Origin: Catenulispora sp. EB89
GTDB taxonomy: Bacteria; Actinomycetota; Actinomycetes; Streptomycetales; Catenulisporaceae
Direction of reading: 5' to 3'
Length of the DNA: 64,000 bases
Assembly: GCF_041261445.1 (NCBI RefSeq)
Contig: NZ_JBGCCU010000001.1
Location: 310,001 to 374,000, forward strand
Under the pieces are notes generated by a model that made no database searches, had not been told where the DNA came from, and worked only from the letters and a program-made list of their open reading frames with translations. A program made the translations under genes and the position numbers. Of this stretch, positions 1-64,000 are shown in pieces. How positions within the stretch are numbered: the stretch's first letter is position 1; each line of letters begins with the position of its first letter.

Positions 1-9
1 TGAGAATCG

Positions 10-834
10 GTGAAGAAAGCCGTGAAGCAGACGGCCCGATTCCTAAGGAACAGCCTGCCCCTGTCTTCAGGAAACGAGTTGTCCGAGGTCACGGCGGCGC
101 GCGATCATCGTGCGATGGACCGTGATCCGCTCGGCGATGCCCGGACTCTGGTGCGCGACCGTTATCCACAGGCTGTGTACGCCGTGCTGGCCGGCAGCGT
201 CCTGACCGAGCACCGCACCGCGGGCTCGGATCTGGACATCGTCGTCGTGCTCCCCCTCGGTGATCTGCTGGCGCCGCGCCGCGAGTCGCTGGTCTTCGCC
301 AGCTGGCCGGTCGAGCTGTTCGTGCACGACGAGCAGACCCTCGACTGGTGGCTCGCCAAGGAGCGCCCCGAGCGCAAGCCGACCCTGCACCGGATGGTCG
401 GCTGCGGCACGCCGGTGGTGGGCGATCCGGCCGAACGCCAGGCGGCCTGCCGCGCCGTCCTGGACGCCGGCCCCGATCCGCTGGCGCCGGCGCAGCTCGA
501 AGCGGCCCGCTACGGCCTCACCGATCTGCTCGACGATCTCACGCACGCCGCTGATACCGGCGAGCGGCAGGTCATCGCCGCCGCGTTGTGGGCCGACGCG
601 GCGCGCCTCGCCCTGGTCGCCGGAAACCGTTGGAACGGCACGGGAAAGTGGCTGCTGCGCGAACTGCGCGCGCACGACCCGGACCTCGCCGACCGCTGGC
701 TCGCGGCGCAGCACGACCCGGCCGCGATCGAGGCCTTCGCCCGCGACGTCCTGGACCGGCTCGGCGGCCCGCTCTTCGACGGCTACCGGGCCGTGGCACC
801 GCGTCCGGAGGTCACGGCGCCTGCGAGATCGTGA
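10..834 (+). CDS. Nucleotidyltransferase-domain protein
   Basis: A 274-aa protein. Near residue 58 it shows a Gly-Ser followed about ten residues later by SDLDIVVV, the GS...DxD pattern of the pol-beta-like nucleotidyltransferase fold (minimal or aminoglycoside-type NTases), in which the two Asp bind metal and the nucleotide is moved to an unknown acceptor. The rest is helical and unrecognised. A GTG at 10 gives the longest form. An ATG at 115 (MDRDPLGD) removes a basic, poorly conserved-looking leader and is a good alternative start. The substrate cannot be inferred. The 3' end overlaps the convergent secreted-protein gene by about 23 bases. Confidence 0.75.
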   Translation: MKKAVKQTARFLRNSLPLSSGNELSEVTAARDHRAMDRDPLGDARTLVRDRYPQAVYAVLAGSVLTEHRTAGSDLDIVVVLPLGDLLAPRRESLVFASWPVELFVHDEQTLDWWLAKERPERKPTLHRMVGCGTPVVGDPAERQAACRAVLDAGPDPLAPAQLEAARYGLTDLLDDLTHAADTGERQVIAAALWADAARLALVAGNRWNGTGKWLLRELRAHDPDLADRWLAAQHDPAAIEAFARDVLDRLGGPLFDGYRAVAPRPEVTAPARS

Positions 835-1426
835 GCGGGAACTCGGTCAGCGTGACCGAGGGCCCGGACGGGTTCGCGACGTCGGGCAGCTCCACGGGAT
901 CGACCATCAGGTAGACCGCGTTGCGGGGCGGGAAGGCCGTCAGATCCGTGTTCAGCAAAGGGAAAGCGGCCTTGGTGGCGAACGTCGCCGGTTGCCCGCC
1001 GCCGCACGGGCTGTGCTGCATGGAGACGGTCAGATCCTGGGCCAGTGACTCGGCAGCCGGGTATTCACGGCCAATGGCGGGCGCGACGAAGCTGCCGCTC
1101 GCGGGAGCCTTCTCGGAGACTGTCACGGTGCCGAGCTCGGCGTCGTACCCCGTCAGCTGCTCGGCTTCCGTGCGCACGGCGACGGTCGGCTGATCGCCGG
1201 CCACCCGCTCGCCGACGCGGACCTGCCCGGTGCCGAGCACCTCGAAGCGGTGCAGGATCCCGTTGCACTCCAACACCATGTCGCCGTCCTCGGTGAGGGC
1301 GACGGAGGTGCCGGAGGCGGGTAACGCGCCGGCGCCCGCGGATCGTGCGGCGGCGTGCGCGGCGAAACCGTTGGCGGAGAACAAGAAGACTGAGCCGGTG
1401 ACGGCCAGCGCGGGACGAATTCTCAT
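812..1426 (-). CDS. Secreted protein of unknown function
   Basis: A 204-aa protein with a clear Sec signal peptide: MRIRP, a hydrophobic stretch, then an AHA-type cleavage site near residue 26. The mature part is acidic and rich in beta-prone segments with two Cys (ECNG and SPCGGG). No catalytic motif or known domain is recognised. It lies downstream of the HATPase gene on the same strand with a 91-base gap, and converges on the nucleotidyltransferase gene. It is probably exported or cell-surface. The function is unknown. Confidence 0.65.
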   Translation of the reverse strand: MRIRPALAVTGSVFLFSANGFAAHAAARSAGAGALPASGTSVALTEDGDMVLECNGILHRFEVLGTGQVRVGERVAGDQPTVAVRTEAEQLTGYDAELGTVTVSEKAPASGSFVAPAIGREYPAAESLAQDLTVSMQHSPCGGGQPATFATKAAFPLLNTDLTAFPPRNAVYLMVDPVELPDVANPSGPSVTLTEFPLTISQAP

Positions 1427-1517
1427 GGCCGGTCCTTTCGGGAGATTTGTCTCTTTGGTGGCTATTATCGTCTCTCACGCCACTGACAATCCCGGCCCCA
1501 CGCCGCGTGACCTCGTC

Positions 1518-2270
1518 CTATTGCCCCTCGCCTGCCGACGAAGATCCTTGGAGCGCAAGCGGATTCGGGAACGGCGGCCAGAACGGAAGCGGCCGCGGCC
1601 CGAGCGTTTCGGCGTACGCGTTCTCGGCCAGCGCGCGCATGAAGGCGGCGTGGCTGGCCTGCTGCCGGAGCCGTTCGGCCCGCGCGGGATCGAAGGGCAC
1701 CCGGCCGGGCCAGCGGGCCGCGGGGACCTGAGGAGGCGAGGGAATACCCTGATATGCCGGGTCGTCCTTCGCGCCGCCGCCGTCGTCGTCCTCGGCGTCC
1801 AGAGCTCGCGCCACCGACTCCAGGGCGTCCAGCATCCCGCCGGACATCACCGCGTCGATTCCGGTCGTCTGGACCGGATACGGGATCTCGGCCCACACCG
1901 CCCGCGCGCAGTCGTCGCCCAGCACGCCCCACTTCTCCGAGATCGCCGCGACCATCGCCAGCCCGCGCCCGGACTCGCAGTCCCACTCGGCGTCCTCGTC
2001 TATGCCGTCGACCACCACGTGCGGCACGGTCGGCGAGCCCTCGTCGTCGACCCGCACCTTCCAGCGGTCCGCGAAGGCCGCGAGGTGCACCACGAACTGC
2101 CCGCCGGGCGCGCCGCTCGCGGTGTGCACGATGGCGTTGCCGGCCAGTTCGGAGACGGCCAGGACCACCAGGTCCGCGCCCGGCGCGTCGCCGAGCACCA
2201 TCTGCGTGAACTGGCGGACCTCGGCGAGGTTCTCGGCCAGCCCGGGGAAGGAACGAGACCAGTACGACAA
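1518..2270 (-). CDS. RsbW-like HATPase (anti-sigma type) regulator
   Basis: A 250-aa protein. Residues 1-135 form a GHKL/HATPase_c domain of the RsbW/SpoIIAB kind: N box ELAGNAIVHT near 45, then DEG, and a glycine-rich lid GRGLAMVAAISEKWG near 100. Such proteins bind and often phosphorylate anti-anti-sigma partners or inhibit sigma factors. The C-terminal 115 residues are low complexity and unrecognised. The start is a TTG chosen because GGGAGG lies six bases upstream; no ATG or GTG is better placed. The next genes upstream are two WhiJ-type XRE regulators, and XRE/DUF5753 plus HATPase is a recurrent developmental regulatory module in streptomycetes. The partner sigma factor is not visible here. 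Confidence 0.8.
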   Translation of the reverse strand: MSYWSRSFPGLAENLAEVRQFTQMVLGDAPGADLVVLAVSELAGNAIVHTASGAPGGQFVVHLAAFADRWKVRVDDEGSPTVPHVVVDGIDEDAEWDCESGRGLAMVAAISEKWGVLGDDCARAVWAEIPYPVQTTGIDAVMSGGMLDALESVARALDAEDDDGGGAKDDPAYQGIPSPPQVPAARWPGRVPFDPARAERLRQQASHAAFMRALAENAYAETLGPRPLPFWPPFPNPLALQGSSSAGEGQ

Positions 2271-2370
2271 TGGGGGCCTCCCGGACGGTGGGGAGGGGGC
2301 GGTTCCACCCTCCCGTCAGCCAGGCTAGCCCCCGAGGTGCCCCTTTTCAGGGCATTTCAAGGAAGTTCCC

Positions 2371-3246
2371 TTATTTGGATGACGCTTCCTCATCCAGGTT
2401 TAGCGGGGGCAGCCGCGCGAGGTCCATCTCCACCCGATTGATGAGTCCGATCGCCTCTTCACCGTACACAGCCGACTCCTCGAAACGTCGGAACTGCGCC
2501 ACGTGTGTCGACACCTTGTCAGGCTGCGCCATCAGCAGCTCGCCGGTGAACATCTCCACGGCGACCTCGCGGTCGTCGTACAGCGTGAAGGTGACCATCG
2601 GCAGCCCGCGCATCGCCGAGGTCCACGGCAGGATCCCGACCCGCACCCCGGGATGGACGGCCATCTGCCGCAGCCGGTCGAACTGCGCGGCCATCACTGT
2701 GAGCTCGCCGGGCCAGGTGCGCAGCACGCCCTCGGTGATCAGGAAGGTGAACTCGCGGCCGTCCTCGAACAGCACCGACTGCCGCTCGGTGTGGGTCATC
2801 GCGGCCTTGCCCACCTCGCGCTCGGACAGCCAGGGCGTGAGCCGGTTGGCGTCGCGGGCGTACTCGGCGGTCTGCAGCAGGCGCGGGATGATCGAGTTCG
2901 AGAACGTGGACACCGCCGAGCAGACCCGCTCGCGGTCCGCGATCTGGTTCAGCAGTGTCAGGCCCTTGCCGTAGCCGCGGTTGCTCGCGGCGTCGGCGGC
3001 GGCCTGGCCGAGCAGGTCGAACAGGCTCTCCTGCTCCTCGGCCGGCAGGTTCAGGGCGGTGACGATCCGGGCCAGCACGTCCCGGCTGGGGACCATCTTG
3101 CCGTGCTCGACCTTGGACACCGCCGAGGAGGTCACAGCCGCGGCGGCCGCCAGCTCGCCGCTGGACAGCGCGCGCTCCATCCGGAACTGCCGGATCCGGC
3201 CGCCCAGCTTGGCCGCGTATGGACTTCGCACCGCACTCATACCCAT
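2371..3246 (-). CDS. XRE-family regulator with DUF5753 (WhiJ-like)
   Basis: A 291-aa protein. It has an N-terminal helix-turn-helix (residues about 15-70, including AVTSSAVSKVEHGKMVPS) and a DUF5753 domain (about 95-275) typified by the IIPRLLQTAEYAR and EVAVEMFTGELL segments. This is the WhiJ-like architecture that is expanded in streptomycetes, usually beside DUF397 or HATPase genes and linked to development and antibiotic production. It lies 100 bases upstream of the HATPase gene on the same strand and is probably functionally linked to it. ATG at 3246 is used; ATG at 3240 is equally possible. It is a clear paralogue of the next gene. Confidence 0.88.
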   Translation of the reverse strand: MGMSAVRSPYAAKLGGRIRQFRMERALSSGELAAAAAVTSSAVSKVEHGKMVPSRDVLARIVTALNLPAEEQESLFDLLGQAAADAASNRGYGKGLTLLNQIADRERVCSAVSTFSNSIIPRLLQTAEYARDANRLTPWLSEREVGKAAMTHTERQSVLFEDGREFTFLITEGVLRTWPGELTVMAAQFDRLRQMAVHPGVRVGILPWTSAMRGLPMVTFTLYDDREVAVEMFTGELLMAQPDKVSTHVAQFRRFEESAVYGEEAIGLINRVEMDLARLPPLNLDEEASSK

Positions 3247-3411
3247 TGGTTCTACACCACTTGTGAGGAATCGGTGACCGATCCGGCAGGATCAGTAGCC
3301 GGCGGTCACCTGTATGGATTGTGTTGGACTGGGCCGACGACCCGACGTGCGTTTCGTCCCGGCGGTGACCGGCGGCCCCGGATCCCGCGGCGCGGTTCGC
3401 GCCCCGCCGGC

Positions 3412-4284
3412 TCAGCCGGTTCCTGCCCCGGCCGGCGCCGGGATAGACGCCAGCTGACGCCTGTCACTCGTAAGAAGCCCGGTGACGGTCTCCAGGTCGA
3501 AATCGGCGCCGGCCGCGTAGCCGTCCAGCACCGCGGCGTGCGCGGTGATCTCGTCGGCGCGGGACAGCAGCAGTTCGCCGGTGAAGGTCTCGACGGCCAC
3601 CGCGGCGTCGTCGTGCAGCGTGAATCCGTACAGCGGGAACACCTCGGACACCGCGGCCGAATCCGGCACGATCCCGATCCGCACGCCGGGCAGCGCCGAG
3701 AGCACGCGCAGCCGGTCGGCCTGGGTCGCGGCCAGCGTCGGCGGGCCCGGGCACAGCCGCAGGGCGCTCTCGGTCAGCAGGAACTCGAAGCTGCGCCCTT
3801 GTTCGAACAGCACGCCCTGGCGCTCCAGGTGCAGCGCCGAGGCCCGACCGAGTTCGCGTTCGGACATCCAGGGCGTCAGACGGGCGGCGTAGCGGGCGTA
3901 GTCGGCGGTCTGCAGCAAGGGCGGGATCATCGAAGTGGAGAAGGACCGCAGGACCGTGGTGTTGCGCTCGCGTTCGGCGATGGCGTCCAGCAGCGCCAGG
4001 CCGCGGCCGTGCCGGCGCCGGTCGGCGGCGTCGTCGACCGCGCGGGTGAGCAGGTCGCGCAGATCGGTGCGGTGCTCGTCCCCGAGGCCCAGAACGCCGA
4101 GCACCCGCTCCAGAACCTCGGTGGAGGGAAGCATCATGCCGCGCTCGATCTTCGACACCGAGGGTTGCGTGACACCGGCGCGGGCGGCGACTTCGAGGCC
4201 GGACAAGCCGAGGTCCAGTCGGTGCCGACGCAGGCGCCGACCGAGTTCTTCAGCTAATACGCTGCGTGCTGGGCTCATTCCCAC
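3412..4284 (-). CDS. XRE-family regulator with DUF5753 (WhiJ-like paralogue)
   Basis: A 290-aa protein co-linear with its neighbour at 2371-3246. Both begin MGMS..RS, share the HTH (AGVTQPSVSKIERGMMLPS) and the DUF5753 landmarks MIPPLLQTADYAR, LTPWMSERELGR and VETFTGELLL, and end with a divergent tail. This points to a tandem duplication followed by divergence. The start is GTG at 4284 or ATG at 4278. No DUF397 gene is seen next to either copy. The 165-base gap between the paralogues shows no gene. It is probably a transcription factor of the same regulatory module; its target is unknown. Confidence 0.88.
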   Translation of the reverse strand: MGMSPARSVLAEELGRRLRRHRLDLGLSGLEVAARAGVTQPSVSKIERGMMLPSTEVLERVLGVLGLGDEHRTDLRDLLTRAVDDAADRRRHGRGLALLDAIAERERNTTVLRSFSTSMIPPLLQTADYARYAARLTPWMSERELGRASALHLERQGVLFEQGRSFEFLLTESALRLCPGPPTLAATQADRLRVLSALPGVRIGIVPDSAAVSEVFPLYGFTLHDDAAVAVETFTGELLLSRADEITAHAAVLDGYAAGADFDLETVTGLLTSDRRQLASIPAPAGAGTG

Positions 4285-4479
4285 AGTGTGGCCGCCACCG
4301 CGGAGGATCTGGGAGGGTTTCCGGGACTAATGCCGTGTCTATCACCCGGTCGAGCTACCATCATTCAATGCGATCTTGGATATCCGGCGTGGAGACCGCC
4401 GGACGGAGTGCTCATCCATCGCGCTGAAGGGCCTTCACGCCGGTCCGGTTCGCTGTAGTTTGACGCTCGTGAGCGCCGC

Positions 4480-5076
4480 ATGAGTCCGGCCGCCCTCGTC
4501 ACCGCCTTCGGGGTGGTGTTCCTGGCCGAACTGCCGGACAAGACCGCAATCGCCTCCCTGATCCTGGGGACCAGATACCGCCCGTCCTGGGTCTTCGCCG
4601 GGGTGGCGGCAGCCTTCGTGGTGCACGTCAGCTTGGCGGTGGCAGCCGGATCGCTGCTCACGCTGATTCCGCGGCGTCCGCTGGCGGGCATCGTGGCCGC
4701 GCTGTTCCTGGCCGGCGCGGTGCTGATGCTGCGCAGCCACGGGCGCGAGGCCGGCGAGGAAGAGGCCGAAGAAGTCCCGGAGCTGGCGGCCGGCGCCGGG
4801 TTCGCCAAGGTCGCCGGGACCGCGTTCGGCGTGATCATGGTCGCCGAGTTCGGGGACCTGACCCAGATCGTGACGGCGAACCTGGCCGCGAAGTACTCCG
4901 ACCCGCTCGCCGTCGGCCTGGGGGCCACGCTCGGCCTGTGGTCCGTCGGGGCGCTGGCCATCGTCGGCGGCCGCGGGCTGCTCAAGGTGCTGCCGCTGCA
5001 CCTGATCGTCCGGCTGGCCGCGCTGGCGATGATCGTGCTGGCCGGCGTCAGCCTGTGGCAGGCGGTCGCCGGCTGA
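4480..5076 (+). CDS. GDT1/TMEM165 (UPF0016) family cation transporter
   Basis: A 198-aa membrane protein of about six helices built as two inverted halves. Each half carries the family signature: ELPDKT near residue 17 and EFGDLT near residue 125 (consensus ExGD-K/R-T/S). The family exports Mn2+ or exchanges Ca2+/Mn2+ for protons, so a role in manganese homeostasis is likely. A charged acidic loop (EEEAEEVPE) separates the halves, as is usual. The ATG at 4480 has no obvious Shine-Dalgarno sequence. A TAGTTT -10-like hexamer at 4456-4461 would give a very short leader. The gene is divergent from the WhiJ-like gene. Confidence 0.88.
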   Translation: MSPAALVTAFGVVFLAELPDKTAIASLILGTRYRPSWVFAGVAAAFVVHVSLAVAAGSLLTLIPRRPLAGIVAALFLAGAVLMLRSHGREAGEEEAEEVPELAAGAGFAKVAGTAFGVIMVAEFGDLTQIVTANLAAKYSDPLAVGLGATLGLWSVGALAIVGGRGLLKVLPLHLIVRLAALAMIVLAGVSLWQAVAG

Positions 5077-5103
5077 GCCGGTGAGGGGCGGGCGGCGGCC
5101 TTC

Positions 5104-5706
5104 TCAGGAGGCTGCGGCCGCCTTGTCGCGCGCCTCCAGGACGTCGGCGAGCTGACGCAGCCCGCGCGCCAGATCCGCGCCGGTCGGCGTGCGCTCGGTG
5201 TCGGCGAAGCGCTGGATCAGCAGTCCGGCCATCAGCGAGTACAGGACCGCGCCGACCCCCATCTCCAGGTCCTGCGGAATCTCGTCCTCCGGGATCCCGA
5301 GGATGAGGTTCGCCAGGCCCTTGCGGGCTTCCGGAAGTGCGTTCCGGAACATCTCGCGCGCTCCGGGGATGTGGTCGATCTCGATGATCAGCTCGAAGCT
5401 GGCCATCCACAGCGACTGGTTCTGGTCGAACGTCGCGGAGACGTCGTCGAAGACCCGGGTGAAGCGCTCCTGGACCGACAGTTCCGGTCCGGCCTTGGCG
5501 AAGGCCTGCTCCAGGTGGTCGCCCCACTCCCCGATGGCCTGGAACATCGCCTGGTTCATCAGCGCGTCCTTGGACCCGAAGTGGTAGCCGATGGCGGCCA
5601 GGCTCACACCGGAGGCCTGGGCGATGTCCCGGGCGGTGGTGCGCGAGTAGCCCTTCTCCAGCAGGCACTTCTTGGCCCCGGCGAGGAGATCGTCACGGTT
5701 GCTCAT
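5104..5706 (-). CDS. TetR-family repressor of the adjacent MFS pump
   Basis: A 200-aa protein with the N-terminal TetR HTH (residues about 8-55: TTARDIAQASGVSLAAIGYHFGSKDAL) and a helical ligand-binding remainder. It is divergent from the MFS exporter at 5802, the standard TetR/efflux arrangement in which the regulator represses both genes until a pump substrate binds it. The 95-base shared promoter region carries a 13-bp repeat array. The ATG (complement of 5704-5706) follows a TAGACT -10-like hexamer by only six bases, so the transcript may be leaderless. The ligand is unknown. Confidence 0.9.
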   Translation of the reverse strand: MSNRDDLLAGAKKCLLEKGYSRTTARDIAQASGVSLAAIGYHFGSKDALMNQAMFQAIGEWGDHLEQAFAKAGPELSVQERFTRVFDDVSATFDQNQSLWMASFELIIEIDHIPGAREMFRNALPEARKGLANLILGIPEDEIPQDLEMGVGAVLYSLMAGLLIQRFADTERTPTGADLARGLRQLADVLEARDKAAAAS

Positions 5707-5723
5707 GGCCGGAGTCTACCCGA

Positions 5724-5784
5724 GTCTTAGACGAATGTCTTGTACGGCAGTCTTGAACGAAAGTCTTGCACAAACGTCCAAGAC
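5724..5784. promoter_or_regulatory. Iteron-like operator array between tetR and MFS genes
   Basis: GTCTT occurs at 5724, 5737, 5750 and 5763, exactly 13 bases apart, each followed two bases later by ACG or AC. A fifth period starts with GTCCAAGAC at 5776. Within the array GTCTTAGAC (5724-5732) is a perfect palindrome, and GTCTTG (5763-5768) pairs with CAAGAC (5779-5784). A -35-like TTGCAC and -10-like TACGGT (5790-5795) place the MFS transcript start near its ATG. The array therefore overlaps both divergent promoters and is the expected TetR binding region. Confidence 0.7.
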
Positions 5785-5801
5785 GGTTGTACGGTCCTCC
5801 C

Positions 5802-7436
5802 ATGACGACGACGCAGAACGCTGAAACCGCTCCGGTCCCGCGGGCCGGCCGCAAGGAATGGACAGGACTCGCGGTCCTGGTCCTGCCGTGCCTGCTCATC
5901 TCGATGGACATGTCGGTGCTGCTGTTCGGCCTGCCGTTCATCAGCGCGGACCTCAAGCCGAGCGCGACCCAGCAGCTGTGGATCATGGACGCCTACGGCT
6001 TCGCGCTGGCCGGTCTGCTGATCACGATGGGCGCCGTCGGTGACCGGATCGGCCGGCGCCGGCTGCTCCTCACCGGCGCGGCGGCGTTCGGCGCGGCCTC
6101 GGTGGTCGCCGCCTACTCCGGCAGCGCGGAGACGCTGATCGGCGCCCGGGCCCTGCTTGGGGTGGCCGGTGCGACGCTGATGCCCTCGACGATGGCCTTG
6201 ATCCGCAACATGTTCCACGACCCCAAGCAGCGGCAGACCGCGATCTCGGTGTGGACCGGCGGGCTGATCGGCGGCGTGACGCTGGGCCCGATCGTCGGCG
6301 GCGTGCTGCTGAACCACTTCTGGTGGGGTTCGGTGTTCCTGATCAACCTGCCGGCGATGGCGCTGTTGCTGATCCTGGGCCCGCTGCTGCTGCCGGAGTA
6401 CAAGGCCTCGAAGTCCGGCCACCGCTTCGACGTCCTGGGCTCAGTGCTGTCGATGGCGGCGGTCTTCCCGGCGGTCTACGGCATCAAGCAGCTGGCCGTG
6501 GACGGCTTCAGTGCCACTGCCGCCGGGGCGCTGGCCTTCGGTGTCGCGCTGGCCATCGCCTTCGTGATCCGGCAGCACACCGCGAAGAACCCGCTGATCG
6601 ACATGGAGCTCTTCCGCAAGCCGAGCTTCCGGGCGCCGATGCTGGCGAACCTGTGCGGCAACTTCGTCATCATGGGCTTCGGGCTCTTCAACACGCAGTA
6701 CCTGCAGTCGGTGGCCGGGATGCGGCCGTTCACCGCGGCGCTGTGGTCGATGGCCGCGATGCCGTTCATCAGCGTGGGCATGGGCGTCACCGGCGGCCTC
6801 ACCACCAGGATCCGCCCCGGCCGGATCATCGGGGTCGCGTTCCTGGTCTCGGCCGCCGGCGCGCTGGTGCTGACCCTGGCCCACCCGGGCAATCCGGTCA
6901 TCGTGCTGCTGATCGGCGCGGGTGTCACGGCCGGCGGCGTGGTGGCGGCGCAGAGCATCGTCGGGAACATGGTGATGGCCGCGGCCCCGGCCGAGCGGGC
7001 CGGTTCGGCCTCGGCGCTGAACGAGACCGGTGCCGAGCTCGGCAGCTCGCTGGGGATGGCGCTGCTGGGCAGCGTCGGCGCGGCGATCTACCACCACAAG
7101 ATGGCGTCGGTCGGGGCCGCCGGCGTCCCGGACGCGGCGGTGCGGGTTGGCCACGAGACCATCGGCGGCGCGGACGCCGTCGCCGGGCAGTTCCCCGGCC
7201 CGGCCACGCACGCGCTGCTGACCACGGCGCGGGACGCCTACTCCTCGGGCCTGCACACCGCGGCCGTGGCCGGCTCGGTGGTCCTGGTGCTCACCGGAGT
7301 GTTCGCCCTGCGAGCGCTGCGCAACGAGCCGGTTCTGCCGGCGGCTCCCAAGAAGGAGAAGAAGGAGAAGTCCCAGAAGAAGGCCAAGGCGGAGGGATCC
7401 GTTGAGCTCTCCCCCGACTACGCCGCAACCGTGTGA
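5802..7436 (+). CDS. MFS multidrug exporter, 14-TM DHA2 (EmrB/QacA) type
   Basis: A membrane protein of about 544 aa. The DHA2 features are visible: an N-terminal helix with MDMSVLLFGLPFIS, the motif A-type loop GDRIGRRR near residue 75, and a motif C-like G-x-x-x-GP segment (GGVTLGPIVGG) in helix 5. The hydrophobic pattern fits fourteen helices. The C-terminal tail is cytosolic and Lys-rich (KKEKKEKSQKKAK). It should export lipophilic cations or antibiotics using the proton gradient. The ATG at 5802 is preferred over an in-frame TTG upstream. There is no Shine-Dalgarno, and the predicted -10 lies six bases upstream, consistent with leaderless translation. The divergent TetR gene should control it. 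The substrate is unknown. Confidence 0.9.
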   Translation: MTTTQNAETAPVPRAGRKEWTGLAVLVLPCLLISMDMSVLLFGLPFISADLKPSATQQLWIMDAYGFALAGLLITMGAVGDRIGRRRLLLTGAAAFGAASVVAAYSGSAETLIGARALLGVAGATLMPSTMALIRNMFHDPKQRQTAISVWTGGLIGGVTLGPIVGGVLLNHFWWGSVFLINLPAMALLLILGPLLLPEYKASKSGHRFDVLGSVLSMAAVFPAVYGIKQLAVDGFSATAAGALAFGVALAIAFVIRQHTAKNPLIDMELFRKPSFRAPMLANLCGNFVIMGFGLFNTQYLQSVAGMRPFTAALWSMAAMPFISVGMGVTGGLTTRIRPGRIIGVAFLVSAAGALVLTLAHPGNPVIVLLIGAGVTAGGVVAAQSIVGNMVMAAAPAERAGSASALNETGAELGSSLGMALLGSVGAAIYHHKMASVGAAGVPDAAVRVGHETIGGADAVAGQFPGPATHALLTTARDAYSSGLHTAAVAGSVVLVLTGVFALRALRNEPVLPAAPKKEKKEKSQKKAKAEGSVELSPDYAATV

Positions 7437-7449
7437 GCGCACAAAGACG

Positions 7450-7480
7450 TCCGCCGGTCTCCGAGGGGGAGACCGGCGGA
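7450..7480 (+). terminator. Intrinsic-type hairpin after the MFS gene
   Basis: A perfect 13-bp stem (7450-7462 with 7468-7480) with a 5-nt loop lies directly after the MFS stop codon, followed by TCTTGCGTTT. It sits between convergent genes and can serve both. Confidence 0.8.
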
Positions 7481-7502
7481 TCTTGCGTTTCCTTCGGCAG
7501 GA

Positions 7503-8366
7503 TCAGGCCTTGAGCGCGTCCGTGACGGCCTCGGCGACCGTGGTGGTCGGACGGCCGATCAGGGTGCGAAGGGTGTCGGTCACGTCGGCCAGCGCGCCCT
7601 CGGCGATCTTCGAGTCGGCGTCGGCGAGGCCCTTGGACAGGAAGTCCGGCAGCCCGAAGCCGGCCAGCGTCTTCCGGTACTCCTCGGGGTCCAGGTTCAC
7701 GGCCGTGACCTCCTTGCCGGCCTGGCGCGAGACCTCGGCGGCGATCTCGGCGTAGCCGTAGGCCTTGTCGCCGGTCAGCTCGTAGACCTCGCCCTCGTGG
7801 CCCTCGGTGGTGGCGACCACCGCGGCCGCGGCGGCGTAGTCGGCGCGCGAGGCGAACGCGGTCAGGCCGGAGCCGACCGAGCCGATGATCGCGCCGTGCT
7901 CGATGGCGTTCGGCAGGCTCGCGGTCAGGTTCTCCCAGTACCAGTTGTTCCGCAGGAACGTGTAGGGCAGGCCGGACTCCTTGATCGCGGCCTCGGTGTC
8001 CTTGTGGACCGAGGCGAAGGGGATCGGGTTGGTCTCGGCGTTGGGGATCGAGGTGTAGATCACGTGCCCGACGCCGGCCGCCCGGCCGGCCTGGATCGCG
8101 GTCAGGTGCTGGCTGAGGCGGTCCTCGTCGGAGCCGCTGGAGGAGATGAAGACCCACTTGTCGGCGCCGCGCAGGGCCTCGGTCAGGCCCGGGACGTCGG
8201 CGTAGTCGCCGCGCACGACCTGCACGCCGCGGTCGGCGAGGTCCTGCGCCTTGTCCGGGGTGCGCACGACGGCGCGGATCTGCTCGGCGGGCACGCCGCG
8301 CTCCAGCAGGTCCTCGACGACGAGCCGGCCGAGGTGGCCGCCGGCGGCGGTGATGGCGATGGTCAT
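7503..8366 (-). CDS. NmrA/QorB-like NAD(P)H-binding oxidoreductase
   Basis: A 287-aa protein of the atypical SDR (NmrA/SDR_a5) group. The N-terminus has the nucleotide-binding glycine motif (TAAGGHLGR, residues 5-13). TSIPNAE, SVHKDTEAAIKESGLPYTFLRNNWYWEN and an EVYELTGDKAYGYAEIA segment are typical of YtfG/QorB quinone reductase-like proteins. The expected activity is NAD(P)H-dependent reduction of quinones or electrophiles, or redox sensing. It is divergent from an HxlR regulator, the same pairing as YtfG/YtfH and QorB/QorR, so it should be induced by quinone or electrophile stress. The ATG start is preceded by GGAGT. Confidence 0.88.
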   Translation of the reverse strand: MTIAITAAGGHLGRLVVEDLLERGVPAEQIRAVVRTPDKAQDLADRGVQVVRGDYADVPGLTEALRGADKWVFISSSGSDEDRLSQHLTAIQAGRAAGVGHVIYTSIPNAETNPIPFASVHKDTEAAIKESGLPYTFLRNNWYWENLTASLPNAIEHGAIIGSVGSGLTAFASRADYAAAAAVVATTEGHEGEVYELTGDKAYGYAEIAAEVSRQAGKEVTAVNLDPEEYRKTLAGFGLPDFLSKGLADADSKIAEGALADVTDTLRTLIGRPTTTVAEAVTDALKA

Positions 8367-8417
8367 GAGGACTCCTCAGGGTCTGGCGGCGACCCCGGGG
8401 CGGGGCGCTTTCCCGTG

Positions 8418-8459
8418 GTTAGTGCGATCCCCACAGTGGCACTAACTTTTGGAAAGTGC
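8418..8459. promoter_or_regulatory. Candidate HxlR operator region
   Basis: Two overlapping dyads lie between the divergent NmrA-like and HxlR genes: GTTAGTGC (8418-8425) with GCACTAAC (8439-8446), and ACTTTTGGAAAGT, a 5-3-5 inverted repeat flanked by GCACT (8439) and AGTGC (to 8459). HxlR/QorR proteins bind short symmetric sites of this kind between divergent target genes. Confidence 0.6.
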
Positions 8460-8512
8460 AACCCGATGTGCAGTGCTTCCGCTCGGAAAGCGCCTGAGGT
8501 ACCGTGGAGGGC

Positions 8513-8923
8513 ATGAGTACGCGCGCCGAGACAGCCGATCCGGAAGAGCGCGCCCTCGACCTGGCCTACGACGTCCTGCAGGCGCGCTGTCCGTCGCGCC
8601 CCGCGCTGGAGCACGTGACCGGCCGCTGGGGCACGCTGATCATGATGGCGCTGCGGGACGGCCCGGTCCGGTTCAACGAGCTGCGCCGCCGGGTCGACGG
8701 CGTCAGCGAGAAGATGTTGTCGCAGGGGCTGCAGGCCCTGGAACGGGACGGTTTCGTGGCCCGCGAGGTGCAGTCGACGATGCCGCCGAAGGTCGAGTAC
8801 CGGCTGACGGCGCTCGGTACGGACACCGCGAACCTGCTGAAGGATCTGGTGACGTTCCTGGAGACCCGGATGCCGGACGTCGAGGCCGCGCAGGTGCGCT
8901 ACGACGAGGCCGCCTCCGCATAA
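8513..8923 (+). CDS. HxlR-family redox/quinone-responsive regulator
   Basis: A 136-aa winged-helix regulator. Residues 20-110 form the HxlR domain: a conserved Cys in the ARCPSRPALEHV segment, GRWGTLIMMALRDGPVRFNELRR, and GVSEKMLSQGLQALERDGFVAREV. The N-terminal Cys is the redox-sensing position in QorR/HypR-type members. The ATG at 8513 is used; GGAGG ends only two bases upstream, while a TACCGT hexamer at 8500-8505 could be a -10 and make the transcript leaderless. A GTG at 8504 is the alternative start. It most likely represses the divergent NmrA-like gene. Confidence 0.9.
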   Translation: MSTRAETADPEERALDLAYDVLQARCPSRPALEHVTGRWGTLIMMALRDGPVRFNELRRRVDGVSEKMLSQGLQALERDGFVAREVQSTMPPKVEYRLTALGTDTANLLKDLVTFLETRMPDVEAAQVRYDEAASA

Positions 8924-8951
8924 TCGGGCGCGGTGATCCACACTGGGGCCC

Positions 8952-9692
8952 ATGACCCGACACGTGGAATTCCAGCTCCTGCACAACTTCCGTGACCTCG
9001 GCGGCTATCCGACCGCCGACGGCCGCGCGACCAGGTGGGGCGTGCTGTACCGGTCGGACAACCTCCGGAAGCTGAGCGAGTCCGCCGATGTGGAGCGCTT
9101 CCTCGCGCTGGACGTCACCACGGTCGTGGACCTGCGGTACCCGTGGGAGATCGAGCAGTCCGGCCGGGTGCCGGAGTTCCCGGGGCTGCGCTACGTCAAC
9201 CTGAGCATCGAGCACCAGCCCTACGACCAGGGTGCGTTGGGGGACGACTTCGATCCGTGGCGCTTCCTCGCGGATCGCTATATGGAAGTCGCGCAGGACG
9301 GCGTCAAGGAGATCCGCGGAGTCCTGGAGGCCATCGCCGATCCCGAGTCCGGGACCACGGTCTTCCACTGCGCTTCCGGCAAGGACCGGACCGGCATCAT
9401 CGCCATGCTCGTCCTCAGTCTGATCGGAGTGTCCGAGGAGGACGTCCTGGAGGACTTCGCCCTGACGGAGTTGGCGACCGAGCGGTTGATCGCGGACTGG
9501 AGGGCGTTCTACCCCGGCCGGGAACTCACCTGGTCCGCCTACGCGCGCGCTCCTAAGGAGCCGATGGAGCTGTTCATCGCTGACCTGAAGTCCCGCTACG
9601 GCTCTGTAGAGGGTTACGCAGAGCAGGAACTTGGTGTCGACGACGGTCTGGTCGCCGCGTTGAAGGCGAAGCTAGTCGATGTCGAGGGCTAG
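8952..9692 (+). CDS. Tyrosine/phosphoinositide-type protein phosphatase
   Basis: A 246-aa protein. Its N-terminus NFRDLGGYPTADGRATRWGVLYRSDNL is the hallmark of the Y_phosphatase3 family (MptpB-like). The catalytic loop HCASGKDRTG (C-x5-R) lies near residue 138, and a general-acid loop containing several Asp precedes it. Members dephosphorylate phosphotyrosine, and often phospho-Ser/Thr and phosphoinositides. The C-terminal helices (about 160-245) form the usual lid. It begins 28 bases after the HxlR gene and its last 21 bases overlap the convergent acetyltransferase. No signal peptide is seen, so it is cytosolic unless exported by another route. Confidence 0.9.
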   Translation: MTRHVEFQLLHNFRDLGGYPTADGRATRWGVLYRSDNLRKLSESADVERFLALDVTTVVDLRYPWEIEQSGRVPEFPGLRYVNLSIEHQPYDQGALGDDFDPWRFLADRYMEVAQDGVKEIRGVLEAIADPESGTTVFHCASGKDRTGIIAMLVLSLIGVSEEDVLEDFALTELATERLIADWRAFYPGRELTWSAYARAPKEPMELFIADLKSRYGSVEGYAEQELGVDDGLVAALKAKLVDVEG

Positions 9693-10145
9693 GTCGATCG
9701 ACATCGGGACGAAGCCGTAGCGCTGATAGAAGCGGATCGCGGCGCTGTTCGCCGTGTAGGCGGAGACGTGGAGGCGTACGGCGCCGCGTTCTCGTCCCCA
9801 GGAGATGAAGTCCTCGACCAGACGGCCGCCGATCCCTTGTCCTCTATAGGGCGGCGCCACATGTGTGCTGACCAGTTCGGCGCGCGCCGCGGTCCACATA
9901 GAGGATGCCGGACTGAACGTGCCGATCAGGTGCCCGACTACTCTGCTCTCTTCTGTAGCGACAAGTACCAGGGCGTCTGGAGCGGCGATGAGGCCGGCGC
10001 ACCAGGTGCGATTGTTGTCCCGCGGCCAATCCGGGTCGCGCAGCCGATCCCGCGTCAGGCCGTCCTCCGCGAACAGGTCGGCGCTGTCGTGGGTGAGGCC
10101 GTCCAGATCGTCCAGGGTCGCCGGGCGGATCTCGATGTCGGTCAT
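9672..10145 (-). CDS. GNAT-family N-acetyltransferase
   Basis: A 157-aa protein with the GNAT fold. Acetyl-CoA-binding motif A is visible as VAPPYRGQGIGGRLVEDFI (RGQGIG, near residue 98), followed by the C-terminal AIRFYQRYGFVPM strand-helix. An acetyl group is transferred from acetyl-CoA to an amine; the acceptor is not predictable. The gene overlaps the end of the phosphatase gene tail to tail and lies 17 bases downstream of the LysE-type gene on the same strand, so co-transcription is possible. Confidence 0.9.
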   Translation of the reverse strand: MTDIEIRPATLDDLDGLTHDSADLFAEDGLTRDRLRDPDWPRDNNRTWCAGLIAAPDALVLVATEESRVVGHLIGTFSPASSMWTAARAELVSTHVAPPYRGQGIGGRLVEDFISWGRERGAVRLHVSAYTANSAAIRFYQRYGFVPMSIDLALDID

Positions 10146-10161
10146 GTCCGGGTGATACCCG

Positions 10162-10806
10162 TCAGCTGTTCTCTACGACCATCCGGACCGCCAGGCCGAG
10201 CATGACGGTTCCGGAGATCTGCTCCATGCGGCGGCGCACCGTGCGGCGGCTGAAGAACGTGCGCAGCCGCTGGACGCACCACACATAGAGCGAGTAGTAG
10301 AAGACCTCGTACACGGCCCAGGCGGCGGCCAGCAGGACCATCGTCACGAGCTTCGGGGCGTGCGCCGGGACGAACTGCGGCAGGAACGACATCGCGAAGA
10401 TCGCGGCCTTCGGGTTGGCCAGGTTCGTCAGGAGTCCGGCGCGGTAGGACCACAGCGGTCCCCGGGTCCGTGCGTCGCCGTCGGCCGCGTCGGGTTCCTC
10501 GGCGCCGTCCTCCCCCTTCATCCGGCGGGCGGAGCGGAAGGACTGGACGGCGAACCACACCAGGACGCAGGCGCCGACGACGCGCATCCCGTCATAGGCG
10601 ATCTGGGAGGCCGCCAGCAGGGCGGTGAAGCCGAAGGCGGCGGCACATCCCCAGACGAAGACTCCGCTCTCGTTGCCGAGGACGGTCGCGATCCCGGCGC
10701 GCTTCCCGCCCCGGATCGACTGGCGGATGATCAGCGCCGTGCTCTGTCCGGGAACCGCGGCGACCGCCGTGCAGGCGAGGAGGAAGGGCAGCAGGGTTGC
10801 CAGCAT
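10162..10806 (-). CDS. LysE/RhtB-family amino-acid exporter
   Basis: A 214-aa protein with about six hydrophobic helices and the LysE/RhtB N-terminal signature: a first helix followed by AVPGQSTALIIRQSIRGGKRAGIATVLG, with GxxxG-type packing. The family exports amino acids or their derivatives. A central cytosolic loop (RMKGEDGAEEPDAADGDART) is acidic and variable. It is preceded on the same strand by the Gfo/Idh-type oxidoreductase after a 47-base gap. The substrate is not predictable. Confidence 0.88.
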   Translation of the reverse strand: MLATLLPFLLACTAVAAVPGQSTALIIRQSIRGGKRAGIATVLGNESGVFVWGCAAAFGFTALLAASQIAYDGMRVVGACVLVWFAVQSFRSARRMKGEDGAEEPDAADGDARTRGPLWSYRAGLLTNLANPKAAIFAMSFLPQFVPAHAPKLVTMVLLAAAWAVYEVFYYSLYVWCVQRLRTFFSRRTVRRRMEQISGTVMLGLAVRMVVENS

Positions 10807-10853
10807 CTGCTCATCGTCCGCACGCGCGGGGGCGGCGGCAAACGGATTTCGTC

Positions 10854-11804
10854 CTAGACCGCTGCGTGGAACGCCTCGATGGCCCGCTGCACGCGCAGTC
10901 CCGCGGCGAAGTCGGCCAACGTCGACGGCCGGCCGCGGACCGCGCCGACGAACTCTCCGAGGCGGGTGTCCTCGCCGCCCTGCGGTCCGGTGAGCTCGAC
11001 CGGATTCCAGCCGCTCGCGTCACCCACGGAGAGGTCGCCCCATGAAGTGATCCGGTAGGAGCGGCGGGAGCCGTAGAGGGTCCAGGCGTAGGTCTCCGGT
11101 CCGGCTGCGACGTTTCCCGCCAGGCGGACGGGGATCCCATTCGCAGAGAACAGTCCGGTCGCGGTGGTCTCTCCGTCTTCTCCGTAGGAGACCTCTGTGT
11201 GGACTGTGGTGAGCGGACCCACGACGCGGTCCGTGAGGAACACATAGTGGGAACCGACTTCGCGCAGGAAGCCGCCTTGCTCGCGGCCGGCGACCCAGCG
11301 GGCGTCCTTCTGGAACTTCCTGGGCCACTCCGGGAAGAGCAACTGGATGTCTACTCCGAGGACGTCCCCGGCTTCCCCTGCGCGGACCGCACGGAGGACT
11401 TCCACTGCGGCGCTTCGATCGGAGAGCGTGTAGTTGAGTGCGTTGACCAGACCTGTGGCGGCGGCGACGTTCACCATCTCCTCGCCCTCTGCCAGATCCA
11501 CGGCCAAGGGCTTCTCGCAGAAGACCGCCTTGCCCGCGTTCATGGCGGCGATCGCATAGCGCGCGTGCGTAGTGGGAGGCGCTGCTATGTAGACGGCGTC
11601 GATGGCGGTGCTGGCGATGACGGCCATCGGGTCGTCCGTGAAGGCCACTGCGGGATTCGCTATACGTGCGCGCTCTATAGCGGCGCCATGAGGATCCGCA
11701 GCGAGTCCGACGGTGACGTCCGGATGGGCCGTGGCGACGGCGAGCATCTCGGCACCCATGGCCCCGAGGCCGATGACACCGAGGTGGAGCGGGAGATCGG
11801 TCAT
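10854..11804 (-). CDS. Gfo/Idh/MocA-family NAD(P)-dependent oxidoreductase
   Basis: A 316-aa protein. The N-terminal Rossmann domain shows GVIGLGAMGAEM (residues 9-20) and, further on, the EKP motif (FCEKPLAVD near residue 98), which is diagnostic of the Gfo/Idh/MocA family. The C-terminal alpha/beta domain begins near residue 125. Members oxidise or reduce sugars, inositols or related polyols. The substrate is unknown. The gene follows the TetR/DUF4260 operon on the same strand after a 51-base gap. Confidence 0.9.
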   Translation of the reverse strand: MTDLPLHLGVIGLGAMGAEMLAVATAHPDVTVGLAADPHGAAIERARIANPAVAFTDDPMAVIASTAIDAVYIAAPPTTHARYAIAAMNAGKAVFCEKPLAVDLAEGEEMVNVAAATGLVNALNYTLSDRSAAVEVLRAVRAGEAGDVLGVDIQLLFPEWPRKFQKDARWVAGREQGGFLREVGSHYVFLTDRVVGPLTTVHTEVSYGEDGETTATGLFSANGIPVRLAGNVAAGPETYAWTLYGSRRSYRITSWGDLSVGDASGWNPVELTGPQGGEDTRLGEFVGAVRGRPSTLADFAAGLRVQRAIEAFHAAV

Positions 11805-11855
11805 GATCGCAGGGAACCGCGGCGGCGGGCCCGTTGTTCCGCGGTGTCTGGATCT

Positions 11856-12386
11856 TTATGCGAACGTGGCCAGTCCGGCGCTCCATGCGGCCGGGATGTC
11901 GGCGTCGGAAGGAAACCGGCCGTCGATCTCCAGGCTCACCATGCCGTGCGCGAAGGCCCACAGGGCTCGGGCCTTGGGTGCGTCGTGTCCGATCACCTTG
12001 AGCAGCGGCAGTGCGGCGCGCTCCTCCAGTCCTTCCGGAAGGAGATCCCTTCGGAGGGGCCGGTAGTTCATGAGTCGGTAGAGATGCGGGTGCGCGACTG
12101 CGTACTCGCGATACGTCCTGGCGAGTGCCGCCAGCGGATCGTTGGAGTCGGCGATCGCGGCTTCCAGCGCTCCTGCGTACTCAAGGAATCCGTCGGCGAC
12201 CACGAGGGCTTCCAGCGCGGTCTTGTCCGGGACGTGCTTATAGAGCGACGGCGCTTTGATCCCCAGAGCGTCGGCCACCCGGCGCATGGTCAGACCGTCA
12301 GGGCCTTCGGCGTCCAGCAACGCGCGAGCGGCCTCGGCGATCTGCCGCTGCCGCTCGGTGAGCGCTCCGGGGGATGTCTCAGCCAC
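11856..12386 (-). CDS. TetR-family regulator coupled to the DUF4260 gene
   Basis: A 176-aa protein with an N-terminal TetR HTH (residues about 10-58: LTMRRVADALGIKAPSLYKHVPDKTAL) and a TetR_C_33-like helical domain. The GTG start lies inside the end of the DUF4260 gene: the eight bases GTGGCTGA contain both the start here and the stop there, so the two are translationally coupled. Two strong dyads upstream of DUF4260 (12857-12897) are the expected operators, which would make this an autoregulated two-gene operon. Confidence 0.9.
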   Translation of the reverse strand: MAETSPGALTERQRQIAEAARALLDAEGPDGLTMRRVADALGIKAPSLYKHVPDKTALEALVVADGFLEYAGALEAAIADSNDPLAALARTYREYAVAHPHLYRLMNYRPLRRDLLPEGLEERAALPLLKVIGHDAPKARALWAFAHGMVSLEIDGRFPSDADIPAAWSAGLATFA

Positions 12387-12798
12387 GGATGAAGCCTTCC
12401 TTGGTGCGCAGGTTGTAGCCGGCGACGCGGTCGATCGCGATGTGCAGCATCCAGGCCAGCAGGAACGTGAACAGCGCGGGGACCTGAACCGGGGACACGG
12501 AGTACGCCACGGCCAGGACGAACGGGATCCAGGTGCGGTGCGCGGTGTTGTAGAAGGGGACGGCCTTGCGCGGCAGTTGCCCCTGGCGCACCGGCTCGTG
12601 CGACCCGGCCGCCGCGAAGAACGACAGGTCGGGGGCGATCAGGCCGCCGACGAGCGCCAGCCAGCTGCCCGCGCCGTGGTTCACGCCCTCCAGGATCGCG
12701 AAGGCGGTGAGGAACACGGCCCAGGCGGCCCAGCCGGTCCGGCGCGCGGCGGACGGGAAACGGTGGTCGGTCGTCGCAGCGGATTCGAGGGTGGTCAT
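12379..12798 (-). CDS. DUF4260-like small membrane protein
   Basis: A 139-aa protein with about four hydrophobic helices. The family landmarks are visible: a first helix after RRTGWAAW, then the polar segment VPFYNTAHRTWIPF, and the end AWMLHIAIDRVAGYNLRTKEGFIRG with conserved His and Asp. This matches the DUF4260 pattern; the biochemical role is unknown. ATG at 12798 is preferred because GGGGA lies upstream; an in-frame start at 12876 would overlap the operator. It heads an operon with the TetR gene. Confidence 0.8.
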   Translation of the reverse strand: MTTLESAATTDHRFPSAARRTGWAAWAVFLTAFAILEGVNHGAGSWLALVGGLIAPDLSFFAAAGSHEPVRQGQLPRKAVPFYNTAHRTWIPFVLAVAYSVSPVQVPALFTFLLAWMLHIAIDRVAGYNLRTKEGFIRG

Positions 12799-12856
12799 AG
12801 CGGTCCCCAGTCTGTCGCCATCGTGCGCCGCGCCTGACGGTGCGCCCGGCGCTGCG

Positions 12857-12897
12857 GCTAACGTTGTTAGCTTCACCGTAGGCTAACGGCATTAGCC
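12857..12897. promoter_or_regulatory. Twin TetR-type operators
   Basis: Two related palindromes lie 9 bases apart upstream of the DUF4260-TetR operon: GCTAACGTTGTTAGC (12857-12871, 6-bp arms, 3-bp centre) and GGCTAACGGCATTAGCC (12881-12897, 6-bp arms, 5-bp centre). Both share the half-site GCTAA/TTAGC. The coupled TetR protein is the obvious ligand. Confidence 0.75.
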
Positions 12898-12997
12898 TGT
12901 CAACGGGAGTCGTCGGCACGGCCGCCACATAGACATGCCCCCGCGATGCAACCTGTTCTGGAGACTCCGTGGTTTGTGCTGCGGAAGGGGGTACCGG

Positions 12998-13540
12998 ATG
13001 CGGTCCGAGGACGAAGACGAGTTCCGTCGCTTCACGGCTGCGCGCTGGCCGGGCCTGGTGCGGACGGCGTACCTGCTCACCGGGGACCTCGGGCACGCCG
13101 AGGACCTCGCGCAGACCACCCTGATCAAGGCGTACCGGTCCTGGCACCGGGTCCGCCGGGTCGACGACGTCGACGCCTACGTGCGCAAGATCCTGATCAA
13201 CGCCAACCGGAGCCGGTTCCGGGCCAAGCGGCCGGTCGAGCTCAGCGTCGCCACACTCCCGGAGCCCCAGGCGCCGCCGGACGCCGGCAGCGGGGTCGAG
13301 GAGCGGGACGTGCTGTTCGCGGCGCTCGCCGGGCTGCCGCCCCGCCAGCGCGCGATCGTGGTCCTGCGGTACTGGGAGGACTTGGCGGAGGGCGAGGTGG
13401 CCGCTCTGCTCGGCTGCTCCGTCGGCACCGTCAAGAGCCAGGCCTCGCGGGCGCTGGCGAAGCTGCGGACCGACGCGGGGCTGGCGGGGCTGAGCCCGTT
13501 TCAGGACCCGGCGGCGGCGATGAGGGGAGCACGGACATGA
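12998..13540 (+). CDS. ECF (SigE-family) RNA polymerase sigma factor
   Basis: A 180-aa protein with sigma region 2 (residues about 8-75, DLGHAEDLAQTTLIKAYRSW) and region 4 (about 108-165, LPPRQRAIVVLRYWEDLAEGEVAALLGCSVGTVKSQASRALAKL). There is no region 3. It is of the actinobacterial SigE-type ECF group. ATG at 12998 follows GGAAGGGGG by four to five bases and is preferred over an in-frame start at 12935. Its stop overlaps the ATG of the next gene (ATGA), so the two products are made together, as is usual for sigma/anti-sigma pairs. Confidence 0.92.
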   Translation: MRSEDEDEFRRFTAARWPGLVRTAYLLTGDLGHAEDLAQTTLIKAYRSWHRVRRVDDVDAYVRKILINANRSRFRAKRPVELSVATLPEPQAPPDAGSGVEERDVLFAALAGLPPRQRAIVVLRYWEDLAEGEVAALLGCSVGTVKSQASRALAKLRTDAGLAGLSPFQDPAAAMRGART

Positions 13541-14337
13541 CACAGGAGTCGTGGGAGAACGGCCTGCGGGACGTCATGACCGGCACCGCGGTGGCGGCAC
13601 GCGTCGCCGCGCCGCCGACCGACACGATCCTCCGCAAGGGGCGGTCCTCGCTCCGGTGGCGGAACGGGCTGACCGGCTCCGGGGTCCTCGGGGTCGTCGC
13701 CGCGGCGGTGCTGGTGGGCACGTCGCTGGGACCCGGAACCGCAGGCGGCTCCGCGCAGACCGCGGCCGCGGCGGACGCCGTGGTCACGATGGGTCCGGCG
13801 TCGGCGAAGACCAAGGTGGTGCTGTACGAGGACTACCGCTGCCCGGTGTGCAAGGAGTTCAACGCGAGCCTCGACTCTGTGCTCCAGCAGGACGCCGCCG
13901 CCGGAAAGATCCAGATCGAGTACCGGCCGACAGACCTCATCGACCGGAACGACACAGTGCGGGGCACCGGATCCGTGACGGCTGGCAACGCCGTGCTGTG
14001 CGCCGCCGAGCACGGCGCCTTCTACGCCTACCGCGACGCGGTGTACGCCCATCAACCGGTCGAGGCCGCCGACTCCTTCCAGTCGCCGGCACAACTCATC
14101 GACATCGCCCGCGCGATTCCGGGTCTGGACACACCGGCCTTTGAGAAGTGTGTGGACGATCAGCCCTATGCGGCGGGGATCAAGCACAACTTCGACACCG
14201 CCATCAACACCGTGCATTGCCCCGGCGTGCCCTGCGTGAACGCCGGCGGAAAGCAGTGGAGCGGGCCGCTCGCGCAGGGCGAGGATCTGGCGGCGACGGT
14301 CAATACCTGGTTGTCGCAGATCATCGCGTCGGACTAG
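13537..14337 (+). CDS. Membrane-anchored DsbA-like protein, possible redox-linked anti-sigma
   Basis: A 266-aa protein in three parts. The cytosolic N-terminus (residues 1-45, charged) resembles the leader of ECF-associated membrane proteins. A single transmembrane helix follows (about 46-66, TGSGVLGVVAAAVLVGTSLG). The extracytoplasmic part is a thioredoxin/DsbA-like domain (about 85-266) with active-site Cys pair CPVC near residue 104 and a cis-Pro-like segment GVPCVNAGG near the end; other Cys are present at VLCAAE and FEKC. It is translationally coupled to the sigma factor (ATGA). The family fold is disulfide oxidoreductase. The idea that the N-terminus binds the sigma factor and the redox domain controls release is an inference. 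Confidence 0.85.
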   Translation: MTQESWENGLRDVMTGTAVAARVAAPPTDTILRKGRSSLRWRNGLTGSGVLGVVAAAVLVGTSLGPGTAGGSAQTAAAADAVVTMGPASAKTKVVLYEDYRCPVCKEFNASLDSVLQQDAAAGKIQIEYRPTDLIDRNDTVRGTGSVTAGNAVLCAAEHGAFYAYRDAVYAHQPVEAADSFQSPAQLIDIARAIPGLDTPAFEKCVDDQPYAAGIKHNFDTAINTVHCPGVPCVNAGGKQWSGPLAQGEDLAATVNTWLSQIIASD

Positions 14338-14348
14338 TTTGACGGCCC

Positions 14349-15005
14349 GTGAGCTCTGATCCGAAGGCGATCATCGAGTCCGGATACGACGCCATGGCCG
14401 AGGAGTACTTGTCCACGTTCGGCGAAGCCGTGCCCGACGACCCGAGGGTCCGCTTCGTCGGCGAACTGGCGAACCACCTCGCCGACGGCGCCCGCGTGCT
14501 CGAACTCGGATGCGGCGCCGGCGTGCTCGAACTCGGATGCGGCGCCGGCGTGCCCGCCACAGTCCTGCTGGCTCAACGTTTTGACGTACTCGGCGTGGAC
14601 ATCTCCGCCGGCCAGCTGGCGCTCGCCGCGCAGCGGGTGCCGCGCGCCGGCTTCCGGAAAGCCGACATGACACAACTGGAGCTGCCCGAGGCCTCGTTCG
14701 ACGCCGTCGCTGCCTTCTACAGCTTCAACCACGTCCCCCGCGCCGAGCAGCAGCCGCTGCTGGCCCGGATCGGCCGGTGGCTGCGGCCCGGCGGACTCCT
14801 GCTGGCCTCCTTCGGCCGCGGCGGCTCGGCCGACGACGTCGAGCCCTGGCTCGGCGTCCCCATGTTCTTCGCCAGCCACGACCCCGCGACGAACACCCGC
14901 CACCTCGCCGAGGCCGGCTTCGTCCCGCTGGTCGACGAGCTCGTGAGTACGGAGACGCCGCTGGGGCGCGAGACATGGCAGTGGGTGCTGGCGAAACTGC
15001 TCTGA
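14349..15005 (+). CDS. Class I SAM-dependent methyltransferase with duplicated motif I
   Basis: A 218-aa methyltransferase (Methyltransf_25/11 type). The motif I segment VLELGCGAG (near residue 50) is present twice in direct succession through an exact 27-bp tandem duplication, followed by VPATVLLAQRFDVLGVDIS (acidic end of beta2), KADMTQLELPEASFDAV (motif III region) and LRPGGLLLASFG. The duplication adds nine residues to the SAM-binding glycine loop and may disrupt or shift cofactor binding. GTG start, 11 bases after the DsbA-like gene, so probably in the same transcript as the sigma factor. The substrate is unknown. Confidence 0.85.
   Translation: MSSDPKAIIESGYDAMAEEYLSTFGEAVPDDPRVRFVGELANHLADGARVLELGCGAGVLELGCGAGVPATVLLAQRFDVLGVDISAGQLALAAQRVPRAGFRKADMTQLELPEASFDAVAAFYSFNHVPRAEQQPLLARIGRWLRPGGLLLASFGRGGSADDVEPWLGVPMFFASHDPATNTRHLAEAGFVPLVDELVSTETPLGRETWQWVLAKLL
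14494..14547 (+). repeat. Exact 27-bp tandem duplication inside the methyltransferase gene
   Basis: 14494-14520 and 14521-14547 are identical and in frame, each encoding VLELGCGAG. The perfect identity indicates a recent slip or duplication. Confidence 0.97.
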
Positions 15006-15049
15006 CCTGCGAGGCGCGACGTTGTTAGCGCAGCGCTTCCCGCGTTCAC

Positions 15050-15066
15050 GGTGATGGTTTCCCGGT
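15050..15066 (+). repeat. Left copy of a 17-bp direct repeat
   Basis: GGTGATGGTTTCCCGGT. The matching copy at 20042-20058 differs at one position. Flanking bases also align loosely (TTCCCG upstream in both). The copy sits at the 3' end of the LuxR-type gene. The pair brackets 15.05-20.06 kb. Confidence 0.6.
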
Positions 15067-16082
15067 CATAGCCAGCCGCGTTTGGCGGCCTTCATCCCGG
15101 CTTCGAAGCGTAATCCGGCGTCGAGGCGCTGCATGAGGTCGGCCATGATGCGGCGGACGGTGCGCAGGGAGATCCCGAGCTTCTTGGCTGCGGTCTCGTC
15201 GGTGGCGCCGTCGGCGAGCAGGTTGAGCAGGGTGCGTTCGGTGTCGGACAAGCCGGTATGGGCATCGACGGGCTTGCCGACGTCCAGCGGGGCTGCGTTG
15301 CGCCATACCGTCTCGAACAGCTCCAGCAGGCTGGCGATGACACCGGGCGCGGTGACGACGGCGGTGCCTCGGCCACGGACGGTCGGGTCCAGGGGAACGA
15401 CCGCGATCCGCCGGTCGGAGATGAACAGCCGCTGCGGGAGGGTCGGACTGGTTCGGACCTGGGCGCCGGCGGATGCCAGGTCGCGGGCGTAGTCGGCCAG
15501 GTGTGCATCGTTGCGGACAGCCTCCAGATACAGCGATCGTGCCGCCACGCCCCTGCGCAGCAGATCGGCATCCAGCGGCCAGGCGTCGGCGAGCATCCGC
15601 GCCGGCAGGGTGGTGGCCGGTACCAGGGAGTCGACGGTCGTAGTGGTGCGCAGGGCGATCTGCTCGAACCGGGCATGGATCGCGTCGGCGCCGATGACCT
15701 CCTCGATCTGGCTGGCCGGATCGCGGCCGTCGTCGTCCAGGCGCGCGGTGACAGTCCTGGCGATCTGATCGCGCTGGGCCTGGATGCGGCGTTGCTGCTC
15801 GGCAAGTTCGGCTTCCTGGAGGCGTAGCAGCTGGGCCAGAGCCGCCTCGGCGGTGATCGGTAGCAGCAGTTCGGGGTGCTGCTGGGAGGTGCGGACCAGG
15901 GCTCGGTCGGCCAGGGCGTCCAAGCGCTCACGGGCTTGCGACTCGTCGAGCCCCAGGATCTGGGCCAGGTCGGCCACGCCGGCGCCGGGGGCGGCGGCCA
16001 TGGCCGTCCACAGCTGTGCCAGCTGCTCCTCCAGGCCCAAGGTCAGCAAAGTGGACACCTCGATAGCTGCGCCTGCGGCCAT
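15066..16082 (-). CDS. TrmB/LuxR-type transcriptional regulator
   Basis: A 338-aa protein. The N-terminal winged-helix segment (residues about 15-70, LAQILGLDESQARERLDALADRALV) is TrmB-like. A coiled-coil stretch (about 82-112) and a PLD-like sensor region (about 130-265, including RRGVAARSLYLEAV and RLFISDRRIAVVPLDP) follow. The C-terminal LuxR HTH (about 275-325) contains LSDTERTLLNLLADGATDETAAKKLGISLRTVRRIMADLMQRL. Such regulators are common in streptomycetes. The gene is divergent from a small secreted peptide gene, and a strong 29-bp palindrome lies between them. It probably controls the peptide, the 124-aa protein and the NlpC gene. The ligand is unknown. Confidence 0.85.
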   Translation of the reverse strand: MAAGAAIEVSTLLTLGLEEQLAQLWTAMAAAPGAGVADLAQILGLDESQARERLDALADRALVRTSQQHPELLLPITAEAALAQLLRLQEAELAEQQRRIQAQRDQIARTVTARLDDDGRDPASQIEEVIGADAIHARFEQIALRTTTTVDSLVPATTLPARMLADAWPLDADLLRRGVAARSLYLEAVRNDAHLADYARDLASAGAQVRTSPTLPQRLFISDRRIAVVPLDPTVRGRGTAVVTAPGVIASLLELFETVWRNAAPLDVGKPVDAHTGLSDTERTLLNLLADGATDETAAKKLGISLRTVRRIMADLMQRLDAGLRFEAGMKAAKRGWL

Positions 16083-16255
16083 TGCCCACCCCCCTGGTGT
16101 GTTGTTCGCCCCGCACCGCAGTCACCGGCCGCGGGGCCCTGAGCAGAGATCAGCCCAGGCCGTCACCCCGGCCAGGAAGGGCACATAGCCGAATTCTCCT
16201 CGGCCGATCGGGCGGCGCTCCGTCCAGGTGCGCCGCGTCTGCCTGCACAGGGATT

Positions 16256-16284
16256 GGCACCAAGGTGCCACGCACCTTGGTGCC
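16256..16284. promoter_or_regulatory. Perfect 29-bp palindrome between divergent regulator and peptide genes
   Basis: GGCACCAAGGTGC (16256-16268) and its exact complement GCACCTTGGTGCC (16272-16284) are separated by CAC, and each arm holds an inner CACCNNGGTG symmetry. It lies 140 bases upstream of the peptide gene and 174 bases upstream of the regulator start. A LuxR-regulator operator is more likely than a terminator because both genes read away from it. The remainder of the 341-base gap shows no gene. Confidence 0.7.
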
Positions 16285-16423
16285 ACCGGCATTCCCTTCC
16301 AGTGCAGGTCAGGACTTGGAAGAGTTCTTCTTGCCAGCCCGGATCGCCACCGGAGGACGCATCGGACCGGAATCTCCGGCCCGAACACGATCACCGACTC
16401 CTGTGCCGATTGGGGATACCGCC

Positions 16424-16606
16424 ATGTCCAAAACCGCCCGCATCACCCGCCGCCTGCTGATCCCTGCCATTCTGGCCACCGCCTCGATCGCACCAGCCGT
16501 GCACACCGCACATGCCACGGCCACCGCAGCCGGGACCGGTGCCGTGGTACAGGCGGCAGCCGCAGTACACGCAGACGGAATGCCTTGCATGTCCTGCGGC
16601 GGCTGA
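16424..16606 (+). CDS. Small secreted peptide with C-terminal CxxC-GG
   Basis: A 60-aa product. A twin-basic start (MSKTARITRRLL), a hydrophobic core and an AHA-type cleavage site near residue 31 form a Sec signal peptide. The mature part is about 29 residues, Ala/Thr-rich, and ends GMPCMSCGG. The CxxC followed by terminal Gly-Gly suggests metal binding, a disulfide, or processing. The ATG at 16424 is preceded by GGGGA. It is divergent from the LuxR-type regulator and one base pair from the next gene. It is too short to assign to a known family. Candidates are a signalling peptide, a small metal-binding peptide or a modified peptide. Confidence 0.65.
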   Translation: MSKTARITRRLLIPAILATASIAPAVHTAHATATAAGTGAVVQAAAAVHADGMPCMSCGG

Positions 16607-16607
16607 C

Positions 16608-16982
16608 GTGGACATGGCCCTCCTCCGCCTGTGCCCAGGGCCTGATGCCCGAATCAGCACCCCGAGCCCTGAGATCGTCGCCGACATCCTGTGGGCCGCA
16701 GCGGTCCCCGCCGACGGTCTCGAACACATCCGCGCCCGGCACGGCCCGACCCCGACCGCCATCGACCTCGCACTGTTCCACATCGGATCCGAGGCCGAGA
16801 CGGTCGCCGACATCGCGCTGCGACTGTGCCGCCGCGCCATCGATGCCGCACCAGCGCTGGCCGGCTGGACCGCCACCCGGATCCCGCTTGGGACCCACTA
16901 CGACGCTGTGCAGACCGAGCAGGTCCCGCACTTGCGCGATTTCCTTCCGCAATTCGGTAACGACCACCACCGCAGTCGATAA
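16608..16982 (+). CDS. Unknown 124-aa protein following the CxxC peptide
   Basis: A cytosolic-looking protein of about 124 aa (GTG at 16608, or ATG at 16614). It begins one base after the peptide stop codon, so it is almost certainly co-translated with the peptide. It is mostly helical (PTAIDLALFHIGSEAETVADIALRLCRRAID) with two Cys and no catalytic motif recognised; the end is His-rich (NDHHRS). No signal peptide is seen. Because of its position it could assist maturation or immunity for the peptide, but that is inference only. It is followed 19 bases later by the NlpC/P60 gene. Confidence 0.6.
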   Translation: MDMALLRLCPGPDARISTPSPEIVADILWAAAVPADGLEHIRARHGPTPTAIDLALFHIGSEAETVADIALRLCRRAIDAAPALAGWTATRIPLGTHYDAVQTEQVPHLRDFLPQFGNDHHRSR

Positions 16983-17001
16983 CGAGAGAGTGAAATAGAT
17001 C

Positions 17002-19263
17002 ATGAAGAACATCCGGCGTCGGCTGTCCGCCTCGATAGCCGCCGGTTCGATGACCGCAGCGCTGAGCGTTACGCTTCTGGCCACATCGCCTGCGCATGCC
17101 GATGGTGCGGCAGCATGCGCCGATACATCCAGCAAGGGCGGTGTCATATCCCCTTGCATGATGATCGCCCGGGCATACAACTGGATTGCCGCAGGCGTTC
17201 CATACGACCAGGGCGGTTGGTATGCCAGCCCGTCCGGAGACGGCACCTACCGTGAGGACTGTGCCGGATTCGTGGCGATGGCCTGGCACATGAAGTGGAG
17301 CCCGCCAGTCACCTACGCTCCGCCCGGTCTGGACGACCCGTCCATCTCGAAGTACCTCGGTACCGTCAGCAGCCTGAAGAACGCCGGGAGCCTGGACACG
17401 ATCCAGCCCGGCGACGCGCTCGTCCTCACCGGCGAGCATGTGGTGCTGTTCGCCGGCTGGACCGACTCCTCGCATACGTCAGCGGTGATTGACTCTGAAT
17501 CCCATACGGGTGTTCCTACCTCACAGAGTGCAGGACTCTATGCCTGGAGCACCAAATACCTGATCGGCGAGGGCTACAAGGTCTATCGGTACAACAACGA
17601 CCAGCTCAGCAATCCCGCCAGCCCTCCGACCACCACTGTCGACAGTGCATCTGTCACCAATTCGGCGGTGACGCTAACCGGCACCGCGTCCCCTGGCGCA
17701 GACTACTTCTACTTCCACGTGCAGCAGAACGGTGTCGACAAGCTCTACTCTCCTGCAGTGGCTGGGACTCCGGGAACCCCGCACCACACCTGGAGTTTTG
17801 ACCCGAAGTCCCTGCCGAATGGCACCTACCAGGTGATCGCTTCGGCGAGCCTCAACGGGCAAATCGGTACGTCAGCCGGCTACAACATCACGATTAACAA
17901 CGCTCCCGCTGCGCCTCCCGCGCCTTCGGTATCGAGCCCATCCGGCATCGCCACAGGCGTTGTGGCGATGACCGCTTCTGCCCCGGGTGCAAACTCTGTT
18001 ACGTACAGTGTTGACGGAGCCGTCGTCGGAACGTCTACCTCGGGACCGGACTTCTCGCTGGAGTGGGACTCGGCGGCTGTGCCTAACGGATTGCATTCCA
18101 TCACCGCAACGGCTAGCAATGGCAGTGCCACTTCTCCGGTCTCTTCAACAGTCAAGACGGATGTAGAAGACTCTCGGCGTGATGTGGGCGTGATTACCCC
18201 CAGTGCATCTGACGCCACCTCGACCAAGGTCGGAGATGCCAACGGTCAGATGCACGTGTTCAGCCGCGGTGCCGACGGCCACCTGTACGACAGCTATGCA
18301 ATGCCGGGCGGCGCGTGGAACCTCTACGATCTGACTAAATATGGAGGTGCGCCGGCGATTTCGGGCGCTCCGGCTGCGGTGGTCGACTCGTCTGGTGTTC
18401 TGAACGTGTTCAGTCGTGGCGCGAACGGCCATCTTTACGACACCTACGCCGCTGCGGGAGCAGCGTGGAACGACTTCGACCTGACTGCTCAGGGCGGAGC
18501 TCCAACGATCGGGACGGATCCCGCGGTGACGGTGGACAGCTCCGGGACGATGAACGTGTTCACTCGTGGTGCGGACGGTCACCTGTACGACACCTACGCT
18601 CAGGCTGGCGCAGTGTGGAACGATTTCGACCTGACTGCTCAGGGCGGCGCCCCGACCATCACGAACAACCCTGCGGTGACGGTGGACAGCTCCGCGACGA
18701 TGAATGTGTTCACCCGTGGTGCGGACGGTCACCTGTACGACTCGTACGCCAAGGCCGGCGGGACCTGGAACGACTACGACCTCACAGCACAGGCCGGTGC
18801 TCCGACCATCACGAACAACCCTGCGGTGACGGTGGACACTTCGGGGACGATGAACGTGTTCACTCGTGGTGCGGACGGTCACCTGTATGACTCGTACGCC
18901 AAGTCCGGTGGGACCTGGAACGACTACGACCTGACTGCTCAGGCTGGCGCTCCGACCATCACGAACAATCCTGCGGTGACGGTGGACACTTCGGGGACGA
19001 TGAACGTGTTCGCCCGTGGCGCGGACGGTCACCTGTATGACTCGTACGCCAAGGCCGGTGGGACCTGGAATGACTACGACCTCACAGCACAGGCCGGCGC
19101 CCCGACGATCGTCAACGAGCCGTCCGTCACCGTTGACACCTCGGGGACGATGAATGTGTTCACCCGTGGTGCGGACGGTCACCTGTACGACTCGTACGCC
19201 AAGGCCGGCGGGACCTGGAACGACTACGACCTGACCTCCGGAGCGAGCGTTCCCGTCATGTAG
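17002..19263 (+). CDS. Secreted NlpC/P60 hydrolase with Ig-like and seven propeller-type repeats
   Basis: A 753-aa protein. A Sec signal peptide (residues 1-34, cleavage after AHA) is followed by an NlpC/P60-type domain (about 50-185) with the catalytic-type Cys in REDCAGFVAMAW and the His in GEHVVLFAGW. Two Ig-like segments (about 210-300 and 305-385) come next, then seven 50-residue repeats (412-753), each carrying NVF-RGADGHLYD-YA and W-N-Y/F-DLT, as in PLL/tachylectin-like carbohydrate-binding beta-propellers. It is probably a secreted peptidoglycan or peptide amidase with a glycan-binding C-terminus. It lies downstream of the peptide pair on the same strand and is closed by a strong hairpin. 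The repeats are nearly identical at DNA level. Confidence 0.85.
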   Translation: MKNIRRRLSASIAAGSMTAALSVTLLATSPAHADGAAACADTSSKGGVISPCMMIARAYNWIAAGVPYDQGGWYASPSGDGTYREDCAGFVAMAWHMKWSPPVTYAPPGLDDPSISKYLGTVSSLKNAGSLDTIQPGDALVLTGEHVVLFAGWTDSSHTSAVIDSESHTGVPTSQSAGLYAWSTKYLIGEGYKVYRYNNDQLSNPASPPTTTVDSASVTNSAVTLTGTASPGADYFYFHVQQNGVDKLYSPAVAGTPGTPHHTWSFDPKSLPNGTYQVIASASLNGQIGTSAGYNITINNAPAAPPAPSVSSPSGIATGVVAMTASAPGANSVTYSVDGAVVGTSTSGPDFSLEWDSAAVPNGLHSITATASNGSATSPVSSTVKTDVEDSRRDVGVITPSASDATSTKVGDANGQMHVFSRGADGHLYDSYAMPGGAWNLYDLTKYGGAPAISGAPAAVVDSSGVLNVFSRGANGHLYDTYAAAGAAWNDFDLTAQGGAPTIGTDPAVTVDSSGTMNVFTRGADGHLYDTYAQAGAVWNDFDLTAQGGAPTITNNPAVTVDSSATMNVFTRGADGHLYDSYAKAGGTWNDYDLTAQAGAPTITNNPAVTVDTSGTMNVFTRGADGHLYDSYAKSGGTWNDYDLTAQAGAPTITNNPAVTVDTSGTMNVFARGADGHLYDSYAKAGGTWNDYDLTAQAGAPTIVNEPSVTVDTSGTMNVFTRGADGHLYDSYAKAGGTWNDYDLTSGASVPVM
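18235..19263 (+). repeat. Seven in-frame 150-bp repeats
   Basis: Units start at 18235, 18385, 18535, 18685, 18835, 18985 and 19135. The last is cut short by the stop codon. Units 3 to 7 are almost identical, including silent positions, which indicates recent amplification or gene conversion; units 1 and 2 are more diverged. Confidence 0.95.
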
Positions 19264-19294
19264 CCAGATTCCAGTGGCCGTGACCACATAACTT

Positions 19295-19328
19295 CGCGTC
19301 CTGCGGCTCTCTGGAGCCGCAGGACGCG
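19295..19328 (+). terminator. Strong hairpin after the NlpC/P60 gene
   Basis: A perfect 15-bp stem (19295-19309 with 19314-19328) with a 4-nt loop lies 32 bases after the stop codon, followed by GCGTTTCGG. There is no long T tract, which is usual in GC-rich actinomycetes. Confidence 0.8.
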
Positions 19329-19438
19329 GCGTTTCGGTCGCGGCTCCTTCACAGCGTCCGGCTGCGAAGGTCTGCGATACACGAAGACCGTCGCCCGCGA
19401 CATCTCTGGCCGGGGTTCAGGTCAGCCGCCGCTACCCG

Positions 19439-19469
19439 CCCCTGGGTCGGCCAGGAGCCGACCCAGGGG
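19439..19469. other. Second perfect hairpin in the 19.26-19.50 kb gap
   Basis: A 13-bp perfect stem (19439-19451 with 19457-19469) with a 5-nt loop lies just upstream of the decayed DDE-type gene. It may be a terminator or a remnant of the lost left part of that element. Nothing else is seen in this gap. Confidence 0.55.
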
Positions 19470-19496
19470 AGCACGCGACCAGGGCACTGGCAGACG

Positions 19497-19781
19497 TTGT
19501 ACAGCGACCCAGCAGGTTTCCAGCTCCCCATCAAGGCACTCGGCTACAAAGCAGTGTTCGATTACCGCGTTGACCAGGTCGGCATCGCTGCCCAGGCGAT
19601 CCTGCTCGCCTTCCAACTCGCCCATGCCGACAAACGGAAGATTGTGGCCTGGGCCGACGCACTGCCCGACCCGCAGTCCGGCAGACCACGAAGACGTCCG
19701 GCACCGCGACGGGTCACAACCTTGAAAGCGTGGACGCCGACAGGCCGGATCCATCCGCCCGATGCGCTTCGAGCAGCCTGA
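19497..19781 (+). pseudogene. Deleted remnant of a DDE-type element gene
   Basis: The reading frame (about 94 aa) matches two separated parts of the 595-aa protein encoded at 24933-26720. Its first 30 residues (GFQLPIKALGYKAVFDYRVDQVGIAA) correspond to residues about 338-363 there, and from AILLAFQLAHADKRKI to WTPTGRI it corresponds to residues about 534-587. Some 170 residues are missing between them, removing the segment that holds the conserved Glu, and everything before residue about 333 is absent. Homology continues past the stop codon into a non-coding end with two hairpins, so a whole element tail was once present. The frame itself stays open but cannot encode an active protein. Confidence 0.8.
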
Positions 19782-19847
19782 CAAGCCGCTACTAACTCAT
19801 ATGAAGATCCGGGTGGTTTGAGGCAGCCTGCCCTGGCGAACAAGAAG

Positions 19848-19949
19848 CGGCCTGCCGCGTGGCCTTCTGGTGCTTCGGCAGGCCGTCGTTGCCACGTCCA
19901 GACAAAGCAAGAGACCCGGCTTGCAGCGACTTGCGTCACCACAACCGGG
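19848..19949 (+). repeat. Element end, copy B: paired hairpins
   Basis: Hairpin 1 is a 10-bp perfect stem (19848-19857 with 19876-19885). Hairpin 2 has CCCGG (19915-19919) with CCGGG (19945-19949) and a loop holding AGCGACTTGCGTCACC (19925-19940). The same order and a 15/16 match of the loop occur after the intact DDE-type gene at 26744-26882. The rest of 19782-20059 shows no gene. Confidence 0.65.
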
Positions 19950-20041
19950 CCACTTTAGGGGTTAACCACAAGTGGGGTACCGACGAAACTGTCTTGAGCT
20001 GGTCTCGCAGCTCGTGACTGGGGCTTGGTTCCCGGGCTAAG

Positions 20042-20058
20042 GGTGATCGTTTCCCGGT
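20042..20058 (+). repeat. Right copy of the 17-bp direct repeat
   Basis: GGTGATCGTTTCCCGGT, matching 15050-15066 at 16 of 17 positions in the same orientation. It is followed at once by a hairpin. Confidence 0.6.
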
Positions 20059-20059
20059 G

Positions 20060-20088
20060 TCTCGGGCCGGCTGGTGGCTGGCCCGAGA
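20060..20088 (-). terminator. Terminator hairpin downstream of the CWB2 gene
   Basis: A perfect 9-bp stem (20060-20068 with 20080-20088) lies 19 bases beyond the stop codon of the minus-strand CWB2 gene. Confidence 0.7.
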
Positions 20089-20106
20089 CTTGCTTGGGGC
20101 TGGACG

Positions 20107-22137
20107 TTAGAATTGTGCGGTGCCGTGGAGCAGTTTCACGATGGATGCTGCCAGGCTCGGCGTGATGATGCTGGTGCCGCCGAAGATGTCGGCGCGGATG
20201 TTGCCCGTGCGAGCACCGAGGACGGAGGCCGACTCGGTGGGGACTTTGCTGTTGATGCCGTCGACCAGAACGATCGGCCCATCGGACTCAGCCATGAACG
20301 TTCCACCGGTCAGAGCGTCGGGGTAGCCGGGGTTGGTGGCCGATGCAACGCCGTTGGCGATGCCGACCTGGGTGGTCGCGAACACGCCGGTGAACTGCCG
20401 CGCGACCAGTGCCGCGGTGTCGAACCGGTCCAGACCCGAGAACGACTTCGCCGCGGCTGGCCAGGCGTGACCGGCCTGGGCGCCGACGGTCGCCACGGTC
20501 TTGCCCTTCAGGAACGCCGCGGTGGCGGGGTCGAGGTTGGCACCGTCGGACAGGACGATCGCTGCCGGGGCGCCGGGGGCGACTGCGAACGGGCCAGCGG
20601 CGTAGGGGCCAGCCGCCAGGGCGTCGGCGAATCCGGCACCGGTGGCCAGCACTACGTGCTGGGGCGAGCCCATGCCGTCACGCGCCACCCGCAGCGCGGT
20701 GTCCGCGCGGTTGACTCCCTTGTACTGCGTCACCGCATAGCCCAAGGACTTGAGCTGGCTGACGATGGCGGGGTTCATCGCGCTGTCGCCACCGAGCACG
20801 TGGATGGCACCGCCGTGGGGCAGGACCCGCTGGATCTCAGCCAAGACCCGCGGATCGAGATGGGTGGCTGAGCCGTCAGTCAGCAGCAGCGGGCCGCCCT
20901 TCTTCGCGGCCAGCGGCCCGCCGGACAGCGCGTCGGGGTAATTCAGGCTGGTGGCGAGCACCACGGCCTTCGCCGATCCGCTGGCCGTCCAGCGCTGCTG
21001 AGAAATGGCGATCCCGGTGCCGATCCGATCGGAGCCGGCGTCACGATAGACCTTCGGTCCGGCGGAAGCCGGGGTTGGGACGGGGTTCGGTACGGGGGTG
21101 GGCGTCGGTGTCTGTGAAGTTGCGGTGGGCGGATTCAAAGGGGTTCCGGCTGGGAGGGGAACCCACCCGCCGATCCCCCTGGAGGCTCCGCTGGCAGGGA
21201 TTTGTGCGTCGGCGGAGTTGCCACCGGAACTAGAACCGACGGTTTGTCCCAGCGTGGCGCTATGGAAGAGCAGTTGGGACTCGTTTGGGGACCACTGCGG
21301 CTGGTTGTCGGCGAGACCGTTGACGGAGTTGTCGTAGACGGCAGTGGATTGCGCGATCCATTCCGGCGAACCGTCTGTGGGCCTGACAACGATCTGGCTG
21401 ACGTGCCCCGAGCCGCCCTGAAGGATGGCGAGGAACTTGCCATCAGGAGACAGTGACTCGCAACTGTCGAACCACTGGACTGGAACAGTTCGGGTGGCGT
21501 TGGTCGCGGGGTTGAAGATGGTGTAGGAACCTGGACCGTTGGTACCCCAGCCGATCTCTCCCGTCTGTTCGGCGACAGAGAACGGAAGTCCGGGGGCTTG
21601 CGTGAGCCGCTGCAGGCCGGTGCCGTCCGGGTGGATCCGGCTCAGGTACATGGTGCCTGTGTGCTGGTCCATGTCGTGGACGTAGAGCCAAGAACTGTCG
21701 GGGCTCCACTGATACCCGTCGAAGGTGACGGTGTCGCCGCTGCCCAGGGCTGGTACGGGAACGGCTGTCGCATTGGATCCGTCGCTGTCCGCAACGACCA
21801 GCACCTGGCCCTCCGGGTTGGAGGTGTTGCTCTCGAGGAATGACAGGTGCCTGCCATCAGGGGACACCTTGACCTGAGCGATCCGGCCGTAGGTGAGGAG
21901 CCCGGGTCCGCTCAGAGGGATGGCCTTCAATCCGGATCCATCTGGATTGGCGACAGCGATGCCATCCGTAACGTTCGTATTCGGGCTTGGGTTGTACGCG
22001 AAGACGACTTGGCCAGTCAGCAGTGGAGCGGCGGTTGGTGCTGCCGAAGCCGGGGACATGCCGGCGACGGACACGCCGCAGGCCAGAGTTCCCAGGATCG
22101 CGGTGCGGCTCGCTGTAGTCAGCCGTCGTGGACGCAT
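20107..22137 (-). CDS. Secreted TolB-like propeller protein with three CWB2 cell-wall-binding repeats
   Basis: A 676-aa protein. A Sec signal peptide (residues 1-33, AGMSPASAAP) is followed by WD40-like/PD40 beta-propeller repeats (about 40-310; SPDGRHLSFL, YQWSPDSSWLYV, LSPDGKFLAILQ, QWSPNESQLLF) and a Pro/Thr linker (about 335-362). Three CWB2 repeats follow (about 365-676), recognisable by R-G-x-R-x-TA starts (SDRIGTGIAIS, VNRADTALRVA, LDRFDTAALVA), NYPDALSGGPLA-type centres and a conserved GG near each end. CWB2 anchors proteins to wall glycopolymers, so this is a surface protein, possibly adhesive or binding. It has its own terminator and lies between the two mobile-element regions. Confidence 0.88.
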   Translation of the reverse strand: MRPRRLTTASRTAILGTLACGVSVAGMSPASAAPTAAPLLTGQVVFAYNPSPNTNVTDGIAVANPDGSGLKAIPLSGPGLLTYGRIAQVKVSPDGRHLSFLESNTSNPEGQVLVVADSDGSNATAVPVPALGSGDTVTFDGYQWSPDSSWLYVHDMDQHTGTMYLSRIHPDGTGLQRLTQAPGLPFSVAEQTGEIGWGTNGPGSYTIFNPATNATRTVPVQWFDSCESLSPDGKFLAILQGGSGHVSQIVVRPTDGSPEWIAQSTAVYDNSVNGLADNQPQWSPNESQLLFHSATLGQTVGSSSGGNSADAQIPASGASRGIGGWVPLPAGTPLNPPTATSQTPTPTPVPNPVPTPASAGPKVYRDAGSDRIGTGIAISQQRWTASGSAKAVVLATSLNYPDALSGGPLAAKKGGPLLLTDGSATHLDPRVLAEIQRVLPHGGAIHVLGGDSAMNPAIVSQLKSLGYAVTQYKGVNRADTALRVARDGMGSPQHVVLATGAGFADALAAGPYAAGPFAVAPGAPAAIVLSDGANLDPATAAFLKGKTVATVGAQAGHAWPAAAKSFSGLDRFDTAALVARQFTGVFATTQVGIANGVASATNPGYPDALTGGTFMAESDGPIVLVDGINSKVPTESASVLGARTGNIRADIFGGTSIITPSLAASIVKLLHGTAQF

Positions 22138-22322
22138 TCGTTTCTCCCCTTATGAAATGCGCGTTGTCGCTAGAGCGTGGCGACCCTACACCTGTTCGAA
22201 GGCTGATGAGTCATTAGGTCGCAGTGTTCTCACGAGACCTCCAGAGTGGGAGTCCGCATCTGTCGCAGCCAGACTCCACAGAGCCTGGCGGCCCCGCGTT
22301 TCGAATGCTGCCTTGAAACGGT

Positions 22323-22350
22323 GTGTCGGTAAACGAACGTTTGTCGACAC
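22323..22350. promoter_or_regulatory. 28-bp dyad upstream of the serine recombinase (res-like)
   Basis: GTGTCG (22323-22328) pairs with CGACAC (22345-22350), and AAACG (22331-22335) pairs with CGTTT (22338-22342) around a central AA. The length, and ends resembling TGTC...GACA, match crossover sites of resolvase-type serine recombinases. It lies 95 bases before the recombinase start. The 22138-22444 gap holds no gene otherwise and must contain the promoters of both divergent genes. Confidence 0.55.
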
Positions 22351-22444
22351 CGCGGCGTCTACGATGTCGCCGCAGGTCGCGAGTGTCGGCAACACGTGCC
22401 GCGAATCAACGTCGATGAACGGTCGGGCGGGTAGTTTTCGGCAC

Positions 22445-23032
22445 GTGCTCATCGGTTACGCGCGGGTCTCGACTCCAGATCAGAATCCGGTCCACCAGGC
22501 GGACGCCCTGCTGCGAGCCGGTGTGGCGCCGGAGAACATCCATTTGGATGTCGCGAGCGGTGCGAAGTCGTCGCGGCCGAAGCTGGATTTGGTTCTTCAG
22601 CTGCTGCGCGAAGGCGACACCTTGAAGGTCACCCGGCTGGATCGGTTGTCCCGATCGGTTCTGCACCTGATCACTCTCGGTGCGGAGCTGCGTGGGCGCG
22701 GTGTCGGGCTGCACGTGATCGAGCAGGGCATCGATACTGGGACGGCCGAGGGCCGCGCGATGTTCGGGATGCTGTCCGTCCTGGCCGAGCTGCAGCGCGA
22801 GCTGATCGTCGCCAACACCAACGATGGGCTGGCCGCCGCGCGGGCTCGCGGCCGCGTCGGGGGCCGGCGACCCCGGCTCACCCCCGACCAGGCCTCGGTT
22901 GTCCAGCAGCTCTACGACGCCCGGGAGAAGACCGTTCAGCAGATTGCAGACCTCTTCGGCGTTCCCCGCTCGACCGTATACGGCCACCTCGACCGCGCCA
23001 CGACTGTCCCACGGCAGCCAAAGGGCGTCTGA
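22445..23032 (+). CDS. Small serine recombinase (resolvase/invertase family)
   Basis: A protein of about 195 aa. The catalytic N-terminal domain shows IGYARVSTPDQNP (Ser nucleophile near residue 9) and the RLDRLSRS arginine motif (near 66). A long helix E segment (GRAMFGMLSVLAELQRELI) and a C-terminal resolvase HTH (TVQQIADLFGVPRSTVYGHL, about 160-180) follow. It should cut and rejoin DNA at short dyad sites, for cointegrate resolution or inversion. GTG at 22445 starts directly at the conserved core; ATG at 22415 adds ten residues. The 28-bp dyad upstream is a candidate site. It is the first gene of the recombination module. Confidence 0.9.
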   Translation: MLIGYARVSTPDQNPVHQADALLRAGVAPENIHLDVASGAKSSRPKLDLVLQLLREGDTLKVTRLDRLSRSVLHLITLGAELRGRGVGLHVIEQGIDTGTAEGRAMFGMLSVLAELQRELIVANTNDGLAAARARGRVGGRRPRLTPDQASVVQQLYDAREKTVQQIADLFGVPRSTVYGHLDRATTVPRQPKGV

Positions 23033-23131
23033 TCACACGACACGCCGTTGCTTAAACCATCAGATACTTGAGATATGCCTGACTGCCTCATAGCCTTTGC
23101 CCATATTTGGCATAGAGGGGCAATTATTAGC

Positions 23132-23719
23132 ATGAGTTCGACGGAGATGCTCAACGGCTTGCGGTTGACGCTGCGCGGGATCAGAGACGAGATCCAGCCG
23201 CTGGCGAACCGGGCTGGACAGTTGGAGACGGAGCTGGCTGGAGTGCGCGCTGAACTTGAGCCGCGCACGCAGCTGGCCGCGTGGCTGGAAACAGAGCTTG
23301 TTCGGCGACAGCAGGAGCAGGGCGATTCCAGCGTTGTCTCGACATCCTATTCGGTGAACGTCCATGCTGAACAACCCATTGACAGGGTGATGGGCGGGCA
23401 CGCCGGGCGGCTGCCGGTACCGCCCCAATCTGTTGGACTGCTTCGCGGGCCTTCGCGGCAACAGATCGCTGAGGAGTTGCTGACCACTGTCGCCAAGGAG
23501 CGCCCGATCGTGGCTCGGGACGTCGCCGAGCGCTACGGACTCGGAGTGGACCGTTCGCAGCGCGAGAGCGCTCGAGCCGTGCTGAACCGCTTGGTTGCCC
23601 AAGGCAAGGCGGTTCGCCTCGCCGATGGCTCGTTCATCCCGCCGGGGGCTCAGGATCGCGACTCTGTTCAGGGACAGCCGGCGGCCGCGTCGGCCGAGGA
23701 GGTCTGGGTGGCCGGATGA
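23132..23719 (+). CDS. Coiled-coil protein with C-terminal winged-helix-like region
   Basis: A 195-aa protein. Residues about 10-65 form a strong coiled coil (GIRDEIQPLANRAGQLETEL, AELEPRTQLAAWLETEL). A flexible middle is followed by a helical segment (about 125-180) resembling a winged helix: RQQIAEELLTTVAKERPIVARDVAERYG then ESARAVLNRLVAQGKAVRLADGSF. This arrangement suggests a dimeric DNA-binding accessory protein. ATG at 23132 is preceded by GAGGGG; an in-frame ATG at 23075 is less likely. It sits between the serine recombinase and the tyrosine-recombinase-like gene. The family is not recognised. Nothing is seen in the 296-base gap that follows. Confidence 0.6.
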   Translation: MSSTEMLNGLRLTLRGIRDEIQPLANRAGQLETELAGVRAELEPRTQLAAWLETELVRRQQEQGDSSVVSTSYSVNVHAEQPIDRVMGGHAGRLPVPPQSVGLLRGPSRQQIAEELLTTVAKERPIVARDVAERYGLGVDRSQRESARAVLNRLVAQGKAVRLADGSFIPPGAQDRDSVQGQPAAASAEEVWVAG

Positions 23720-24015
23720 GCACGAAGGCCGCCACCGAGTAGCACCTCGGCGGCGGCCGAAAAACGAGACCGTCCAACATTTCACAGGCCGACGGTGGCG
23801 TTCGTCCCGAGGATAGCCCGCACCGGCACCTCGGGCGGTGCGCCATGCCGTCTCCCCGGCATGTCCGCCCGCACGGGCGGCGGAAACAGCGAGAACCCAT
23901 GGTTGTCATCGCCATGCCACGGCGTCCCCATTCGCCGGACCGCGCCAACTTCACCGATCCCGTCGAGGCGTGCGACGCTGAAATCAAACCGGGAGTCCTG
24001 CGGTGGGGGGTGGTA

Positions 24016-24936
24016 ATGTCACAGTACGTTGACACCTATATCCCCCGTGGCTCGGACCCGACCTGGTGGCGGGTGGCCGCCGAGGTCCGGCGGATCGTGA
24101 AGCTGGCCAATCCGTCAAGCTCGAAGTCGGCGGCAGACCTGCTGGGCGCCCTGGCGCGTCTGGCCAGGTTCGCCGACTCGGAGGGCCGCGAAGGCACCGC
24201 CAAGGTGTGGCTGGCCGAAGAGATGATCGAGCGTTACATCGACGTCGGGTGCCCTGGCGTCAGCCCGGCGTCCAAGAGCAACTATCGCTCCCGGCTGCGG
24301 CGGCTGCGCACTGCTGTCTTCGGTCCGGACATCACCACCGGCGCTTCAACGCGGCTGCCGGGATCGGTCGCCTCCGTCCCCTACACCACCGCCGAGATGA
24401 CGGCGCTGTGGTCGTGGTCCGGGTCCCAACCAACTGTGGAGTTGCGGGCCGGCTGCCGCGTCTTGATGGCGTTGGGCCGTGGGGTGGGGCTGGACTCGCC
24501 CGAGGCGATTCCGCTGCGCCGCCACGATGTCGTCGTCGAGGGCACGCGAGACCCCGTCCTGGTGCGCGTGCGCGGTGACCGCGAACGTGTCGTCGTTTGC
24601 CGCAGGGCATGGGAGCAGGTACTACGCGATCTCGCCACAGCCGATGATGACCGCTCCCCGGTGTCCTACCTGTTCCGGCCCGAGTCGACCGCCAGGGCGA
24701 AGAATACGGTGACGAACTTCCTGGCCCGCACCAAGACCTCTGCCGCCGTGCCGCGGCTGTCGATGGGACGGCTGCGCGCGACCTGGCTTGTTGACCTCAT
24801 CGACAGCGGCGTCGCGCTACCCACCATCGTTGCCGCGGCCGGTGTCGACTCACTGCACGCGCTGTCGCGGCTGATGCCGTACGTCGCTCCGGTCGACGCC
24901 GACACCGCGGCGGCGGCACTTCGGGGTGAGCGGTGA
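24016..24936 (+). CDS. Divergent tyrosine-recombinase-like protein
   Basis: A 306-aa protein. The N-terminal helical segment (residues about 5-105) resembles a core-binding domain. The remainder resembles a phage-integrase catalytic fold: LMALGRGVGLDSPEAIPLRRHDV corresponds to the Arg-I region (G-R-G-x-x-L...E...L-R-x-D), and MGRLRATWLVDLIDSGVALPTIVAAAGVDSLHALSRLMPYV corresponds to the R-x-x-x-T ... Tyr C-terminus (Arg in RLRATW, Tyr in PYV). The box II His-x-x-Arg is replaced (GRLR), so activity is uncertain. ATG at 24016 follows GGGGGG by about five bases. Its stop overlaps the next start (GTGA), so the two are translationally coupled. Confidence 0.7.
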   Translation: MSQYVDTYIPRGSDPTWWRVAAEVRRIVKLANPSSSKSAADLLGALARLARFADSEGREGTAKVWLAEEMIERYIDVGCPGVSPASKSNYRSRLRRLRTAVFGPDITTGASTRLPGSVASVPYTTAEMTALWSWSGSQPTVELRAGCRVLMALGRGVGLDSPEAIPLRRHDVVVEGTRDPVLVRVRGDRERVVVCRRAWEQVLRDLATADDDRSPVSYLFRPESTARAKNTVTNFLARTKTSAAVPRLSMGRLRATWLVDLIDSGVALPTIVAAAGVDSLHALSRLMPYVAPVDADTAAAALRGER

Positions 24937-26720
24937 CGACTCCGGAAAGCGGACGTCACCTGCTACTGGAGAAGATGCGCTCCGAACGCCCCGTCCTGGC
25001 GATTAGCGACCTCGCGGTCAAAGCCGCGCTGAACGAGATCGCCGCCACCGGTGTCCTGCCGATCCTTGAGCAGATCACCATCGCCCATCTCGGCCGCAGG
25101 CGACTGCTCACCGTCGAGGGGCTGTGGACGGGGATGCTGCTGTGTTCTGCCGAGAATCGCGGTCAGGTGCGGTTCGACAAGGTCACCGACATCCTGCACC
25201 AACGGATCGGGGCCGCTTGGCGGGCCCGGTTCGGCATCCCCGATCGGCCAGATGACGACCGAGGCTTCGAAGCCGGATACGCCGTCGTCCGACGACTCCT
25301 GCACAAGATCCTCAAAGCACTCGATCCGTCCCCGCTGCCGAAGAACCTTCGTCTGCCGAAGGAACAGGCCGCCCAGCTGCTCGCCGACGTCGACGAACAC
25401 GAGGCCGAGCGACGACGATCGCTGCTGCGCACCCTGTCCAACAGCGTGCTCGAAGGATCCGTCATCCGCGTCAGGGATCTTCTCGCCCAGCACTGGGACG
25501 GCTCGGTCTCGGTCGACGGCACCGCAGTGGCCACTTTCGCCAAAGGGCTGCGCTCCACCGGGCTCGAACTGGCCACCGATCCCGACGCCGGCTGGTACGT
25601 CCGCGACGGCGACCACCGCGACGACGAAGGCGCTCTGGACAACCTGATGCGCCCGGACCGCAAACCTGAGTCGAAGGACGCCCCGGGACGCCGGAAACGC
25701 CGCAGGAAGAAATACGTGTTCGGCTACGAGGCAACGCTCGTTGTCGCCCGCGACACCGACCCGAGCCGGCAGAGCTCCGTGTTCCGGCCGCCAGCCCTGG
25801 TTCTGGCCCTGACTATGGACCGGCCGGGCCGTGAGCCAGGCAAGCGAGCCACCGAAGCCCTCGCCGATGCCTTCCTCCGGCGCGGCTACACCCGCGGCGG
25901 CTACATCGGGCCCGACCGTGCATACAACAACAGCGACCCAGGCGACTTCCAACTCCCTGTCCGCGCCATGGGGCTGAGGCCGGTATTCGACTACCGCCTC
26001 GACCAGCTCGGTATCGCCGCTGGCGTCCACGGTGCCATCCAGATCGAGGGCACCTGGTACTCCCCGGCCATGCCCCAACCGCTGATCGACGCCACTGCCG
26101 ACCTGCTCGCCGGACGCATCGACAAGGCCACCTGGAAGCGCCGTATCAAAGCCCGCGCACCCTACGCACTCGTCCCCAAAGAACACCCTGATCAAGAGGG
26201 GTTTCAACGGTTTCTGTGTCCGGCCGCCGCCGGCAAGCTGCAATGCCCGATCAAACCCGCCAGCCTCAGACGCGGTCACAGCATCCCACTGGCCGACCCC
26301 GAGCCCTCACCCGTCGGCCTGCCGAAGATCTGCGCCCAGGCCTCGATCACCATCGCGCCCGAGCTCGGCGCGAAGCACGCCCAGAGCCTGCCCTACGGCT
26401 CCGATGAGTGGGTCCGCATCTACTTCACCCTGCGCAACAGCATCGAATCCTTCAACGGCTACGCCAAGGACGACAACTACGAAGCGATCGAACGCGGAGG
26501 TCGCCGGCGGATCCGCGGCATGGCCGCACAAATGCTGCTCCTGGCCTTCCAACTCCACCACGCCAACACCCGCAAGATCGATGCCTGGCTCGACACCCTG
26601 CCCGCCGGCTCCGCGAGCCGTCCCCGGCGCCGCCCGCCGCGGCGCCGGGAGAACAGGCCGCTGAGCAACTGGACGCCAACGGGCTACATGAACGACGAAG
26701 ATCTACCCCAGGCCGCCTGA
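24933..26720 (+). CDS. DDE-type transposase-like protein coupled to the recombinase-like gene
   Basis: A 595-aa protein with an RNase H-like pattern: SVDGTAVATF (first Asp near residue 192), IGPDRAYNNS (second Asp near 328) and LRNSIESFNGYAKDD (Glu near 508), the spacing and local context of IS4/IS1182-like DDE transposases. The second Asp is followed by FQLPVRAMGLRPVFDYR. An N-terminal helical region (1-170) could bind DNA, and the C-terminus is Arg/Pro-rich. GTG start inside the end of the recombinase-like gene (GTGA). A decayed second copy lies at 19497-19781. Both copies are followed by the same pair of hairpins. No terminal inverted repeat typical of insertion sequences was found around it. 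Confidence 0.7.
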   Translation: MTTPESGRHLLLEKMRSERPVLAISDLAVKAALNEIAATGVLPILEQITIAHLGRRRLLTVEGLWTGMLLCSAENRGQVRFDKVTDILHQRIGAAWRARFGIPDRPDDDRGFEAGYAVVRRLLHKILKALDPSPLPKNLRLPKEQAAQLLADVDEHEAERRRSLLRTLSNSVLEGSVIRVRDLLAQHWDGSVSVDGTAVATFAKGLRSTGLELATDPDAGWYVRDGDHRDDEGALDNLMRPDRKPESKDAPGRRKRRRKKYVFGYEATLVVARDTDPSRQSSVFRPPALVLALTMDRPGREPGKRATEALADAFLRRGYTRGGYIGPDRAYNNSDPGDFQLPVRAMGLRPVFDYRLDQLGIAAGVHGAIQIEGTWYSPAMPQPLIDATADLLAGRIDKATWKRRIKARAPYALVPKEHPDQEGFQRFLCPAAAGKLQCPIKPASLRRGHSIPLADPEPSPVGLPKICAQASITIAPELGAKHAQSLPYGSDEWVRIYFTLRNSIESFNGYAKDDNYEAIERGGRRRIRGMAAQMLLLAFQLHHANTRKIDAWLDTLPAGSASRPRRRPPRRRENRPLSNWTPTGYMNDEDLPQAA

Positions 26721-26743
26721 ACAAGGCTGAAAATCATCTGAAT

Positions 26744-26882
26744 CAAGGCCGCGTGAGCTGGCTTCTGCCCTCACCGCGGCCTTGTCAGCTGCCGCCACGC
26801 CGACGAACGTGCCCAGAGGGCCCTAATCGGGCCCAGAAACGCGATCAAGCCCGGTTCCTAGCGACTTTCGTCACCGGAACCG
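26744..26882 (+). repeat. Element end, copy A: paired hairpins
   Basis: Hairpin 1 has a 10-bp stem (26744-26753 with 26775-26784) extended by TGAG/CTCA past one bulge. Hairpin 2 has CGGTTCC (26852-26858) with GGAACCG (26876-26882) and a 17-nt loop holding AGCGACTTTCGTCACC. Copy B is at 19848-19949. Hairpin 1 could act as a terminator; the conserved loop of hairpin 2 suggests a recognised end. Confidence 0.65.
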
Positions 26883-26906
26883 AGCCCTTTCGCCGGTACC
26901 TGCAAG

Positions 26907-26990
26907 TGCGCGAGGGGGGAGTTGAACCCCCACGCCCTTTCGGGCACACGGACCTGAACCGTGCGCGTCTGCCTATTCCGCCACTCGCGC
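26907..26990 (-). tRNA. tRNA-Leu (anticodon CAG)
   Basis: Read on the minus strand. Acceptor stem GCGCGAG pairs with CTCGCGC. The anticodon stem-loop CACGG-TTCAGGT-CCGTG gives CAG (reads CUG). A long class II variable arm (GCCC-GAAA-GGGC) and T arm GGGGG-TTCAACT-CCCCC complete it. CCA is not encoded. Its 3' end faces the recombination module, 25 bases from hairpin 2. A tRNA-Leu next to fhaA is also seen in mycobacteria, so the gene is probably ancestral here. Confidence 0.95.
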
Positions 26991-27295
26991 TCGCTCTTGC
27001 TGCACAAACATTAGCATGCGGCGGAGGTCGCTCCCGCCAATATGGCGAGGGCCCCCGAGGTAGTGCTCGTCACATCCCGGTACGTCCGGTGATCTCCCGG
27101 TTCGGCGCGCTGGAATCCGGTGGGAACCGGTGGGGTGTGTCGCACGTCCTTGTGACGAGAGGGTGTTCACCTCCCTGTCTCCGGCCGGCTGCGCGCTGCT
27201 CGCCGTCGCCGCTTCCGGGCGGCTCGCTGAGCTGCGTGGGCACGGCCGTGCGGCTGATCTCGCGGCGATGTGGGTACGCAGCGGGGGACGGGGTG

Positions 27296-27315
27296 GTTAC
27301 GATCTCATTCGTAAC
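27296..27315. promoter_or_regulatory. Dyad upstream of fhaA
   Basis: GTTACGA (27296-27302) and TCGTAAC (27309-27315) with a 6-bp spacer lie 150 bases before fhaA, the only clear structure in the 470-base gap between tRNA-Leu and fhaA. It is a possible operator. A TAGGCT hexamer at 27435-27440 is a possible -10. Confidence 0.45.
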
Positions 27316-27462
27316 AGGCACGTGGAGCGGACGTCGCAGGCGGCGGACGGTGCGCGTGACCGTGGGTCCGACGACGGCAGCGCCCCGGGAAGGGTGCGCT
27401 GGACGACAGAATGGTCTGCGAGGCCGGTCAACGCTAGGCTGGCGCGCCGGAAGGGGGTGTCC

Positions 27463-28488
27463 GTGGGAGTCCTACAGCGGTTCGAGCGACGCATCGAAGG
27501 GTTGGTCAACGGCGCCTTCGCCAAGGCATTCAAGTCCGAGGTCCAGCCGGTCGAGATCGCGTCCGCGCTGCAGCGCGAGTGCGATGACCGGGCGGCCATA
27601 GTCAGCCAGGGACGCACCATGGTGCCCAACGACTTCACGGTCGAGCTGGGCGGCGTGGACTACGAACGGCTGGCGACCTACGCCGGTCCCCTGGGCGCCG
27701 AACTCGCCGAACTCGTCCGTGAGTACGGCGCGGAACAGCGCTATATGTTCGTCGGACCAGTCGAGGTGAAGTTCGCGCGCGCGGCCGATCTCGACACGGG
27801 GATGTTCCGGATCCAAAGTCAGGCGTTGGCAGGAGTGGTGCCCGTGTCTCAGATGCAAGGCGAGCCCCAGGGCTATGACCCCTACGGCCAGCCTCCCCCA
27901 TACCAAGGCGGCCCCCAGGGCCCGCAGGGCCCCGGTGGACCCCAGGGCCCGGGCGGCCCGCAGGGTCCCGGCGGACTGCAGCCCGTGCCGCCGCCGAACC
28001 CGGTGCCGCAGCCCGCGCCGTGGGGTGCCCCGCAGCCGCCCCCGCAGGGGCAGGGCGGTCCCCAGCCCGGCTGGGGCGCTCCGCCTCCCGGCGGCCAGGG
28101 CGGCTACGACCAGGGCGGGTACGACCCGTACGGCCAGCCGCCGCCGCAGCAGGCCGGCTGGGGCCCGCCCGGCGGGCAGCAGCAGCAGTACGCGCCGCCG
28201 CCGCAGTCCCAGACCCAGTGCTGGGTGGAGATCAACGGCGCGCGGCACATGCTGACCAAGCCGGTCACCACCATGGGCCGCGGGACCGACGTCGACCTGC
28301 GGGTGGACGACCCGTCGGTGTCGCGCCGGCACGCCGAGATCCGGATCGGGACGCCCTCGTACGTCTCGGACCTGGGCTCGACCAACGGCATCGTGGTGGA
28401 CAACCAGCACGTCACCCAGGCCCCCCTGCGCGACGGCTCGGTCATCCACCTGGGCACGACCACCATCATCTTCAGGCAACAGGGCTAG
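27463..28488 (+). CDS. fhaA: FhaA: DUF3662-FHA phosphothreonine-binding protein
   Basis: A 341-aa protein. Residues 1-120 are the DUF3662 domain (MGVLQRFERRIEGLVNGAFAKAFKSEVQPVEIA, near-identical in layout to mycobacterial FhaA). Residues about 130-245 form a Gly/Pro/Gln-rich linker with repeated GPQGPGG and YDPYGQPPP. The C-terminal FHA domain (about 255-341) has MGRGTDVDLRVDDPSVSRRHAEIR and DLGSTNGIVVD, containing the pThr-binding Arg, Ser-Arg-Arg-His and Asn. In mycobacteria FhaA is a PknB substrate that binds MviN and restrains peptidoglycan synthesis at poles and septa. GTG at 27463 follows GGGGG by five bases. First gene of the operon. Confidence 0.95.
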   Translation: MGVLQRFERRIEGLVNGAFAKAFKSEVQPVEIASALQRECDDRAAIVSQGRTMVPNDFTVELGGVDYERLATYAGPLGAELAELVREYGAEQRYMFVGPVEVKFARAADLDTGMFRIQSQALAGVVPVSQMQGEPQGYDPYGQPPPYQGGPQGPQGPGGPQGPGGPQGPGGLQPVPPPNPVPQPAPWGAPQPPPQGQGGPQPGWGAPPPGGQGGYDQGGYDPYGQPPPQQAGWGPPGGQQQQYAPPPQSQTQCWVEINGARHMLTKPVTTMGRGTDVDLRVDDPSVSRRHAEIRIGTPSYVSDLGSTNGIVVDNQHVTQAPLRDGSVIHLGTTTIIFRQQG

Positions 28489-28510
28489 GGGCGAGGCGGA
28501 CCCACTACAG

Positions 28511-29041
28511 ATGTCCCAGCTGACCCTCACCGTAATTCGGCTCGCCTTCCTGGTGCTGCTGTGGCTGTTCGTGTTCTCGGCGGTCGGGGTCATGCGCTCC
28601 GACCTCTACGGGTCCCGGACGAGCAAGCGCCAGCAGGCCAAGGCGGCCAAGGCCGCGGCCGCGGCCACGACCCAGGCGGTCGCCACCCGCGGCGGCGGCG
28701 CCCGCGCGCCCTACCAGCCCGGCGCCCGCCGCGGCGGACCGCCCATGCCCACCCGGCTGGTGGTGGTCGGCGGCTCGCTGGCCGGCACCACCGTCAACAT
28801 CACCAGCGGCCAGCAGGTGACGATGGGCCGGGCGCACGACTCGACCATCGTGCTGGACGACGACTACGCCTCCAGCCGGCACGCCCGGCTCTATCCGGAC
28901 GCCTCCGGGCAGTGGATAGTCGAAGACCTCGGCTCCACCAACGGCACCTTCCTCGGGCAGACGAAGCTGAACGCGCCGACCGTGGCACAGATCGGTGTCC
29001 CGATCCGCATCGGCAAGACCGTGCTCGAGTTGCGCGCATAG
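28511..29041 (+). CDS. fhaB: FhaB (FipA-type) membrane FHA protein
   Basis: A 176-aa protein with one N-terminal transmembrane helix (residues about 7-27, TVIRLAFLVLLWLFVFSAVGV), a basic/Ala linker, and a C-terminal FHA domain (about 85-176) with MGRAHDSTIVLDDDYASSRHARL and EDLGSTNGTFLG. It binds phosphothreonine peptides at the membrane. In mycobacteria FhaB/FipA links FtsZ and FtsQ under stress. It lies 22 bases after fhaA and 19 bases before pstP. Confidence 0.95.
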   Translation: MSQLTLTVIRLAFLVLLWLFVFSAVGVMRSDLYGSRTSKRQQAKAAKAAAAATTQAVATRGGGARAPYQPGARRGGPPMPTRLVVVGGSLAGTTVNITSGQQVTMGRAHDSTIVLDDDYASSRHARLYPDASGQWIVEDLGSTNGTFLGQTKLNAPTVAQIGVPIRIGKTVLELRA

Positions 29042-29060
29042 GCATAAGGAGAGGTGCCAG

Positions 29061-31091
29061 ATGGCTCTTGTGCTCAGGTACGCGATCCGCTCCCATGTCG
29101 GGCTGATCCGGGAGGGCAACGAGGACTCCGGTTACGCCGGCCCGCGCCTGCTCGCGATCGCCGACGGCATGGGTGGCGCCGCGGCCGGCGAGCTGGCCAG
29201 CGCCGTCGTGATGACGACGGTGTCGCGGCTGGACATGCCGGGCGGTGAGGATCTGCTGTCCGGGACCGGCGAGCTGCCCGCGATGACGCAGGGCGGCCAG
29301 CCGCTGCCCGGCGGTCCGGCGGCCCCCGGCCCCGGCGGCGTGCCGGAGAACGAGCAGACCCTGCACATCTCCCAGCACGACCTGGCCGCCCGCGAGTCCG
29401 GCCACCCGCACTCGGCCCCCGACCCGACGCTCGGCGAGCCGGACCTGGCGCTGCTGGGCGGCGCGGTGGTGGCGGCCAACGAGCGGCTGCGCGCGATCGT
29501 GGCCGAGCGCCCCGAGCTGGAGGGCATGGGCACCACGCTGACCGCGATGCTGTGGTCCGGCGGCCGCTTCGGCATGGTGCACGTCGGCGACTCCCGCGCC
29601 TACCGGCTGCGCGACGGCCTGCTGGAGCAGATGACCGCCGACCACACCTGGGTGCAGCGCCTGATCGACGAGGGCCGGATCACCGAGGAGGAGGCGGGCC
29701 ACCACCCGCAGCGCTCCCTGCTGATGCGGGTCCTGGACGGCCGCACGCAGGTCGAAGCGGACATCGGCACCTTCGACGCCTACGCCGGCGACCGCTATCT
29801 GCTGTGTTCTGACGGCTTGTCAGGATTTGTTTCACAGGAAACACTGGCCGAGACGCTGGCCGCCTACGCGGACCCGCAGCAGGCCGTGGACGCGCTCATC
29901 GAGCTGGCGCTGAGGGCCGGCGGGCCGGACAACATCACCTGCATCGTCGCCGACACCCTCGACGACGGGACCATCCCCGGCGCCAGCCCGAACGAGTCCA
30001 CCCAGATGCTGGGGTCGCTGACCCCGGTGGTGGTCGGCGCGGCCAGCGAGGGCGTGGAGCAGCTGCCCCGGTTCAGCACCCCGGCGACCGGCGGGCCCGG
30101 CGGCCAGCAGGACGACTTCCCGCAGAACCACCCGGCCGGCCGCGCCGCGCGCCTGCGCTCCCGGCGCGGTCAGCAGAACCAGCAGGGCCAGCAGATGACG
30201 GCCGAGCACCCGGGCGGGCCGGTGGCCACCGCGCCGCCGCAGTACGACCCGTCCGCGCAGACCGCCGAGATGGAACCGCTGCCCGGGCAGCGCGGCGGCA
30301 TGCCGGGGGTGGAGAACCAGCACCCCGGGGCGCCGCGTCATCCCGGGGAGGCCTACGGCGGCCCGGACGGCGTGCCCGGCGGTCCGCGCGCCCCGGCGCC
30401 CGCCAAGCGGAGCAAGAAGGGCCTGCTCATCAGCGGCGCGGTCGTCGTGGTGCTGGCCGCCGCCGCGGGCGGTGCGTATGTGTACAGCCAGGGGCAGTAC
30501 TACGTGACGCCGTCCTCGGACAACAAGCAGGTGCTGCTCTACCAGGGCATGTCGCAGCTGTCGTTCGCGTCGTCGCAGCAGTCGCTGTCCGAGGGCCCGC
30601 TGTGGATCAACGCGGTACCGCAGAGCAAGCGCACAGATCTGTACAAGACCCAATCCTTCAGCTCCAAGGACGCCGCGCTGGCGTACTTGGAGCAGTACCG
30701 TGCGGCTGCCAAGTCCTGCGCCGACTACCGGCACAGCCAGCCGGCCATCCAGAGCCAGCCGCAGCACGTCACCACGTCGGTCAAACCGGCGGCCGGCTCC
30801 GGGGCGCCACAACCGGCGCCGCAAGCAGTGCCGCAAGCAGTGCCGCAACAGAACCTCGCCCCGTCCTCGCCGCCGACCGCGTCCAAGCAGGGCGCGCCGC
30901 TGGCGAACGGGCCGGTTTCCCCGAGCACCACCGCGCCCGGCGACCCGACCGGCTCCACCGCCTCCGGCGGCGGCCAGCAGGGATCGCCGGAGCCCCAGAA
31001 TCCCTCGTCGCCGGCCACGACATCCCCGTCGCAGCAAGGTGACGACCCGCAGATGAAGGCGTACTGCGCCGGAACAACGGACGGTCCTTAG
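29061..31091 (+). CDS. pstP: PstP: PP2C-family Ser/Thr phosphatase
   Basis: A 676-aa protein. The PP2C domain shows GNEDSGYAG (residues about 17-25), IADGMGG (metal-binding Asp near 35), VGDSRAYR, DHTWVQRLIDEG, CSDGLSGF and GGPDNITCI. About 70 extra residues (about 65-130) lie between the GMGG motif and the following core strand, longer than usual. After a Pro/Gln-rich cytosolic linker come one membrane helix (about 455-477, GLLISGAVVVVLAAAAGGAYV) and a large extracellular tail ending in Pro/Ser/Thr-rich sequence. It dephosphorylates PknB and its substrates. AAGGAG is well spaced before the ATG. Confidence 0.95.
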   Translation: MALVLRYAIRSHVGLIREGNEDSGYAGPRLLAIADGMGGAAAGELASAVVMTTVSRLDMPGGEDLLSGTGELPAMTQGGQPLPGGPAAPGPGGVPENEQTLHISQHDLAARESGHPHSAPDPTLGEPDLALLGGAVVAANERLRAIVAERPELEGMGTTLTAMLWSGGRFGMVHVGDSRAYRLRDGLLEQMTADHTWVQRLIDEGRITEEEAGHHPQRSLLMRVLDGRTQVEADIGTFDAYAGDRYLLCSDGLSGFVSQETLAETLAAYADPQQAVDALIELALRAGGPDNITCIVADTLDDGTIPGASPNESTQMLGSLTPVVVGAASEGVEQLPRFSTPATGGPGGQQDDFPQNHPAGRAARLRSRRGQQNQQGQQMTAEHPGGPVATAPPQYDPSAQTAEMEPLPGQRGGMPGVENQHPGAPRHPGEAYGGPDGVPGGPRAPAPAKRSKKGLLISGAVVVVLAAAAGGAYVYSQGQYYVTPSSDNKQVLLYQGMSQLSFASSQQSLSEGPLWINAVPQSKRTDLYKTQSFSSKDAALAYLEQYRAAAKSCADYRHSQPAIQSQPQHVTTSVKPAAGSGAPQPAPQAVPQAVPQQNLAPSSPPTASKQGAPLANGPVSPSTTAPGDPTGSTASGGGQQGSPEPQNPSSPATTSPSQQGDDPQMKAYCAGTTDGP

Positions 31092-31093
31092 TA

Positions 31094-33103
31094 GTGTCGA
31101 TGTCAGCCGCCCCGCCCCGGCCCGAAGAACCCCTGATCCCCAAGCGCCGCAACACCGAGCTGCTGCTCAGTCTGTTCGCGGTGGCGGTCGCCATGTTCGC
31201 CTACGCCAACGTGGGCCTGGCCGACAACGGCAAGCTGCCGGCCGGCATGTGGGGTGTCGGCGCGGGCCTGGCGGCGGTGGTGCTCGTCGCCAACGGCCTG
31301 ATCCGCTACGCCGCACCGTACGCGGACCCGCTGTTCCTGCCGCTGGCGATCTTCCTCAACGGCATCGGCCTGGTGCTGATCCACCGCCTGGACATCTACG
31401 ACTCCGAGCACTACCAGGCGCTGCACAAGGCCAACCCGGTCAAGTACCACATCGCGCCGGCCGGGTCGACGACGAACCAGTTGATGTACACCGCGCTGGG
31501 CATCATCGCGATGGCGGCCTTCCTGCTGTTCGTCAAGGACCACAAGATCCTGCAGCGCTACGCCTACATCTCGATGGTCTCCGGCCTGTTCCTGGTCGCC
31601 ATCCCGGCCGTGCTGCCGGCCTCGATCTCCAGCGCCAACGGCGCGAAGAGCTGGATCCGCTTCCCCGGCGGGGTCTCGATCCAGCCCGCCGAGTTCGGCA
31701 AGCTACTGCTGGTCTCGTTCTTCGCGGCGTTCCTGATGGCCAAGCGCGACGCGCTGCGCGTGGCCTCGCGCCGGGTGCTCGGCCTGAACATCCCGCGCGG
31801 CCGCGACATGGGGCCGATCGCGGTCTGCTGGGTCCTGGCGATGCTCATCCTGGTCTTCGAGACCGACCTCGGTGTCTCGCTGATGTTCTTCGGCGCCTTC
31901 GTGGTGCTGCTGTACATCGCGACCGAACGGACCTCGTGGCTGGTGTTCGGCCTCACCGCGTTCATCGGCGGCGCCGTGTTCATCGCCACGACGGTGCCGC
32001 ACGTCCAGCAGCGCGTGAACAACTGGCTGCACCCGTTCAACGGCGAGCTGTGCGCCGCCCAGGTCCCGACCCCGAAGAACTGCCCCTCGGACCAGATCTC
32101 GCAGTCCATCTACGGCTTCGCCACCGGCGGCATCTTCGGCAAGGGCCTGGACCAGGGCCGGCCCTGGCTGGTCGGGTTCGCCAAGAACGCGGACTTCATC
32201 CTGGTCACGGTCGGCGAGGAGCTCGGCATGGTCGGGCTGTTCGCGTTGATGATGGTCTACACGCTGTTCGTGATGCGCGGCTTCAAGACCGCGCTGCTGA
32301 TCCGCGACAACTACGGCAAGCTCCTGTCCGCCGGTCTGGCCGTGACGTTCGCGCTGCAGGTGTTCATCACCGCCGGCGGCGTCATGCGGGTCATCCCGCT
32401 GACCGGTCTGCCGATGCCGTTCCTGGCCGCCGGCGGTTCGGCGCTGGTGGCGAACTGGGTCGTGGTCGCGCTGCTGATCAGATTGTCCGACTCCGCGCGG
32501 CGGCCGCTGCCGCCGGCGATCCCGCTGACCGACGACGAGCTGCGGAACATGCGTCTGGCGGCCGCCCAGAAGATGCCGTCGAACGCGGTCCAGGGGCGGC
32601 ACGCTCAGCCGGCGGCGCCGCAGGGCCCCGAGGGTCCGCAGCGTCCGCACCCGCTGGCGCAGCCGGGCCTGGGCCAGACCGCTCTCGGCCAGACCGGACT
32701 GGGCCAAACCGGACTTGGGCAGACGGGATTCGGCCCGGGTGCTCCCGGCGGCCCGACGCCTCCGGGCGCGGCCGATCCCACCCAGCCGATGCCCGTCCGT
32801 CCCGTCGGCGCCCCCGGCGCCGCCGGATCGGCCGGTGCGGCCGATGCCACGCAGGCCGTCCCCTCCCAGCCCCGCGGTTACGGAGAGCAGACGGCGCTGC
32901 GCGCAGCGGAGGCGACCCAGGCGATGCAGGCCACATCCGGCCCGAGCGCGGAACCGGAACAGGGCCAGACGGAGTCCTATATCCCGGCGTTCGAAGACGA
33001 CGAAGACGACGACGTGCGGACCCGACCGACGCCGGCGCCCGGGGTCACCCCGGGTGACGCGGCCGGCCGGCAGGGTCCGCCGGAGCGGAGGTACGGACCG
33101 TGA
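31094..33103 (+). CDS. rodA: RodA/FtsW-type SEDS peptidoglycan glycosyltransferase
   Basis: A 669-aa protein with about ten membrane helices in the first 460 residues and SEDS landmarks: ANGAKSWIRFPGGVSIQPAEFGKLLL, the ETDLG motif, and QVFITAGGVMRVIPLTGLPMPFLAAGGSALVANW near the end. It polymerises lipid II with its partner transpeptidase PbpA. The position between pstP and pbpA identifies it as the elongasome RodA rather than divisome FtsW. The C-terminal tail of about 190 residues is cytosolic, Gln/Pro/Ala-rich and carries GLGQT repeats, much longer than in E. coli. GTG at 31094 or ATG at 31100. Its stop overlaps pbpA. Confidence 0.93.
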   Translation: MSMSAAPPRPEEPLIPKRRNTELLLSLFAVAVAMFAYANVGLADNGKLPAGMWGVGAGLAAVVLVANGLIRYAAPYADPLFLPLAIFLNGIGLVLIHRLDIYDSEHYQALHKANPVKYHIAPAGSTTNQLMYTALGIIAMAAFLLFVKDHKILQRYAYISMVSGLFLVAIPAVLPASISSANGAKSWIRFPGGVSIQPAEFGKLLLVSFFAAFLMAKRDALRVASRRVLGLNIPRGRDMGPIAVCWVLAMLILVFETDLGVSLMFFGAFVVLLYIATERTSWLVFGLTAFIGGAVFIATTVPHVQQRVNNWLHPFNGELCAAQVPTPKNCPSDQISQSIYGFATGGIFGKGLDQGRPWLVGFAKNADFILVTVGEELGMVGLFALMMVYTLFVMRGFKTALLIRDNYGKLLSAGLAVTFALQVFITAGGVMRVIPLTGLPMPFLAAGGSALVANWVVVALLIRLSDSARRPLPPAIPLTDDELRNMRLAAAQKMPSNAVQGRHAQPAAPQGPEGPQRPHPLAQPGLGQTALGQTGLGQTGLGQTGFGPGAPGGPTPPGAADPTQPMPVRPVGAPGAAGSAGAADATQAVPSQPRGYGEQTALRAAEATQAMQATSGPSAEPEQGQTESYIPAFEDDEDDDVRTRPTPAPGVTPGDAAGRQGPPERRYGP

Positions 33104-34578
33104 ACCAGCCGATCAGGCGGGTGGCCCTGTTCTGCTTCCTGCTCATCGCCAGCCTGCTCGTCAGCTCCAACTATCTGCAGGTGGTCAACGCCGACAGCTA
33201 CAAGGCGCGCAACGGCAACCAGCGCAACATCCTGGACGCCTTCGCGTATCCGCGCGGCCAGATCCTCACCGCCGACGGAACCGTCATCGCCGAATCAGTG
33301 CCCTCCGGCGGGATCTCGTACAAGTACCAGCGCACGTACCCGCTGAAGTCGGACTACGCCAACATCACCGGCTGGAAGTCGATCGGCTACGGCGCCACCG
33401 ACATAGAGTCGTCCCTCGACAAGTTCCTGCAGGGCACGGACAGTTCCGAGTCCGTGGCGAACTTCATGGACACGCTGACCGGCAAGTCCAAGAAGGGCGG
33501 CGACGTCCAGCTGACGCTGCAGAACTCGGTGCAGCAGGCGGCGATCGCCGGACTGAAGGGCAAGCAGGGTTCGGTGGTGGCCCTGGACCCGACCACCGGT
33601 GCCATCCTGGCGATGTACTCCTCGCCGAGCTTCGACCCGAACGGGATAGCGTCCAACGACGGCGACACCTCCAGCGCGGCGGGCAAGGTGCTGGAGAACG
33701 ACAAGACCAAGCCGAACCTGAACCACGCGATCCAGGAGAACTACCCGCCCGGCTCGGTCTTCAAGCTGGTCACCGCGGCCGCCGCGCTGGACTCCGGCAA
33801 GTACCAGGAGACCACCCCGACCGGCGCGGACGCCAACGGTTTCTCCGTCCCGGGTTCCGGCTACACCCTGACGAACGAGAACCAGGAGTCCTGCCCGGGG
33901 ACCGACCTGAAGACGGCGCTGGCCCAGTCCTGCAACTCCGTCTACGGCTACGTCGGTGCCCAGCTCGGCCCCCAGATCATGTCCACCTACGCCTCGAAGT
34001 TCGGGTTCAACGACCCGAGCCTGAAGATCCCGCTGTCGGTGGCCCAGTCGAGCTTCCCGTCGCCGACCGCCATCGGCAACAACCAGCTGGCGCTGGCCCA
34101 GGACTCCATCGGCCAGGGCGACACCCAGGTGACCCCGCTGCAGGCGGCGATGATCGCGGCCTCGGTGGCCAACGGCGGCGCCATCATGCAGCCCTACCTG
34201 GTGGACAAGGAGACCGCGCCCAACGGGCACGTCACCTACAAGGGGTCGGACCACCAGCACGTGCTCAGCCAGGCGATGAGCCCGGCGACCGCGGGCACCC
34301 TCGACGACATGATGCAGAACGTGGTCGCGAACGGCACCGCCAAGACCGCCGCCGTGTCCGGCGTCCAGATGGGCGCCAAGACCGGTACCGCGCAGCGGGC
34401 CGCGGGCCAGAACCCGCTGGCCTGGTTCGTCTGCTACGGCACGGCCAACGGCAAGAAGGTCGCGGTCGCGGTGATGGTCGAGACCAACAACCCCAGCATC
34501 CGCGGCGACATCAGCGGTGTCGGGTTCGCCGGCCCGACGGCCGACGCGGTACTGAAGGCGGCACTGGGAGTGAGCTGA
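33100..34578 (+). CDS. pbpA: PbpA class B penicillin-binding protein
   Basis: A 492-aa protein. A membrane anchor (residues about 8-26) is followed by a short dimerisation region and a transpeptidase domain with PPGSVFKLV (catalytic Ser and Lys, near residue 217), SCN (SxN, near 272) and GAKTGTAQ (KTG, near 427). It crosslinks peptidoglycan at growth sites and partners RodA. The GTG start overlaps the rodA stop (GTGA). A 198-base gap without a gene separates it from pknB. Confidence 0.95.
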   Translation: MNQPIRRVALFCFLLIASLLVSSNYLQVVNADSYKARNGNQRNILDAFAYPRGQILTADGTVIAESVPSGGISYKYQRTYPLKSDYANITGWKSIGYGATDIESSLDKFLQGTDSSESVANFMDTLTGKSKKGGDVQLTLQNSVQQAAIAGLKGKQGSVVALDPTTGAILAMYSSPSFDPNGIASNDGDTSSAAGKVLENDKTKPNLNHAIQENYPPGSVFKLVTAAAALDSGKYQETTPTGADANGFSVPGSGYTLTNENQESCPGTDLKTALAQSCNSVYGYVGAQLGPQIMSTYASKFGFNDPSLKIPLSVAQSSFPSPTAIGNNQLALAQDSIGQGDTQVTPLQAAMIAASVANGGAIMQPYLVDKETAPNGHVTYKGSDHQHVLSQAMSPATAGTLDDMMQNVVANGTAKTAAVSGVQMGAKTGTAQRAAGQNPLAWFVCYGTANGKKVAVAVMVETNNPSIRGDISGVGFAGPTADAVLKAALGVS

Positions 34579-34776
34579 CGCGGAAGTGGGCCGCCTGAAC
34601 GGGGCGGGGTGTCGGACCGGCGGGCGCGGGTAACGCCAGAGCCGGTCCGGCGGGGATTCCGGAGCGCGCCACTGGCGCCGGACCCGGTTCGGGGGATACT
34701 GCCGGAAGCAAGTTTTCGACTGAGACGATGTCAGACCGCCGCCACCGGGTGGCGATCGATGAGCTGGAGCGATGAG

Positions 34777-36876
34777 ATGTCCGGAACCTACCCCGGGGCG
34801 GAACAGCCGCGGCGGCTCGGCGGCAGGTACGAGCTGGGCTCCGTGCTGGGTCGAGGCGGGATGGCCGAGGTCTTCATGGCCCGCGACACCCGGCTGGGCC
34901 GCACGGTGGCCGTGAAGACGCTGCGTGCCGACCTGTCGCGGGACCCCACGTTCCAGGCGCGGTTCCGCCGCGAGGCGCAGTCCGCGGCGTCCCTGAACCA
35001 CCCGGCGATCGTGGCGATCTACGACACCGGCGAGGACTTCGAGAACGGAGTCTCGGTTCCCTACATCGTGATGGAGTACGCCGACGGCTCCACGCTGCGC
35101 GACCTGCTGCACTCCGGCCGCCGGCTGCTGCCCGAGCGGGCCCTGGAGATCACCGCCGGCGTGCTGCAGGCCCTGGACTACTCGCACCGCAACGGCATCA
35201 TCCACCGGGACATCAAGCCGGCGAACATCATGCTGACCCGGTCCGGCACCGTGAAGGTGATGGACTTCGGCATCGCCCGCGCCATGGCCGACAACGGCAT
35301 GACGATGACGCAGACCGCGGCGGTCATCGGCACCGCGCAGTACCTGTCGCCGGAGCAGGCCAAGGGCGAGACCGTGGACGCCCGCAGCGACCTGTACTCC
35401 ACCGGCTGCCTGATGTTCGAGCTGCTCACCGGCCGGCCGCCGTTCGTCGGCGACTCCCCGGTGGCCGTGGCCTACCAGCACGTGCGCGAGGAGCCGCAGC
35501 CGCCGTCCTCCTACGACCCGGAGATCAGCCCGGCGATCGACGCGGTGGTGCTGAAGTCGCTGGCCAAGACCGCCGACGCGCGCTACCAGTCGGCCACCGA
35601 GATGCGCGCGGACATCGAGCGGGTGCTGGACGGCCGGCCCACCGAGGCGCAGACCGCGGTGCTGGGGCCGGCGAACATGCCGACCCAGCGGCTCGACCCC
35701 CGCCAGGTGGGCGCGGCGGCCGCGGTCGGCCAGACCCGGGCGATGCCCGCGGTCGAGGTGCCGACCGGCTACCAGCCCGCGGCGACGCCCGGGTACGACG
35801 ACGAGTACGGGAACGGTCCCGGAGGACGGCCGCCAGCCGGCCCGCCGCGCCGCCCCGAGCCGCGCCGTCCTCCGGAGCCGGAGAAGAGCGGCAAGACCGG
35901 GTACATCATCCTGGCCATCGCCGGCATCGCCGCGGTCATCGCGGCGATCCTGCTGGCGAAGTCACTCCTGAAGTCCGGCGGCAACAGCGACTCCAAGGCG
36001 GTACCGGACTTCGGTGTCGGGGCGAACAGCGTCCAGCAGGCTCAGTCGATCCTGGCCAAGCCGGAGAACGCCGGCTGGACCCTGACCGGCGACGGCACGG
36101 CCTGCCCCGGCAACATCGACATGCACTCGTCCCCGAAGGGGACGATCATCGCCCAGAACCCGACGGCCAACGGCAACTTCATGAAGCCCCAGCCGATCAC
36201 CTACTGCCTGTCGCTCGGCCCGCAGCTGGGCAAGGTGCCGGCCACGGCCACCCTCAACGGGTGGACCGAGGCCACCCTGAAGGCGTACCTGACCGGTGCC
36301 CACTTCGATCTGACCAACGCGGTGACGTCGACGGCGCCGGACCCGACGGTGCCGAAGGGCAACATCCTCCACGTGATCGACGCCAACAACAACAGCGCGG
36401 TCATCGACGGTACCCAGCAGGACACGAGCAAGGTCCAGATCGGCTGGGTCATCTCCTCCGGCAAGGCCACGATCCCGCTCACCGCCGGGAACCTCGTCGG
36501 CCAGCCGTACGGCAGCGTCGTGTCGCAGATCACGGCCCAGGGCTTCACCAACGTCAAACCGACGCAGGACAGCTCGGCCGGCACCGTGGGGACCGGCAAC
36601 GTGACCCGGATCAACGTGCCGGACGGCCAGTACCCCAAGGACACGCCGATCGTGGTCTACTACGCGCCGGCGCCGCCCCCGACCACGCCGCCGAGCACCC
36701 AGCAGCAGACCTGCGACCCGACGGACCCGAGTTGTCAGCAGGGCGGTCCCACGACGACGACGTCCGGGCCGGGAAACCCGAGCCAGACCAACTCGAACAA
36801 CCCGGCCTGCATCCTGGACCCGCAGCTGTGCCCGAGCAGCCCGACGTCGACCAAGAAGGGCGGCGGCGGTAACTAG
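34777..36876 (+). CDS. pknB: PknB: Ser/Thr kinase with PASTA repeats
   Basis: A 699-aa protein. The kinase domain (residues about 15-275) shows the glycine loop LGRGGMAEVF, the VAVKTLR Lys, HRDIKPANIML, MDFGIAR and the activation-loop GTAQYLSPEQAKGE. A juxtamembrane Pro-rich linker, one transmembrane helix (about 375-398, GYIILAIAGIAAVIAAILLAK) and three PASTA-like repeats (about 405-640) follow, then a Thr/Pro tail. It senses muropeptides or lipid II and phosphorylates growth and division proteins, FhaA among them. ATG at 34777 is chosen because GGAG lies seven bases upstream; ATG at 34759 is possible. No pknA gene is present between pbpA and pknB, unlike in mycobacteria. Confidence 0.95.
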   Translation: MSGTYPGAEQPRRLGGRYELGSVLGRGGMAEVFMARDTRLGRTVAVKTLRADLSRDPTFQARFRREAQSAASLNHPAIVAIYDTGEDFENGVSVPYIVMEYADGSTLRDLLHSGRRLLPERALEITAGVLQALDYSHRNGIIHRDIKPANIMLTRSGTVKVMDFGIARAMADNGMTMTQTAAVIGTAQYLSPEQAKGETVDARSDLYSTGCLMFELLTGRPPFVGDSPVAVAYQHVREEPQPPSSYDPEISPAIDAVVLKSLAKTADARYQSATEMRADIERVLDGRPTEAQTAVLGPANMPTQRLDPRQVGAAAAVGQTRAMPAVEVPTGYQPAATPGYDDEYGNGPGGRPPAGPPRRPEPRRPPEPEKSGKTGYIILAIAGIAAVIAAILLAKSLLKSGGNSDSKAVPDFGVGANSVQQAQSILAKPENAGWTLTGDGTACPGNIDMHSSPKGTIIAQNPTANGNFMKPQPITYCLSLGPQLGKVPATATLNGWTEATLKAYLTGAHFDLTNAVTSTAPDPTVPKGNILHVIDANNNSAVIDGTQQDTSKVQIGWVISSGKATIPLTAGNLVGQPYGSVVSQITAQGFTNVKPTQDSSAGTVGTGNVTRINVPDGQYPKDTPIVVYYAPAPPPTTPPSTQQQTCDPTDPSCQQGGPTTTTSGPGNPSQTNSNNPACILDPQLCPSSPTSTKKGGGGN

Positions 36877-36892
36877 CCGGTTCGCTATAGCG

Positions 36893-36924
36893 AAGCCCCG
36901 CACGGAAGGTTCCGTGCGGGGCTT
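36893..36924. terminator. Terminator closing the pknB operon
   Basis: A near-perfect 15-bp inverted repeat (36893-36907 with 36910-36924) is followed by TGTGTTTCTC on the plus strand. It lies between convergent pknB and trpG. Confidence 0.9.
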
Positions 36925-36997
36925 TGTGTTTCTCTGCTTAGAAGTTCTCGCTCTAAGAGCGTTCTCGCCGCTAAGAGTTCCGTCCTGAGGATGGTCC

Positions 36998-37633
36998 TCA
37001 GTTGGCCGCGCCGATCACCACCGGCGCCAGGCCTGCGGAGCGTTCCACTGCCCCGGCGTCGCCGCACACGGTCAGCCAGTTCGCCAGCATCCGGTGGCCG
37101 CCCTCGGTCAGGACCGACTCGGGGTGGAACTGCACGGCCTCCACCGGGAGTTCGCGGTGGCGGATGCCCATGATGACGCCGGAGTCCGTGCGCGCGGTGA
37201 CGAGCAGGTCCTCGGGCAGCGTCCCGGGCTCCACGGCCAGCGAGTGGTAGCGCGTGGCCGTGAACGGGTCCGCCAGGCCCTGGAAGACGCCCAGGCCGTC
37301 GTGGGTGACCGTGCTGGTCTTGCCGTGCAGCAGCTCCGGGGCGCGGCCGACCACGGCGCCGTGCGCGACCGCGATCGACTGCAGGCCCAGGCAGACGCCG
37401 AAGACCGGGATCCGGTGCTCCTCGGCATAGCCGACCATCTTGATGCAGACGCCGGCTTCCTCGGGGACGCCGGGGCCGGGAGAGAGCAGGACGCCGTCGT
37501 AGTCGTGCGCCGCCTCGACGCCGATCGCGTCGTTGCGCACCACCTCGCACTCCGCGCCGAGCTGGTACAGGTACTGAACGAGGTTGTAGACGAAGCTGTC
37601 GTAGTTGTCGACGACCAGGATCCGCGCTGCCAT
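36998..37633 (-). CDS. trpG: Anthranilate/aminodeoxychorismate synthase glutamine amidotransferase
   Basis: A 211-aa class I glutamine amidotransferase (TrpG/PabA). It begins ILVVDNYDSFVYNLVQYL, has the oxyanion segment LSPGPGVP, the nucleophile elbow GVCLGLQ (Cys near residue 79) and FHPES (His near 170). It supplies ammonia to chorismate-using synthase subunits for tryptophan or folate synthesis; the partner is not in the window. Its position downstream of pknB and beside srtE is the usual actinomycete location. Confidence 0.93.
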   Translation of the reverse strand: MAARILVVDNYDSFVYNLVQYLYQLGAECEVVRNDAIGVEAAHDYDGVLLSPGPGVPEEAGVCIKMVGYAEEHRIPVFGVCLGLQSIAVAHGAVVGRAPELLHGKTSTVTHDGLGVFQGLADPFTATRYHSLAVEPGTLPEDLLVTARTDSGVIMGIRHRELPVEAVQFHPESVLTEGGHRMLANWLTVCGDAGAVERSAGLAPVVIGAAN

Positions 37634-37662
37634 GCCGTGAGCCTACCGGCCCGGCGGAGGCG

Positions 37663-37821
37663 CTACTGCGAGACCGTGTTGCCGCTGAACGGCATCAGCG
37701 GCTCGATCCACGGGAAGATCCAGCCGAACAGGAGCACCACGATCAGGGCCGCGGCGACCAGGGCGATGAGCACCTTCGCGTAGACGGGCCCCGGAAGGTG
37801 CCGCCACAGAAACGCGTACAT
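37663..37821 (-). CDS. Small conserved-type membrane protein (52 aa)
   Basis: Read on the minus strand it starts MYAFLWRHLPGP at 37821, has one hydrophobic helix (VLIALVAAALIVVLLFGWIF) and ends PLMPFSGNTVSQ. GGAG lies eight bases before the ATG. Small proteins of this layout (MY..LWR.LPGP, one helix, WIEPLMPF) sit beside trpG and the class E sortase in many streptomycetes. It is probably a membrane-associated partner; the function is unknown. It lies 29 bases upstream of trpG on the same strand. Confidence 0.85.
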   Translation of the reverse strand: MYAFLWRHLPGPVYAKVLIALVAAALIVVLLFGWIFPWIEPLMPFSGNTVSQ

Positions 37822-37881
37822 CGCCTGCTCCTCTCTCTACAGACTTCTCTATAGAGGTCTCTATGAGGTTTTACCAGAGTC

Positions 37882-38613
37882 CTATTGGAACTTGGGGGTG
37901 TTCACGGTCAATGCCGGGGGCTCCCCCGCGGACCGCGGCTGCTGGGCGATCAGCGTGCCGGTGACGATCATGCGCTGCGTGGAGGCCCACCACGGGTTGC
38001 AGGTGGTCAGGGTGATCAGCTTCTGCGACGGCGTCTCGCCCGGGTGGTCGGGGACCGGCGCGACCACGGCCAGGTCGGTCGGGTCGACGATGAACGGGTC
38101 GCGGTCCTCGCGGTAGGTGTACCAGGTGTCCGCGGTCTCCACCACGATCAGGTCGCCGGCGCGCATCTCGTCGAGGTAGCGGAACGGCTCGCCGTGCGTC
38201 TTGCGGTGGCCGGCGACCGCGAAGTTGCCGACGCGTCCGGGCAGCGCGGAGTCCTTGTAGTGGCCGACGCCGCGGCCCAGCAGGTCCAGGGAGGTGCCCT
38301 GCAGGACCGGGATCGACTTGTCGCCGAGCCGGGGGATGTGCAGGATCGCGAAGGCCGCGCCGGAGGTGCCGCGGCTGTCGGCGGTGTCGAAGGGCCCGAG
38401 GCCGGCCGGGGTTGCGGAGCCGGCCGAGCGCGGCGTCGGCGGCTGCGCGGCCCAGAGCTTGTGCAGGTCCGAGACCTCGGACCTCATCGCCTCGTCGGCG
38501 ATCACGTTGGTGTAGAAGAGCTGGTAGGCGCAGAACAGGAAGAGTACGACGCCCAGCGTGATCAGGATCTCACCGACGGATCGGATCGCCGTTCGTGCAC
38601 GCTCTGCCCACAT
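37882..38613 (-). CDS. srtE: Class E sortase
   Basis: A 243-aa protein with an N-terminal membrane helix (residues about 12-35) and a sortase domain (about 80-235). Catalytic residues are visible: His in FAVAGHRKTHG, Cys in LITLTTCNPWW and Arg in STQRMIVTG. Class E sortases of GC-rich actinobacteria attach LAXTG-type surface proteins, such as chaplins, to peptidoglycan. It forms a minus-strand run with the DUF881 gene (18-base gap) upstream and the 52-aa membrane protein downstream. Confidence 0.93.
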   Translation of the reverse strand: MWAERARTAIRSVGEILITLGVVLFLFCAYQLFYTNVIADEAMRSEVSDLHKLWAAQPPTPRSAGSATPAGLGPFDTADSRGTSGAAFAILHIPRLGDKSIPVLQGTSLDLLGRGVGHYKDSALPGRVGNFAVAGHRKTHGEPFRYLDEMRAGDLIVVETADTWYTYREDRDPFIVDPTDLAVVAPVPDHPGETPSQKLITLTTCNPWWASTQRMIVTGTLIAQQPRSAGEPPALTVNTPKFQ

Positions 38614-38631
38614 TCCGCCAGTTTGTCGGCT

Positions 38632-39468
38632 TCAGGGCGCCACGGAGGCGAACGACACGTCGAGCGGTCCGGTATAGCCCGGCAGCGTCACTCGATCGCG
38701 TGCCTTCACGTCCCAGCCGAGCCCGTAGGCGTTGACGTACTCCAGATAGGTCTGCACGGCCGGGGCGGCCATCAGCGCGGCGCGCATCTTCGTCGGGTCG
38801 CCGACCGCGGTGATCGCGTAGGGCGGGGAGTAGACGCGGCCCTGGAGCAGCAGCGTGTTGCCCACGCAGCGCACCGCCGAGGTCGGCGCCAGGCGCTGGT
38901 CCATCAGCTGGATCCCGGTCGCGCCGCCGGCCCACAGCGCGTTCACCACGGCCTGCACGTCCTGCTGGTGGATGATCAGCCAGTCCGGCTGCGCCGCGGG
39001 GGCGCCGGCGGCCGGCTGCGCGTTCGGCGGGGCGTCGTTGAGGGTCACGGTCAGGGCCGAGCCGGTGACCGGGGTCAGGGCCACCGGGCCGGACAGCGAG
39101 TCGACCTGGGCCTGCGCCGCCTTCACCCGGGCGTCGGCGCTCTGGCCGCGGGTCAGGGCGTCCTGCGCCGCGCGCTGCGCCGCCACCTGCTCGGTAAGCT
39201 GTTGGTTGTGCGTGTTCTGGGCACGGATCACGTCGGAGAGCTGCGCACCCCGGTCCGGCCGGATGTCTCCCTGGCCGTCGGCGGTGTCCCGGGCGGTCAG
39301 GAACAGCGCCCCGGCGAGGGCGAACACCAGCACCACACCGGTGTGCCAGACCACCCGGGAGGGCCGCCGCCGGGCCGGTTCCGGGGCGGGCTCCGGTGCC
39401 GTCCGCCGGGTCGGCTCCGGGCCGTCCGCCGATGCGGGTTCGTCCAGCTGATCGCGCCCTGACGCCAT
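38632..39468 (-). CDS. DUF881 membrane protein
   Basis: A 278-aa protein: acidic/Pro-rich cytosolic N-terminus, one transmembrane helix (about 40-60, VVWHTGVVLVFALAGALFL), a coiled-coil-like stretch (about 75-125, AQNTHNQQLTEQVAAQRAAQ) and the DUF881 domain (about 125-278) with LTVTLNDAP, NALWAGGATGIQLMDQRL and a YGLGWDVK end. DUF881 proteins lie beside crgA and division genes and are thought to act in division or the cell envelope. ATG at 39468 is preferred over longer in-frame starts. It is divergent from crgA. Confidence 0.88.
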   Translation of the reverse strand: MASGRDQLDEPASADGPEPTRRTAPEPAPEPARRRPSRVVWHTGVVLVFALAGALFLTARDTADGQGDIRPDRGAQLSDVIRAQNTHNQQLTEQVAAQRAAQDALTRGQSADARVKAAQAQVDSLSGPVALTPVTGSALTVTLNDAPPNAQPAAGAPAAQPDWLIIHQQDVQAVVNALWAGGATGIQLMDQRLAPTSAVRCVGNTLLLQGRVYSPPYAITAVGDPTKMRAALMAAPAVQTYLEYVNAYGLGWDVKARDRVTLPGYTGPLDVSFASVAP

Positions 39469-39546
39469 GGCGGATACGCTATCGGACGCACACTGTCGCA
39501 TGCCCGATCGAGGCCGCACAGCAGCCGAGCAATCCAGGAGTGAACC

Positions 39547-39801
39547 GTGCCCGAGTCGAAGGTCCGCAAGAAGGCCGCGTACACCCCGCCGCCGGACAAG
39601 AGGCAGCCGATCAAGCTGGACACCGGGAACCGGGTGGTGCTGCCGCTGATGGTCGGGTGCTTCGTGCTCGGCCTGCTGTGGATAGTGGTGTACTACCTGT
39701 CGAACATGACGTACCCGGTCTCCGCGCTGCACGGCTGGAACATGGCCGTCGGCTTCGGGTTGATCATCACCGGCTTCATCGCGTCCATGAAGTGGAAGTA
39801 G
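39547..39801 (+). CDS. crgA: CrgA cell-division regulator
   Basis: An 84-aa protein with the CrgA pattern: a basic N-terminus (MPESKVRKKAAYTPPP), two membrane helices (about 30-50, VVLPLMVGCFVLGLLWIVVYYLS; about 62-80) and a short loop between. CrgA coordinates FtsZ-ring turnover and recruits division and wall proteins in streptomycetes and mycobacteria. GTG start with GGAG upstream. The divergent neighbour is the DUF881 gene. Confidence 0.95.
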   Translation: MPESKVRKKAAYTPPPDKRQPIKLDTGNRVVLPLMVGCFVLGLLWIVVYYLSNMTYPVSALHGWNMAVGFGLIITGFIASMKWK

Positions 39802-39858
39802 CGCCGCGCGCTTTGCGTCGCCGTCGTCACCGACTGTGCCCGATCGCTGCCTAACACA

Positions 39859-39910
39859 ACATCCACAGGCTTATCCCCAGTGTGGATAAGTACCGGATGC
39901 CTGTGGATAA
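39859..39910. promoter_or_regulatory. Cluster of DnaA-box-like sites
   Basis: Within 52 bases there are two exact TTATCCACA boxes on the minus strand (39881-39889 and 39902-39910), one TTATCCCCA (39871-39879, one mismatch) and one ACATCCACA (39859-39867, two mismatches). The exact boxes lie in the last codons of the rhomboid gene (Tyr-Pro codons), so coding constraint explains part of the match. Confidence 0.5.
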
Positions 39911-40971
39911 CTATCTGGAACGTCGGTGACGACGCTGGTCGGGCCGGGTGTGTACGGCGCGCCGTCAACAGTGCGCGTACGGTTCGCCGGGTCGTTCAGG
40001 TGTGCGGTGTGCACGGCCGTCCCGGCGATCGCCAGGGCCAGCACCAGCGCCATGGTGCCGAAGCCGAGCCCGTTGAGCAGCCGCACCTGCTGCTCACGGG
40101 GCGCCCTGGCCTTGCCGAGGGCGCGGATGAGCTCCGGGGCGAAGGCGTAGACCGCGCCGATCAGCGCCCCGGCCACCACGCCGCCGACGTGGTCGCGCCA
40201 GTCGATGTTGGTGTTCTGCAGCGGGATCACGATGTTGATCACCAGGACCACGACGATCATCCCGGGGTCCAGGATCTTGCGCCGCAGCCCGATCACCACC
40301 AGACAGCCGAACACCGCGGAGATCGCGCCGGAGGCGCCCAGGCTCGCCGGGCTCAGCGGGGTCATGAACCAGTAGGACGTCACCGCCCCGGCCAGCCCGC
40401 CGATCAGGTAGACCAGCACGAACCGCAGCTTGCCCAGCATCGCCTCGAGCATCGGGCCGATGAAGAACAGCGAGATCATGTTCGAGGCGATGTGCACCAG
40501 GTTCGCGTGCAGGAACATCGAGGTGACCAGGCGGTACCACTCGCCGTTCGCCACGCCTATCGGCTGGCCGTCCACCCACGTGCCCTTGGCGATCAGCTCC
40601 AGCCGCATGTCCAGGGTGTTCACCTGGAACACCCCGCCGCCGGCCGCGCCGACCTGCGAGGTACCGACGATGTGCTGCAGGCCGAACATCACGAAGTTCA
40701 GCGCGATCAGGCTGTAGGTGACCACCGGGACCACCCGGGGCCGCAGCACCGCGCCGAACGGGGTCCGGGCCTTGGGCACCTGCTGGTTGCCGCCGCGCAC
40801 GCAGTCCGGGCACTGGAAGCCGACCGAGGCGGGGACCATGCACTCCGGGCAGATGCGGCGCTCGCAGCGGGTGCAGCGGATCTGCGCCTCCCGCTCCGGA
40901 TGCCGGTAGCAGGCCGGGAGGTCGGTGGCCGGCACGGGAGGGCTGCCTGGGCTGCCTGGCGGCATCGTCAC
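39871..40971 (-). CDS. Rhomboid-family intramembrane serine protease with zinc-binding N-terminus
   Basis: A 366-aa protein. The N-terminus (residues about 12-55) is a B-box-like zinc finger: CYRHPEREAQIRC..C...ICPEC...GFQCPDC. About six to seven helices follow from residue 75. Rhomboid landmarks are HANLVHIASNM, the catalytic Ser in LGASGAISAVFG and the catalytic His in DHVGGVVAGALIG. It cleaves membrane proteins within the bilayer. GTG at 40971 follows GAGGA by five bases; ATG at 40965 is possible. It is co-directional with and downstream of the cyclophilin gene. Confidence 0.93.
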   Translation of the reverse strand: MTMPPGSPGSPPVPATDLPACYRHPEREAQIRCTRCERRICPECMVPASVGFQCPDCVRGGNQQVPKARTPFGAVLRPRVVPVVTYSLIALNFVMFGLQHIVGTSQVGAAGGGVFQVNTLDMRLELIAKGTWVDGQPIGVANGEWYRLVTSMFLHANLVHIASNMISLFFIGPMLEAMLGKLRFVLVYLIGGLAGAVTSYWFMTPLSPASLGASGAISAVFGCLVVIGLRRKILDPGMIVVVLVINIVIPLQNTNIDWRDHVGGVVAGALIGAVYAFAPELIRALGKARAPREQQVRLLNGLGFGTMALVLALAIAGTAVHTAHLNDPANRTRTVDGAPYTPGPTSVVTDVPDSYPQASGTYPHWG

Positions 40972-41125
40972 GGTGGTCCTCTTTAGGTACAGCGACGCGA
41001 AGCGTCCCGTTGACGGCTGGGGAGACGGGCTGACGGGTCCGGTTTCGATCGGCCGGTTCCGAATGTAGAGGAAACGAACACGCGGGGCACAGAGTTTCCT
41101 CCGCACCCCGCGGTACGCGCTCGGC

Positions 41126-41680
41126 TCAGCCTTCGCGGCGCTCGATCGTGATGCTCTCGATCACCACCGGCTTCAGCGGCCGGTCCTGCGCGCCGGTCGG
41201 CACCGCCGCGATCTCGTCCACGACCTTGCGGCTGTCGGCGTCCACGACCTCGCCGAAGATGGTGTGCTTGCCGTTCAGGTGGGTCGGACGGCGCGGGGTC
41301 GGCACGGTGATGAAGAACTGCGAGCCGTTGGTGCCCTTGCCGTTGCGGATCCCCGCGTTGGCCATCGCCAGCAGGTAGTCGCGGTCGTTGAAGGTCTGGT
41401 CCGGGTGCGGCTCGTCGTCGAAGACGTAGCCGGGGCCGCCGAAGCCCTGGCCCAGCGGGTCGCCGCCCTGGATCATGAACTGCGGGATGATCCGGTGGAA
41501 GACCGTGCCGTCGTACAGCGGCGTCGTCGACTTCACATTGGTCTCGGGGTGCGTCCACTCCCGGGTCCCCTCCGCCAGACCCACGAAGTTGGCGACGGTC
41601 TTCGGCGCAAAGTCCGGAAGCAACCGCACGACGATCTCGCCGTGGTTGGTCTTGATGGTGGCGTACAGGTTCTCGGCCAC
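41126..41680 (-). CDS. ppiA: Cyclophilin-type peptidyl-prolyl isomerase
   Basis: A 184-aa protein: TIKTNHGEIVVRLLPDFAPKTVANFVGLAEG, FHRIIPQFMIQGGDPLGQGFGGPGY (catalytic Arg in FHR and the QGGD segment), NGKGTNGSQFFIT and HLNGKHTIFGEVV. There is no signal peptide, so it is a cytosolic foldase. GTG at 41680 (VAENLYATIKT) is the usual start of this family, with AAAGG nine bases upstream; an ATG further upstream is possible. The next gene, DUF5324, is divergent; the 237-base gap contains nothing else recognised. Confidence 0.95.
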   Translation of the reverse strand: MAENLYATIKTNHGEIVVRLLPDFAPKTVANFVGLAEGTREWTHPETNVKSTTPLYDGTVFHRIIPQFMIQGGDPLGQGFGGPGYVFDDEPHPDQTFNDRDYLLAMANAGIRNGKGTNGSQFFITVPTPRRPTHLNGKHTIFGEVVDADSRKVVDEIAAVPTGAQDRPLKPVVIESITIERREG

Positions 41681-41740
41681 AGTCTGTTGCCTTTCGGTTT
41701 CTGTCGTATGGACGCTCTCCATCCTCGCACGGAAGCTCAC

Positions 41741-43711
41741 TCACCCTCTGAGTAGCCCCAATGGCCCTGCGTGAGGTTGTCCGGCGGGGTGGCCGGGCAG
41801 GCACGAACTCGAGCCGCTTGCCAGGTCGACCCTGCTTCCGGCGGCGCTGCCCGGCGGGGCCGCCGGACAGCGTTGGCCAGGTGCGGCGGCGAACAGGCGA
41901 TGTGAGGGAGAGGCGCGATGAGGATGCCGTTCAGTCACGACGAGCCGCAGAGCCGTCTGGAGCGCGTGCGCTGTGCCGTCCGCGACCGGACCTCCGGCGC
42001 CGCCCACTCGGTCTCCGGCGCAGCCGGGACCGCCCAGAGCGCGGCCATGAGTGCGGCCGGTACCGCGCAGGAGACCGCACAGCAGGTCGCCGACCGCGCC
42101 GCGGTGGTCGCGCACCAGGTCGCGGACCGCGCTTCGGTCGCCGCCGCGGTGATGGCCGAGCGGGCCCGTCCCGTGGCCGAGCGCGCCCGCCCGCTGGCCG
42201 CCGAGGCGGCGTCCCGCGGCGGCGCGGCCTGGCAGGTCATCCGGCACGGCGCCCCCCAGCCCTCGCCGATGGCACGCATCGCCGGCGTGATGCCGCTGGC
42301 GGCCGTGACCGCGGCCCGCCGCAGCCGCGCCCCGATCGGCCTGATGGCGCTCGGCGCGGCCGGCGCGGTCGGCCTGCTGTGGTGGCGCCGCTCGCGGGCC
42401 GACGTGGACAGCGTCTGGATCCTCGACTCGGACACCGACGTCGAGCCGGTGGGGCGCTGGCAGGAGGACGACCGCCGGGCCGCGGCCGACGACTCCATGG
42501 GCGCCGGGCGCCGGGAGTCCCCGGCCAACCGCTGGCCCTGAGCGACTGACTGACCGGCCGGCTGGCTGGCTGGCCGACCACCAGCCGGCACGTCGACCGG
42601 CCAGCCGACCGACCACCGGCCCTGAGCAGCCGTCCCACCGGATCCGACCCACCCACCGAAAGGCGGTCCGCCGATGATCGCCGTCGCGCTGGGGCTGCTC
42701 AGCCTCGTGGTCATGATCGCCACCGGAGTCGCGGCCTCGAGCACCGCCGACGACCACCTGACCTTCCTGGGCGTCGGAGTCCAGACGACCACCGCGCAGG
42801 TCTTCCTCACCGGCGCGATATTCGGCTGGGCCTTCGTGATCGCCCTCTGGCTCCTCCGCCTGGGCATGCACCGCTCCGGCCAGCGCTGCGCCCAGCTGGC
42901 CGCACGCCGCAGCCGGCGCGCGAGCGAGTGGCTCGGCTTCAGCGAGGGCGACGCCGACGGCGACGGTTGGGGCGGCTGGGGTGAGTGGGACGACTGGCGC
43001 GCGGTGGGGCGGCGGTCGGGGAATGATGTGCGCGGCTCGCAAACGGACGGCGTTCGCTTCCGGGTGAACGCTCCGCTCGGCGGCAAGGGCGCGCTGAGTA
43101 GCGAGATTGTCGGCCGGGGTGAGGTGCGCGGGCCGGATTCTCGCGGCGTTCGCTTCCGGGCGAACGCTCCGCTCGACGGCAAGGGCGCGCTGAGCGGCGA
43201 GATTGTCGGCCGGGGTGAGGTGCGGGGGCCGGATTCCCGTGGCGTCTGCTTTCGATCGGCCGCTCCGCTCGATGCCGAGGGCGCGCTGAGTAACGAGATC
43301 GTTGGCCGCGGCGAGGCGCACGGGCCGAACTCCCGTGGTGTCGGGTTTGATGCCGAAGGCACTCGCACCGACGGGGTCGTCCGCCGGTCCGGCGCGGCTG
43401 GTCACGGTCGCGGTGCCCCATGGCGTGCCGACGGCGGCGCCGACCAGGCAAACCGGGCCGTCGCAGGCGCATCGGACCAGCCGGGCGTGCTCGGCGGCGG
43501 TCACGCGGCGGGCCCAGTCGCAGGGCGGTTGCCCGGTCTCGGCGTGGACGGCGGCGCTGAGCGCCGCCAGGTCGGCGGCGGCTCCGGCCCGGTGGCGGGC
43601 GAGGATCGCGGCGCCGAGGGCGAGTAGCGCTCCGGCGAGGGTGGTCAGTAGTCCGGCCAGGAGCGCGGCGAAGATCGTGGCCGCGCCGCGATCACGGGTT
43701 CGGGTCGGCAC
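41741..43711 (-). CDS. TadG/Rv3654c-like secreted protein with abnormal read-through tail
   Basis: The start (GTG 43711, or GTG 43723) overlaps the end of tadE. The first ~105 residues are typical of Rv3654c/TadG-like proteins: TRDRGAATIFAALLAGLLTTLAGALLALGAA, then ARHRAGAAADLAALSAA, a Cys pair (PPCDWA, VRCACDGPVC) and a beta-rich end. Normal family members stop soon after. Here the frame continues through the 96-bp repeats and stays open to 41741 across the complement of two plus-strand genes, giving a nominal 656 aa. Only about 43390-43711 is recognisable; the remainder is probably not a functional domain, and the true extent is uncertain. Confidence 0.45.
   Translation of the reverse strand: MPTRTRDRGAATIFAALLAGLLTTLAGALLALGAAILARHRAGAAADLAALSAAVHAETGQPPCDWARRVTAAEHARLVRCACDGPVCLVGAAVGTPWGTATVTSRAGPADDPVGASAFGIKPDTTGVRPVRLAAANDLVTQRALGIERSGRSKADATGIRPPHLTPADNLAAQRALAVERSVRPEANAARIRPAHLTPADNLATQRALAAERSVHPEANAVRLRAAHIIPRPPPHRAPVVPLTPAAPTVAVGVALAEAEPLARAPAAACGQLGAALAGAVHAQAEEPEGDHEGPAEYRAGEEDLRGGRLDSDAQEGQVVVGGARGRDSGGDHDHEAEQPQRDGDHRRTAFRWVGRIRWDGCSGPVVGRLAGRRAGWWSASQPAGRSVSRSGPAVGRGLPAPGAHGVVGRGPAVVLLPAPHRLDVGVRVEDPDAVHVGPRAAPPQQADRAGRAERHQADRGAAAAGRGHGRQRHHAGDACHRRGLGGAVPDDLPGRAAAGRRLGGQRAGALGHGTGPLGHHRGGDRSAVRDLVRDHRGAVGDLLCGLLRGTGRTHGRALGGPGCAGDRVGGAGGPVADGTAHALQTALRLVVTERHPHRASPSHRLFAAAPGQRCPAAPPGSAAGSRVDLASGSSSCLPGHPAGQPHAGPLGLLRG
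41918..42541 (+). CDS. DUF5324-type protein
   Basis: A 207-aa protein with a long Ala-rich amphipathic helical region (about 15-105, repeated VADRA, AERARPVAERARP, SAAGTAQE), a hydrophobic segment (about 138-152, APIGLMALGAAGAVGLLWW) and an acidic C-terminus (DSDTDVEPVGRW). This matches DUF5324, found beside the cyclophilin gene in streptomycetes; the function is unknown. GAGGGAGAGG precedes the ATG. A long open frame on the opposite strand passes over this gene. Confidence 0.8.
   Translation: MRMPFSHDEPQSRLERVRCAVRDRTSGAAHSVSGAAGTAQSAAMSAAGTAQETAQQVADRAAVVAHQVADRASVAAAVMAERARPVAERARPLAAEAASRGGAAWQVIRHGAPQPSPMARIAGVMPLAAVTAARRSRAPIGLMALGAAGAVGLLWWRRSRADVDSVWILDSDTDVEPVGRWQEDDRRAAADDSMGAGRRESPANRWP
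42674..43627 (+). CDS. Two-helix membrane protein with repeat-derived C-terminus
   Basis: The first ~100 residues look like a genuine gene: two membrane helices (residues about 1-22 and 35-62, LAVALGLLSLVVMIATGV and VFLTGAIFGWAFVIALWLLRLG) and a basic stretch, the layout of small LapA-like proteins, after AAAGGCGG spaced before the ATG. From about residue 125 the frame runs through three 96-bp repeats (GVRF..NAPL..KGALS.EIVGRGE) and then through the complement of the TadG-like gene before a stop at 43627. The N-terminal part is supported; the C-terminal two thirds may be a consequence of the repeat insertion removing the natural stop. Confidence 0.5.
   Translation: MIAVALGLLSLVVMIATGVAASSTADDHLTFLGVGVQTTTAQVFLTGAIFGWAFVIALWLLRLGMHRSGQRCAQLAARRSRRASEWLGFSEGDADGDGWGGWGEWDDWRAVGRRSGNDVRGSQTDGVRFRVNAPLGGKGALSSEIVGRGEVRGPDSRGVRFRANAPLDGKGALSGEIVGRGEVRGPDSRGVCFRSAAPLDAEGALSNEIVGRGEAHGPNSRGVGFDAEGTRTDGVVRRSGAAGHGRGAPWRADGGADQANRAVAGASDQPGVLGGGHAAGPVAGRLPGLGVDGGAERRQVGGGSGPVAGEDRGAEGE
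43049..43372. repeat. 96-bp tandem repeat array open in both directions
   Basis: Units start at 43049, 43145 and 43241, with a partial fourth from 43337. Unit length is 96 (32 codons). No stop occurs in the plus frame of the two-helix protein or in the minus frame of the TadG-like protein, so both convergent genes read through it. Units 1 and 2 are closest in sequence; unit 3 is more diverged. Confidence 0.9.
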
Positions 43712-44087
43712 CGGTGTCCTCACTTTCCACAGGGGCTTCGTCAGTGGCCTCGTCGGCCTCGTAGGCATCGGCGTGCGCCGTGAACGCTCGCAGCAGCGGC
43801 ACATCGGCCACCGGCGCCGTGACCGTGACCCGGATCAGGCCGTCCTCGGTGCCGATGCGCACCGAAGCACCCGGCACGGCGCGGCCGACAGCCGCCTCGA
43901 CCTCCGCCGCCGACTCGCCGCGCGCTGCCGCTCGGGCTCCGAGGCGGGCGGCGTCGAGGCAGCGGATCTGCGTCGCCAGCCCGGTCAGGACCCCGGCCAA
44001 CGCCATCGTGAACAGCACCAAGCTTGGGATGGCCAGCGCTGCTTCGACCGTGGCGTAGCCGGCGTCCTGGCGTCTTCGCCGGTGCAT
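43692..44087 (-). CDS. TadE-like pilus assembly protein
   Basis: A 131-aa protein. A basic start (MHRRRRQDAG) is followed by the TadE signature YATVEAALAIPSLVLFTMALAGVLTGLATQIRCLDAARLGARAAARGE (transmembrane helix about 12-34, then the conserved ...DAAR..ARAAARG helix), and an acidic C-terminal tail. It is a minor pseudopilin of the Tad/Flp system. The ATG overlaps the stop of the pilin gene by one base (TGATG). Confidence 0.88.
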   Translation of the reverse strand: MHRRRRQDAGYATVEAALAIPSLVLFTMALAGVLTGLATQIRCLDAARLGARAAARGESAAEVEAAVGRAVPGASVRIGTEDGLIRVTVTAPVADVPLLRAFTAHADAYEADEATDEAPVESEDTGADPNP

Positions 44088-44263
44088 CAGAACGCTGTGT
44101 TGAGTGCCTTGCGCAGAACCGCCGTGAGGCCGTTCTCCACTGCCGGGCTCGTGATCACCTTGTACAAGATCACTGCGAAGGCGCACGCCGCGAGCGTGCC
44201 GAGCGTGTACTCGACGGTCGACATGCCCCGGTCGCGGTGCCGTCGGCGGCGGATGAGTCTCAT
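44087..44263 (-). CDS. DUF4244 Flp-pilin-like protein
   Basis: A 58-aa protein: basic leader MRLIRRRRHRDRG, then MSTVEYTLGTLAACAFAVILYKVITS, a hydrophobic pilin-type helix with the Glu at +5 of the mature form expected for type IV prepilins, and a short tail. It matches DUF4244, the presumed major pilin of actinobacterial Tad clusters. AAGGAAGAACC precedes the ATG. It lies between tadC and tadE. Confidence 0.88.
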   Translation of the reverse strand: MRLIRRRRHRDRGMSTVEYTLGTLAACAFAVILYKVITSPAVENGLTAVLRKALNTAF

Positions 44264-44292
44264 GGTTCTTCCTTCTGGTTGGAGGTCAGCGG

Positions 44293-45000
44293 TCAGCGGA
44301 GCAGGTGATGGGCCAGGCCCAGGACGATCGGGATGACCCCGATCAGCACGAACGCGGGCAGGAAGCACCCGGCCAGCGGGGCCACGCCCCGCACCCCGGC
44401 CCGGCGCGCGGCGGCCGTGCTCGCGGCGTGCCGCTCCTTGCGCAGGTCGGTGGCGCAGGCCCGGATCGTGGCGACCGGCGGTGCGCCGGACAGTCCGGCC
44501 CGGCCGATGGCTTCGGCGACCGGCCGCAGCCCGGGTTCGGCGGCGACCACGCGCCAGGTGGTGACCGGGTTGCCGCCGAGCCGCAGCAGCTGCGCGACCT
44601 CCTGGAACCGGTCGGACAGCTCGGCCGCCGCCTGCTCGCCGAGCGTGGTGAGTCGGCCCGGCGGCCGCAGGCAGTACGCCACCACCTCGGCGGCGCGCAG
44701 CGGATCGGCGCCGGAGGCCAGGCACGCGGCCAGCAGATCGGCGGCCACCGGCGATATGCGCGCGGCCGCTTCGCCTTGTCTGCGCTGGCGGCGGGCCGTG
44801 GTCCAGGGGTTGTGTCTCAGACGTTTGAGAAAGCCGGACCACGGTCGCGCGTGCGACGGATCCGTGGTGCCGTCCCGCGAGGCCAGAAATGCCAACCGCC
44901 GGGCGGGACGGTCCTGGTGCCGTTGCGGCCAGCACAACACCGACAACCCCGCCGACACCCCGGCCGCGACCCCGGTGAACGCGATGCCGAGGACGCTCAT
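44293..45000 (-). CDS. tadC: TadC-like type II secretion F-domain protein
   Basis: A 235-aa protein with membrane helices at the N-terminus (about 4-22) and C-terminus (about 190-232, GVAPLAGCFLPAFVLIGVIPIVLGLA), and a T2SSF segment between (ADLLAACLASGADPLRAAEVVAY ... FQEVAQLLRLGGNP). It is an inner-membrane platform component of the Tad pilus. ATG at 45000 overlaps the tadB stop (ATGA). Confidence 0.88.
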   Translation of the reverse strand: MSVLGIAFTGVAAGVSAGLSVLCWPQRHQDRPARRLAFLASRDGTTDPSHARPWSGFLKRLRHNPWTTARRQRRQGEAAARISPVAADLLAACLASGADPLRAAEVVAYCLRPPGRLTTLGEQAAAELSDRFQEVAQLLRLGGNPVTTWRVVAAEPGLRPVAEAIGRAGLSGAPPVATIRACATDLRKERHAASTAAARRAGVRGVAPLAGCFLPAFVLIGVIPIVLGLAHHLLR

Positions 45001-45809
45001 GACAGCGCCTCCGCCGAGCGCGCGATGCGGTCCATCCACATCACGCCGCCGAGCACGAACGCGATCCCCAGCACCAGACACGCCTCGCCGATCCCGGTGT
45101 GCAGCAGCATGGGAACCGGCGAGAGCCCCATCCCGGAGCCGATCACCAGTCCCACCACCGGCAACAGCGCCAGCAGACGCGCCGACGTACGGATCCCCGC
45201 GAGCTCGGCGTCCAGCTCGCGCCGTTGCGCGCGCTCGGCCCGGAGCCCGTCGGCCAGCTCCCCGATCGCCGGGGTCATCCCCGCGCCGCCCTCGGAGACC
45301 TGCCAGCAAGCGGCGAGCGCGGCGAGAGCTTCACGGCCCGGAGTCCCAGCCGCCGAGCGCAGCACGGTCACGACGTCGTGGCCGGTGCCGAGCGGTCCGG
45401 CCAGATACACCGCCAGATCCGGGCACGCGCCGGACGCGGCGTCGTGCAACGCCTCGCGCGCCTCCCGACCGGCGTGCAGCTCGGAGCAGATGGTGACGCA
45501 GAGTTCGATGACCTCGGTCTGCCGGCGCTCGACGGCCAGCCGCGCGGTGTGAGCCGTCCACGCCCGATACGCGCGCCACGCTCCGAACGGCACCAGGAAC
45601 GCCAGCACCGCGGAGCGCGCGGCGACAGAACTGAGCACTCCCAACGCGATCGCCGACAGCACCGTCGGCCACGCACCGGCCAGCCGCAATCGCCATTTCG
45701 GTCCGCGCGGACTGCCCAACACCGCAGTCTCCAGCCGTCGGCGCGCGCCCGGCCCTGGGAAGGTCAGCACCGCCGAAGCCGCCAGGATGCCTGCCAGCGC
45801 GGAGTTCAT
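44997..45809 (-). CDS. tadB: TadB-like type II secretion F-domain protein
   Basis: A 270-aa protein with paired helices near residues 1-18, 47-80, 210-228 and 235-255, and a T2SSF core (VIELCVTICSELHAGREAREALHDAA ... LAACWQVSEGGAGMTPAIGELADGLRAERAQRRELDAELAG). It forms the Tad platform with TadC. Overlaps at both ends (ATGA) couple it to tadA and tadC. Confidence 0.9.
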   Translation of the reverse strand: MNSALAGILAASAVLTFPGPGARRRLETAVLGSPRGPKWRLRLAGAWPTVLSAIALGVLSSVAARSAVLAFLVPFGAWRAYRAWTAHTARLAVERRQTEVIELCVTICSELHAGREAREALHDAASGACPDLAVYLAGPLGTGHDVVTVLRSAAGTPGREALAALAACWQVSEGGAGMTPAIGELADGLRAERAQRRELDAELAGIRTSARLLALLPVVGLVIGSGMGLSPVPMLLHTGIGEACLVLGIAFVLGGVMWMDRIARSAEALS

Positions 45810-47266
45810 CGGTGGCCTCCTCTGCGCGATGGAGAGGGGCCGTAGTCGGCGACGAACGGTTCGTCCGGATCGCTTCCGCCAGGCGCGCTGCCCGCACTGG
45901 CCGCGCTTTTGAGGACCGGCAAGAGGCGATCGGCCTCAGCCAGCGCTTCCTGCCAACCGGCGAGCTTCTCCAGATCGGCGTCGGCGTCCCGGTTCTGCTG
46001 TTCCCGTGAGGGCTCGGCAGACGTCTCCCGGACGTCCAGGCCCAGCAACTGGCTGAGGCGTTCCGAACCCGGGCCATAGGTCGCTGTGCCCGCAGCATCG
46101 AAGTCCACGGCGGGCAGCACCTCGGTCTCCCCGAACCCGCGGTCGATGACGCCGATCGACGCCAGCCGCCGTTTCCCCTTCTCCCGCACCAGATGCACGA
46201 CCGCCTGCACCGCGGACGCCAACTGCGCGTGCAGCGCACCGCGCTCCAGCCCGGCCGGGGCGGCGAGGGCTTCGACCCGCGCCACGACGTCCTCGACTCC
46301 GTTCGCGTGCAGCGTCGCCGCGCAACCGTCGTGCCCGGTGTTCATGGCCGCCAGCAGCTCCAACACCTCGGGCCCGCGCACCTCGCCGACCACGACCCGA
46401 TCCGGCCGCATCCGCAGGGCCTGCCGCACCAGCGTCCGCAGGTTCACCGCGCCGCGGTTCTCCTGGTTCGCGGTCCGGCACTGGAGGCGCGCCACATGCG
46501 GATGATCGACGACCACCTCGGCGCACTCCTCGGTCACCACGATCCGCTCGTCGGCCGGCACCAGGCCGAGCAGTGCGCCGAGCAGCGTGGTCTTCCCGCT
46601 GCCGGTGCCGCCGGTGACCAGATACGACACCCTCGCGGTGGCGATCGCCCGCAACAGGCGCGCGCCGTGCTCGGTGGTCATTCCGCCGGCTGTGAGCCGG
46701 TCCATGGTGAACGCCCGGCGTGGCGGGACCCGCAGGGAGATCAGCGTTCCCCGGACGGCCACCGGCGGCAGCACCGCGTGCAGCCGGGCGCCGTCGGGCA
46801 GCACGCCGTCGACGTACGGCGCGGCGTCGTCGAGGCGGCGTCCGGCGTGCGCGGCCAGCCGCTGCGCGAGCCGGCGGACCGCGGCCTCGTCGGGGAAGCG
46901 CACGTCGGCGCGGCTCAACGTCCCGGCGCGTTCGATCCACACCGAGTCCGGGGCGTTCACCAGGACGTCGGTGACCTCCGGATCGGACAGGTACCGGTCC
47001 AGCACGCCGGCGCCGGTGAGCTCGGAACGGACCTGATATGCCGCCGCGCGCAGATCGCGGCCGTCGAGCATGCAGCCCTCGGCCCGCAGCGCCGCGAGGA
47101 TCGCCTGCATGTCGACCCGGACCGGCGGGGTGGCCAGCCGAGACCGGACCCGGTCCACGAGCCCGGCGTTCAGCCGCAGCCGTTCCGATCCGGGGAGTGG
47201 AGCCGAGGACATCGAGGACGACATCGGCGGTGGCGGTGTCATCGGGGAAGGCGGCGGCGCGTTCAT
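45806..47266 (-). CDS. tadA: TadA/CpaF-like pilus assembly ATPase
   Basis: A 486-aa ATPase of the GspE/VirB11 family. Walker A VTGGTGSGKTTLLG (near residue 218), an Asp-box/Walker B RPDRVVVGEVRGPEVLELLAAMNTGHDG (near 285-312) and ATLHAN (His box) are all present. The N-terminal domain (about 30-190) fits CpaF. A C-terminal extension (about 400-486) is charged and variable. It powers pilin assembly. It overlaps ssd and tadB by four bases each. Confidence 0.94.
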   Translation of the reverse strand: MNAPPPSPMTPPPPMSSSMSSAPLPGSERLRLNAGLVDRVRSRLATPPVRVDMQAILAALRAEGCMLDGRDLRAAAYQVRSELTGAGVLDRYLSDPEVTDVLVNAPDSVWIERAGTLSRADVRFPDEAAVRRLAQRLAAHAGRRLDDAAPYVDGVLPDGARLHAVLPPVAVRGTLISLRVPPRRAFTMDRLTAGGMTTEHGARLLRAIATARVSYLVTGGTGSGKTTLLGALLGLVPADERIVVTEECAEVVVDHPHVARLQCRTANQENRGAVNLRTLVRQALRMRPDRVVVGEVRGPEVLELLAAMNTGHDGCAATLHANGVEDVVARVEALAAPAGLERGALHAQLASAVQAVVHLVREKGKRRLASIGVIDRGFGETEVLPAVDFDAAGTATYGPGSERLSQLLGLDVRETSAEPSREQQNRDADADLEKLAGWQEALAEADRLLPVLKSAASAGSAPGGSDPDEPFVADYGPSPSRRGGHR

Positions 47267-48969
47267 GCCGCCGCCCGGGACTCGGAGCGCCGCGCGGACG
47301 CCAGACCGAACAGGTCGTCCAGGAAGCCGCGGCAGAACGCGGAGACGCTTCCTCGTGCACTGGAGCCGGGCGGCTCGCCGTGTTCGGCGGCCACCGAGAG
47401 CCGCCGCTCGGCCCCGATCACCCCGGCCAGCGGCAGGCCGCCCATGACATCCGTTATGTCCAGCGGTTCCAGACCGCCGGGAGCCGGCAGCCGCACCACC
47501 ACGCGCAGGTCCGGCGACACCAGCCGGACCGCCGCGGCCAACTGCGAGGCCGCGGCGGAGGCTCGCACCTCGGCGGGGACCACCATCAGCGTCACGTTGG
47601 CCAGCGCCAGCGCCTCGGTCGCGGCCTCGTCGAGCGCGCGGGGCAGGTCGACCACGACCAGGTCACCGGCCTGCGCCAGAGCTGTGAGCACGGCGCGCAC
47701 CGGCTCGGCGGCGACCGCCGGCAGCGGGATGTCGGTCCGGGTGTGCGGCCAGGTGAGGATCGGCAGGCCGCGCTGCGGCCGGGCCGTCGCCCGCGCCATG
47801 CTGTCGGCGCGGTCCTGAGCGGAAGGGCCGCCGACTTCCCAGGATGCCTCTGAATCAGAGTTTTCCGGGGTGATCACCCGCGCTCCGGAAAGAGATTCCG
47901 CTGATGAACCGTCACCATTGAGTCGGCGTCCGATACGTCGCGCTCCTGTGGTTTCCTGCGGCATCGGCGAACCGCCGCCGGACCACAGTTCCTCGTCGAT
48001 GTCGGGTGATCCGTCGTCATACAAGGGATTCGCGGAAGCGCCGCCAATGTCGCCGCCGGCGCCCCGGGACTCCGGCCGGAGCCACGGGTCCGCCTTTCCC
48101 GGATCGGCCGGGGTCCCGCTGTCGTACCAGGGATCCTCGGTGGTGCCGGGGCGGGCGCCGAGCCATCCGGGGCCGTCGTCCTCGCCGGGCCGGGCCCGCG
48201 GCCAGGCCAGCACCGGCAACCGGTCCGCGCCCTCCTCGCCGAAGCCCAGGCCGCCGGCCAGGCCGTGGCGGGAATGCGCCGCGTAGGTCGGCAGCGCGTC
48301 CCGCAGCGAGCGCCCGGACAGCCGGCCGTCGCGCCACTGCGCCAGCTCCGACCAGCGCGGCCCCGGTTCGGTCTCCAGGCCGAAGAGCAGGTCGATGCCG
48401 CCGCCGGCGGGATCCAGGTCCACCAGCGTGGCGCGCAGGCCCCGGCGCACGCCGGCCAGAGCCAGCGCGGCGGCCAGCGTCGAGCCGCCGGCCCCGCCGC
48501 GCCCGGACAGCACCGCGACCACCGCTCCGGGCTCCTCGCGGGGGCTGTCGGCCTCGGCGAGCAGGCCGGCCAGCCAGCGTTCGCAGTCGGGCAGGATCAG
48601 CACGTGCGCGGCACCCACCGCGCTCCCGCGCTGCCAGACCGAGGCGTCGTCCAGGTCGCGGCCGATCAGTGCCACCTCCGGGCGGCGCGGCAGCCCGGCG
48701 CGCGCCACCTCGCCGGTCTGGTCGACGCCGACGAGCACCAGCGGCGCGGCGTTCCAGCGGTGGCGAGCGGCGCTCGGTCCCGGCACGATCTCGATCCGCA
48801 CCCCGGCCTCGGCCGCCACCCGCAACAGCGCCTCGGCCAACGCCGGGTCGGAGGTCACGGCCAGCGGGGCGGGGGCCGCGGCGGCCCCGGGTTCGTACCG
48901 TGATTCTGGCCCTGACCTGCGGTTCCGATCTGGTCGGCCGGACGCAGGAGGCTGCGTGAGGTCTCGCAT
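47263..48969 (-). CDS. ssd: Ssd/CpaE-like septum-site/pilus-localising ATPase
   Basis: A 568-aa protein of the MinD/ParA group. A receiver-like N-terminal part (about 35-150) precedes a deviant Walker A VLSGRGGAGGSTLAAALAL (near 155-172), VDLDPAGGGIDLLFGLE (near 187) and, in the distal part, VVVDLPRALDEAATEALALANVTLMVVPAEV. Between about residues 240 and 415 is a Gly/Ser/Pro/Asp-rich insert bounded by LPVLAWPRARP and LPILTWPHTRT, a duplicated short motif. Ssd/CpaE proteins position Tad machinery or influence septation. First gene of the Tad operon. Confidence 0.88.
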   Translation of the reverse strand: MRDLTQPPASGRPDRNRRSGPESRYEPGAAAAPAPLAVTSDPALAEALLRVAAEAGVRIEIVPGPSAARHRWNAAPLVLVGVDQTGEVARAGLPRRPEVALIGRDLDDASVWQRGSAVGAAHVLILPDCERWLAGLLAEADSPREEPGAVVAVLSGRGGAGGSTLAAALALAGVRRGLRATLVDLDPAGGGIDLLFGLETEPGPRWSELAQWRDGRLSGRSLRDALPTYAAHSRHGLAGGLGFGEEGADRLPVLAWPRARPGEDDGPGWLGARPGTTEDPWYDSGTPADPGKADPWLRPESRGAGGDIGGASANPLYDDGSPDIDEELWSGGGSPMPQETTGARRIGRRLNGDGSSAESLSGARVITPENSDSEASWEVGGPSAQDRADSMARATARPQRGLPILTWPHTRTDIPLPAVAAEPVRAVLTALAQAGDLVVVDLPRALDEAATEALALANVTLMVVPAEVRASAAASQLAAAVRLVSPDLRVVVRLPAPGGLEPLDITDVMGGLPLAGVIGAERRLSVAAEHGEPPGSSARGSVSAFCRGFLDDLFGLASARRSESRAAA

Positions 48970-49217
48970 GGCGGGCTCCCTGGGATCGGGCCCGCCTTCG
49001 GTCGGCGGGGCACGGGCCCACGGTCGCGGAGGAATCGCAGAGTGCGCCAGGAGTACCGGATGGACTTGTGGATAAACCCGGCTTGGGGATAACCGCTATC
49101 CCTCGTTCGGCGTAGCGGCCACGCGGTTATTGGATGCGGAGTCTTAGTTCGTGTGCGAACTTGTGGATTTCTCAGGAAGATTTAAACCGGGTCGCGGGAT
49201 ATCCGAACGTCGGTTGT

Positions 49218-49311
49218 CGGAACTGTGCCGGATCGGCGCCGGATCTGTGCCGGAACAGGAGAGGGAACTCTGAGAGTTCTGTCTCGGAACTGCGCCGGAA
49301 CTGCACCGGAT
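49218..49311. repeat. Short repeats and palindrome in the ssd-HAD intergenic region
   Basis: Four copies of a 16-mer close to CGGAACTGTGCCGGAT occur at 49218-49233, 49240-49255, 49285-49300 and 49296-49311. Between them lies a perfect 15-bp palindrome, GAACTCTGAGAGTTC (49265-49279). The whole 48970-49747 gap contains no convincing gene. It also holds one exact TTATCCACA on the minus strand (49067-49075). Confidence 0.75.
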
Positions 49312-49478
49312 CCGGGCCCTGCGGGGCGCGCGGCGCGGCCCGGCGGGACCCGCGACGGGGTCCGCGGGGCGGTCGGCGCGAACCTGATGTCAGCACAACC
49401 AGCGGGCCCGGCGCCCCGACCGCCGCCGCCCGGGACGGGCGGGGCGCGGCTGTGACATCGCAAGAAACGAAGAAAAGT

Positions 49479-49513
49479 GAAGACCCCCGCCGGGGGGGAG
49501 AGCGGGGGTCTTC
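49479..49513. terminator. Hairpin in the ssd-HAD gap
   Basis: A perfect 12-bp stem (GAAGACCCCCGC at 49479-49490 with its complement at 49502-49513) and an 11-nt loop. It could end a transcript from either side or insulate the two divergent genes. Confidence 0.6.
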
Positions 49514-49747
49514 TCCACGACCAGGCTCGGGGGGGAGGAGCCGGGCCGTGGTAGCACGGTCGCGAACGATCCGTGACTTCCATGGTGTACCCGAGGCTCG
49601 CAGAATGCAAACCCCGCCCCGATCCATTACGCCGAATGACTGAAGAGCCACCGTCGGCGGGGGGTAACTGCGCTTCAAAGCCGTCACTGAGGGCGCATCT
49701 GTAGCGGTCCCGACGTAGGACCTACCAACGACGCTATCCTCGATTGT

Positions 49748-50593
49748 GTGGATGAGCATGCGGACGCACGTGCGGATGGCGCGGGCCGTCCGGCGGCCTT
49801 CTTCGACCTGGACAAGACGATCATCGCCAAGTCCTCAACCCTGGCCTTCGGCCGTTCGTTCTACAACGGCGGCCTGATCAACCGGCGCACCGTGCTGCGG
49901 ACGGCGTACGCCCAGTTCGTGTACCTCGCCGGCGGCGCGGACCACGACCAGATGGAGCGCATGCGGCAGTTCCTGTCCGCCATGGCCACCGGCTGGGACG
50001 TCGAACAGGTCAAGGACATCGTCGGCGAGACCCTGCACGACCTGATCGACCCGTTGATCTACTCCGAGGCCGCGGCGCTCATCGCCGAGCACAAGGCCGC
50101 CGGGCGGGACGTGGTGATCGTCTCCACCTCCGGTTCGGAGGTGGTGGAGCCGATCGCCGAGATGCTGGGCGCGGACCTGGCGATCGGTACCCGGATGGCG
50201 GTCGGCGAGGACGGCAAGTACAGCGGCGAGATCGAGTTCTACGCCTACGCCGAGAACAAGGCCAAGGCGATTCTGGAGCTGGCCGCCGAGCGCGGCTACG
50301 ACCTGAGCCGGTCCTTCGCCTACAGCGACTCCGCGACGGACGTCCCGATGCTGGAGTCCGTGGGGCACCCCTACGCGGTCAACCCCGACCGCGCCCTGCG
50401 CAAGGAGGCGACGGCCCGCGAGTGGCCGATCCTGGTCTTCGACAAGCCGGTGGCGCTGCGCTCCAGGGTCGGTGAGCTGGCGGCCAAGCCGGCGGTGTCG
50501 GGAACGGCCCTGGGGCTGGCTCTGGCGACCGCGGGGACCATCTGGTGGCTGGGGACGCGGGGCCGGCGCCGGCGGCGCTCTGACTTCGACTGA
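49748..50593 (+). CDS. HAD-IB family phosphatase
   Basis: A 281-aa protein. HAD motif I AAFFDLDKTIIAKSS (Asp nucleophile near residue 20), motif II VIVSTSGSEVV and motif III/IV AYSDSATDVPMLESVG identify an HAD-superfamily IB (SerB1/CicA-like) hydrolase. A C-terminal hydrophobic helix (about 250-270) is present, as is common in this actinobacterial group. Proposed substrates include phosphoserine or phospholipid headgroups; none is proven. The GTG start lies seven bases after a TATCCT -10-like hexamer, so a leaderless transcript is likely. A GTAGGACCTAC palindrome (49715-49725) overlaps the promoter. Confidence 0.9.
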   Translation: MDEHADARADGAGRPAAFFDLDKTIIAKSSTLAFGRSFYNGGLINRRTVLRTAYAQFVYLAGGADHDQMERMRQFLSAMATGWDVEQVKDIVGETLHDLIDPLIYSEAAALIAEHKAAGRDVVIVSTSGSEVVEPIAEMLGADLAIGTRMAVGEDGKYSGEIEFYAYAENKAKAILELAAERGYDLSRSFAYSDSATDVPMLESVGHPYAVNPDRALRKEATAREWPILVFDKPVALRSRVGELAAKPAVSGTALGLALATAGTIWWLGTRGRRRRRSDFD

Positions 50594-50638
50594 GGCGGTT
50601 TTGGCCGATACCGTCCGGCTTGAGGTAGCTCAGCTTCC

Positions 50639-51688
50639 TCAGCGTGACGGTTCGGGCCGGCCGGGGCCGCTGCCACGACGCACGCCCGGGTCGGCGTTCC
50701 GGTCGTGCACCGAGCGCACCACGACCAGGCGGTCGGTCAGCTGGATGGTGCCGATCGCCACGTCGTCGTAGCGCATGGTCCGCGACCCGCGGATCACCGC
50801 CAGCACCGGCTCCTTGACCGCCCGGGGCTCCTTGTCCACGTCGCGGGTGTCGGCCGGGCGCTCCATGAGCTCCAGGCCGTCGCCGTAGGACAGCAGGTCC
50901 TGCACCACCTGGCCGACCCTGGGGCTGATCGTGGCCACGCCCAGCAGCTGCCCGGCGGTGTCGGAGCTGGTGACCACCGAGGACGCGCCGCTCTCGCGCA
51001 GCAGCGCGGCGTTCTCGGCCTCTCGGACCGAGGCCACCACCATGGCGCGGCGGGTGAGACGGCGCACGGTCAGCGTGGTCAGCACCGCCGTGTCGTCCCG
51101 GTCGGCGCTGATCACCACGTGTTTGGCCTTGGTGATCTCCGCGCGCTCCAGCACCTCGCTGCGGCTGCCGTCGCCGACGATGCCGGCCAGCCCGCGCCGG
51201 TTGGCCTCGGCGATCCGCGCCGGGTTGGTGTCGACCACCACGATCGACTCCGGCGTGTGGCCGTTCTTCAGCAGCGTCTGCACTGCGGAGCTGCCCTTGG
51301 TGCCGTAGCCGACCACCACTGTGTGATCCCGCACCTTCGACCTCCACCTCTCCTGCCGCCATTCGTTGCGGGTCCGCTCGGTCAGCACCTCCAGGGTGGT
51401 GCCGACCAGCACCAGCAGGAACATCACGCGCAGCGGCGTGACGACGAGCGTGTTGACCAGCCGGGCCGAGTCGCTGACCGGCACCACGTCGCCGTAGCCG
51501 GTGGTCGACAGGGTCACGGTGGCGTAGTAGAAGGCTGTGAGCCAGCCGATCGCCTTGCCGGAGGAGTCGCGGTAGCCGTTCCGGCCCAGGTAGACGATCA
51601 CCGCCGAGAGCACCAGGATCCCGAGCGCCAGCAGCACCCGCTTGAGCACCGCCCACAGCGGGCCCGAGACCGCGCGCGGCAGCACCAC
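50639..51688 (-). CDS. Two-helix K+ channel with RCK (TrkA-N/C) domains
   Basis: A 349-aa protein. Two helices flank a pore with the selectivity filter TLSTTGYGDVVP (near residues 62-73). A cytosolic RCK domain follows: TVVVGYGTKGSSAVQTLL (NAD-binding Rossmann, near 118), VVVDTNP, VISADRDDTAVL, and a TrkA-C-like end (about 250-330). It passes K+ and is gated by nucleotides or ions. The GTG start at 51688 is the best visible; an in-frame CTG upstream would add 15 residues. It lies downstream of moeA on the same strand. Confidence 0.9.
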   Translation of the reverse strand: MVLPRAVSGPLWAVLKRVLLALGILVLSAVIVYLGRNGYRDSSGKAIGWLTAFYYATVTLSTTGYGDVVPVSDSARLVNTLVVTPLRVMFLLVLVGTTLEVLTERTRNEWRQERWRSKVRDHTVVVGYGTKGSSAVQTLLKNGHTPESIVVVDTNPARIAEANRRGLAGIVGDGSRSEVLERAEITKAKHVVISADRDDTAVLTTLTVRRLTRRAMVVASVREAENAALLRESGASSVVTSSDTAGQLLGVATISPRVGQVVQDLLSYGDGLELMERPADTRDVDKEPRAVKEPVLAVIRGSRTMRYDDVAIGTIQLTDRLVVVRSVHDRNADPGVRRGSGPGRPEPSR

Positions 51689-51726
51689 CGAGGGGCGGAA
51701 CGGCGCTGCGTACGTGGTGTGCTCGC

Positions 51727-53004
51727 TCAGACCGTCAGCACCTCCACCCGCTGCCCGGCGCCGAGGGCGACCACCCCTCCCCCCGGCGGTACGACGGCCA
51801 GCCCGTCGGCCAGCGCCAGTCCCCGCAGCATCGCCGGGCCGGTGAACCGCAGGGGGATCGCGACGGCGTCGGTGACGGAGACGGGCACGAGTCGAGTGTC
51901 GGTCGGGTGGGTGCCGACGGCATCTCCGAGCGACAGGAAGTGTGACGCGTCCGCCAGCCCTGACAGCCTGCGCAGCAGCGGCCGCACCACGGTGACGAAG
52001 CCGGCGACGGCGGCCAGCGGGTTGCCGGGCAGCCCGGCGACGAACCGGCGGTGCTGCCGGGTGCCGCCGTACTGGCCGAGCAGCATCGGGTGTCCCGGCC
52101 GCACCGAGACGCCGTCGACGAGCAGGCGCGCGCCGAGCTCGGCCAGCACGCGGTGCACGTGGTCCCGCGGGCCGCGCGCCGTGCCGCCGGTGGTGACCAC
52201 CAGATCGGCGGGGGAGGACGCGATGGCCGCGAGCAGGTCGCGCGGGTCGTCGGCGACCCGGCTCACCGTCACCTCGACGTCGAGCGCTTCGAGCCAGGCG
52301 GTGAACATCGGGCCGAGCGCGTCCCGGATCCGGGCGCCGTCCGGGAGGCCGGACTCGGCCAACTCGTCGCCGATGACCACGAGCGCGACGCGCGGGCGCT
52401 CGTGGACCGGCAGGTCGTCGTATCCCGCGGCGGCGGCCAGGCCGAGTACCGCGGGGGTGACGCGGGTGCCGGCCGACAGCAGGGTCTCGCCGCGGCGCGA
52501 CTCCTGGCCCTGCGGACGGATATCGGACCCTATGGGCAGCCCCGGCTCGGTGCCGCGCAGGGTACGCGTCGCGGTGGCGGCGTTCGAGACGGCCGCATAA
52601 GAACGCTGTGGTGCGGGGTCGGGTGTGGCGGCGTGGCTGTGCTCCTCGGCGCTCTCGCTGACGTGGAGCCTGGTGCGCTCGTCGACGAAGCCGCGTTCGC
52701 GCCGCAGCACCGCCGACGCGCCGGAGGGGACCCGGGCCCCGGTCGCGATCTCCACGGCCTCGCCGTCGCCGAGCCGTGTGGCCTCCTGACCGGCGAGCAC
52801 CTGGCCCGTGACCCGCCAGGGACCGGGGCCGGCGACAGCCCAGCCGTCCATGGCGGAGGTCGCGAACGGCGGCAGGTCCACCAGGGCGGACAGGGATTCG
52901 GCGAGAACCGCGCCGCGGGCCTGGGCCATGGGGACGCGGGTGGTCGGCAGGGGGATCGCGGCGGCGCCGGCGATCTTGCGGGCCTCGGCCCAGGACGTGC
53001 TCAC
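51727..53004 (-). CDS. moeA: Molybdopterin molybdenumtransferase MoeA
   Basis: A 425-aa protein. MoeA landmarks are LPPFATSAMDGWAV near residue 45, the second-domain segment EIATGARVPSGASAVLRRE, GDELAESG...IRDALGPM in the MPT-binding fold, VVTTGGTARGPRDHV and FVAGLPGNPLAAVAGF. It inserts molybdate into adenylylated molybdopterin. About 45 unusual residues (about 105-150, Ala/Ser/Thr-rich) expand domain 2. The GTG start overlaps the mobA stop (GTGA), so the two are co-translated. Confidence 0.93.
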   Translation of the reverse strand: MSTSWAEARKIAGAAAIPLPTTRVPMAQARGAVLAESLSALVDLPPFATSAMDGWAVAGPGPWRVTGQVLAGQEATRLGDGEAVEIATGARVPSGASAVLRRERGFVDERTRLHVSESAEEHSHAATPDPAPQRSYAAVSNAATATRTLRGTEPGLPIGSDIRPQGQESRRGETLLSAGTRVTPAVLGLAAAAGYDDLPVHERPRVALVVIGDELAESGLPDGARIRDALGPMFTAWLEALDVEVTVSRVADDPRDLLAAIASSPADLVVTTGGTARGPRDHVHRVLAELGARLLVDGVSVRPGHPMLLGQYGGTRQHRRFVAGLPGNPLAAVAGFVTVVRPLLRRLSGLADASHFLSLGDAVGTHPTDTRLVPVSVTDAVAIPLRFTGPAMLRGLALADGLAVVPPGGGVVALGAGQRVEVLTV

Positions 53005-54206
53005 CGGTCGCCGGATCCCCGTGCGTCGCCGGCCGAGTCGCGCGAGCCGGCCGAGTTCCCCGAGTCGCCTGCGTCGCCTGCGGAAGCGCTGCCGGCGCTG
53101 TCGCCGGCCGCAGCGGCCGGCGAGCTGCTTGCCGGGCCGCTGTCCGTGCCGCCGGTCGAGCTGTCTGCCGAGCTGTCCGCCTGGCCGCTGCCCGCCGCGC
53201 CGCCGACCGAACCGATCGCGGCCGAGCCGGCCGAGGCGTCGCGGGTCGCAGCCGGGCTGCCGGCCACCGACCCGCCGACCGTCCCGCTCGCCGGGCCGTG
53301 GCCGGCCCCGCTCGGGCCGCCGGTCTCCGGGTCCCAGGCCTGAGCCAGGGCGCTGAGCTTCGCGATCGGGCCGTCCAGGGCGCCGCGCCCGCCGTCGGCC
53401 GAGCTGCGCAGCCCGACCGCGTATCCGGCCAGGAACGTGGTCAGCGGCGCCGCCGGTCGCAGGACATTGTGCGCGGCGACCCCGGCCAGCCCGAGGATCG
53501 CGTTCACGTCGGCCTCGCCGAGTTCGTGCCCGGTGAGCCCGAGTTCGGCCGCGGCGGCGGCGCACCAGTCGGCGAGCTGCTTCTTGTCGTCCATGTCCTC
53601 CATCTTCGCCTTTGTCGCGGGCCGTGTCGCAATCAGCGCGCGTGCGGTGTTGACGGCGTCCCAGGTGTCGCAGTCCACGGTCACGCCCCGGGTGTCCGGG
53701 ACCCTGGTCACGGACAGCGCCTCGACGATCGAGAACAGGCGTGCGCCTCGGAGCTCGGGCACCGCGTCCAATGCTGCCGCGAGCGCGCTGCGTCGGTATA
53801 TCGCGGCGAGCGGTTGGTCCTTGCCGCGCTCGTCGGTGAAGAGCACCGCGTCGGCGGTCAGCGAGCGCCGCAGCGTCGTGACCGCCTCGACGTCCAGGAA
53901 CGGCAGGTCGGCGGCGAAGACAGCGATGAACTCTGCGGAGCCGACCGTCATCCCGGCGGCCAGCGCCGGCACCGGACCGCCGCCGGGAGGGTATTCGCGG
54001 GTGAACACGACCTGCCGACCCACCGGCCGGGGCGGACCGACGACCGCGACCGAGGCCGCGCCCCGGCAGGCGGCCAGCACCCGGTCGAGCATGCTGATCC
54101 CGCCGACATCGAGCGCGGGTTTGTCGGTCCCGCCCAGCCGGCGCGCGCCGCCGCCGGCCAGGACGATCACGTCGAAGGGTTCGCCGGGCCCGCCCAGAGC
54201 GTCCAT
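53001..54206 (-). CDS. mobA: MobA-like molybdenum cofactor nucleotidyltransferase fused to DUF6457
   Basis: A 401-aa protein in three parts. Residues 1-195 form a MobA/GlmU-type NTP transferase: VIVLAGGGARRLGGTDKPAL (signature), FAADLPFLD (metal Asp) and late DCDTWDAVNTARA. Residues about 205-295 match a small helical DUF6457 domain (LADWCAAAAAELGL...NAILGLAGVAAHNVLRPAAPLTTFLAGYAVG). The last ~105 residues are Gly/Ser/Ala/Asp low complexity. It attaches GMP or CMP to molybdopterin. It is coupled to moeA. The fused helper domain and disordered tail are noteworthy. Confidence 0.88.
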   Translation of the reverse strand: MDALGGPGEPFDVIVLAGGGARRLGGTDKPALDVGGISMLDRVLAACRGAASVAVVGPPRPVGRQVVFTREYPPGGGPVPALAAGMTVGSAEFIAVFAADLPFLDVEAVTTLRRSLTADAVLFTDERGKDQPLAAIYRRSALAAALDAVPELRGARLFSIVEALSVTRVPDTRGVTVDCDTWDAVNTARALIATRPATKAKMEDMDDKKQLADWCAAAAAELGLTGHELGEADVNAILGLAGVAAHNVLRPAAPLTTFLAGYAVGLRSSADGGRGALDGPIAKLSALAQAWDPETGGPSGAGHGPASGTVGGSVAGSPAATRDASAGSAAIGSVGGAAGSGQADSSADSSTGGTDSGPASSSPAAAAGDSAGSASAGDAGDSGNSAGSRDSAGDARGSGDR

Positions 54207-54237
54207 ACCGCCACCCTAACCGGGTGTGGCCTTCCAG

Positions 54238-54251
54238 TAGAACGTGTTCTA
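54238..54251. promoter_or_regulatory. KstR-type operator
   Basis: TAGAACGTGTTCTA is a perfect 14-bp palindrome containing AAC-NN-GTT, matching the KstR box (tnnAACnnGTTnnA) of mycobacterial and rhodococcal steroid genes. It lies 115 bases before the first gene of the chs-like operon and 32 bases upstream of mobA, which is divergent. Confidence 0.85.
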
Positions 54252-54365
54252 ATCTGACGAGTGCTCAGATCGGGTTCGGGCCGCCGCGGACCCCGGTCGG
54301 GGCGCCGATCAGCACCTTCAGCACTCGCTCGTCCCGATCACGCCGACCCCGGGAGACGCCGCCGC

Positions 54366-55574
54366 ATGCACCCTCCGGAACACCTGGCCTACACCCCGGC
54401 CCAACGAGCCCTGCGAGCCGAACTGCGGGCATACTTCGCCGTGCTCGTCACCGAGGAGGTCCGTCACGACCTGCGGCTGCCCGACACCTCCACGGACACG
54501 GTCCGCGTTCTGCACCGCAAGCTCGGCGCGGACGGCTGGCTCGGCGTCGGCTGGCCTCGGGAGTACGGCGGCCGCGGCCTCACCCCGGTGGAGCAGTTCA
54601 TCTTCTTCGATGAGGCGTCGCGCGCGGGGTGCCCGATGCCTCTGGTGGCGCTCAACACTGTGGGGCCGACGCTTATGCGTTTCGGCACGCAGGAACAAAG
54701 GGACCTGATCCTTCCTCGCATCCTCACCGGGGAGATCGACGTCGCGGCCGGCTACTCCGAACCGGGCGCCGGTACGGATCTGGCGAGTCTGGCGACGCGT
54801 GCTGTGCGCACAGAGGACGGCAGCGCCTATGTGGTCAACGGCCAGAAGATCTTCACAACGCATGGGGACTCCGCAGACTACGTCTGGCTCGCCTGCCGGA
54901 CCGATCCCGAAGCGCCGAAACACAAAGGCATCTCGATCCTGCTGGTCGACACCCGCGACCCCGGGTTCGAGGCGACGAAGATCCACACGATCGCTTCGCA
55001 CTACACGACGGCGACGTACTACCGCGACGTCCATGTGCCGGTGACGATGCGGGTGGGCGCCGAGAACGAGGGCTGGAAGCTGATCACGACGCAGCTGAAC
55101 CACGAGCGCGTGGCGTTGGCGGCGGTGGCGCAGGGCGTGATCCGGTCGTTCGCGAAAGTGCAGAGCTGGGCCATGGAGACTCCGGCAGCTGAAGGGAAGC
55201 GGGTCATAGACCTGTCCTGGGTGAAAACCGCTATGGCCCGCGCCTATATCCGCATCAGCGGTCTGAGGCTTCTGAACGGCCAGATGGTCGCGGCTCTCCA
55301 GAAGGACCAGACCGGCGGCCACCTGTCCCCCGCCGATGCGTCCGCGGCGAAGGTGCATGGTACGGAAACGCATATAGAGGCGTTGGCGGAGTTGCTCCAG
55401 GTACTCGGCGCGGCGGGAATCCTTAAGACAGGCTCTCCCGGCGCGCTTCTTATGGGCGACCTCGAATACCTCTACCGCTATGCCGTGACCAACACCTTCG
55501 GCGGCGGGGCCAACGAGATCCAGCGGGAGATCATCGCGATGACCGGGCTGGCGATGCCCAGGGTGCGGAGATAG
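54366..55574 (+). CDS. chsE2: Acyl-CoA dehydrogenase, FadE29/ChsE2-like
   Basis: A 402-aa flavoprotein of the acyl-CoA dehydrogenase family. AAGYSEPGAGTDLASL (FAD/substrate segment near residue 126), YVVNGQKIFTTHGDSADYVWL, and NTFGGGANEIQREIIA near the C-terminus are typical. In the mycobacterial igr operon FadE29 (ChsE2) pairs with a second, shorter dehydrogenase to oxidise the steroid 3-carbon side-chain CoA thioester. Here it is the first gene of an operon with the same set, behind a KstR box. ATG at 54366; GGGAGA lies upstream. ChsE2 rather than ChsE1 is assigned from length and position. Confidence 0.82.
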   Translation: MHPPEHLAYTPAQRALRAELRAYFAVLVTEEVRHDLRLPDTSTDTVRVLHRKLGADGWLGVGWPREYGGRGLTPVEQFIFFDEASRAGCPMPLVALNTVGPTLMRFGTQEQRDLILPRILTGEIDVAAGYSEPGAGTDLASLATRAVRTEDGSAYVVNGQKIFTTHGDSADYVWLACRTDPEAPKHKGISILLVDTRDPGFEATKIHTIASHYTTATYYRDVHVPVTMRVGAENEGWKLITTQLNHERVALAAVAQGVIRSFAKVQSWAMETPAAEGKRVIDLSWVKTAMARAYIRISGLRLLNGQMVAALQKDQTGGHLSPADASAAKVHGTETHIEALAELLQVLGAAGILKTGSPGALLMGDLEYLYRYAVTNTFGGGANEIQREIIAMTGLAMPRVRR

Positions 55575-55582
55575 GGAGAACT

Positions 55583-56116
55583 GTGGAGACCGATCCGCTG
55601 TACGAGACAGTGTCCGCGCACACATCCGATCCGCCGTCCGAGCCGGTCCCGGCCTGGGACCCGGTGAACCAGCCGATGATCCGGCACTGGTGCGACGCGA
55701 TGGGCGACGAACTGCCGGTCTACACCGACGCGGCGGCGGCGCGCGCGGTCGGCCATCCCGACGTGGTCGCGCCGCCGGCGTCGCTCCAGGCCTGGACGAT
55801 GCCCGGGCTGCGGATGCGCGGCTTCGAGGACGGGACCACCCGGGCCCAGGCCAGGCTGGTCGAGGCCGGCTACCGCGCCGTGGTGGCGACCGACTGCGAG
55901 CAGACCTATCACCGGTACCTCACTGTCGGGGACCACCTCTACGCCACCTCGCGGCTCGACTCCGTATCGCCGCGCAAGAAGACGGCGCTCGGAGAGGGCT
56001 ACTTCCTGACCTCGATCACGGAGTACCGCGACCAGCACGGTGAGCTGGTCGGCGAGATGCTGTTCCGCACCCTGTGGTTCCAGCCGAAGGCGCAGGACCG
56101 GGGAGCCAAGGCATGA
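55583..56116 (+). CDS. MaoC-like hydratase subunit (N-terminal half of ChsH2)
   Basis: A 177-aa hot-dog-fold protein of the FAS1/MaoC dehydratase type: WDPVNQPMIRHWCDAMGDELPVYTD (N-terminal D-x-x-N region) and HPDVVAPPASLQAWTMPG, lacking the D-x-x-x-x-H catalytic loop found in active MaoC domains. In mycobacteria this domain is the N-terminal half of ChsH2, fused to DUF35. Here it is a separate gene whose last four bases (ATGA) overlap the DUF35 gene. It is expected to heterodimerise with the ChsH1-like protein at 57605 to hydrate the unsaturated side-chain CoA. GTG start with GGGAGAA. Confidence 0.82.
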   Translation: METDPLYETVSAHTSDPPSEPVPAWDPVNQPMIRHWCDAMGDELPVYTDAAAARAVGHPDVVAPPASLQAWTMPGLRMRGFEDGTTRAQARLVEAGYRAVVATDCEQTYHRYLTVGDHLYATSRLDSVSPRKKTALGEGYFLTSITEYRDQHGELVGEMLFRTLWFQPKAQDRGAKA

Positions 56117-56523
56117 CGCGCCCTCAGCCGGTGACCGGTCGCGACAACGCCTACTTCTGGGAAGGCGTCGCGAAGGGCGACGTGCTCATCCAGAAATGCA
56201 CAGCCTGTGGATCGCTCCGGCATCCCCCCTCTCCCATGTGCCCGGACTGTCAGTCCCTGGACTGGACGACAGTGAAGGCGACAGGTCAGGCCGTCCTGCA
56301 CAGCTACACGATCTGCCACCACCCGCTCCCGCCTTGGGAAGCGGGCCCCTACGCGGTGGCTCTCATAGATCTGGAAGTAGAGGACAGCGACGCGCGACCG
56401 CGCATCGTCTGCGGCACACGTGGCATCGCCAACGAGGACCTGCGTATAGAGATGCCGCTGAACCTCGTCTTCGAGGACGGCCTCGTCTTCGCCGGACCGG
56501 CTCAAGAAGGTGGGGCGTCGTGA
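56113..56523 (+). CDS. Zn-ribbon/OB-fold DUF35 protein (C-terminal half of ChsH2)
   Basis: A 136-aa protein. An N-terminal rubredoxin-like zinc ribbon (IQKCTACGSLRHPPSPMCPDCQS, four Cys) is followed by an OB fold (about 55-130: AVLHSYTICHHP..., PYAVALIDLE). DUF35 proteins bind and activate thiolase-like partners. In steroid degraders the DUF35 part of ChsH2 forms the active aldolase with Ltp2. ATG overlaps the preceding stop, and its own TGA overlaps the next GTG, so the order and coupling are intact although the fusion is not. Confidence 0.85.
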   Translation: MTRPQPVTGRDNAYFWEGVAKGDVLIQKCTACGSLRHPPSPMCPDCQSLDWTTVKATGQAVLHSYTICHHPLPPWEAGPYAVALIDLEVEDSDARPRIVCGTRGIANEDLRIEMPLNLVFEDGLVFAGPAQEGGAS

Positions 56524-57608
56524 CCGTCCTGGATCAGTCTGTGGACGACGCGCTGGAAGCCGTCGGAGAGCTCTCCATCGCGGTCTTCAAAGACCTCGAT
56601 ATAGAAGCCACGCGGAGTCCGGCCTATAGCAACGAACCAGTGTCCGACGAACACGATCGCCGCCTGTGGCGGACCCTCGCGGACACCGGACTGCTCGCCG
56701 CTGTCCTTCCAGAGAGCGTCGGAGGCGGCGGTACCGGTCTACCGGGCATGGTGCGCCTGCTGACGGACGCCGGCGCCGCGCTGGCCCGACTCCCCCTGGT
56801 CGAGACCTTCGTTGCAGTCTCGGTCATCGACGAGAAGAACCTGGCGGCGGTGATCTCCGGAGAACTGGTCATCACCGCGGCGCTCGCCGAGCATCCATCC
56901 GCGGTGACCGCGCCGCTGCGGCTGACCGGCCAGCGGCTCAACGGGATCACGCAGCTGGTGCCGTATCCGCTCAGCTCCGATCTGGCGCTCGTCCCGGCCC
57001 TGCGCGAGGACGGGAAGGAAGTGCTGGCGCTGGTCTCCCTGTCGACGGCGCGCGTCGGCGACCAGGTGACCACGACCGGCGAACCCTTGGGCGTTCTGGA
57101 GTTCATCGACGCCGAGGTCATGGAGGTGACCGAAGCGGTCGACGAGGCTCGGGCCCTGGCCGCGCTGTTCTCCTCCGCGATGCTGTGTGGGATCGCGGCG
57201 CGCGCCCTGGCGATGACCGCCGAGTACACCGGCGGCCGCATCCAGTTCGGGCATCCGCTCGCGACGTTCCAAGGTGTGGCTCTGCGCGCTGCGGACCTCT
57301 ATATCGACTCTCGCGCTATGCAAGCCGCGCTATGGGACGCCGTATACGCGATCGCCGAGAACGGCATCGGTTCACCGCGCGCCCGCTATGCGGTGGCCAC
57401 GGCCAAGGTCTGGGCCTCCGACGGCGCACGCCGGGTCGTCGGCTCCGCGCACCATCTGCACGGCGGCTTCGGTGTGGACGTCACCTATCCCCTGCACCGG
57501 TACCACGCGTGGGCCCGCTACTGGGAACTCTATGGCGGCTCTGCAGAAGCCTGGTCCGGCGACCTCGGCGAGCTGATCGCCACCCACCCGATCGAGGAGG
57601 ACGAATGA
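56520..57608 (+). CDS. chsE1: Acyl-CoA dehydrogenase, FadE28/ChsE1-like
   Basis: A 362-aa protein of the acyl-CoA dehydrogenase family, shorter and more divergent than its partner at 54366. Recognisable are WRTLADTGLLAAVLPESVGGGG, the central beta domain without a normal YSEPGAG segment, and GRIQFGHPLATFQGVALRAADLY with the C-terminal GGFGVDVTYPLHRYHAWARYWELYGGSAEAW. In mycobacteria FadE28 (ChsE1) and FadE29 (ChsE2) form an alpha2-beta2 enzyme. The GTG start overlaps the DUF35 stop (GTGA). Assignment as the ChsE1 role is by synteny and length. Confidence 0.8.
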   Translation: MTVLDQSVDDALEAVGELSIAVFKDLDIEATRSPAYSNEPVSDEHDRRLWRTLADTGLLAAVLPESVGGGGTGLPGMVRLLTDAGAALARLPLVETFVAVSVIDEKNLAAVISGELVITAALAEHPSAVTAPLRLTGQRLNGITQLVPYPLSSDLALVPALREDGKEVLALVSLSTARVGDQVTTTGEPLGVLEFIDAEVMEVTEAVDEARALAALFSSAMLCGIAARALAMTAEYTGGRIQFGHPLATFQGVALRAADLYIDSRAMQAALWDAVYAIAENGIGSPRARYAVATAKVWASDGARRVVGSAHHLHGGFGVDVTYPLHRYHAWARYWELYGGSAEAWSGDLGELIATHPIEEDE

Positions 57609-58033
57609 GCGGGGCAGGACGCGGTCAAACGCGGGGCGGGCTGCCGAAGGTCGGGGAGACGCTGCCGGAGCTGGTCATCCCGATCACGCCGACCCAGATC
57701 GTCTCCGGGGCCATCGCCTCCCGCGACTACCAGGACGTGCACCACGACGTCCCGGCGGCTCGGGAGAAGGGCTCCCCCGACATCTTCATGAACATCCTCA
57801 CCACCAACGGCCTCGTCGGGCGGTTCGTGACCGACTGGGCCGGCGCCGACGCCCGGATCCTGAAGATCGCGATCCGGCTCGGCGTGCCGAACTACCCCGG
57901 CGACACCATGACCCTCACCGGGTCCGTGGCGCGCGTCGGGGAGGACGGCAGCGTCGAGGTCGCGGTCCGCGGCGCGAACCAGCTCGGCTACCACGTCACC
58001 GGCACCGTCACCCTGACCGGCCTCGGGGAGTGA
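57605..58033 (+). CDS. chsH1: MaoC-like enoyl-CoA hydratase, ChsH1-like
   Basis: A 142-aa single hot-dog-fold protein. IVSGAIASRDYQDVHHDVPAAREKG carries the D-x-x-x-H hydratase loop, followed by DIFMNILTTNGLVGRFVTDWAG. It matches ChsH1, which with the MaoC half of ChsH2 hydrates 3-oxo-steroid side-chain enoyl-CoA. ATGA overlaps with chsE1 before it and GTGA with ltp2 after it. Confidence 0.85.
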   Translation: MSGAGRGQTRGGLPKVGETLPELVIPITPTQIVSGAIASRDYQDVHHDVPAAREKGSPDIFMNILTTNGLVGRFVTDWAGADARILKIAIRLGVPNYPGDTMTLTGSVARVGEDGSVEVAVRGANQLGYHVTGTVTLTGLGE

Positions 58034-59220
58034 GGGTGAACCTGTCCGGCAGAACGGCGATCGTCGGTATCGGCGCCACGGAGTTCTCCAAGGAGTCCGG
58101 CCGCAGTGAACTCCAGCTGTGCCTGGAGGCGTGCAAGGCCGCGTTGGACGACGCCGGGATCACGCCGCGCGACGTGGACGGCCTGGTGACCTTCTCGATG
58201 GACTCCAGCCCGTCGATCATGGTCGGCCGCGGCCTCGGCGTCGCCGAGCTGCGGTACTTCTCGCTGGTCGACTACGGAGGCGGCGCCGCCTGTGCGACCG
58301 TCGCGCACGCGGCGGCCGCGATCACCGCGGGTCTGGCCGACGTCGTGGTCTGCTACCGCGCCTTCAACGAGCGCTCCGGCCGGCGTTTCGGGAGCGGCGA
58401 CGCCGCAGCCCAGGCGCGCGGCGACTCCCCGATGGCGCAGCACTTCGGCTACTACTCGCCCTACGGACTCATCACCCCGGCGGCCTGGGTCGCCATGGCC
58501 GCACGCCGTTACATGCACGAATACGGCGCCACGTCCGAGGACTTCGGACGCGTCGCGGTCGCGGCCCGAGCGCACGCGGCCACGAACCCCGCGGCGTGGT
58601 TCTACGAGCGCCCGATCACCCTGGCCGAGCACCAGAGCTCGAAGCTGATCGCGGATCCGCTGCGGCTGCTGGACTGCTGCCAGGAGTCCGACGGCGGAGT
58701 GGCGCTTGTGGTCGTCTCTGCAGAGCGTGCGCGTGACCTCCCTGGAAAGGAAGTCCTTATAGCGGGGGCCGCGCAGGGCTCTGCGCACGACCAACAGATG
58801 ATGACCAGCTACTACCGCGAGGACATCACCGGACTGCCGGAGATGGGCACCGTCGCCCGGCAGCTGTGGAACCAGTCCGGGCTGGGGGCGGACGACATCC
58901 AGACCGCCGTCATCTACGACCACTTCACTCCGTTCGTCCTGACGCAGTTGGAGGAGTTCGGTTTCTGCGGACGCGGCGAGGCGCGCGACTTCATCCGGGA
59001 CGGCGCGATCCACCTCGGCGGCCGGCTTCCGCTGAACACCCACGGCGGCCAACTCGGCGAGGCCTACATCCACGGCATGAACGGCATCGCCGAGGCCGTG
59101 CGCCAAGCCCGGGGAACGGCCGTCAACCAGGTGTCGGACGTCCACCACGTACTGGTCACGGCCGGTACCGGCGTCCCCACTTCGGGACTGGTGCTCAGCG
59201 CGGTCGGACGCCAGCCGTAA
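58030..59220 (+). CDS. ltp2: Ltp2-like thiolase-fold steroid aldolase
   Basis: A 396-aa thiolase-superfamily (SCP-x/lipid-transfer) protein: RTAIVGIGATEFSKESGRSE at the start, ADVVVCYRAFNERSG, CCQESDGGVALVVVSAERA, YDHFTPFVLTQLEEFGFCGRGEARDF and NTHGGQLGEAYIHGMNG. Ltp2 carries out the retro-aldol cleavage that releases propionyl-CoA and leaves the C17 ketone, acting with the DUF35 protein. The Tyr residues in YDHF and YIHGMN are candidate catalytic positions. GTG at 58030 (overlapping chsH1) or 58036. Last gene of the operon. Confidence 0.87.
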   Translation: MRVNLSGRTAIVGIGATEFSKESGRSELQLCLEACKAALDDAGITPRDVDGLVTFSMDSSPSIMVGRGLGVAELRYFSLVDYGGGAACATVAHAAAAITAGLADVVVCYRAFNERSGRRFGSGDAAAQARGDSPMAQHFGYYSPYGLITPAAWVAMAARRYMHEYGATSEDFGRVAVAARAHAATNPAAWFYERPITLAEHQSSKLIADPLRLLDCCQESDGGVALVVVSAERARDLPGKEVLIAGAAQGSAHDQQMMTSYYREDITGLPEMGTVARQLWNQSGLGADDIQTAVIYDHFTPFVLTQLEEFGFCGRGEARDFIRDGAIHLGGRLPLNTHGGQLGEAYIHGMNGIAEAVRQARGTAVNQVSDVHHVLVTAGTGVPTSGLVLSAVGRQP

Positions 59221-59266
59221 CCCGGCGTTCCGTTGGGCGTCGGAACGATCAGTTAATCTCGGAGCC

Positions 59267-59917
59267 ATGCCCCGTCTCGCGCTGTTCGACCTGGACGACA
59301 CCCTCATCTCCTCGAAGGGCGCCTTCATCGCCTGGACCGAGCAGCTGGTCGCGGCCCACGGCGCCGCGGGCGACGTGCGCTGGTTCGCCGACAACGAGCA
59401 CATCTTCTGGACCGGCGCACCCGACGACGCCTTCCGGGGCCTGGTCGAGCACTTCAAGCTGGACGCGGATCCGGCCGAACTGCTGGCCGACTACCGGCTC
59501 CGGATGGTCGACCTGCTCAAGCCTTTCGACGGGGTGCTGGACGGCCTGGAGGCGCTGCGCGACGCCGGCTGGCGGATCGGCATCGTCACCAACGGGTTCG
59601 GCGAGTTCCAGAACGCCAAGATCGACGCGGTGGGGCTGCGGGCCTTCGTGGACGTGGTCTGCATCTCGGACGTCGAGGGCAGCTGGAAGCCCGAGTCGAA
59701 GATCTTCCAGCTGGCCTCGGAGCGGGCCGGGGCGCCCCTGGAGGGCGGCTGGATGGTCGGCGACTCCCTGACCTCGGACATCGCCGGCGGCAACGGGGTG
59801 GGCCTGCACACCGCCTGGGTCCGGCACGGCCGCCGGCTGGGCACCACGGACCCGCAGCCGGAGCAGATCATCGAGGGTACGGCCGAGGCGTTCCAGCTGA
59901 TCCTGAGCCGGCCCTGA
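59267..59917 (+). CDS. HAD-IA family hydrolase
   Basis: A 216-aa protein with HAD motifs ALFDLDDTLISSK (Asp nucleophile near residue 8), IVTNGFGEFQ (motif II), KPESKIFQLA (motif III Lys) and MVGDSLTSDIAGGNGVGL (motif IV). The helical cap (about 18-80) places it in the YjjG/haloacid dehalogenase-like subfamily Ia. It is probably a phosphatase for a nucleotide or sugar phosphate. It follows ltp2 by 46 bases and may be read from the same transcript, but it is not part of the steroid set. Confidence 0.88.
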   Translation: MPRLALFDLDDTLISSKGAFIAWTEQLVAAHGAAGDVRWFADNEHIFWTGAPDDAFRGLVEHFKLDADPAELLADYRLRMVDLLKPFDGVLDGLEALRDAGWRIGIVTNGFGEFQNAKIDAVGLRAFVDVVCISDVEGSWKPESKIFQLASERAGAPLEGGWMVGDSLTSDIAGGNGVGLHTAWVRHGRRLGTTDPQPEQIIEGTAEAFQLILSRP

Positions 59918-59969
59918 CGTCTTCCGCACCATGCGGCGGCGACCGGCTCGCGGGGCGGACCAATCCGGC

Positions 59970-60000
59970 TTGACCTTGCCGTAACGGAAGCTTCTACCTT
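59970..60000 (+). promoter_or_regulatory. MerR-type promoter with 19-bp spacer
   Basis: TTGACC (59970-59975) and TACCTT (59995-60000) are separated by 19 bases, the unusual spacing of MerR-controlled promoters. The spacer contains the dyad-like CTTGCCGTAACGGAAG, the expected TipA-type binding site. It is 47 bases before the regulator start. Confidence 0.75.
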
Positions 60001-60046
60001 CGAGGAAGTGGCCGGAACGCCCGGCCATGTATCGATGGGAACCGCC

Positions 60047-60802
60047 ATGAGCTGGTCGATTGCGCAGGTGGCGCGCATGTCCGGGGTGACTGCCCGTACC
60101 CTGCGCCACTACGACGACATCGGACTCCTCAAGCCCGACCACGTCGGCGCCAACGGCTACCGCTATTACGAGGAAGCACAGCTGCTGCGTCTGCAGCAGA
60201 TCCTCGTCCTGCGCGAGCTCGGGCTGGCCCTGGCCGACATCGCCGAGGCGATCGACTCCGAGCCGGACACGCTGGTCGCCCTGCGCCGGCAGTACGGCCG
60301 GCTGATCGTCGAACGCGACCGGCTGTCGCGGGTGGCCGAGACCGTGCGGCGGACCATCGTCGACCTGGAGGGGACGAGAGAAATGGTCCACATCAACCGG
60401 CCGGAGAACCTCTTCGAGGGCTTCGACCAGTCGCAGTACGACGACGAGGCGCGCGAGCGCTGGCCCGAGGAGTTCGAGCGGGCCCAGGCCAGGCGCGTCA
60501 CCATGACCGACGAGGACATGCGGCGCTGGCAGCGCGAGGCGACCGCGGCGATGATCCGGATGGCGGAGTTCATGGCGGCCGGCACCCCGGTCGACGACCC
60601 GGCGGTCCAGGACGAGATCCACCAGCACTACCAGGGCATCTGCATCTGGTGGACGCCGAACCGCAACGCGTACAAGTGCCTCGGCCAGATGTACGTCGAC
60701 GACGAGCGCTTCAAGGCGAACTACCTCAAGATCGCCGAAGGCCTCGCCGAGTACCAGGCCGCAGCGATGGCCGCTTATGCGGAAGCGCGCCTGAGCGACT
60801 AG
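60047..60802 (+). CDS. TipA-like MerR-family regulator with TipAS domain
   Basis: A 251-aa protein. The MerR HTH (residues about 3-70: WSIAQVARMSGVTARTLRHYDDIGLLKPDHVGANGYRYYEEAQLLRLQQI), a coiled coil (about 75-112), then a TipAS-type antibiotic-recognition domain (about 115-250) with GFDQSQYDDEARERW, HYQGICIWWTP and FKANYLKIAEGLAEYQAAAM. TipAS binds thiopeptide-like compounds and turns the regulator on. ATG at 60047 or ATG at 60035. The promoter region has the 19-bp-spacer architecture, so the gene probably activates itself. Confidence 0.92.
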   Translation: MSWSIAQVARMSGVTARTLRHYDDIGLLKPDHVGANGYRYYEEAQLLRLQQILVLRELGLALADIAEAIDSEPDTLVALRRQYGRLIVERDRLSRVAETVRRTIVDLEGTREMVHINRPENLFEGFDQSQYDDEARERWPEEFERAQARRVTMTDEDMRRWQREATAAMIRMAEFMAAGTPVDDPAVQDEIHQHYQGICIWWTPNRNAYKCLGQMYVDDERFKANYLKIAEGLAEYQAAAMAAYAEARLSD

Positions 60803-60848
60803 TACAGAGCAACCAGTAGGGATCCGCTTAGCGGAACAACGCAGAAGC

Positions 60849-60877
60849 GTCCCCTCCGCGGCCAGTGCGGAGGGGAC
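60849..60877. terminator. Bidirectional hairpin between tipA-like gene and nhaA
   Basis: A perfect 11-bp stem (60849-60859 with 60867-60877) and 7-nt loop between convergent genes. Confidence 0.8.
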
Positions 60878-60883
60878 ACCACT

Positions 60884-62191
60884 CTATTCTCGCCCGAGCA
60901 CCAGCTCTACGTCTTCCGTCTCCTCGTCAGTGCACAGCTGGTCGTAGAAACGGTCCCTCCTACGGAGCAGTACTACGGCGACGAGAGCGGACACCAAGGA
61001 CCCGAGCAGCACTCCACCCTTGGCGAGGTTCAGCACGGCCGGGCTGTCGGAGAAGGCGAGCTCGGCGATCAGCAACGAGACCGTGAACCCGACACCGGTC
61101 AGCGCGGACACCGCCGCGATGTCGCGCCACCGCAGTTCGTCGGACAATTCGGCGCGCGTGAAGCGCGCGGTGAGATAGGCACCGCCGAACACCCCGACAG
61201 CCTTGCCGATGAACAGGCCCGCGGCGATCGCCAGCGGGATCCGGTCGCTGACCAGGTTGCCCAGCGTCTTGCCGCCGACGTAGACGCCCGCGGACATGAT
61301 CGCGAAGACCGGGACGCAGAAGCCTGCGGAGAACGGCTGGAGCCGCCACTGCACCTTCTCCGCCGGTGACTGCGGTCCCTCGTCCTGCTCTCCAGAGTCC
61401 GCGTGGTCGTCGCCGGTGTGCCCGCGCAGCATCAGGCCGATCGCGACACCGGCCACCGTCGCGTGGATCCCGCTGGAGTGCACCGCGATCCAGATGCCCA
61501 GGCCCAGCGGCACGTTCAGCCACAAGCTGCCTATCCGCATCCGTTGCAGCAGGTAGAAGGCGACGATCAGCACCGCCGCGATGGCCAGCGCGACGGTGTC
61601 GATCTTGGCGGTGTACGCGATCGCGATGATGATGATCGCGCCGAGGTCGTCGACGACGGCCAGGGTCAGCAGGAACGCGCGCAGCGCCGACGGCAGGTTC
61701 TGGCCGACGACCGCCAGGACCGCCAGCGCGAAGGCGATGTCGGTGGCGGTGGGCACGGCCCAGCCTTCGCCCGCGTTCGCGTGACCGGCGCTGACCAGGA
61801 GGTAGACGCTGATCGGGACCACCATGCCGCACAGCGCGGAGACGACCGGCAGCACCGCGGCGCGCGGGTTCGACAGCTCGCCGGCCTGCAACTCGTGCTT
61901 GAGCTCGATCCCGGCCACGAGGAAGAAGAACGCGAGCAGGAAATCGGCGGCCCAGTCCGCCAGCGACAGGTCGAGATGCCACAGGTGCGGTCCGATGACC
62001 GTGTTCTTGACGGTGTCGTAGGAGGCGCGCCAGGGGGAGTTCGCCCACAGCAGCCCGACGATGGCGAAGACGATGAGCAGTGCGCCGCCGACGGTCTCGG
62101 TTCGCAGGACCGCCGCCACGTGCCTGCGCTCTATGCGCTTCAAGCGCGCAAAGGCCCGTATAGGTGCGGCGGGTCGTTCCGGGGGCGTCAT
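60884..62191 (-). CDS. nhaA: NhaA-type Na+/H+ antiporter
   Basis: A 435-aa protein with about twelve helices. NhaA landmarks are AIVGLLWANSPWRASY, GIELKHELQAGELSNPRAA, the ion-binding region PTATDIAFALAVL (Asp) and LAVVDDLGAIIIIAIAY (paired Asp), and LGIWIAVHSSGIHATVAGVAIGLML. It exchanges Na+ for H+ in pH and salt homeostasis. A hydrophilic loop (about 254-282, DDHADSGEQDEGPQSP) is longer than in E. coli. The nearest genes on either side are unrelated. Confidence 0.95.
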   Translation of the reverse strand: MTPPERPAAPIRAFARLKRIERRHVAAVLRTETVGGALLIVFAIVGLLWANSPWRASYDTVKNTVIGPHLWHLDLSLADWAADFLLAFFFLVAGIELKHELQAGELSNPRAAVLPVVSALCGMVVPISVYLLVSAGHANAGEGWAVPTATDIAFALAVLAVVGQNLPSALRAFLLTLAVVDDLGAIIIIAIAYTAKIDTVALAIAAVLIVAFYLLQRMRIGSLWLNVPLGLGIWIAVHSSGIHATVAGVAIGLMLRGHTGDDHADSGEQDEGPQSPAEKVQWRLQPFSAGFCVPVFAIMSAGVYVGGKTLGNLVSDRIPLAIAAGLFIGKAVGVFGGAYLTARFTRAELSDELRWRDIAAVSALTGVGFTVSLLIAELAFSDSPAVLNLAKGGVLLGSLVSALVAVVLLRRRDRFYDQLCTDEETEDVELVLGRE

Positions 62192-62345
62192 CAGGCGTCC
62201 TCATGGCTCGGGGGTCGGCGTCGGACGGGTGGTGATCAACGGACCACTACCCATGCCGACCAGACTTCCCGGCGCTCCTAGGCTGTTCAGGCTACCGGAG
62301 TGTGAGGAAGCCGTGTGCGACCGTCCGGCTCCTGAGAACGCGGAA

Positions 62346-62385
62346 CCGCCGGGTGCACGGGCCCTGAGGCCAACACACCCGGCGG
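62346..62385 (-). terminator. Hairpin downstream of acs
   Basis: A perfect 10-bp stem (CCGCCGGGTG at 62346-62355 with 62376-62385) lies about 35 bases beyond the acs stop. The rest of the 62192-62419 gap shows no gene. Confidence 0.65.
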
Positions 62386-62419
62386 TCAGTAGCGCGCCCG
62401 CGGACGGGAACGGACTGGA

Positions 62420-64000
62420 TCAGTCCTCGGTCGCGTGCGGCAGCTTCGCCTTGATCAGGTCCATGACGGTGGAGTCGGCCAGCGTCGTGGTGTCGCCGAC
62501 CGCGCGGTCCTCGGCGACGTCCTTCAGCAGGCGGCGCATGATCTTGCCGGAGCGGGTCTTGGGCAGCTCGGCCACGATCTGGATCTGCTTGGGCTTGGCG
62601 ATCGGGCCGATCTCCTTGGAGACGTGGGCCTTCAGCGCCGCGTCCAGGTCAGCGGTCTCCTCCTCGCCGGCGCGCAGGATGACGAAGGCGACGATGCGCT
62701 GTCCGGTGGTCTCGTCCTTGGCGCCGACCACCGCGGCCTCGGCGACCGCAGGGTAGGAGACCAGGGCCGACTCCACCTCGGTGGTGGAGATGTTGTGGCC
62801 GGAGACGAGCATGATGTCGTCGACGCGGCCCAGCAGCCACAGGTCGCCGTCCTCGTCCTTCTTGGCGCCGTCGCCGGCGAAGTAGTACCCCTGCTCGGCG
62901 AACCGCGCCCAGTAGGTGTCGACGAAGCGCTGCTGGTCGCCCCAGATGCCGCGGGCCATGGAGGGCCAGGGCTGGTCCAGGACCAGCAGGCCGCCGTGGC
63001 CGTTCTCGACGATGGTGCCGTCCTTGTCGACGACGTTCGCCGAGATGCCCGGCAGCGGCCGCATGGCCGAGCCCGGCTTGGCCTCGGTGACGCCCGGCAG
63101 CGGGGAGATCATGATCGCCCCGGTCTCGGTCTGCCACCAGGTGTCCACCACCGGCGTCCGGCCCCCGCCGATGTTCTCGCGGTACCAGATCCACGCCTCC
63201 GGGTTGATCGGCTCACCCACCGAACCCAACAGCCGCAGGGAACTGAGGTCGAACTTCGCCGGGATGTCGTCGCCCCACTTGGCGAACATGCGGATCGCGG
63301 TGGGCGCGGTGTAGAGAAGCGTGACCTTGTACTTCTGCACGATCTCCCAGAAGCGGCCCTGGTGCGGGGTGTCGGGGGTGCCCTCGTACATCACCTCTGT
63401 AGCGCCGTTGGAGAGCGGCCCATAGACGATGTAGGAGTGTCCGGTAACCCAGCCGACGTCAGCCGTGCACCAGTAGACGTCCGTCTCCGGCTTCAGGTCG
63501 AACACCGCGTGATGGGTGTACGAAGCCTGCGTCAGGTAGCCGCCGGTGGTGTGCAGGATCCCCTTGGGCTTACCCGTGGTGCCGGACGTGTAGAGGATGA
63601 ACAGCGGATTCTCGCTGTCGAACGCCTCCGGGGTGTGCTCGGTGCTCGCGGCACCGACGGTGTCGTGCCACCAGACGTCCTTGTCGCCCCACGCGACGTC
63701 CGCGCCGGTGCGCTTGACGACGAGCACGTGCTCGATGGTCTCCGCGCCCGCGGCGGCCTCGTCGGCGTTCGCCTTGAGGTTCACGGTGCCGCCGCGGCGG
63801 TGGTAGCCGTCCGCGGTGATGAGCAGCTTGGCGCCGGCGTCCTCGATGCGCGCGCGGAGCGCGTCGGGGGAGAACGCCGCGAACACCACGGAGTGCACCG
63901 CACCGATGCGCGCACAGGCGAGCATCGCTACAGCGGTCTCCGGGATCATCGGCATGTAGATCGCGACCCGGTCGCCCTGGCGCACCCCGAGCTCGGTCAG
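62420..64000 (-). CDS. acs: Acetyl-CoA synthetase, 3' part (5' end outside window)
   Basis: About 527 C-terminal residues of an AMP-forming acetate-CoA ligase; the frame continues past base 64000, and full-length family members have about 650 residues. Visible motifs are the P-loop-like [53 protein letters not shown] (hinge region) and the C-terminal [13 protein letters not shown], whose Lys is the acetylation target. It converts acetate, ATP and CoA to acetyl-CoA through acetyl-AMP. It ends before a hairpin. Nothing in the window shows its promoter. Confidence 0.95.

Follow-up and report, generated by a model that had tools for sequence, protein, structure and literature searches.

The window analysed here is a 64,000-nucleotide stretch of the Catenulispora sp. 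EB89 genome. Between positions 22323 and 26882 it contains four co-directional genes (22448-23032, 23132-23719, 24016-24936 and 24933-26720), which the original prediction described as an unusual recombination module encoding three unrelated recombinase chemistries. The four reading frames were all confirmed. What element do they form, where does it end, and how is its insertion site chosen? We consider it likely that they belong to a self-mobile DDE transposon whose targets are the 3' ends of tRNA genes and whose target selector is a catalytically dead tyrosine recombinase (YR).

The element and its ends

The four genes occupy the right part of a 6.9-kb element, which also bears a cargo gene. 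The element begins at 19975 and not at 22323 as first proposed. Its extent and surroundings are defined by the following features.

14994..19969, + strand: remains of one or more earlier insertions, now decayed, including a transposase remnant at 19497-19781 and transposase fragments 55-67% identical; the right end of the older copy abuts the newer element
19970..19974, + strand: left target duplication, AAGTG, equal to the right copy
19975..26903, + strand: whole transposon, 6,929 bp, based on terminal inverted repeats (TIRs), the flanking 5-bp duplication and same-genus empty sites
19976..19988, + strand: left TIR, GGTACCGACGAAA, with just one other match in the window at ≤1 mismatch
20029..20055, + strand: left subterminal TTCCC/TTTCCC motif pair, ~21 bp apart, conserved in aligned left ends
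20107..22137, - strand: cargo gene for a secreted 676-aa protein with CW_binding_2 repeats (PF04122, E 4.6e-36)
26848..26888, - strand: terminator-like hairpin at the right end (fold z = -4.9), replacing the tRNA's own terminator; an equivalent native hairpin occurs in empty sites
26888..26900, - strand: right TIR, GGTACCGGCGAAA, the same motif being found at the right ends of aligned relatives
26904..26908, + strand: right target duplication, AAGTG, comprising tRNA-Leu C72 and A73 and a further 3 nt
26907..26990, - strand: target tRNA-Leu(CAG) (ARAGORN and Rfam)

Flanking inverted repeats had been reported as absent, but the left TIR lies 2.3 kb beyond the interval that had been considered. 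The 13-bp TIR motif, GGTACCG[A/G]CGAAA, has exactly two sites in the 64 kb at ≤1 mismatch, with a chance expectation of 0.11; the left and right copies differ by 2 nt in their distance from the target duplication. The TTCCC/TTTCCC pair is conserved in sequence and provides candidate sites for the transposase or an accessory protein. The structured non-coding end noted originally corresponds to the hairpin.

The suggested comparison of empty and filled sites supports these ends, with empty sites found in same-genus genomes. In these sites the native terminator adjoins the tRNA, and the native sequence CACAAGTGCGCGAGG stands at the position of the duplication. Four elements with native left flanks have the same 5-mer on the left and on the right (L060, TTGTG; L061, ATGTG; L167, TGGTG; L182, TTGTG). 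Moreover, L060 and L061 have identical right-end sequences and different duplications, each of which matches its own left flank.

Insertion at the 3' ends of tRNA genes

The element sits directly at the tRNA-Leu(CAG) 3' end and separates the tRNA from the terminator seen in empty sites; this location, the key fact about the insertion, had escaped the original prediction. Relatives were retrieved from genome contigs by alignment query (a single-protein query gave none), and a search of viral contigs and phages for relatives gave none. For 30 out of 33 full-length actinomycete relatives, an intact convergent tRNA-Leu begins 129-235 bp beyond the transposase gene; L162 (a full-length copy) and L057 lack a tRNA at their right ends. 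More distant relatives are located at tRNA-Ala, -Met, -Ser, -Leu(GAG) and -Leu(TAA), with unchanged orientation. On the YR tree the near-family Leu(GAG) elements form one clade and the tRNA-Ala elements another, and the tRNA target switches at least four times. Insertion occurs at a single fixed position, which leaves the tRNA intact, and in one orientation. Comparison of these sites demonstrates, at the sequence level, homing to tRNA 3' ends. Guide-RNA targeting by simple base pairing is unsupported because no tRNA-like stretch >9 nt was found inside the element.

The site is a hotspot of insertion, and one may ask whether unrelated genes simply piled up there by chance. Host synteny in relatives ends at 14993, and the older remnants that follow fit such a scenario, which also applies in part to the resolvase, absent from most relatives. 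Nevertheless, we give it next to no credence because the unit has defined ends and three of the four genes keep their order across actinomycete genera. The original prediction had named independent occurrence of the four genes as evidence against a module; this was not observed for the three core genes and holds in part for the resolvase.

A DDE transposase and an inactive tyrosine recombinase

The core consists of a coiled-coil/winged-helix protein, a YR-fold protein and a DDE transposase. In the window these are preceded by a resolvase gene.

22323..22350, no strand assigned: imperfect dyad GTGTCGGTAAACGAACGTTTGTCGACAC, candidate res site, read by eye
22448..23032, + strand: serine resolvase, 194 aa (PF00239 Resolvase, E 1.8e-38)
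23132..23719, + strand: coiled-coil/winged-helix accessory protein, with an alternative upstream start possible at 23075
24016..24936, + strand: inactive tyrosine-recombinase-fold protein, 306 aa (AlphaFold2/Foldseek; start set from relatives)
24933..26720, + strand: DDE transposase, 595 aa (invariant residues; Tn5 the best, weak, fold match)

The YR-like gene lies directly upstream of the transposase gene in 33 of 33 full-length actinomycete relatives, and the two overlap by GTGA at 24933-24936. Both the overlap and the reading of the pair as a unit were correctly anticipated.

The DDE-type assignment is likewise supported. All 27 aligned relatives have the triad D195/D328/E505, and Y497, R501 and K512 are also invariant in the transposase alignment. 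PF01609 (DDE_Tnp_1) matches 4 of the 27 (best E 2.9e-4); the Pfam/NCBIfam search with the window's own 595-aa protein gave no match. The best Foldseek match is the Tn5 transposase, which is a weak match (E 0.025, probability 0.91, TM only 0.26). A helical N-terminal region of ~190 residues precedes the catalytic domain. The D-D-E residues, an insertion that separates the second D from the E and a predicted RNase H fold are features in common with IS4/Tn5. The signature of IS4 is Y-x2-R-x3-E-x6-K; the Y-R-E-K residues are present here as Y-x3-R-x3-E-x6-K, with a Y-R spacing of 3 rather than 2. Unlike IS4/Tn5, the family has a three-gene core, a fixed target and cargo that reaches about 20 kb in some members. 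Transposons of the Tn3 family encode a TnpA of about 1000 aa together with a resolvase and res. Here a resolvase is present, but the transposase has 595 aa and no Tn3 model was matched (Pfam/NCBIfam). The module is indeed unusual and is neither a classical IS nor a Tn3 unit.

A Foldseek search with an AlphaFold2 model confirms the tyrosine-recombinase-like fold proposed for the 306-aa protein. The model has 43 Foldseek matches at E≤0.001, and among the matches listed all are YRs. The fold spans both YR domains, and the protein has no recognised zinc-finger domain. The frame is open from 23845; for most of the residues ahead of 24016 the confidence of the model is very low. When the profile of the YR-like set was compared with that of four true YRs encoded in the same genome, the register was as expected but the match was not significant (E 0.083), so the fold assignment rests on the structure model. 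Searching the PDB with phmmer gave no usable match for either the YR-like or the 595-aa protein.

We placed the catalytic columns by alignment to XerA (E 0.12) and motif rather than by superposed coordinates. Among 29 relatives, none has Arg-I (D in 26), His-II, the third His/Trp (G in all) or the Tyr (R in 28) at these columns; one distant row, L080_1, carries Arg in the Arg-I column. Arg-II, kept in 28 of the 29, is the sole catalytic residue retained. As read from the aligned sequences, the protein is catalytically dead. The count of three recombinase chemistries must be corrected: only the DDE protein and, in this lineage, the serine resolvase are predicted to be catalytic.

These residues also bear on whether the YR-like protein could be the integrase of a tRNA-integrating island, with the 595-aa protein as an accessory. 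The 3' ends of tRNA genes are classic attachment sites for YRs and are used by AICEs and ICEs, and L113, a conventional YR island at the same tRNA-Leu, duplicates the tRNA 3' end. AICEs, ICEs and genomic islands combine such a duplication with an active YR or Ser integrase. In contrast, the YR-like protein has lost its catalytic residues except Arg-II, and the element has TIRs, a conserved DDE triad and host-derived 5-bp duplications in place of a duplicated tRNA 3' end, which makes an island integrase highly improbable.

Target selection and related systems

Most of what is known about site-specific DDE transposition in bacteria comes from Tn7-like elements. These elements combine a TnsB-type DDE transposase with the TnsC AAA+ ATPase and TniQ/TnsD. 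Searches of the core genes (22448-26720) against Pfam/NCBIfam gave no match to TnsB, TnsC or TniQ; the remaining gene of the element is the CW_binding_2 cargo.

The closest precedent is TnsF of Tn6022, an inactive YR whose role as target selector has been proven (Faure et al. 2023, PMC10293859). Like the present element, Tn6022 is a site-specific DDE transposon that encodes an inactivated-YR-fold selector with its transposase and duplicates its target. However, Tn6022 uses TnsA, TnsB, TnsC and TniQ and targets comM, whereas none of these proteins is found among the core genes here and the targets are tRNA 3' ends. In addition, TnsF has an incomplete CAT domain and zinc fingers at its N terminus, both differences from the two-domain protein described above. 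By analogy with TnsF, we infer that the dead YR is the target selector.

In this mechanism, the dead YR would bind the acceptor/T-arm end of the tRNA gene as DNA and bring the transposase there, and the DDE protein would cut the transposon ends and join them to the target. The coiled-coil/winged-helix protein would assemble the complex or regulate the operon. The resolvase of this lineage would resolve cointegrates at the candidate res site near 22323, which would mean copy-out transposition. The sequence itself shows that the right end of the element supplies a terminator-like hairpin where the tRNA's own terminator stood.

Other site-specific elements share parts of this design. Tsy elements also encode a YR-fold target selector next to a small HTH protein, but their tyrosine recombinases are active and inverted repeats were not detected (PMC10293859); here we find a DDE transposase, TIRs and a 5-bp duplication, and the catalytic residues of the active YRec and TnsF that characterize Tsy are absent. 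For tRNA-homing Tn7-like elements and CAST I-D, a protein selector (TnsD) homes to tRNA-Leu genes and insertion occurs 30-33 nt downstream (PMC10293859), whereas the present element inserts at the tRNA 3' end, with no TnsC/TnsD seen. Dada elements, compared here by their description, are DDE transposons that insert into tRNA-Leu, tRNA-Ala and other small RNA genes (PMC3706591); they are eukaryotic, distantly IS256-like and make duplications of 6-7 bp rather than 5 bp.

The same transposon might also read its target through the DDE N-terminal region or the winged-helix protein, the dead YR instead binding the ends or repressing the operon. The helical N-terminal region could serve this role, the winged-helix protein is nearly always present, and many relatives have a GCTATT-N2-AATAGC dyad ahead of the YR gene; furthermore, the abstract describing Dada mentions no YR partner (PMC3706591). 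We nevertheless regard this arrangement as rather unlikely, given that the YR fold is strictly kept with both of its domains and that TnsF sets a precedent for a target role.

Taking the dead YR as the selector, we lean towards a new prokaryotic transposon superfamily, in which an independently inactivated YR directly recruits an IS4-like DDE transposase to tRNA 3' ends without an AAA+ adaptor and the tRNA target has switched several times. If so, it would represent a second, simpler route to site-specific DDE transposition, with three genes and no recognised ATPase acting on a fixed target that is both safe and conserved; a dead YR would also have been co-opted for target selection a second time. 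How the transposase is handed its target would become testable. Given the repeated target switches among lineages, insertion could be retargeted by exchanging the selector. The element would also offer a compact insertion tool for actinomycetes.

The accessory genes differ in distribution. Of 27 elements, 24 encode a homologue of the coiled-coil/winged-helix protein 5' of the YR gene; a first pass detected 17, and profile iteration raised the number to 24. The protein has weak AbiEi/EutK_C winged-helix similarity, and its weak AbiEi match was the sole PADLOC result; the PHROGs search gave no matches. The Pfam match bears out the resolvase identity proposed originally. Relatives of the resolvase are confined to two Actinospica elements, and by this distribution it is a lineage-specific add-on. 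The CGAACG(A/T)TT core of the candidate res site also occurs 5' of the resolvase in L158 and L163.

The transposon family is previously unnamed, and a literature search, made largely without subscription papers, found no description of it. In the plasmid relatives that we inspected, the two core proteins have no annotation beyond hypothetical protein, so the family has probably been overlooked in other genomes too.

Ends of the element and its insertion site

The element and its genes lie at the following window positions:

19975-26903: transposon with terminal inverted repeats and a 5-bp target duplication, at the 3' end of tRNA-Leu(CAG)
22448-23032: serine resolvase
23132-23719: coiled-coil/winged-helix protein
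24016-24936: tyrosine recombinase (YR)-like protein, 306 aa
24933-26720: DDE transposase, 595 aa

Genomes of the same genus share synteny with the window as far as 14993 and regain it at about 26868-26905. In three of them (L109, L111 and L112), the site is empty and the tRNA is followed directly by its own terminator hairpin. The right ends of the elements have a TTTCGTCGGT-like sequence in common, the reverse complement of which occurs once on the left (19976-19988). Allowing at most one mismatch, the consensus GGTACCGRCGAAA has only two matches in the 64-kb window, one at each end and in inverted orientation (0.11 matches expected). Where the left flank of an element is native, its two ends are bordered by the same five bases (TTGTG in L060, ATGTG in L061, TGGTG in L167 and TTGTG in L182); the window duplication is AAGTG. 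Because L060 and L061 have identical right-end sequences but different duplications, the duplicated bases are target-derived. The duplication spans C72, A73 and three bases beyond, and the tRNA is thus restored. Just inside the left ends (for instance, window 20029-20055), a conserved TTTCCC-type motif occurs twice, at a spacing of about 21 bp.

In the empty Streptomyces sites that we inspected, too, the tRNA is followed within a few bases by a hairpin. Insertion is between these two, and the element brings its own hairpin (26848-26888), a candidate terminator that would end the tRNA transcripts. The tRNA plus element end folds 4.9 s.d. below shuffled sequences, a figure that includes the tRNA itself. 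The elements measure 6.9 kb (window), 6.8, 8.1, 11.7, 15.0, 22.4 and 23.2 kb, with cargo accounting for the difference.

Core genes and their relatives

The open reading frames of the original prediction and their GTGA overlap were borne out in the window. Only the resolvase has a Pfam match; the window's YR-like and 595-aa proteins matched no Pfam model and no NCBIfam model above cut-off. In whole-genome searches, the 595-aa protein had relatives across Actinomycetota, some full-length and 44-52% identical to it, others distant at about 25% identity. Among the loci examined, nearly all full-length near relatives, and many distant ones, have a YR-like gene immediately upstream. An independent scan yielded 56 named loci with relatives (Streptomyces, Actinospica, Actinomadura, Planomonospora, Thermomonospora, Actinocorallia, Streptacidiphilus and Wenjunlia). 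The transposase is full length in 33 of them, and all 33 have the YR-like gene as upstream neighbour, as had been asked of the 595-aa homologues. Profile iteration detected the remaining core protein, a coiled coil with a probable winged helix, upstream in 24 of 27 elements (17 on the first pass). The serine resolvase matched only in the window and two Actinospica elements and is therefore an add-on, not core; a candidate res site for it is the dyad at 22323-22350.

YR-like genes are doubled in tandem 5' of the transposase at L173, L200, L078 and L080. The YR gene of L157, L168, L175, L182 and others is preceded, at 20-70 nt, by a conserved dyad, GCTATT-N2-AATAGC, perhaps an operator of the YR-DDE operon; no such dyad was evident before this operon in the window. 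Two relatives are borne on Streptomyces plasmids (L225, 4985-7800; L226, 3502-6230), with both core genes annotated as hypothetical and, on the other strand next to them, a small gene for a transcriptional regulator.

Predicted strand transfer and target reading

The transposase model (pLDDT 78.6), on our reading of its secondary structure, has its strands in an RNase H-like order, and an insertion precedes the last catalytic helix. Its best fold match, a weak one, is Tn5 transposase, and PF01609 matched 4 of 27 relatives. D195, D328, E505, Y497, R501 and K512 are invariant in all 27 and almost invariant among the distant relatives. The host-derived 5-bp duplication, the terminal inverted repeats and the conserved DDE triad point to movement by DDE strand transfer.

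The AlphaFold2 model of the YR-like protein (pLDDT 80.7) matches 43 PDB chains at E <= 0.001, and all 50 matches listed are tyrosine recombinases (Cre, XerH, XerA, Tn1549 Int, IntI and HP1 Int). Catalytic columns were placed by alignment to XerA. Arg-I is Asp in 26 of 29 sequences and Arg in none, His-II is Gly in 23 (Ser or Thr in the others), Arg-II is retained in 28, the third His is Gly in all 29, and the Tyr column holds Arg in 28. A nearby position, 346, is Tyr in 13, Phe in 8 and His in 8. One distant sequence (L080_1) has Arg at Arg-I and lacks His-II. Without its nucleophile, the protein cannot perform strand transfer.

A fixed target needs a reader, and we propose the dead YR as the best candidate because its fold is that of a sequence-specific DNA binder, it is kept in all relatives, and TnsF, the inactive YR-fold target selector of the Tn7-like Tn6022, is a proven precedent for such a fold in target selection (PMC10293859). 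The YR tree contains at least four target switches, with the near-family Leu(GAG) elements and the tRNA-Ala elements each forming a clade. As transposase and YR travel together, the tree gives no verdict on which of them reads the target; reading by the winged-helix protein or the transposase N-terminus instead seems unlikely to us. Each known family that we considered either differed in a feature compared or gave no clear match; we therefore filed the element, with the dead YR as putative reader, as an unnamed family that would work like a Tn7-type homing transposon. Literature searches found no description of it.

Targets, arrays and older insertions

In 30 of the 33 full-length loci, an intact convergent tRNA-Leu follows the transposase gene at a distance of 129-235 bp, which in the frame-broken L187 and L197 was measured from the match end (about 180-200 bp). 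The anticodon is CAG, except for GAG in two. The three exceptions lead into the next element of an array (L158), a broken tRNA-Leu (L181) and, past the transposase gene of L162, no visible tRNA. Distant relatives lie in the same orientation at tRNA-Ala(CGC), tRNA-Met, tRNA-Ser(GGA), tRNA-Leu(GAG) and tRNA-Leu(TAA); no tRNA was near the distant YR-like/DDE-like pairs L078, L079 and L081.

Several genomes carry head-to-tail arrays in which the right end of one element touches the left end of the next (L158, L054, L193). The window's older copy (transposase fragments at 19497-19781) abuts the new element in this manner. The older insertion layer beside this tRNA-Leu (14994-19969), which the same-genus genomes compared lack at this place, comprises a transposase remnant, a decayed right end and genes for a LuxR-type regulator and for a secreted repeat protein of 753 aa. 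A conventional tyrosine-integrase island at the same tRNA-Leu in a further genome of the genus (L113; 7190, 17531) does, in contrast to the window element, duplicate the tRNA 3' end.
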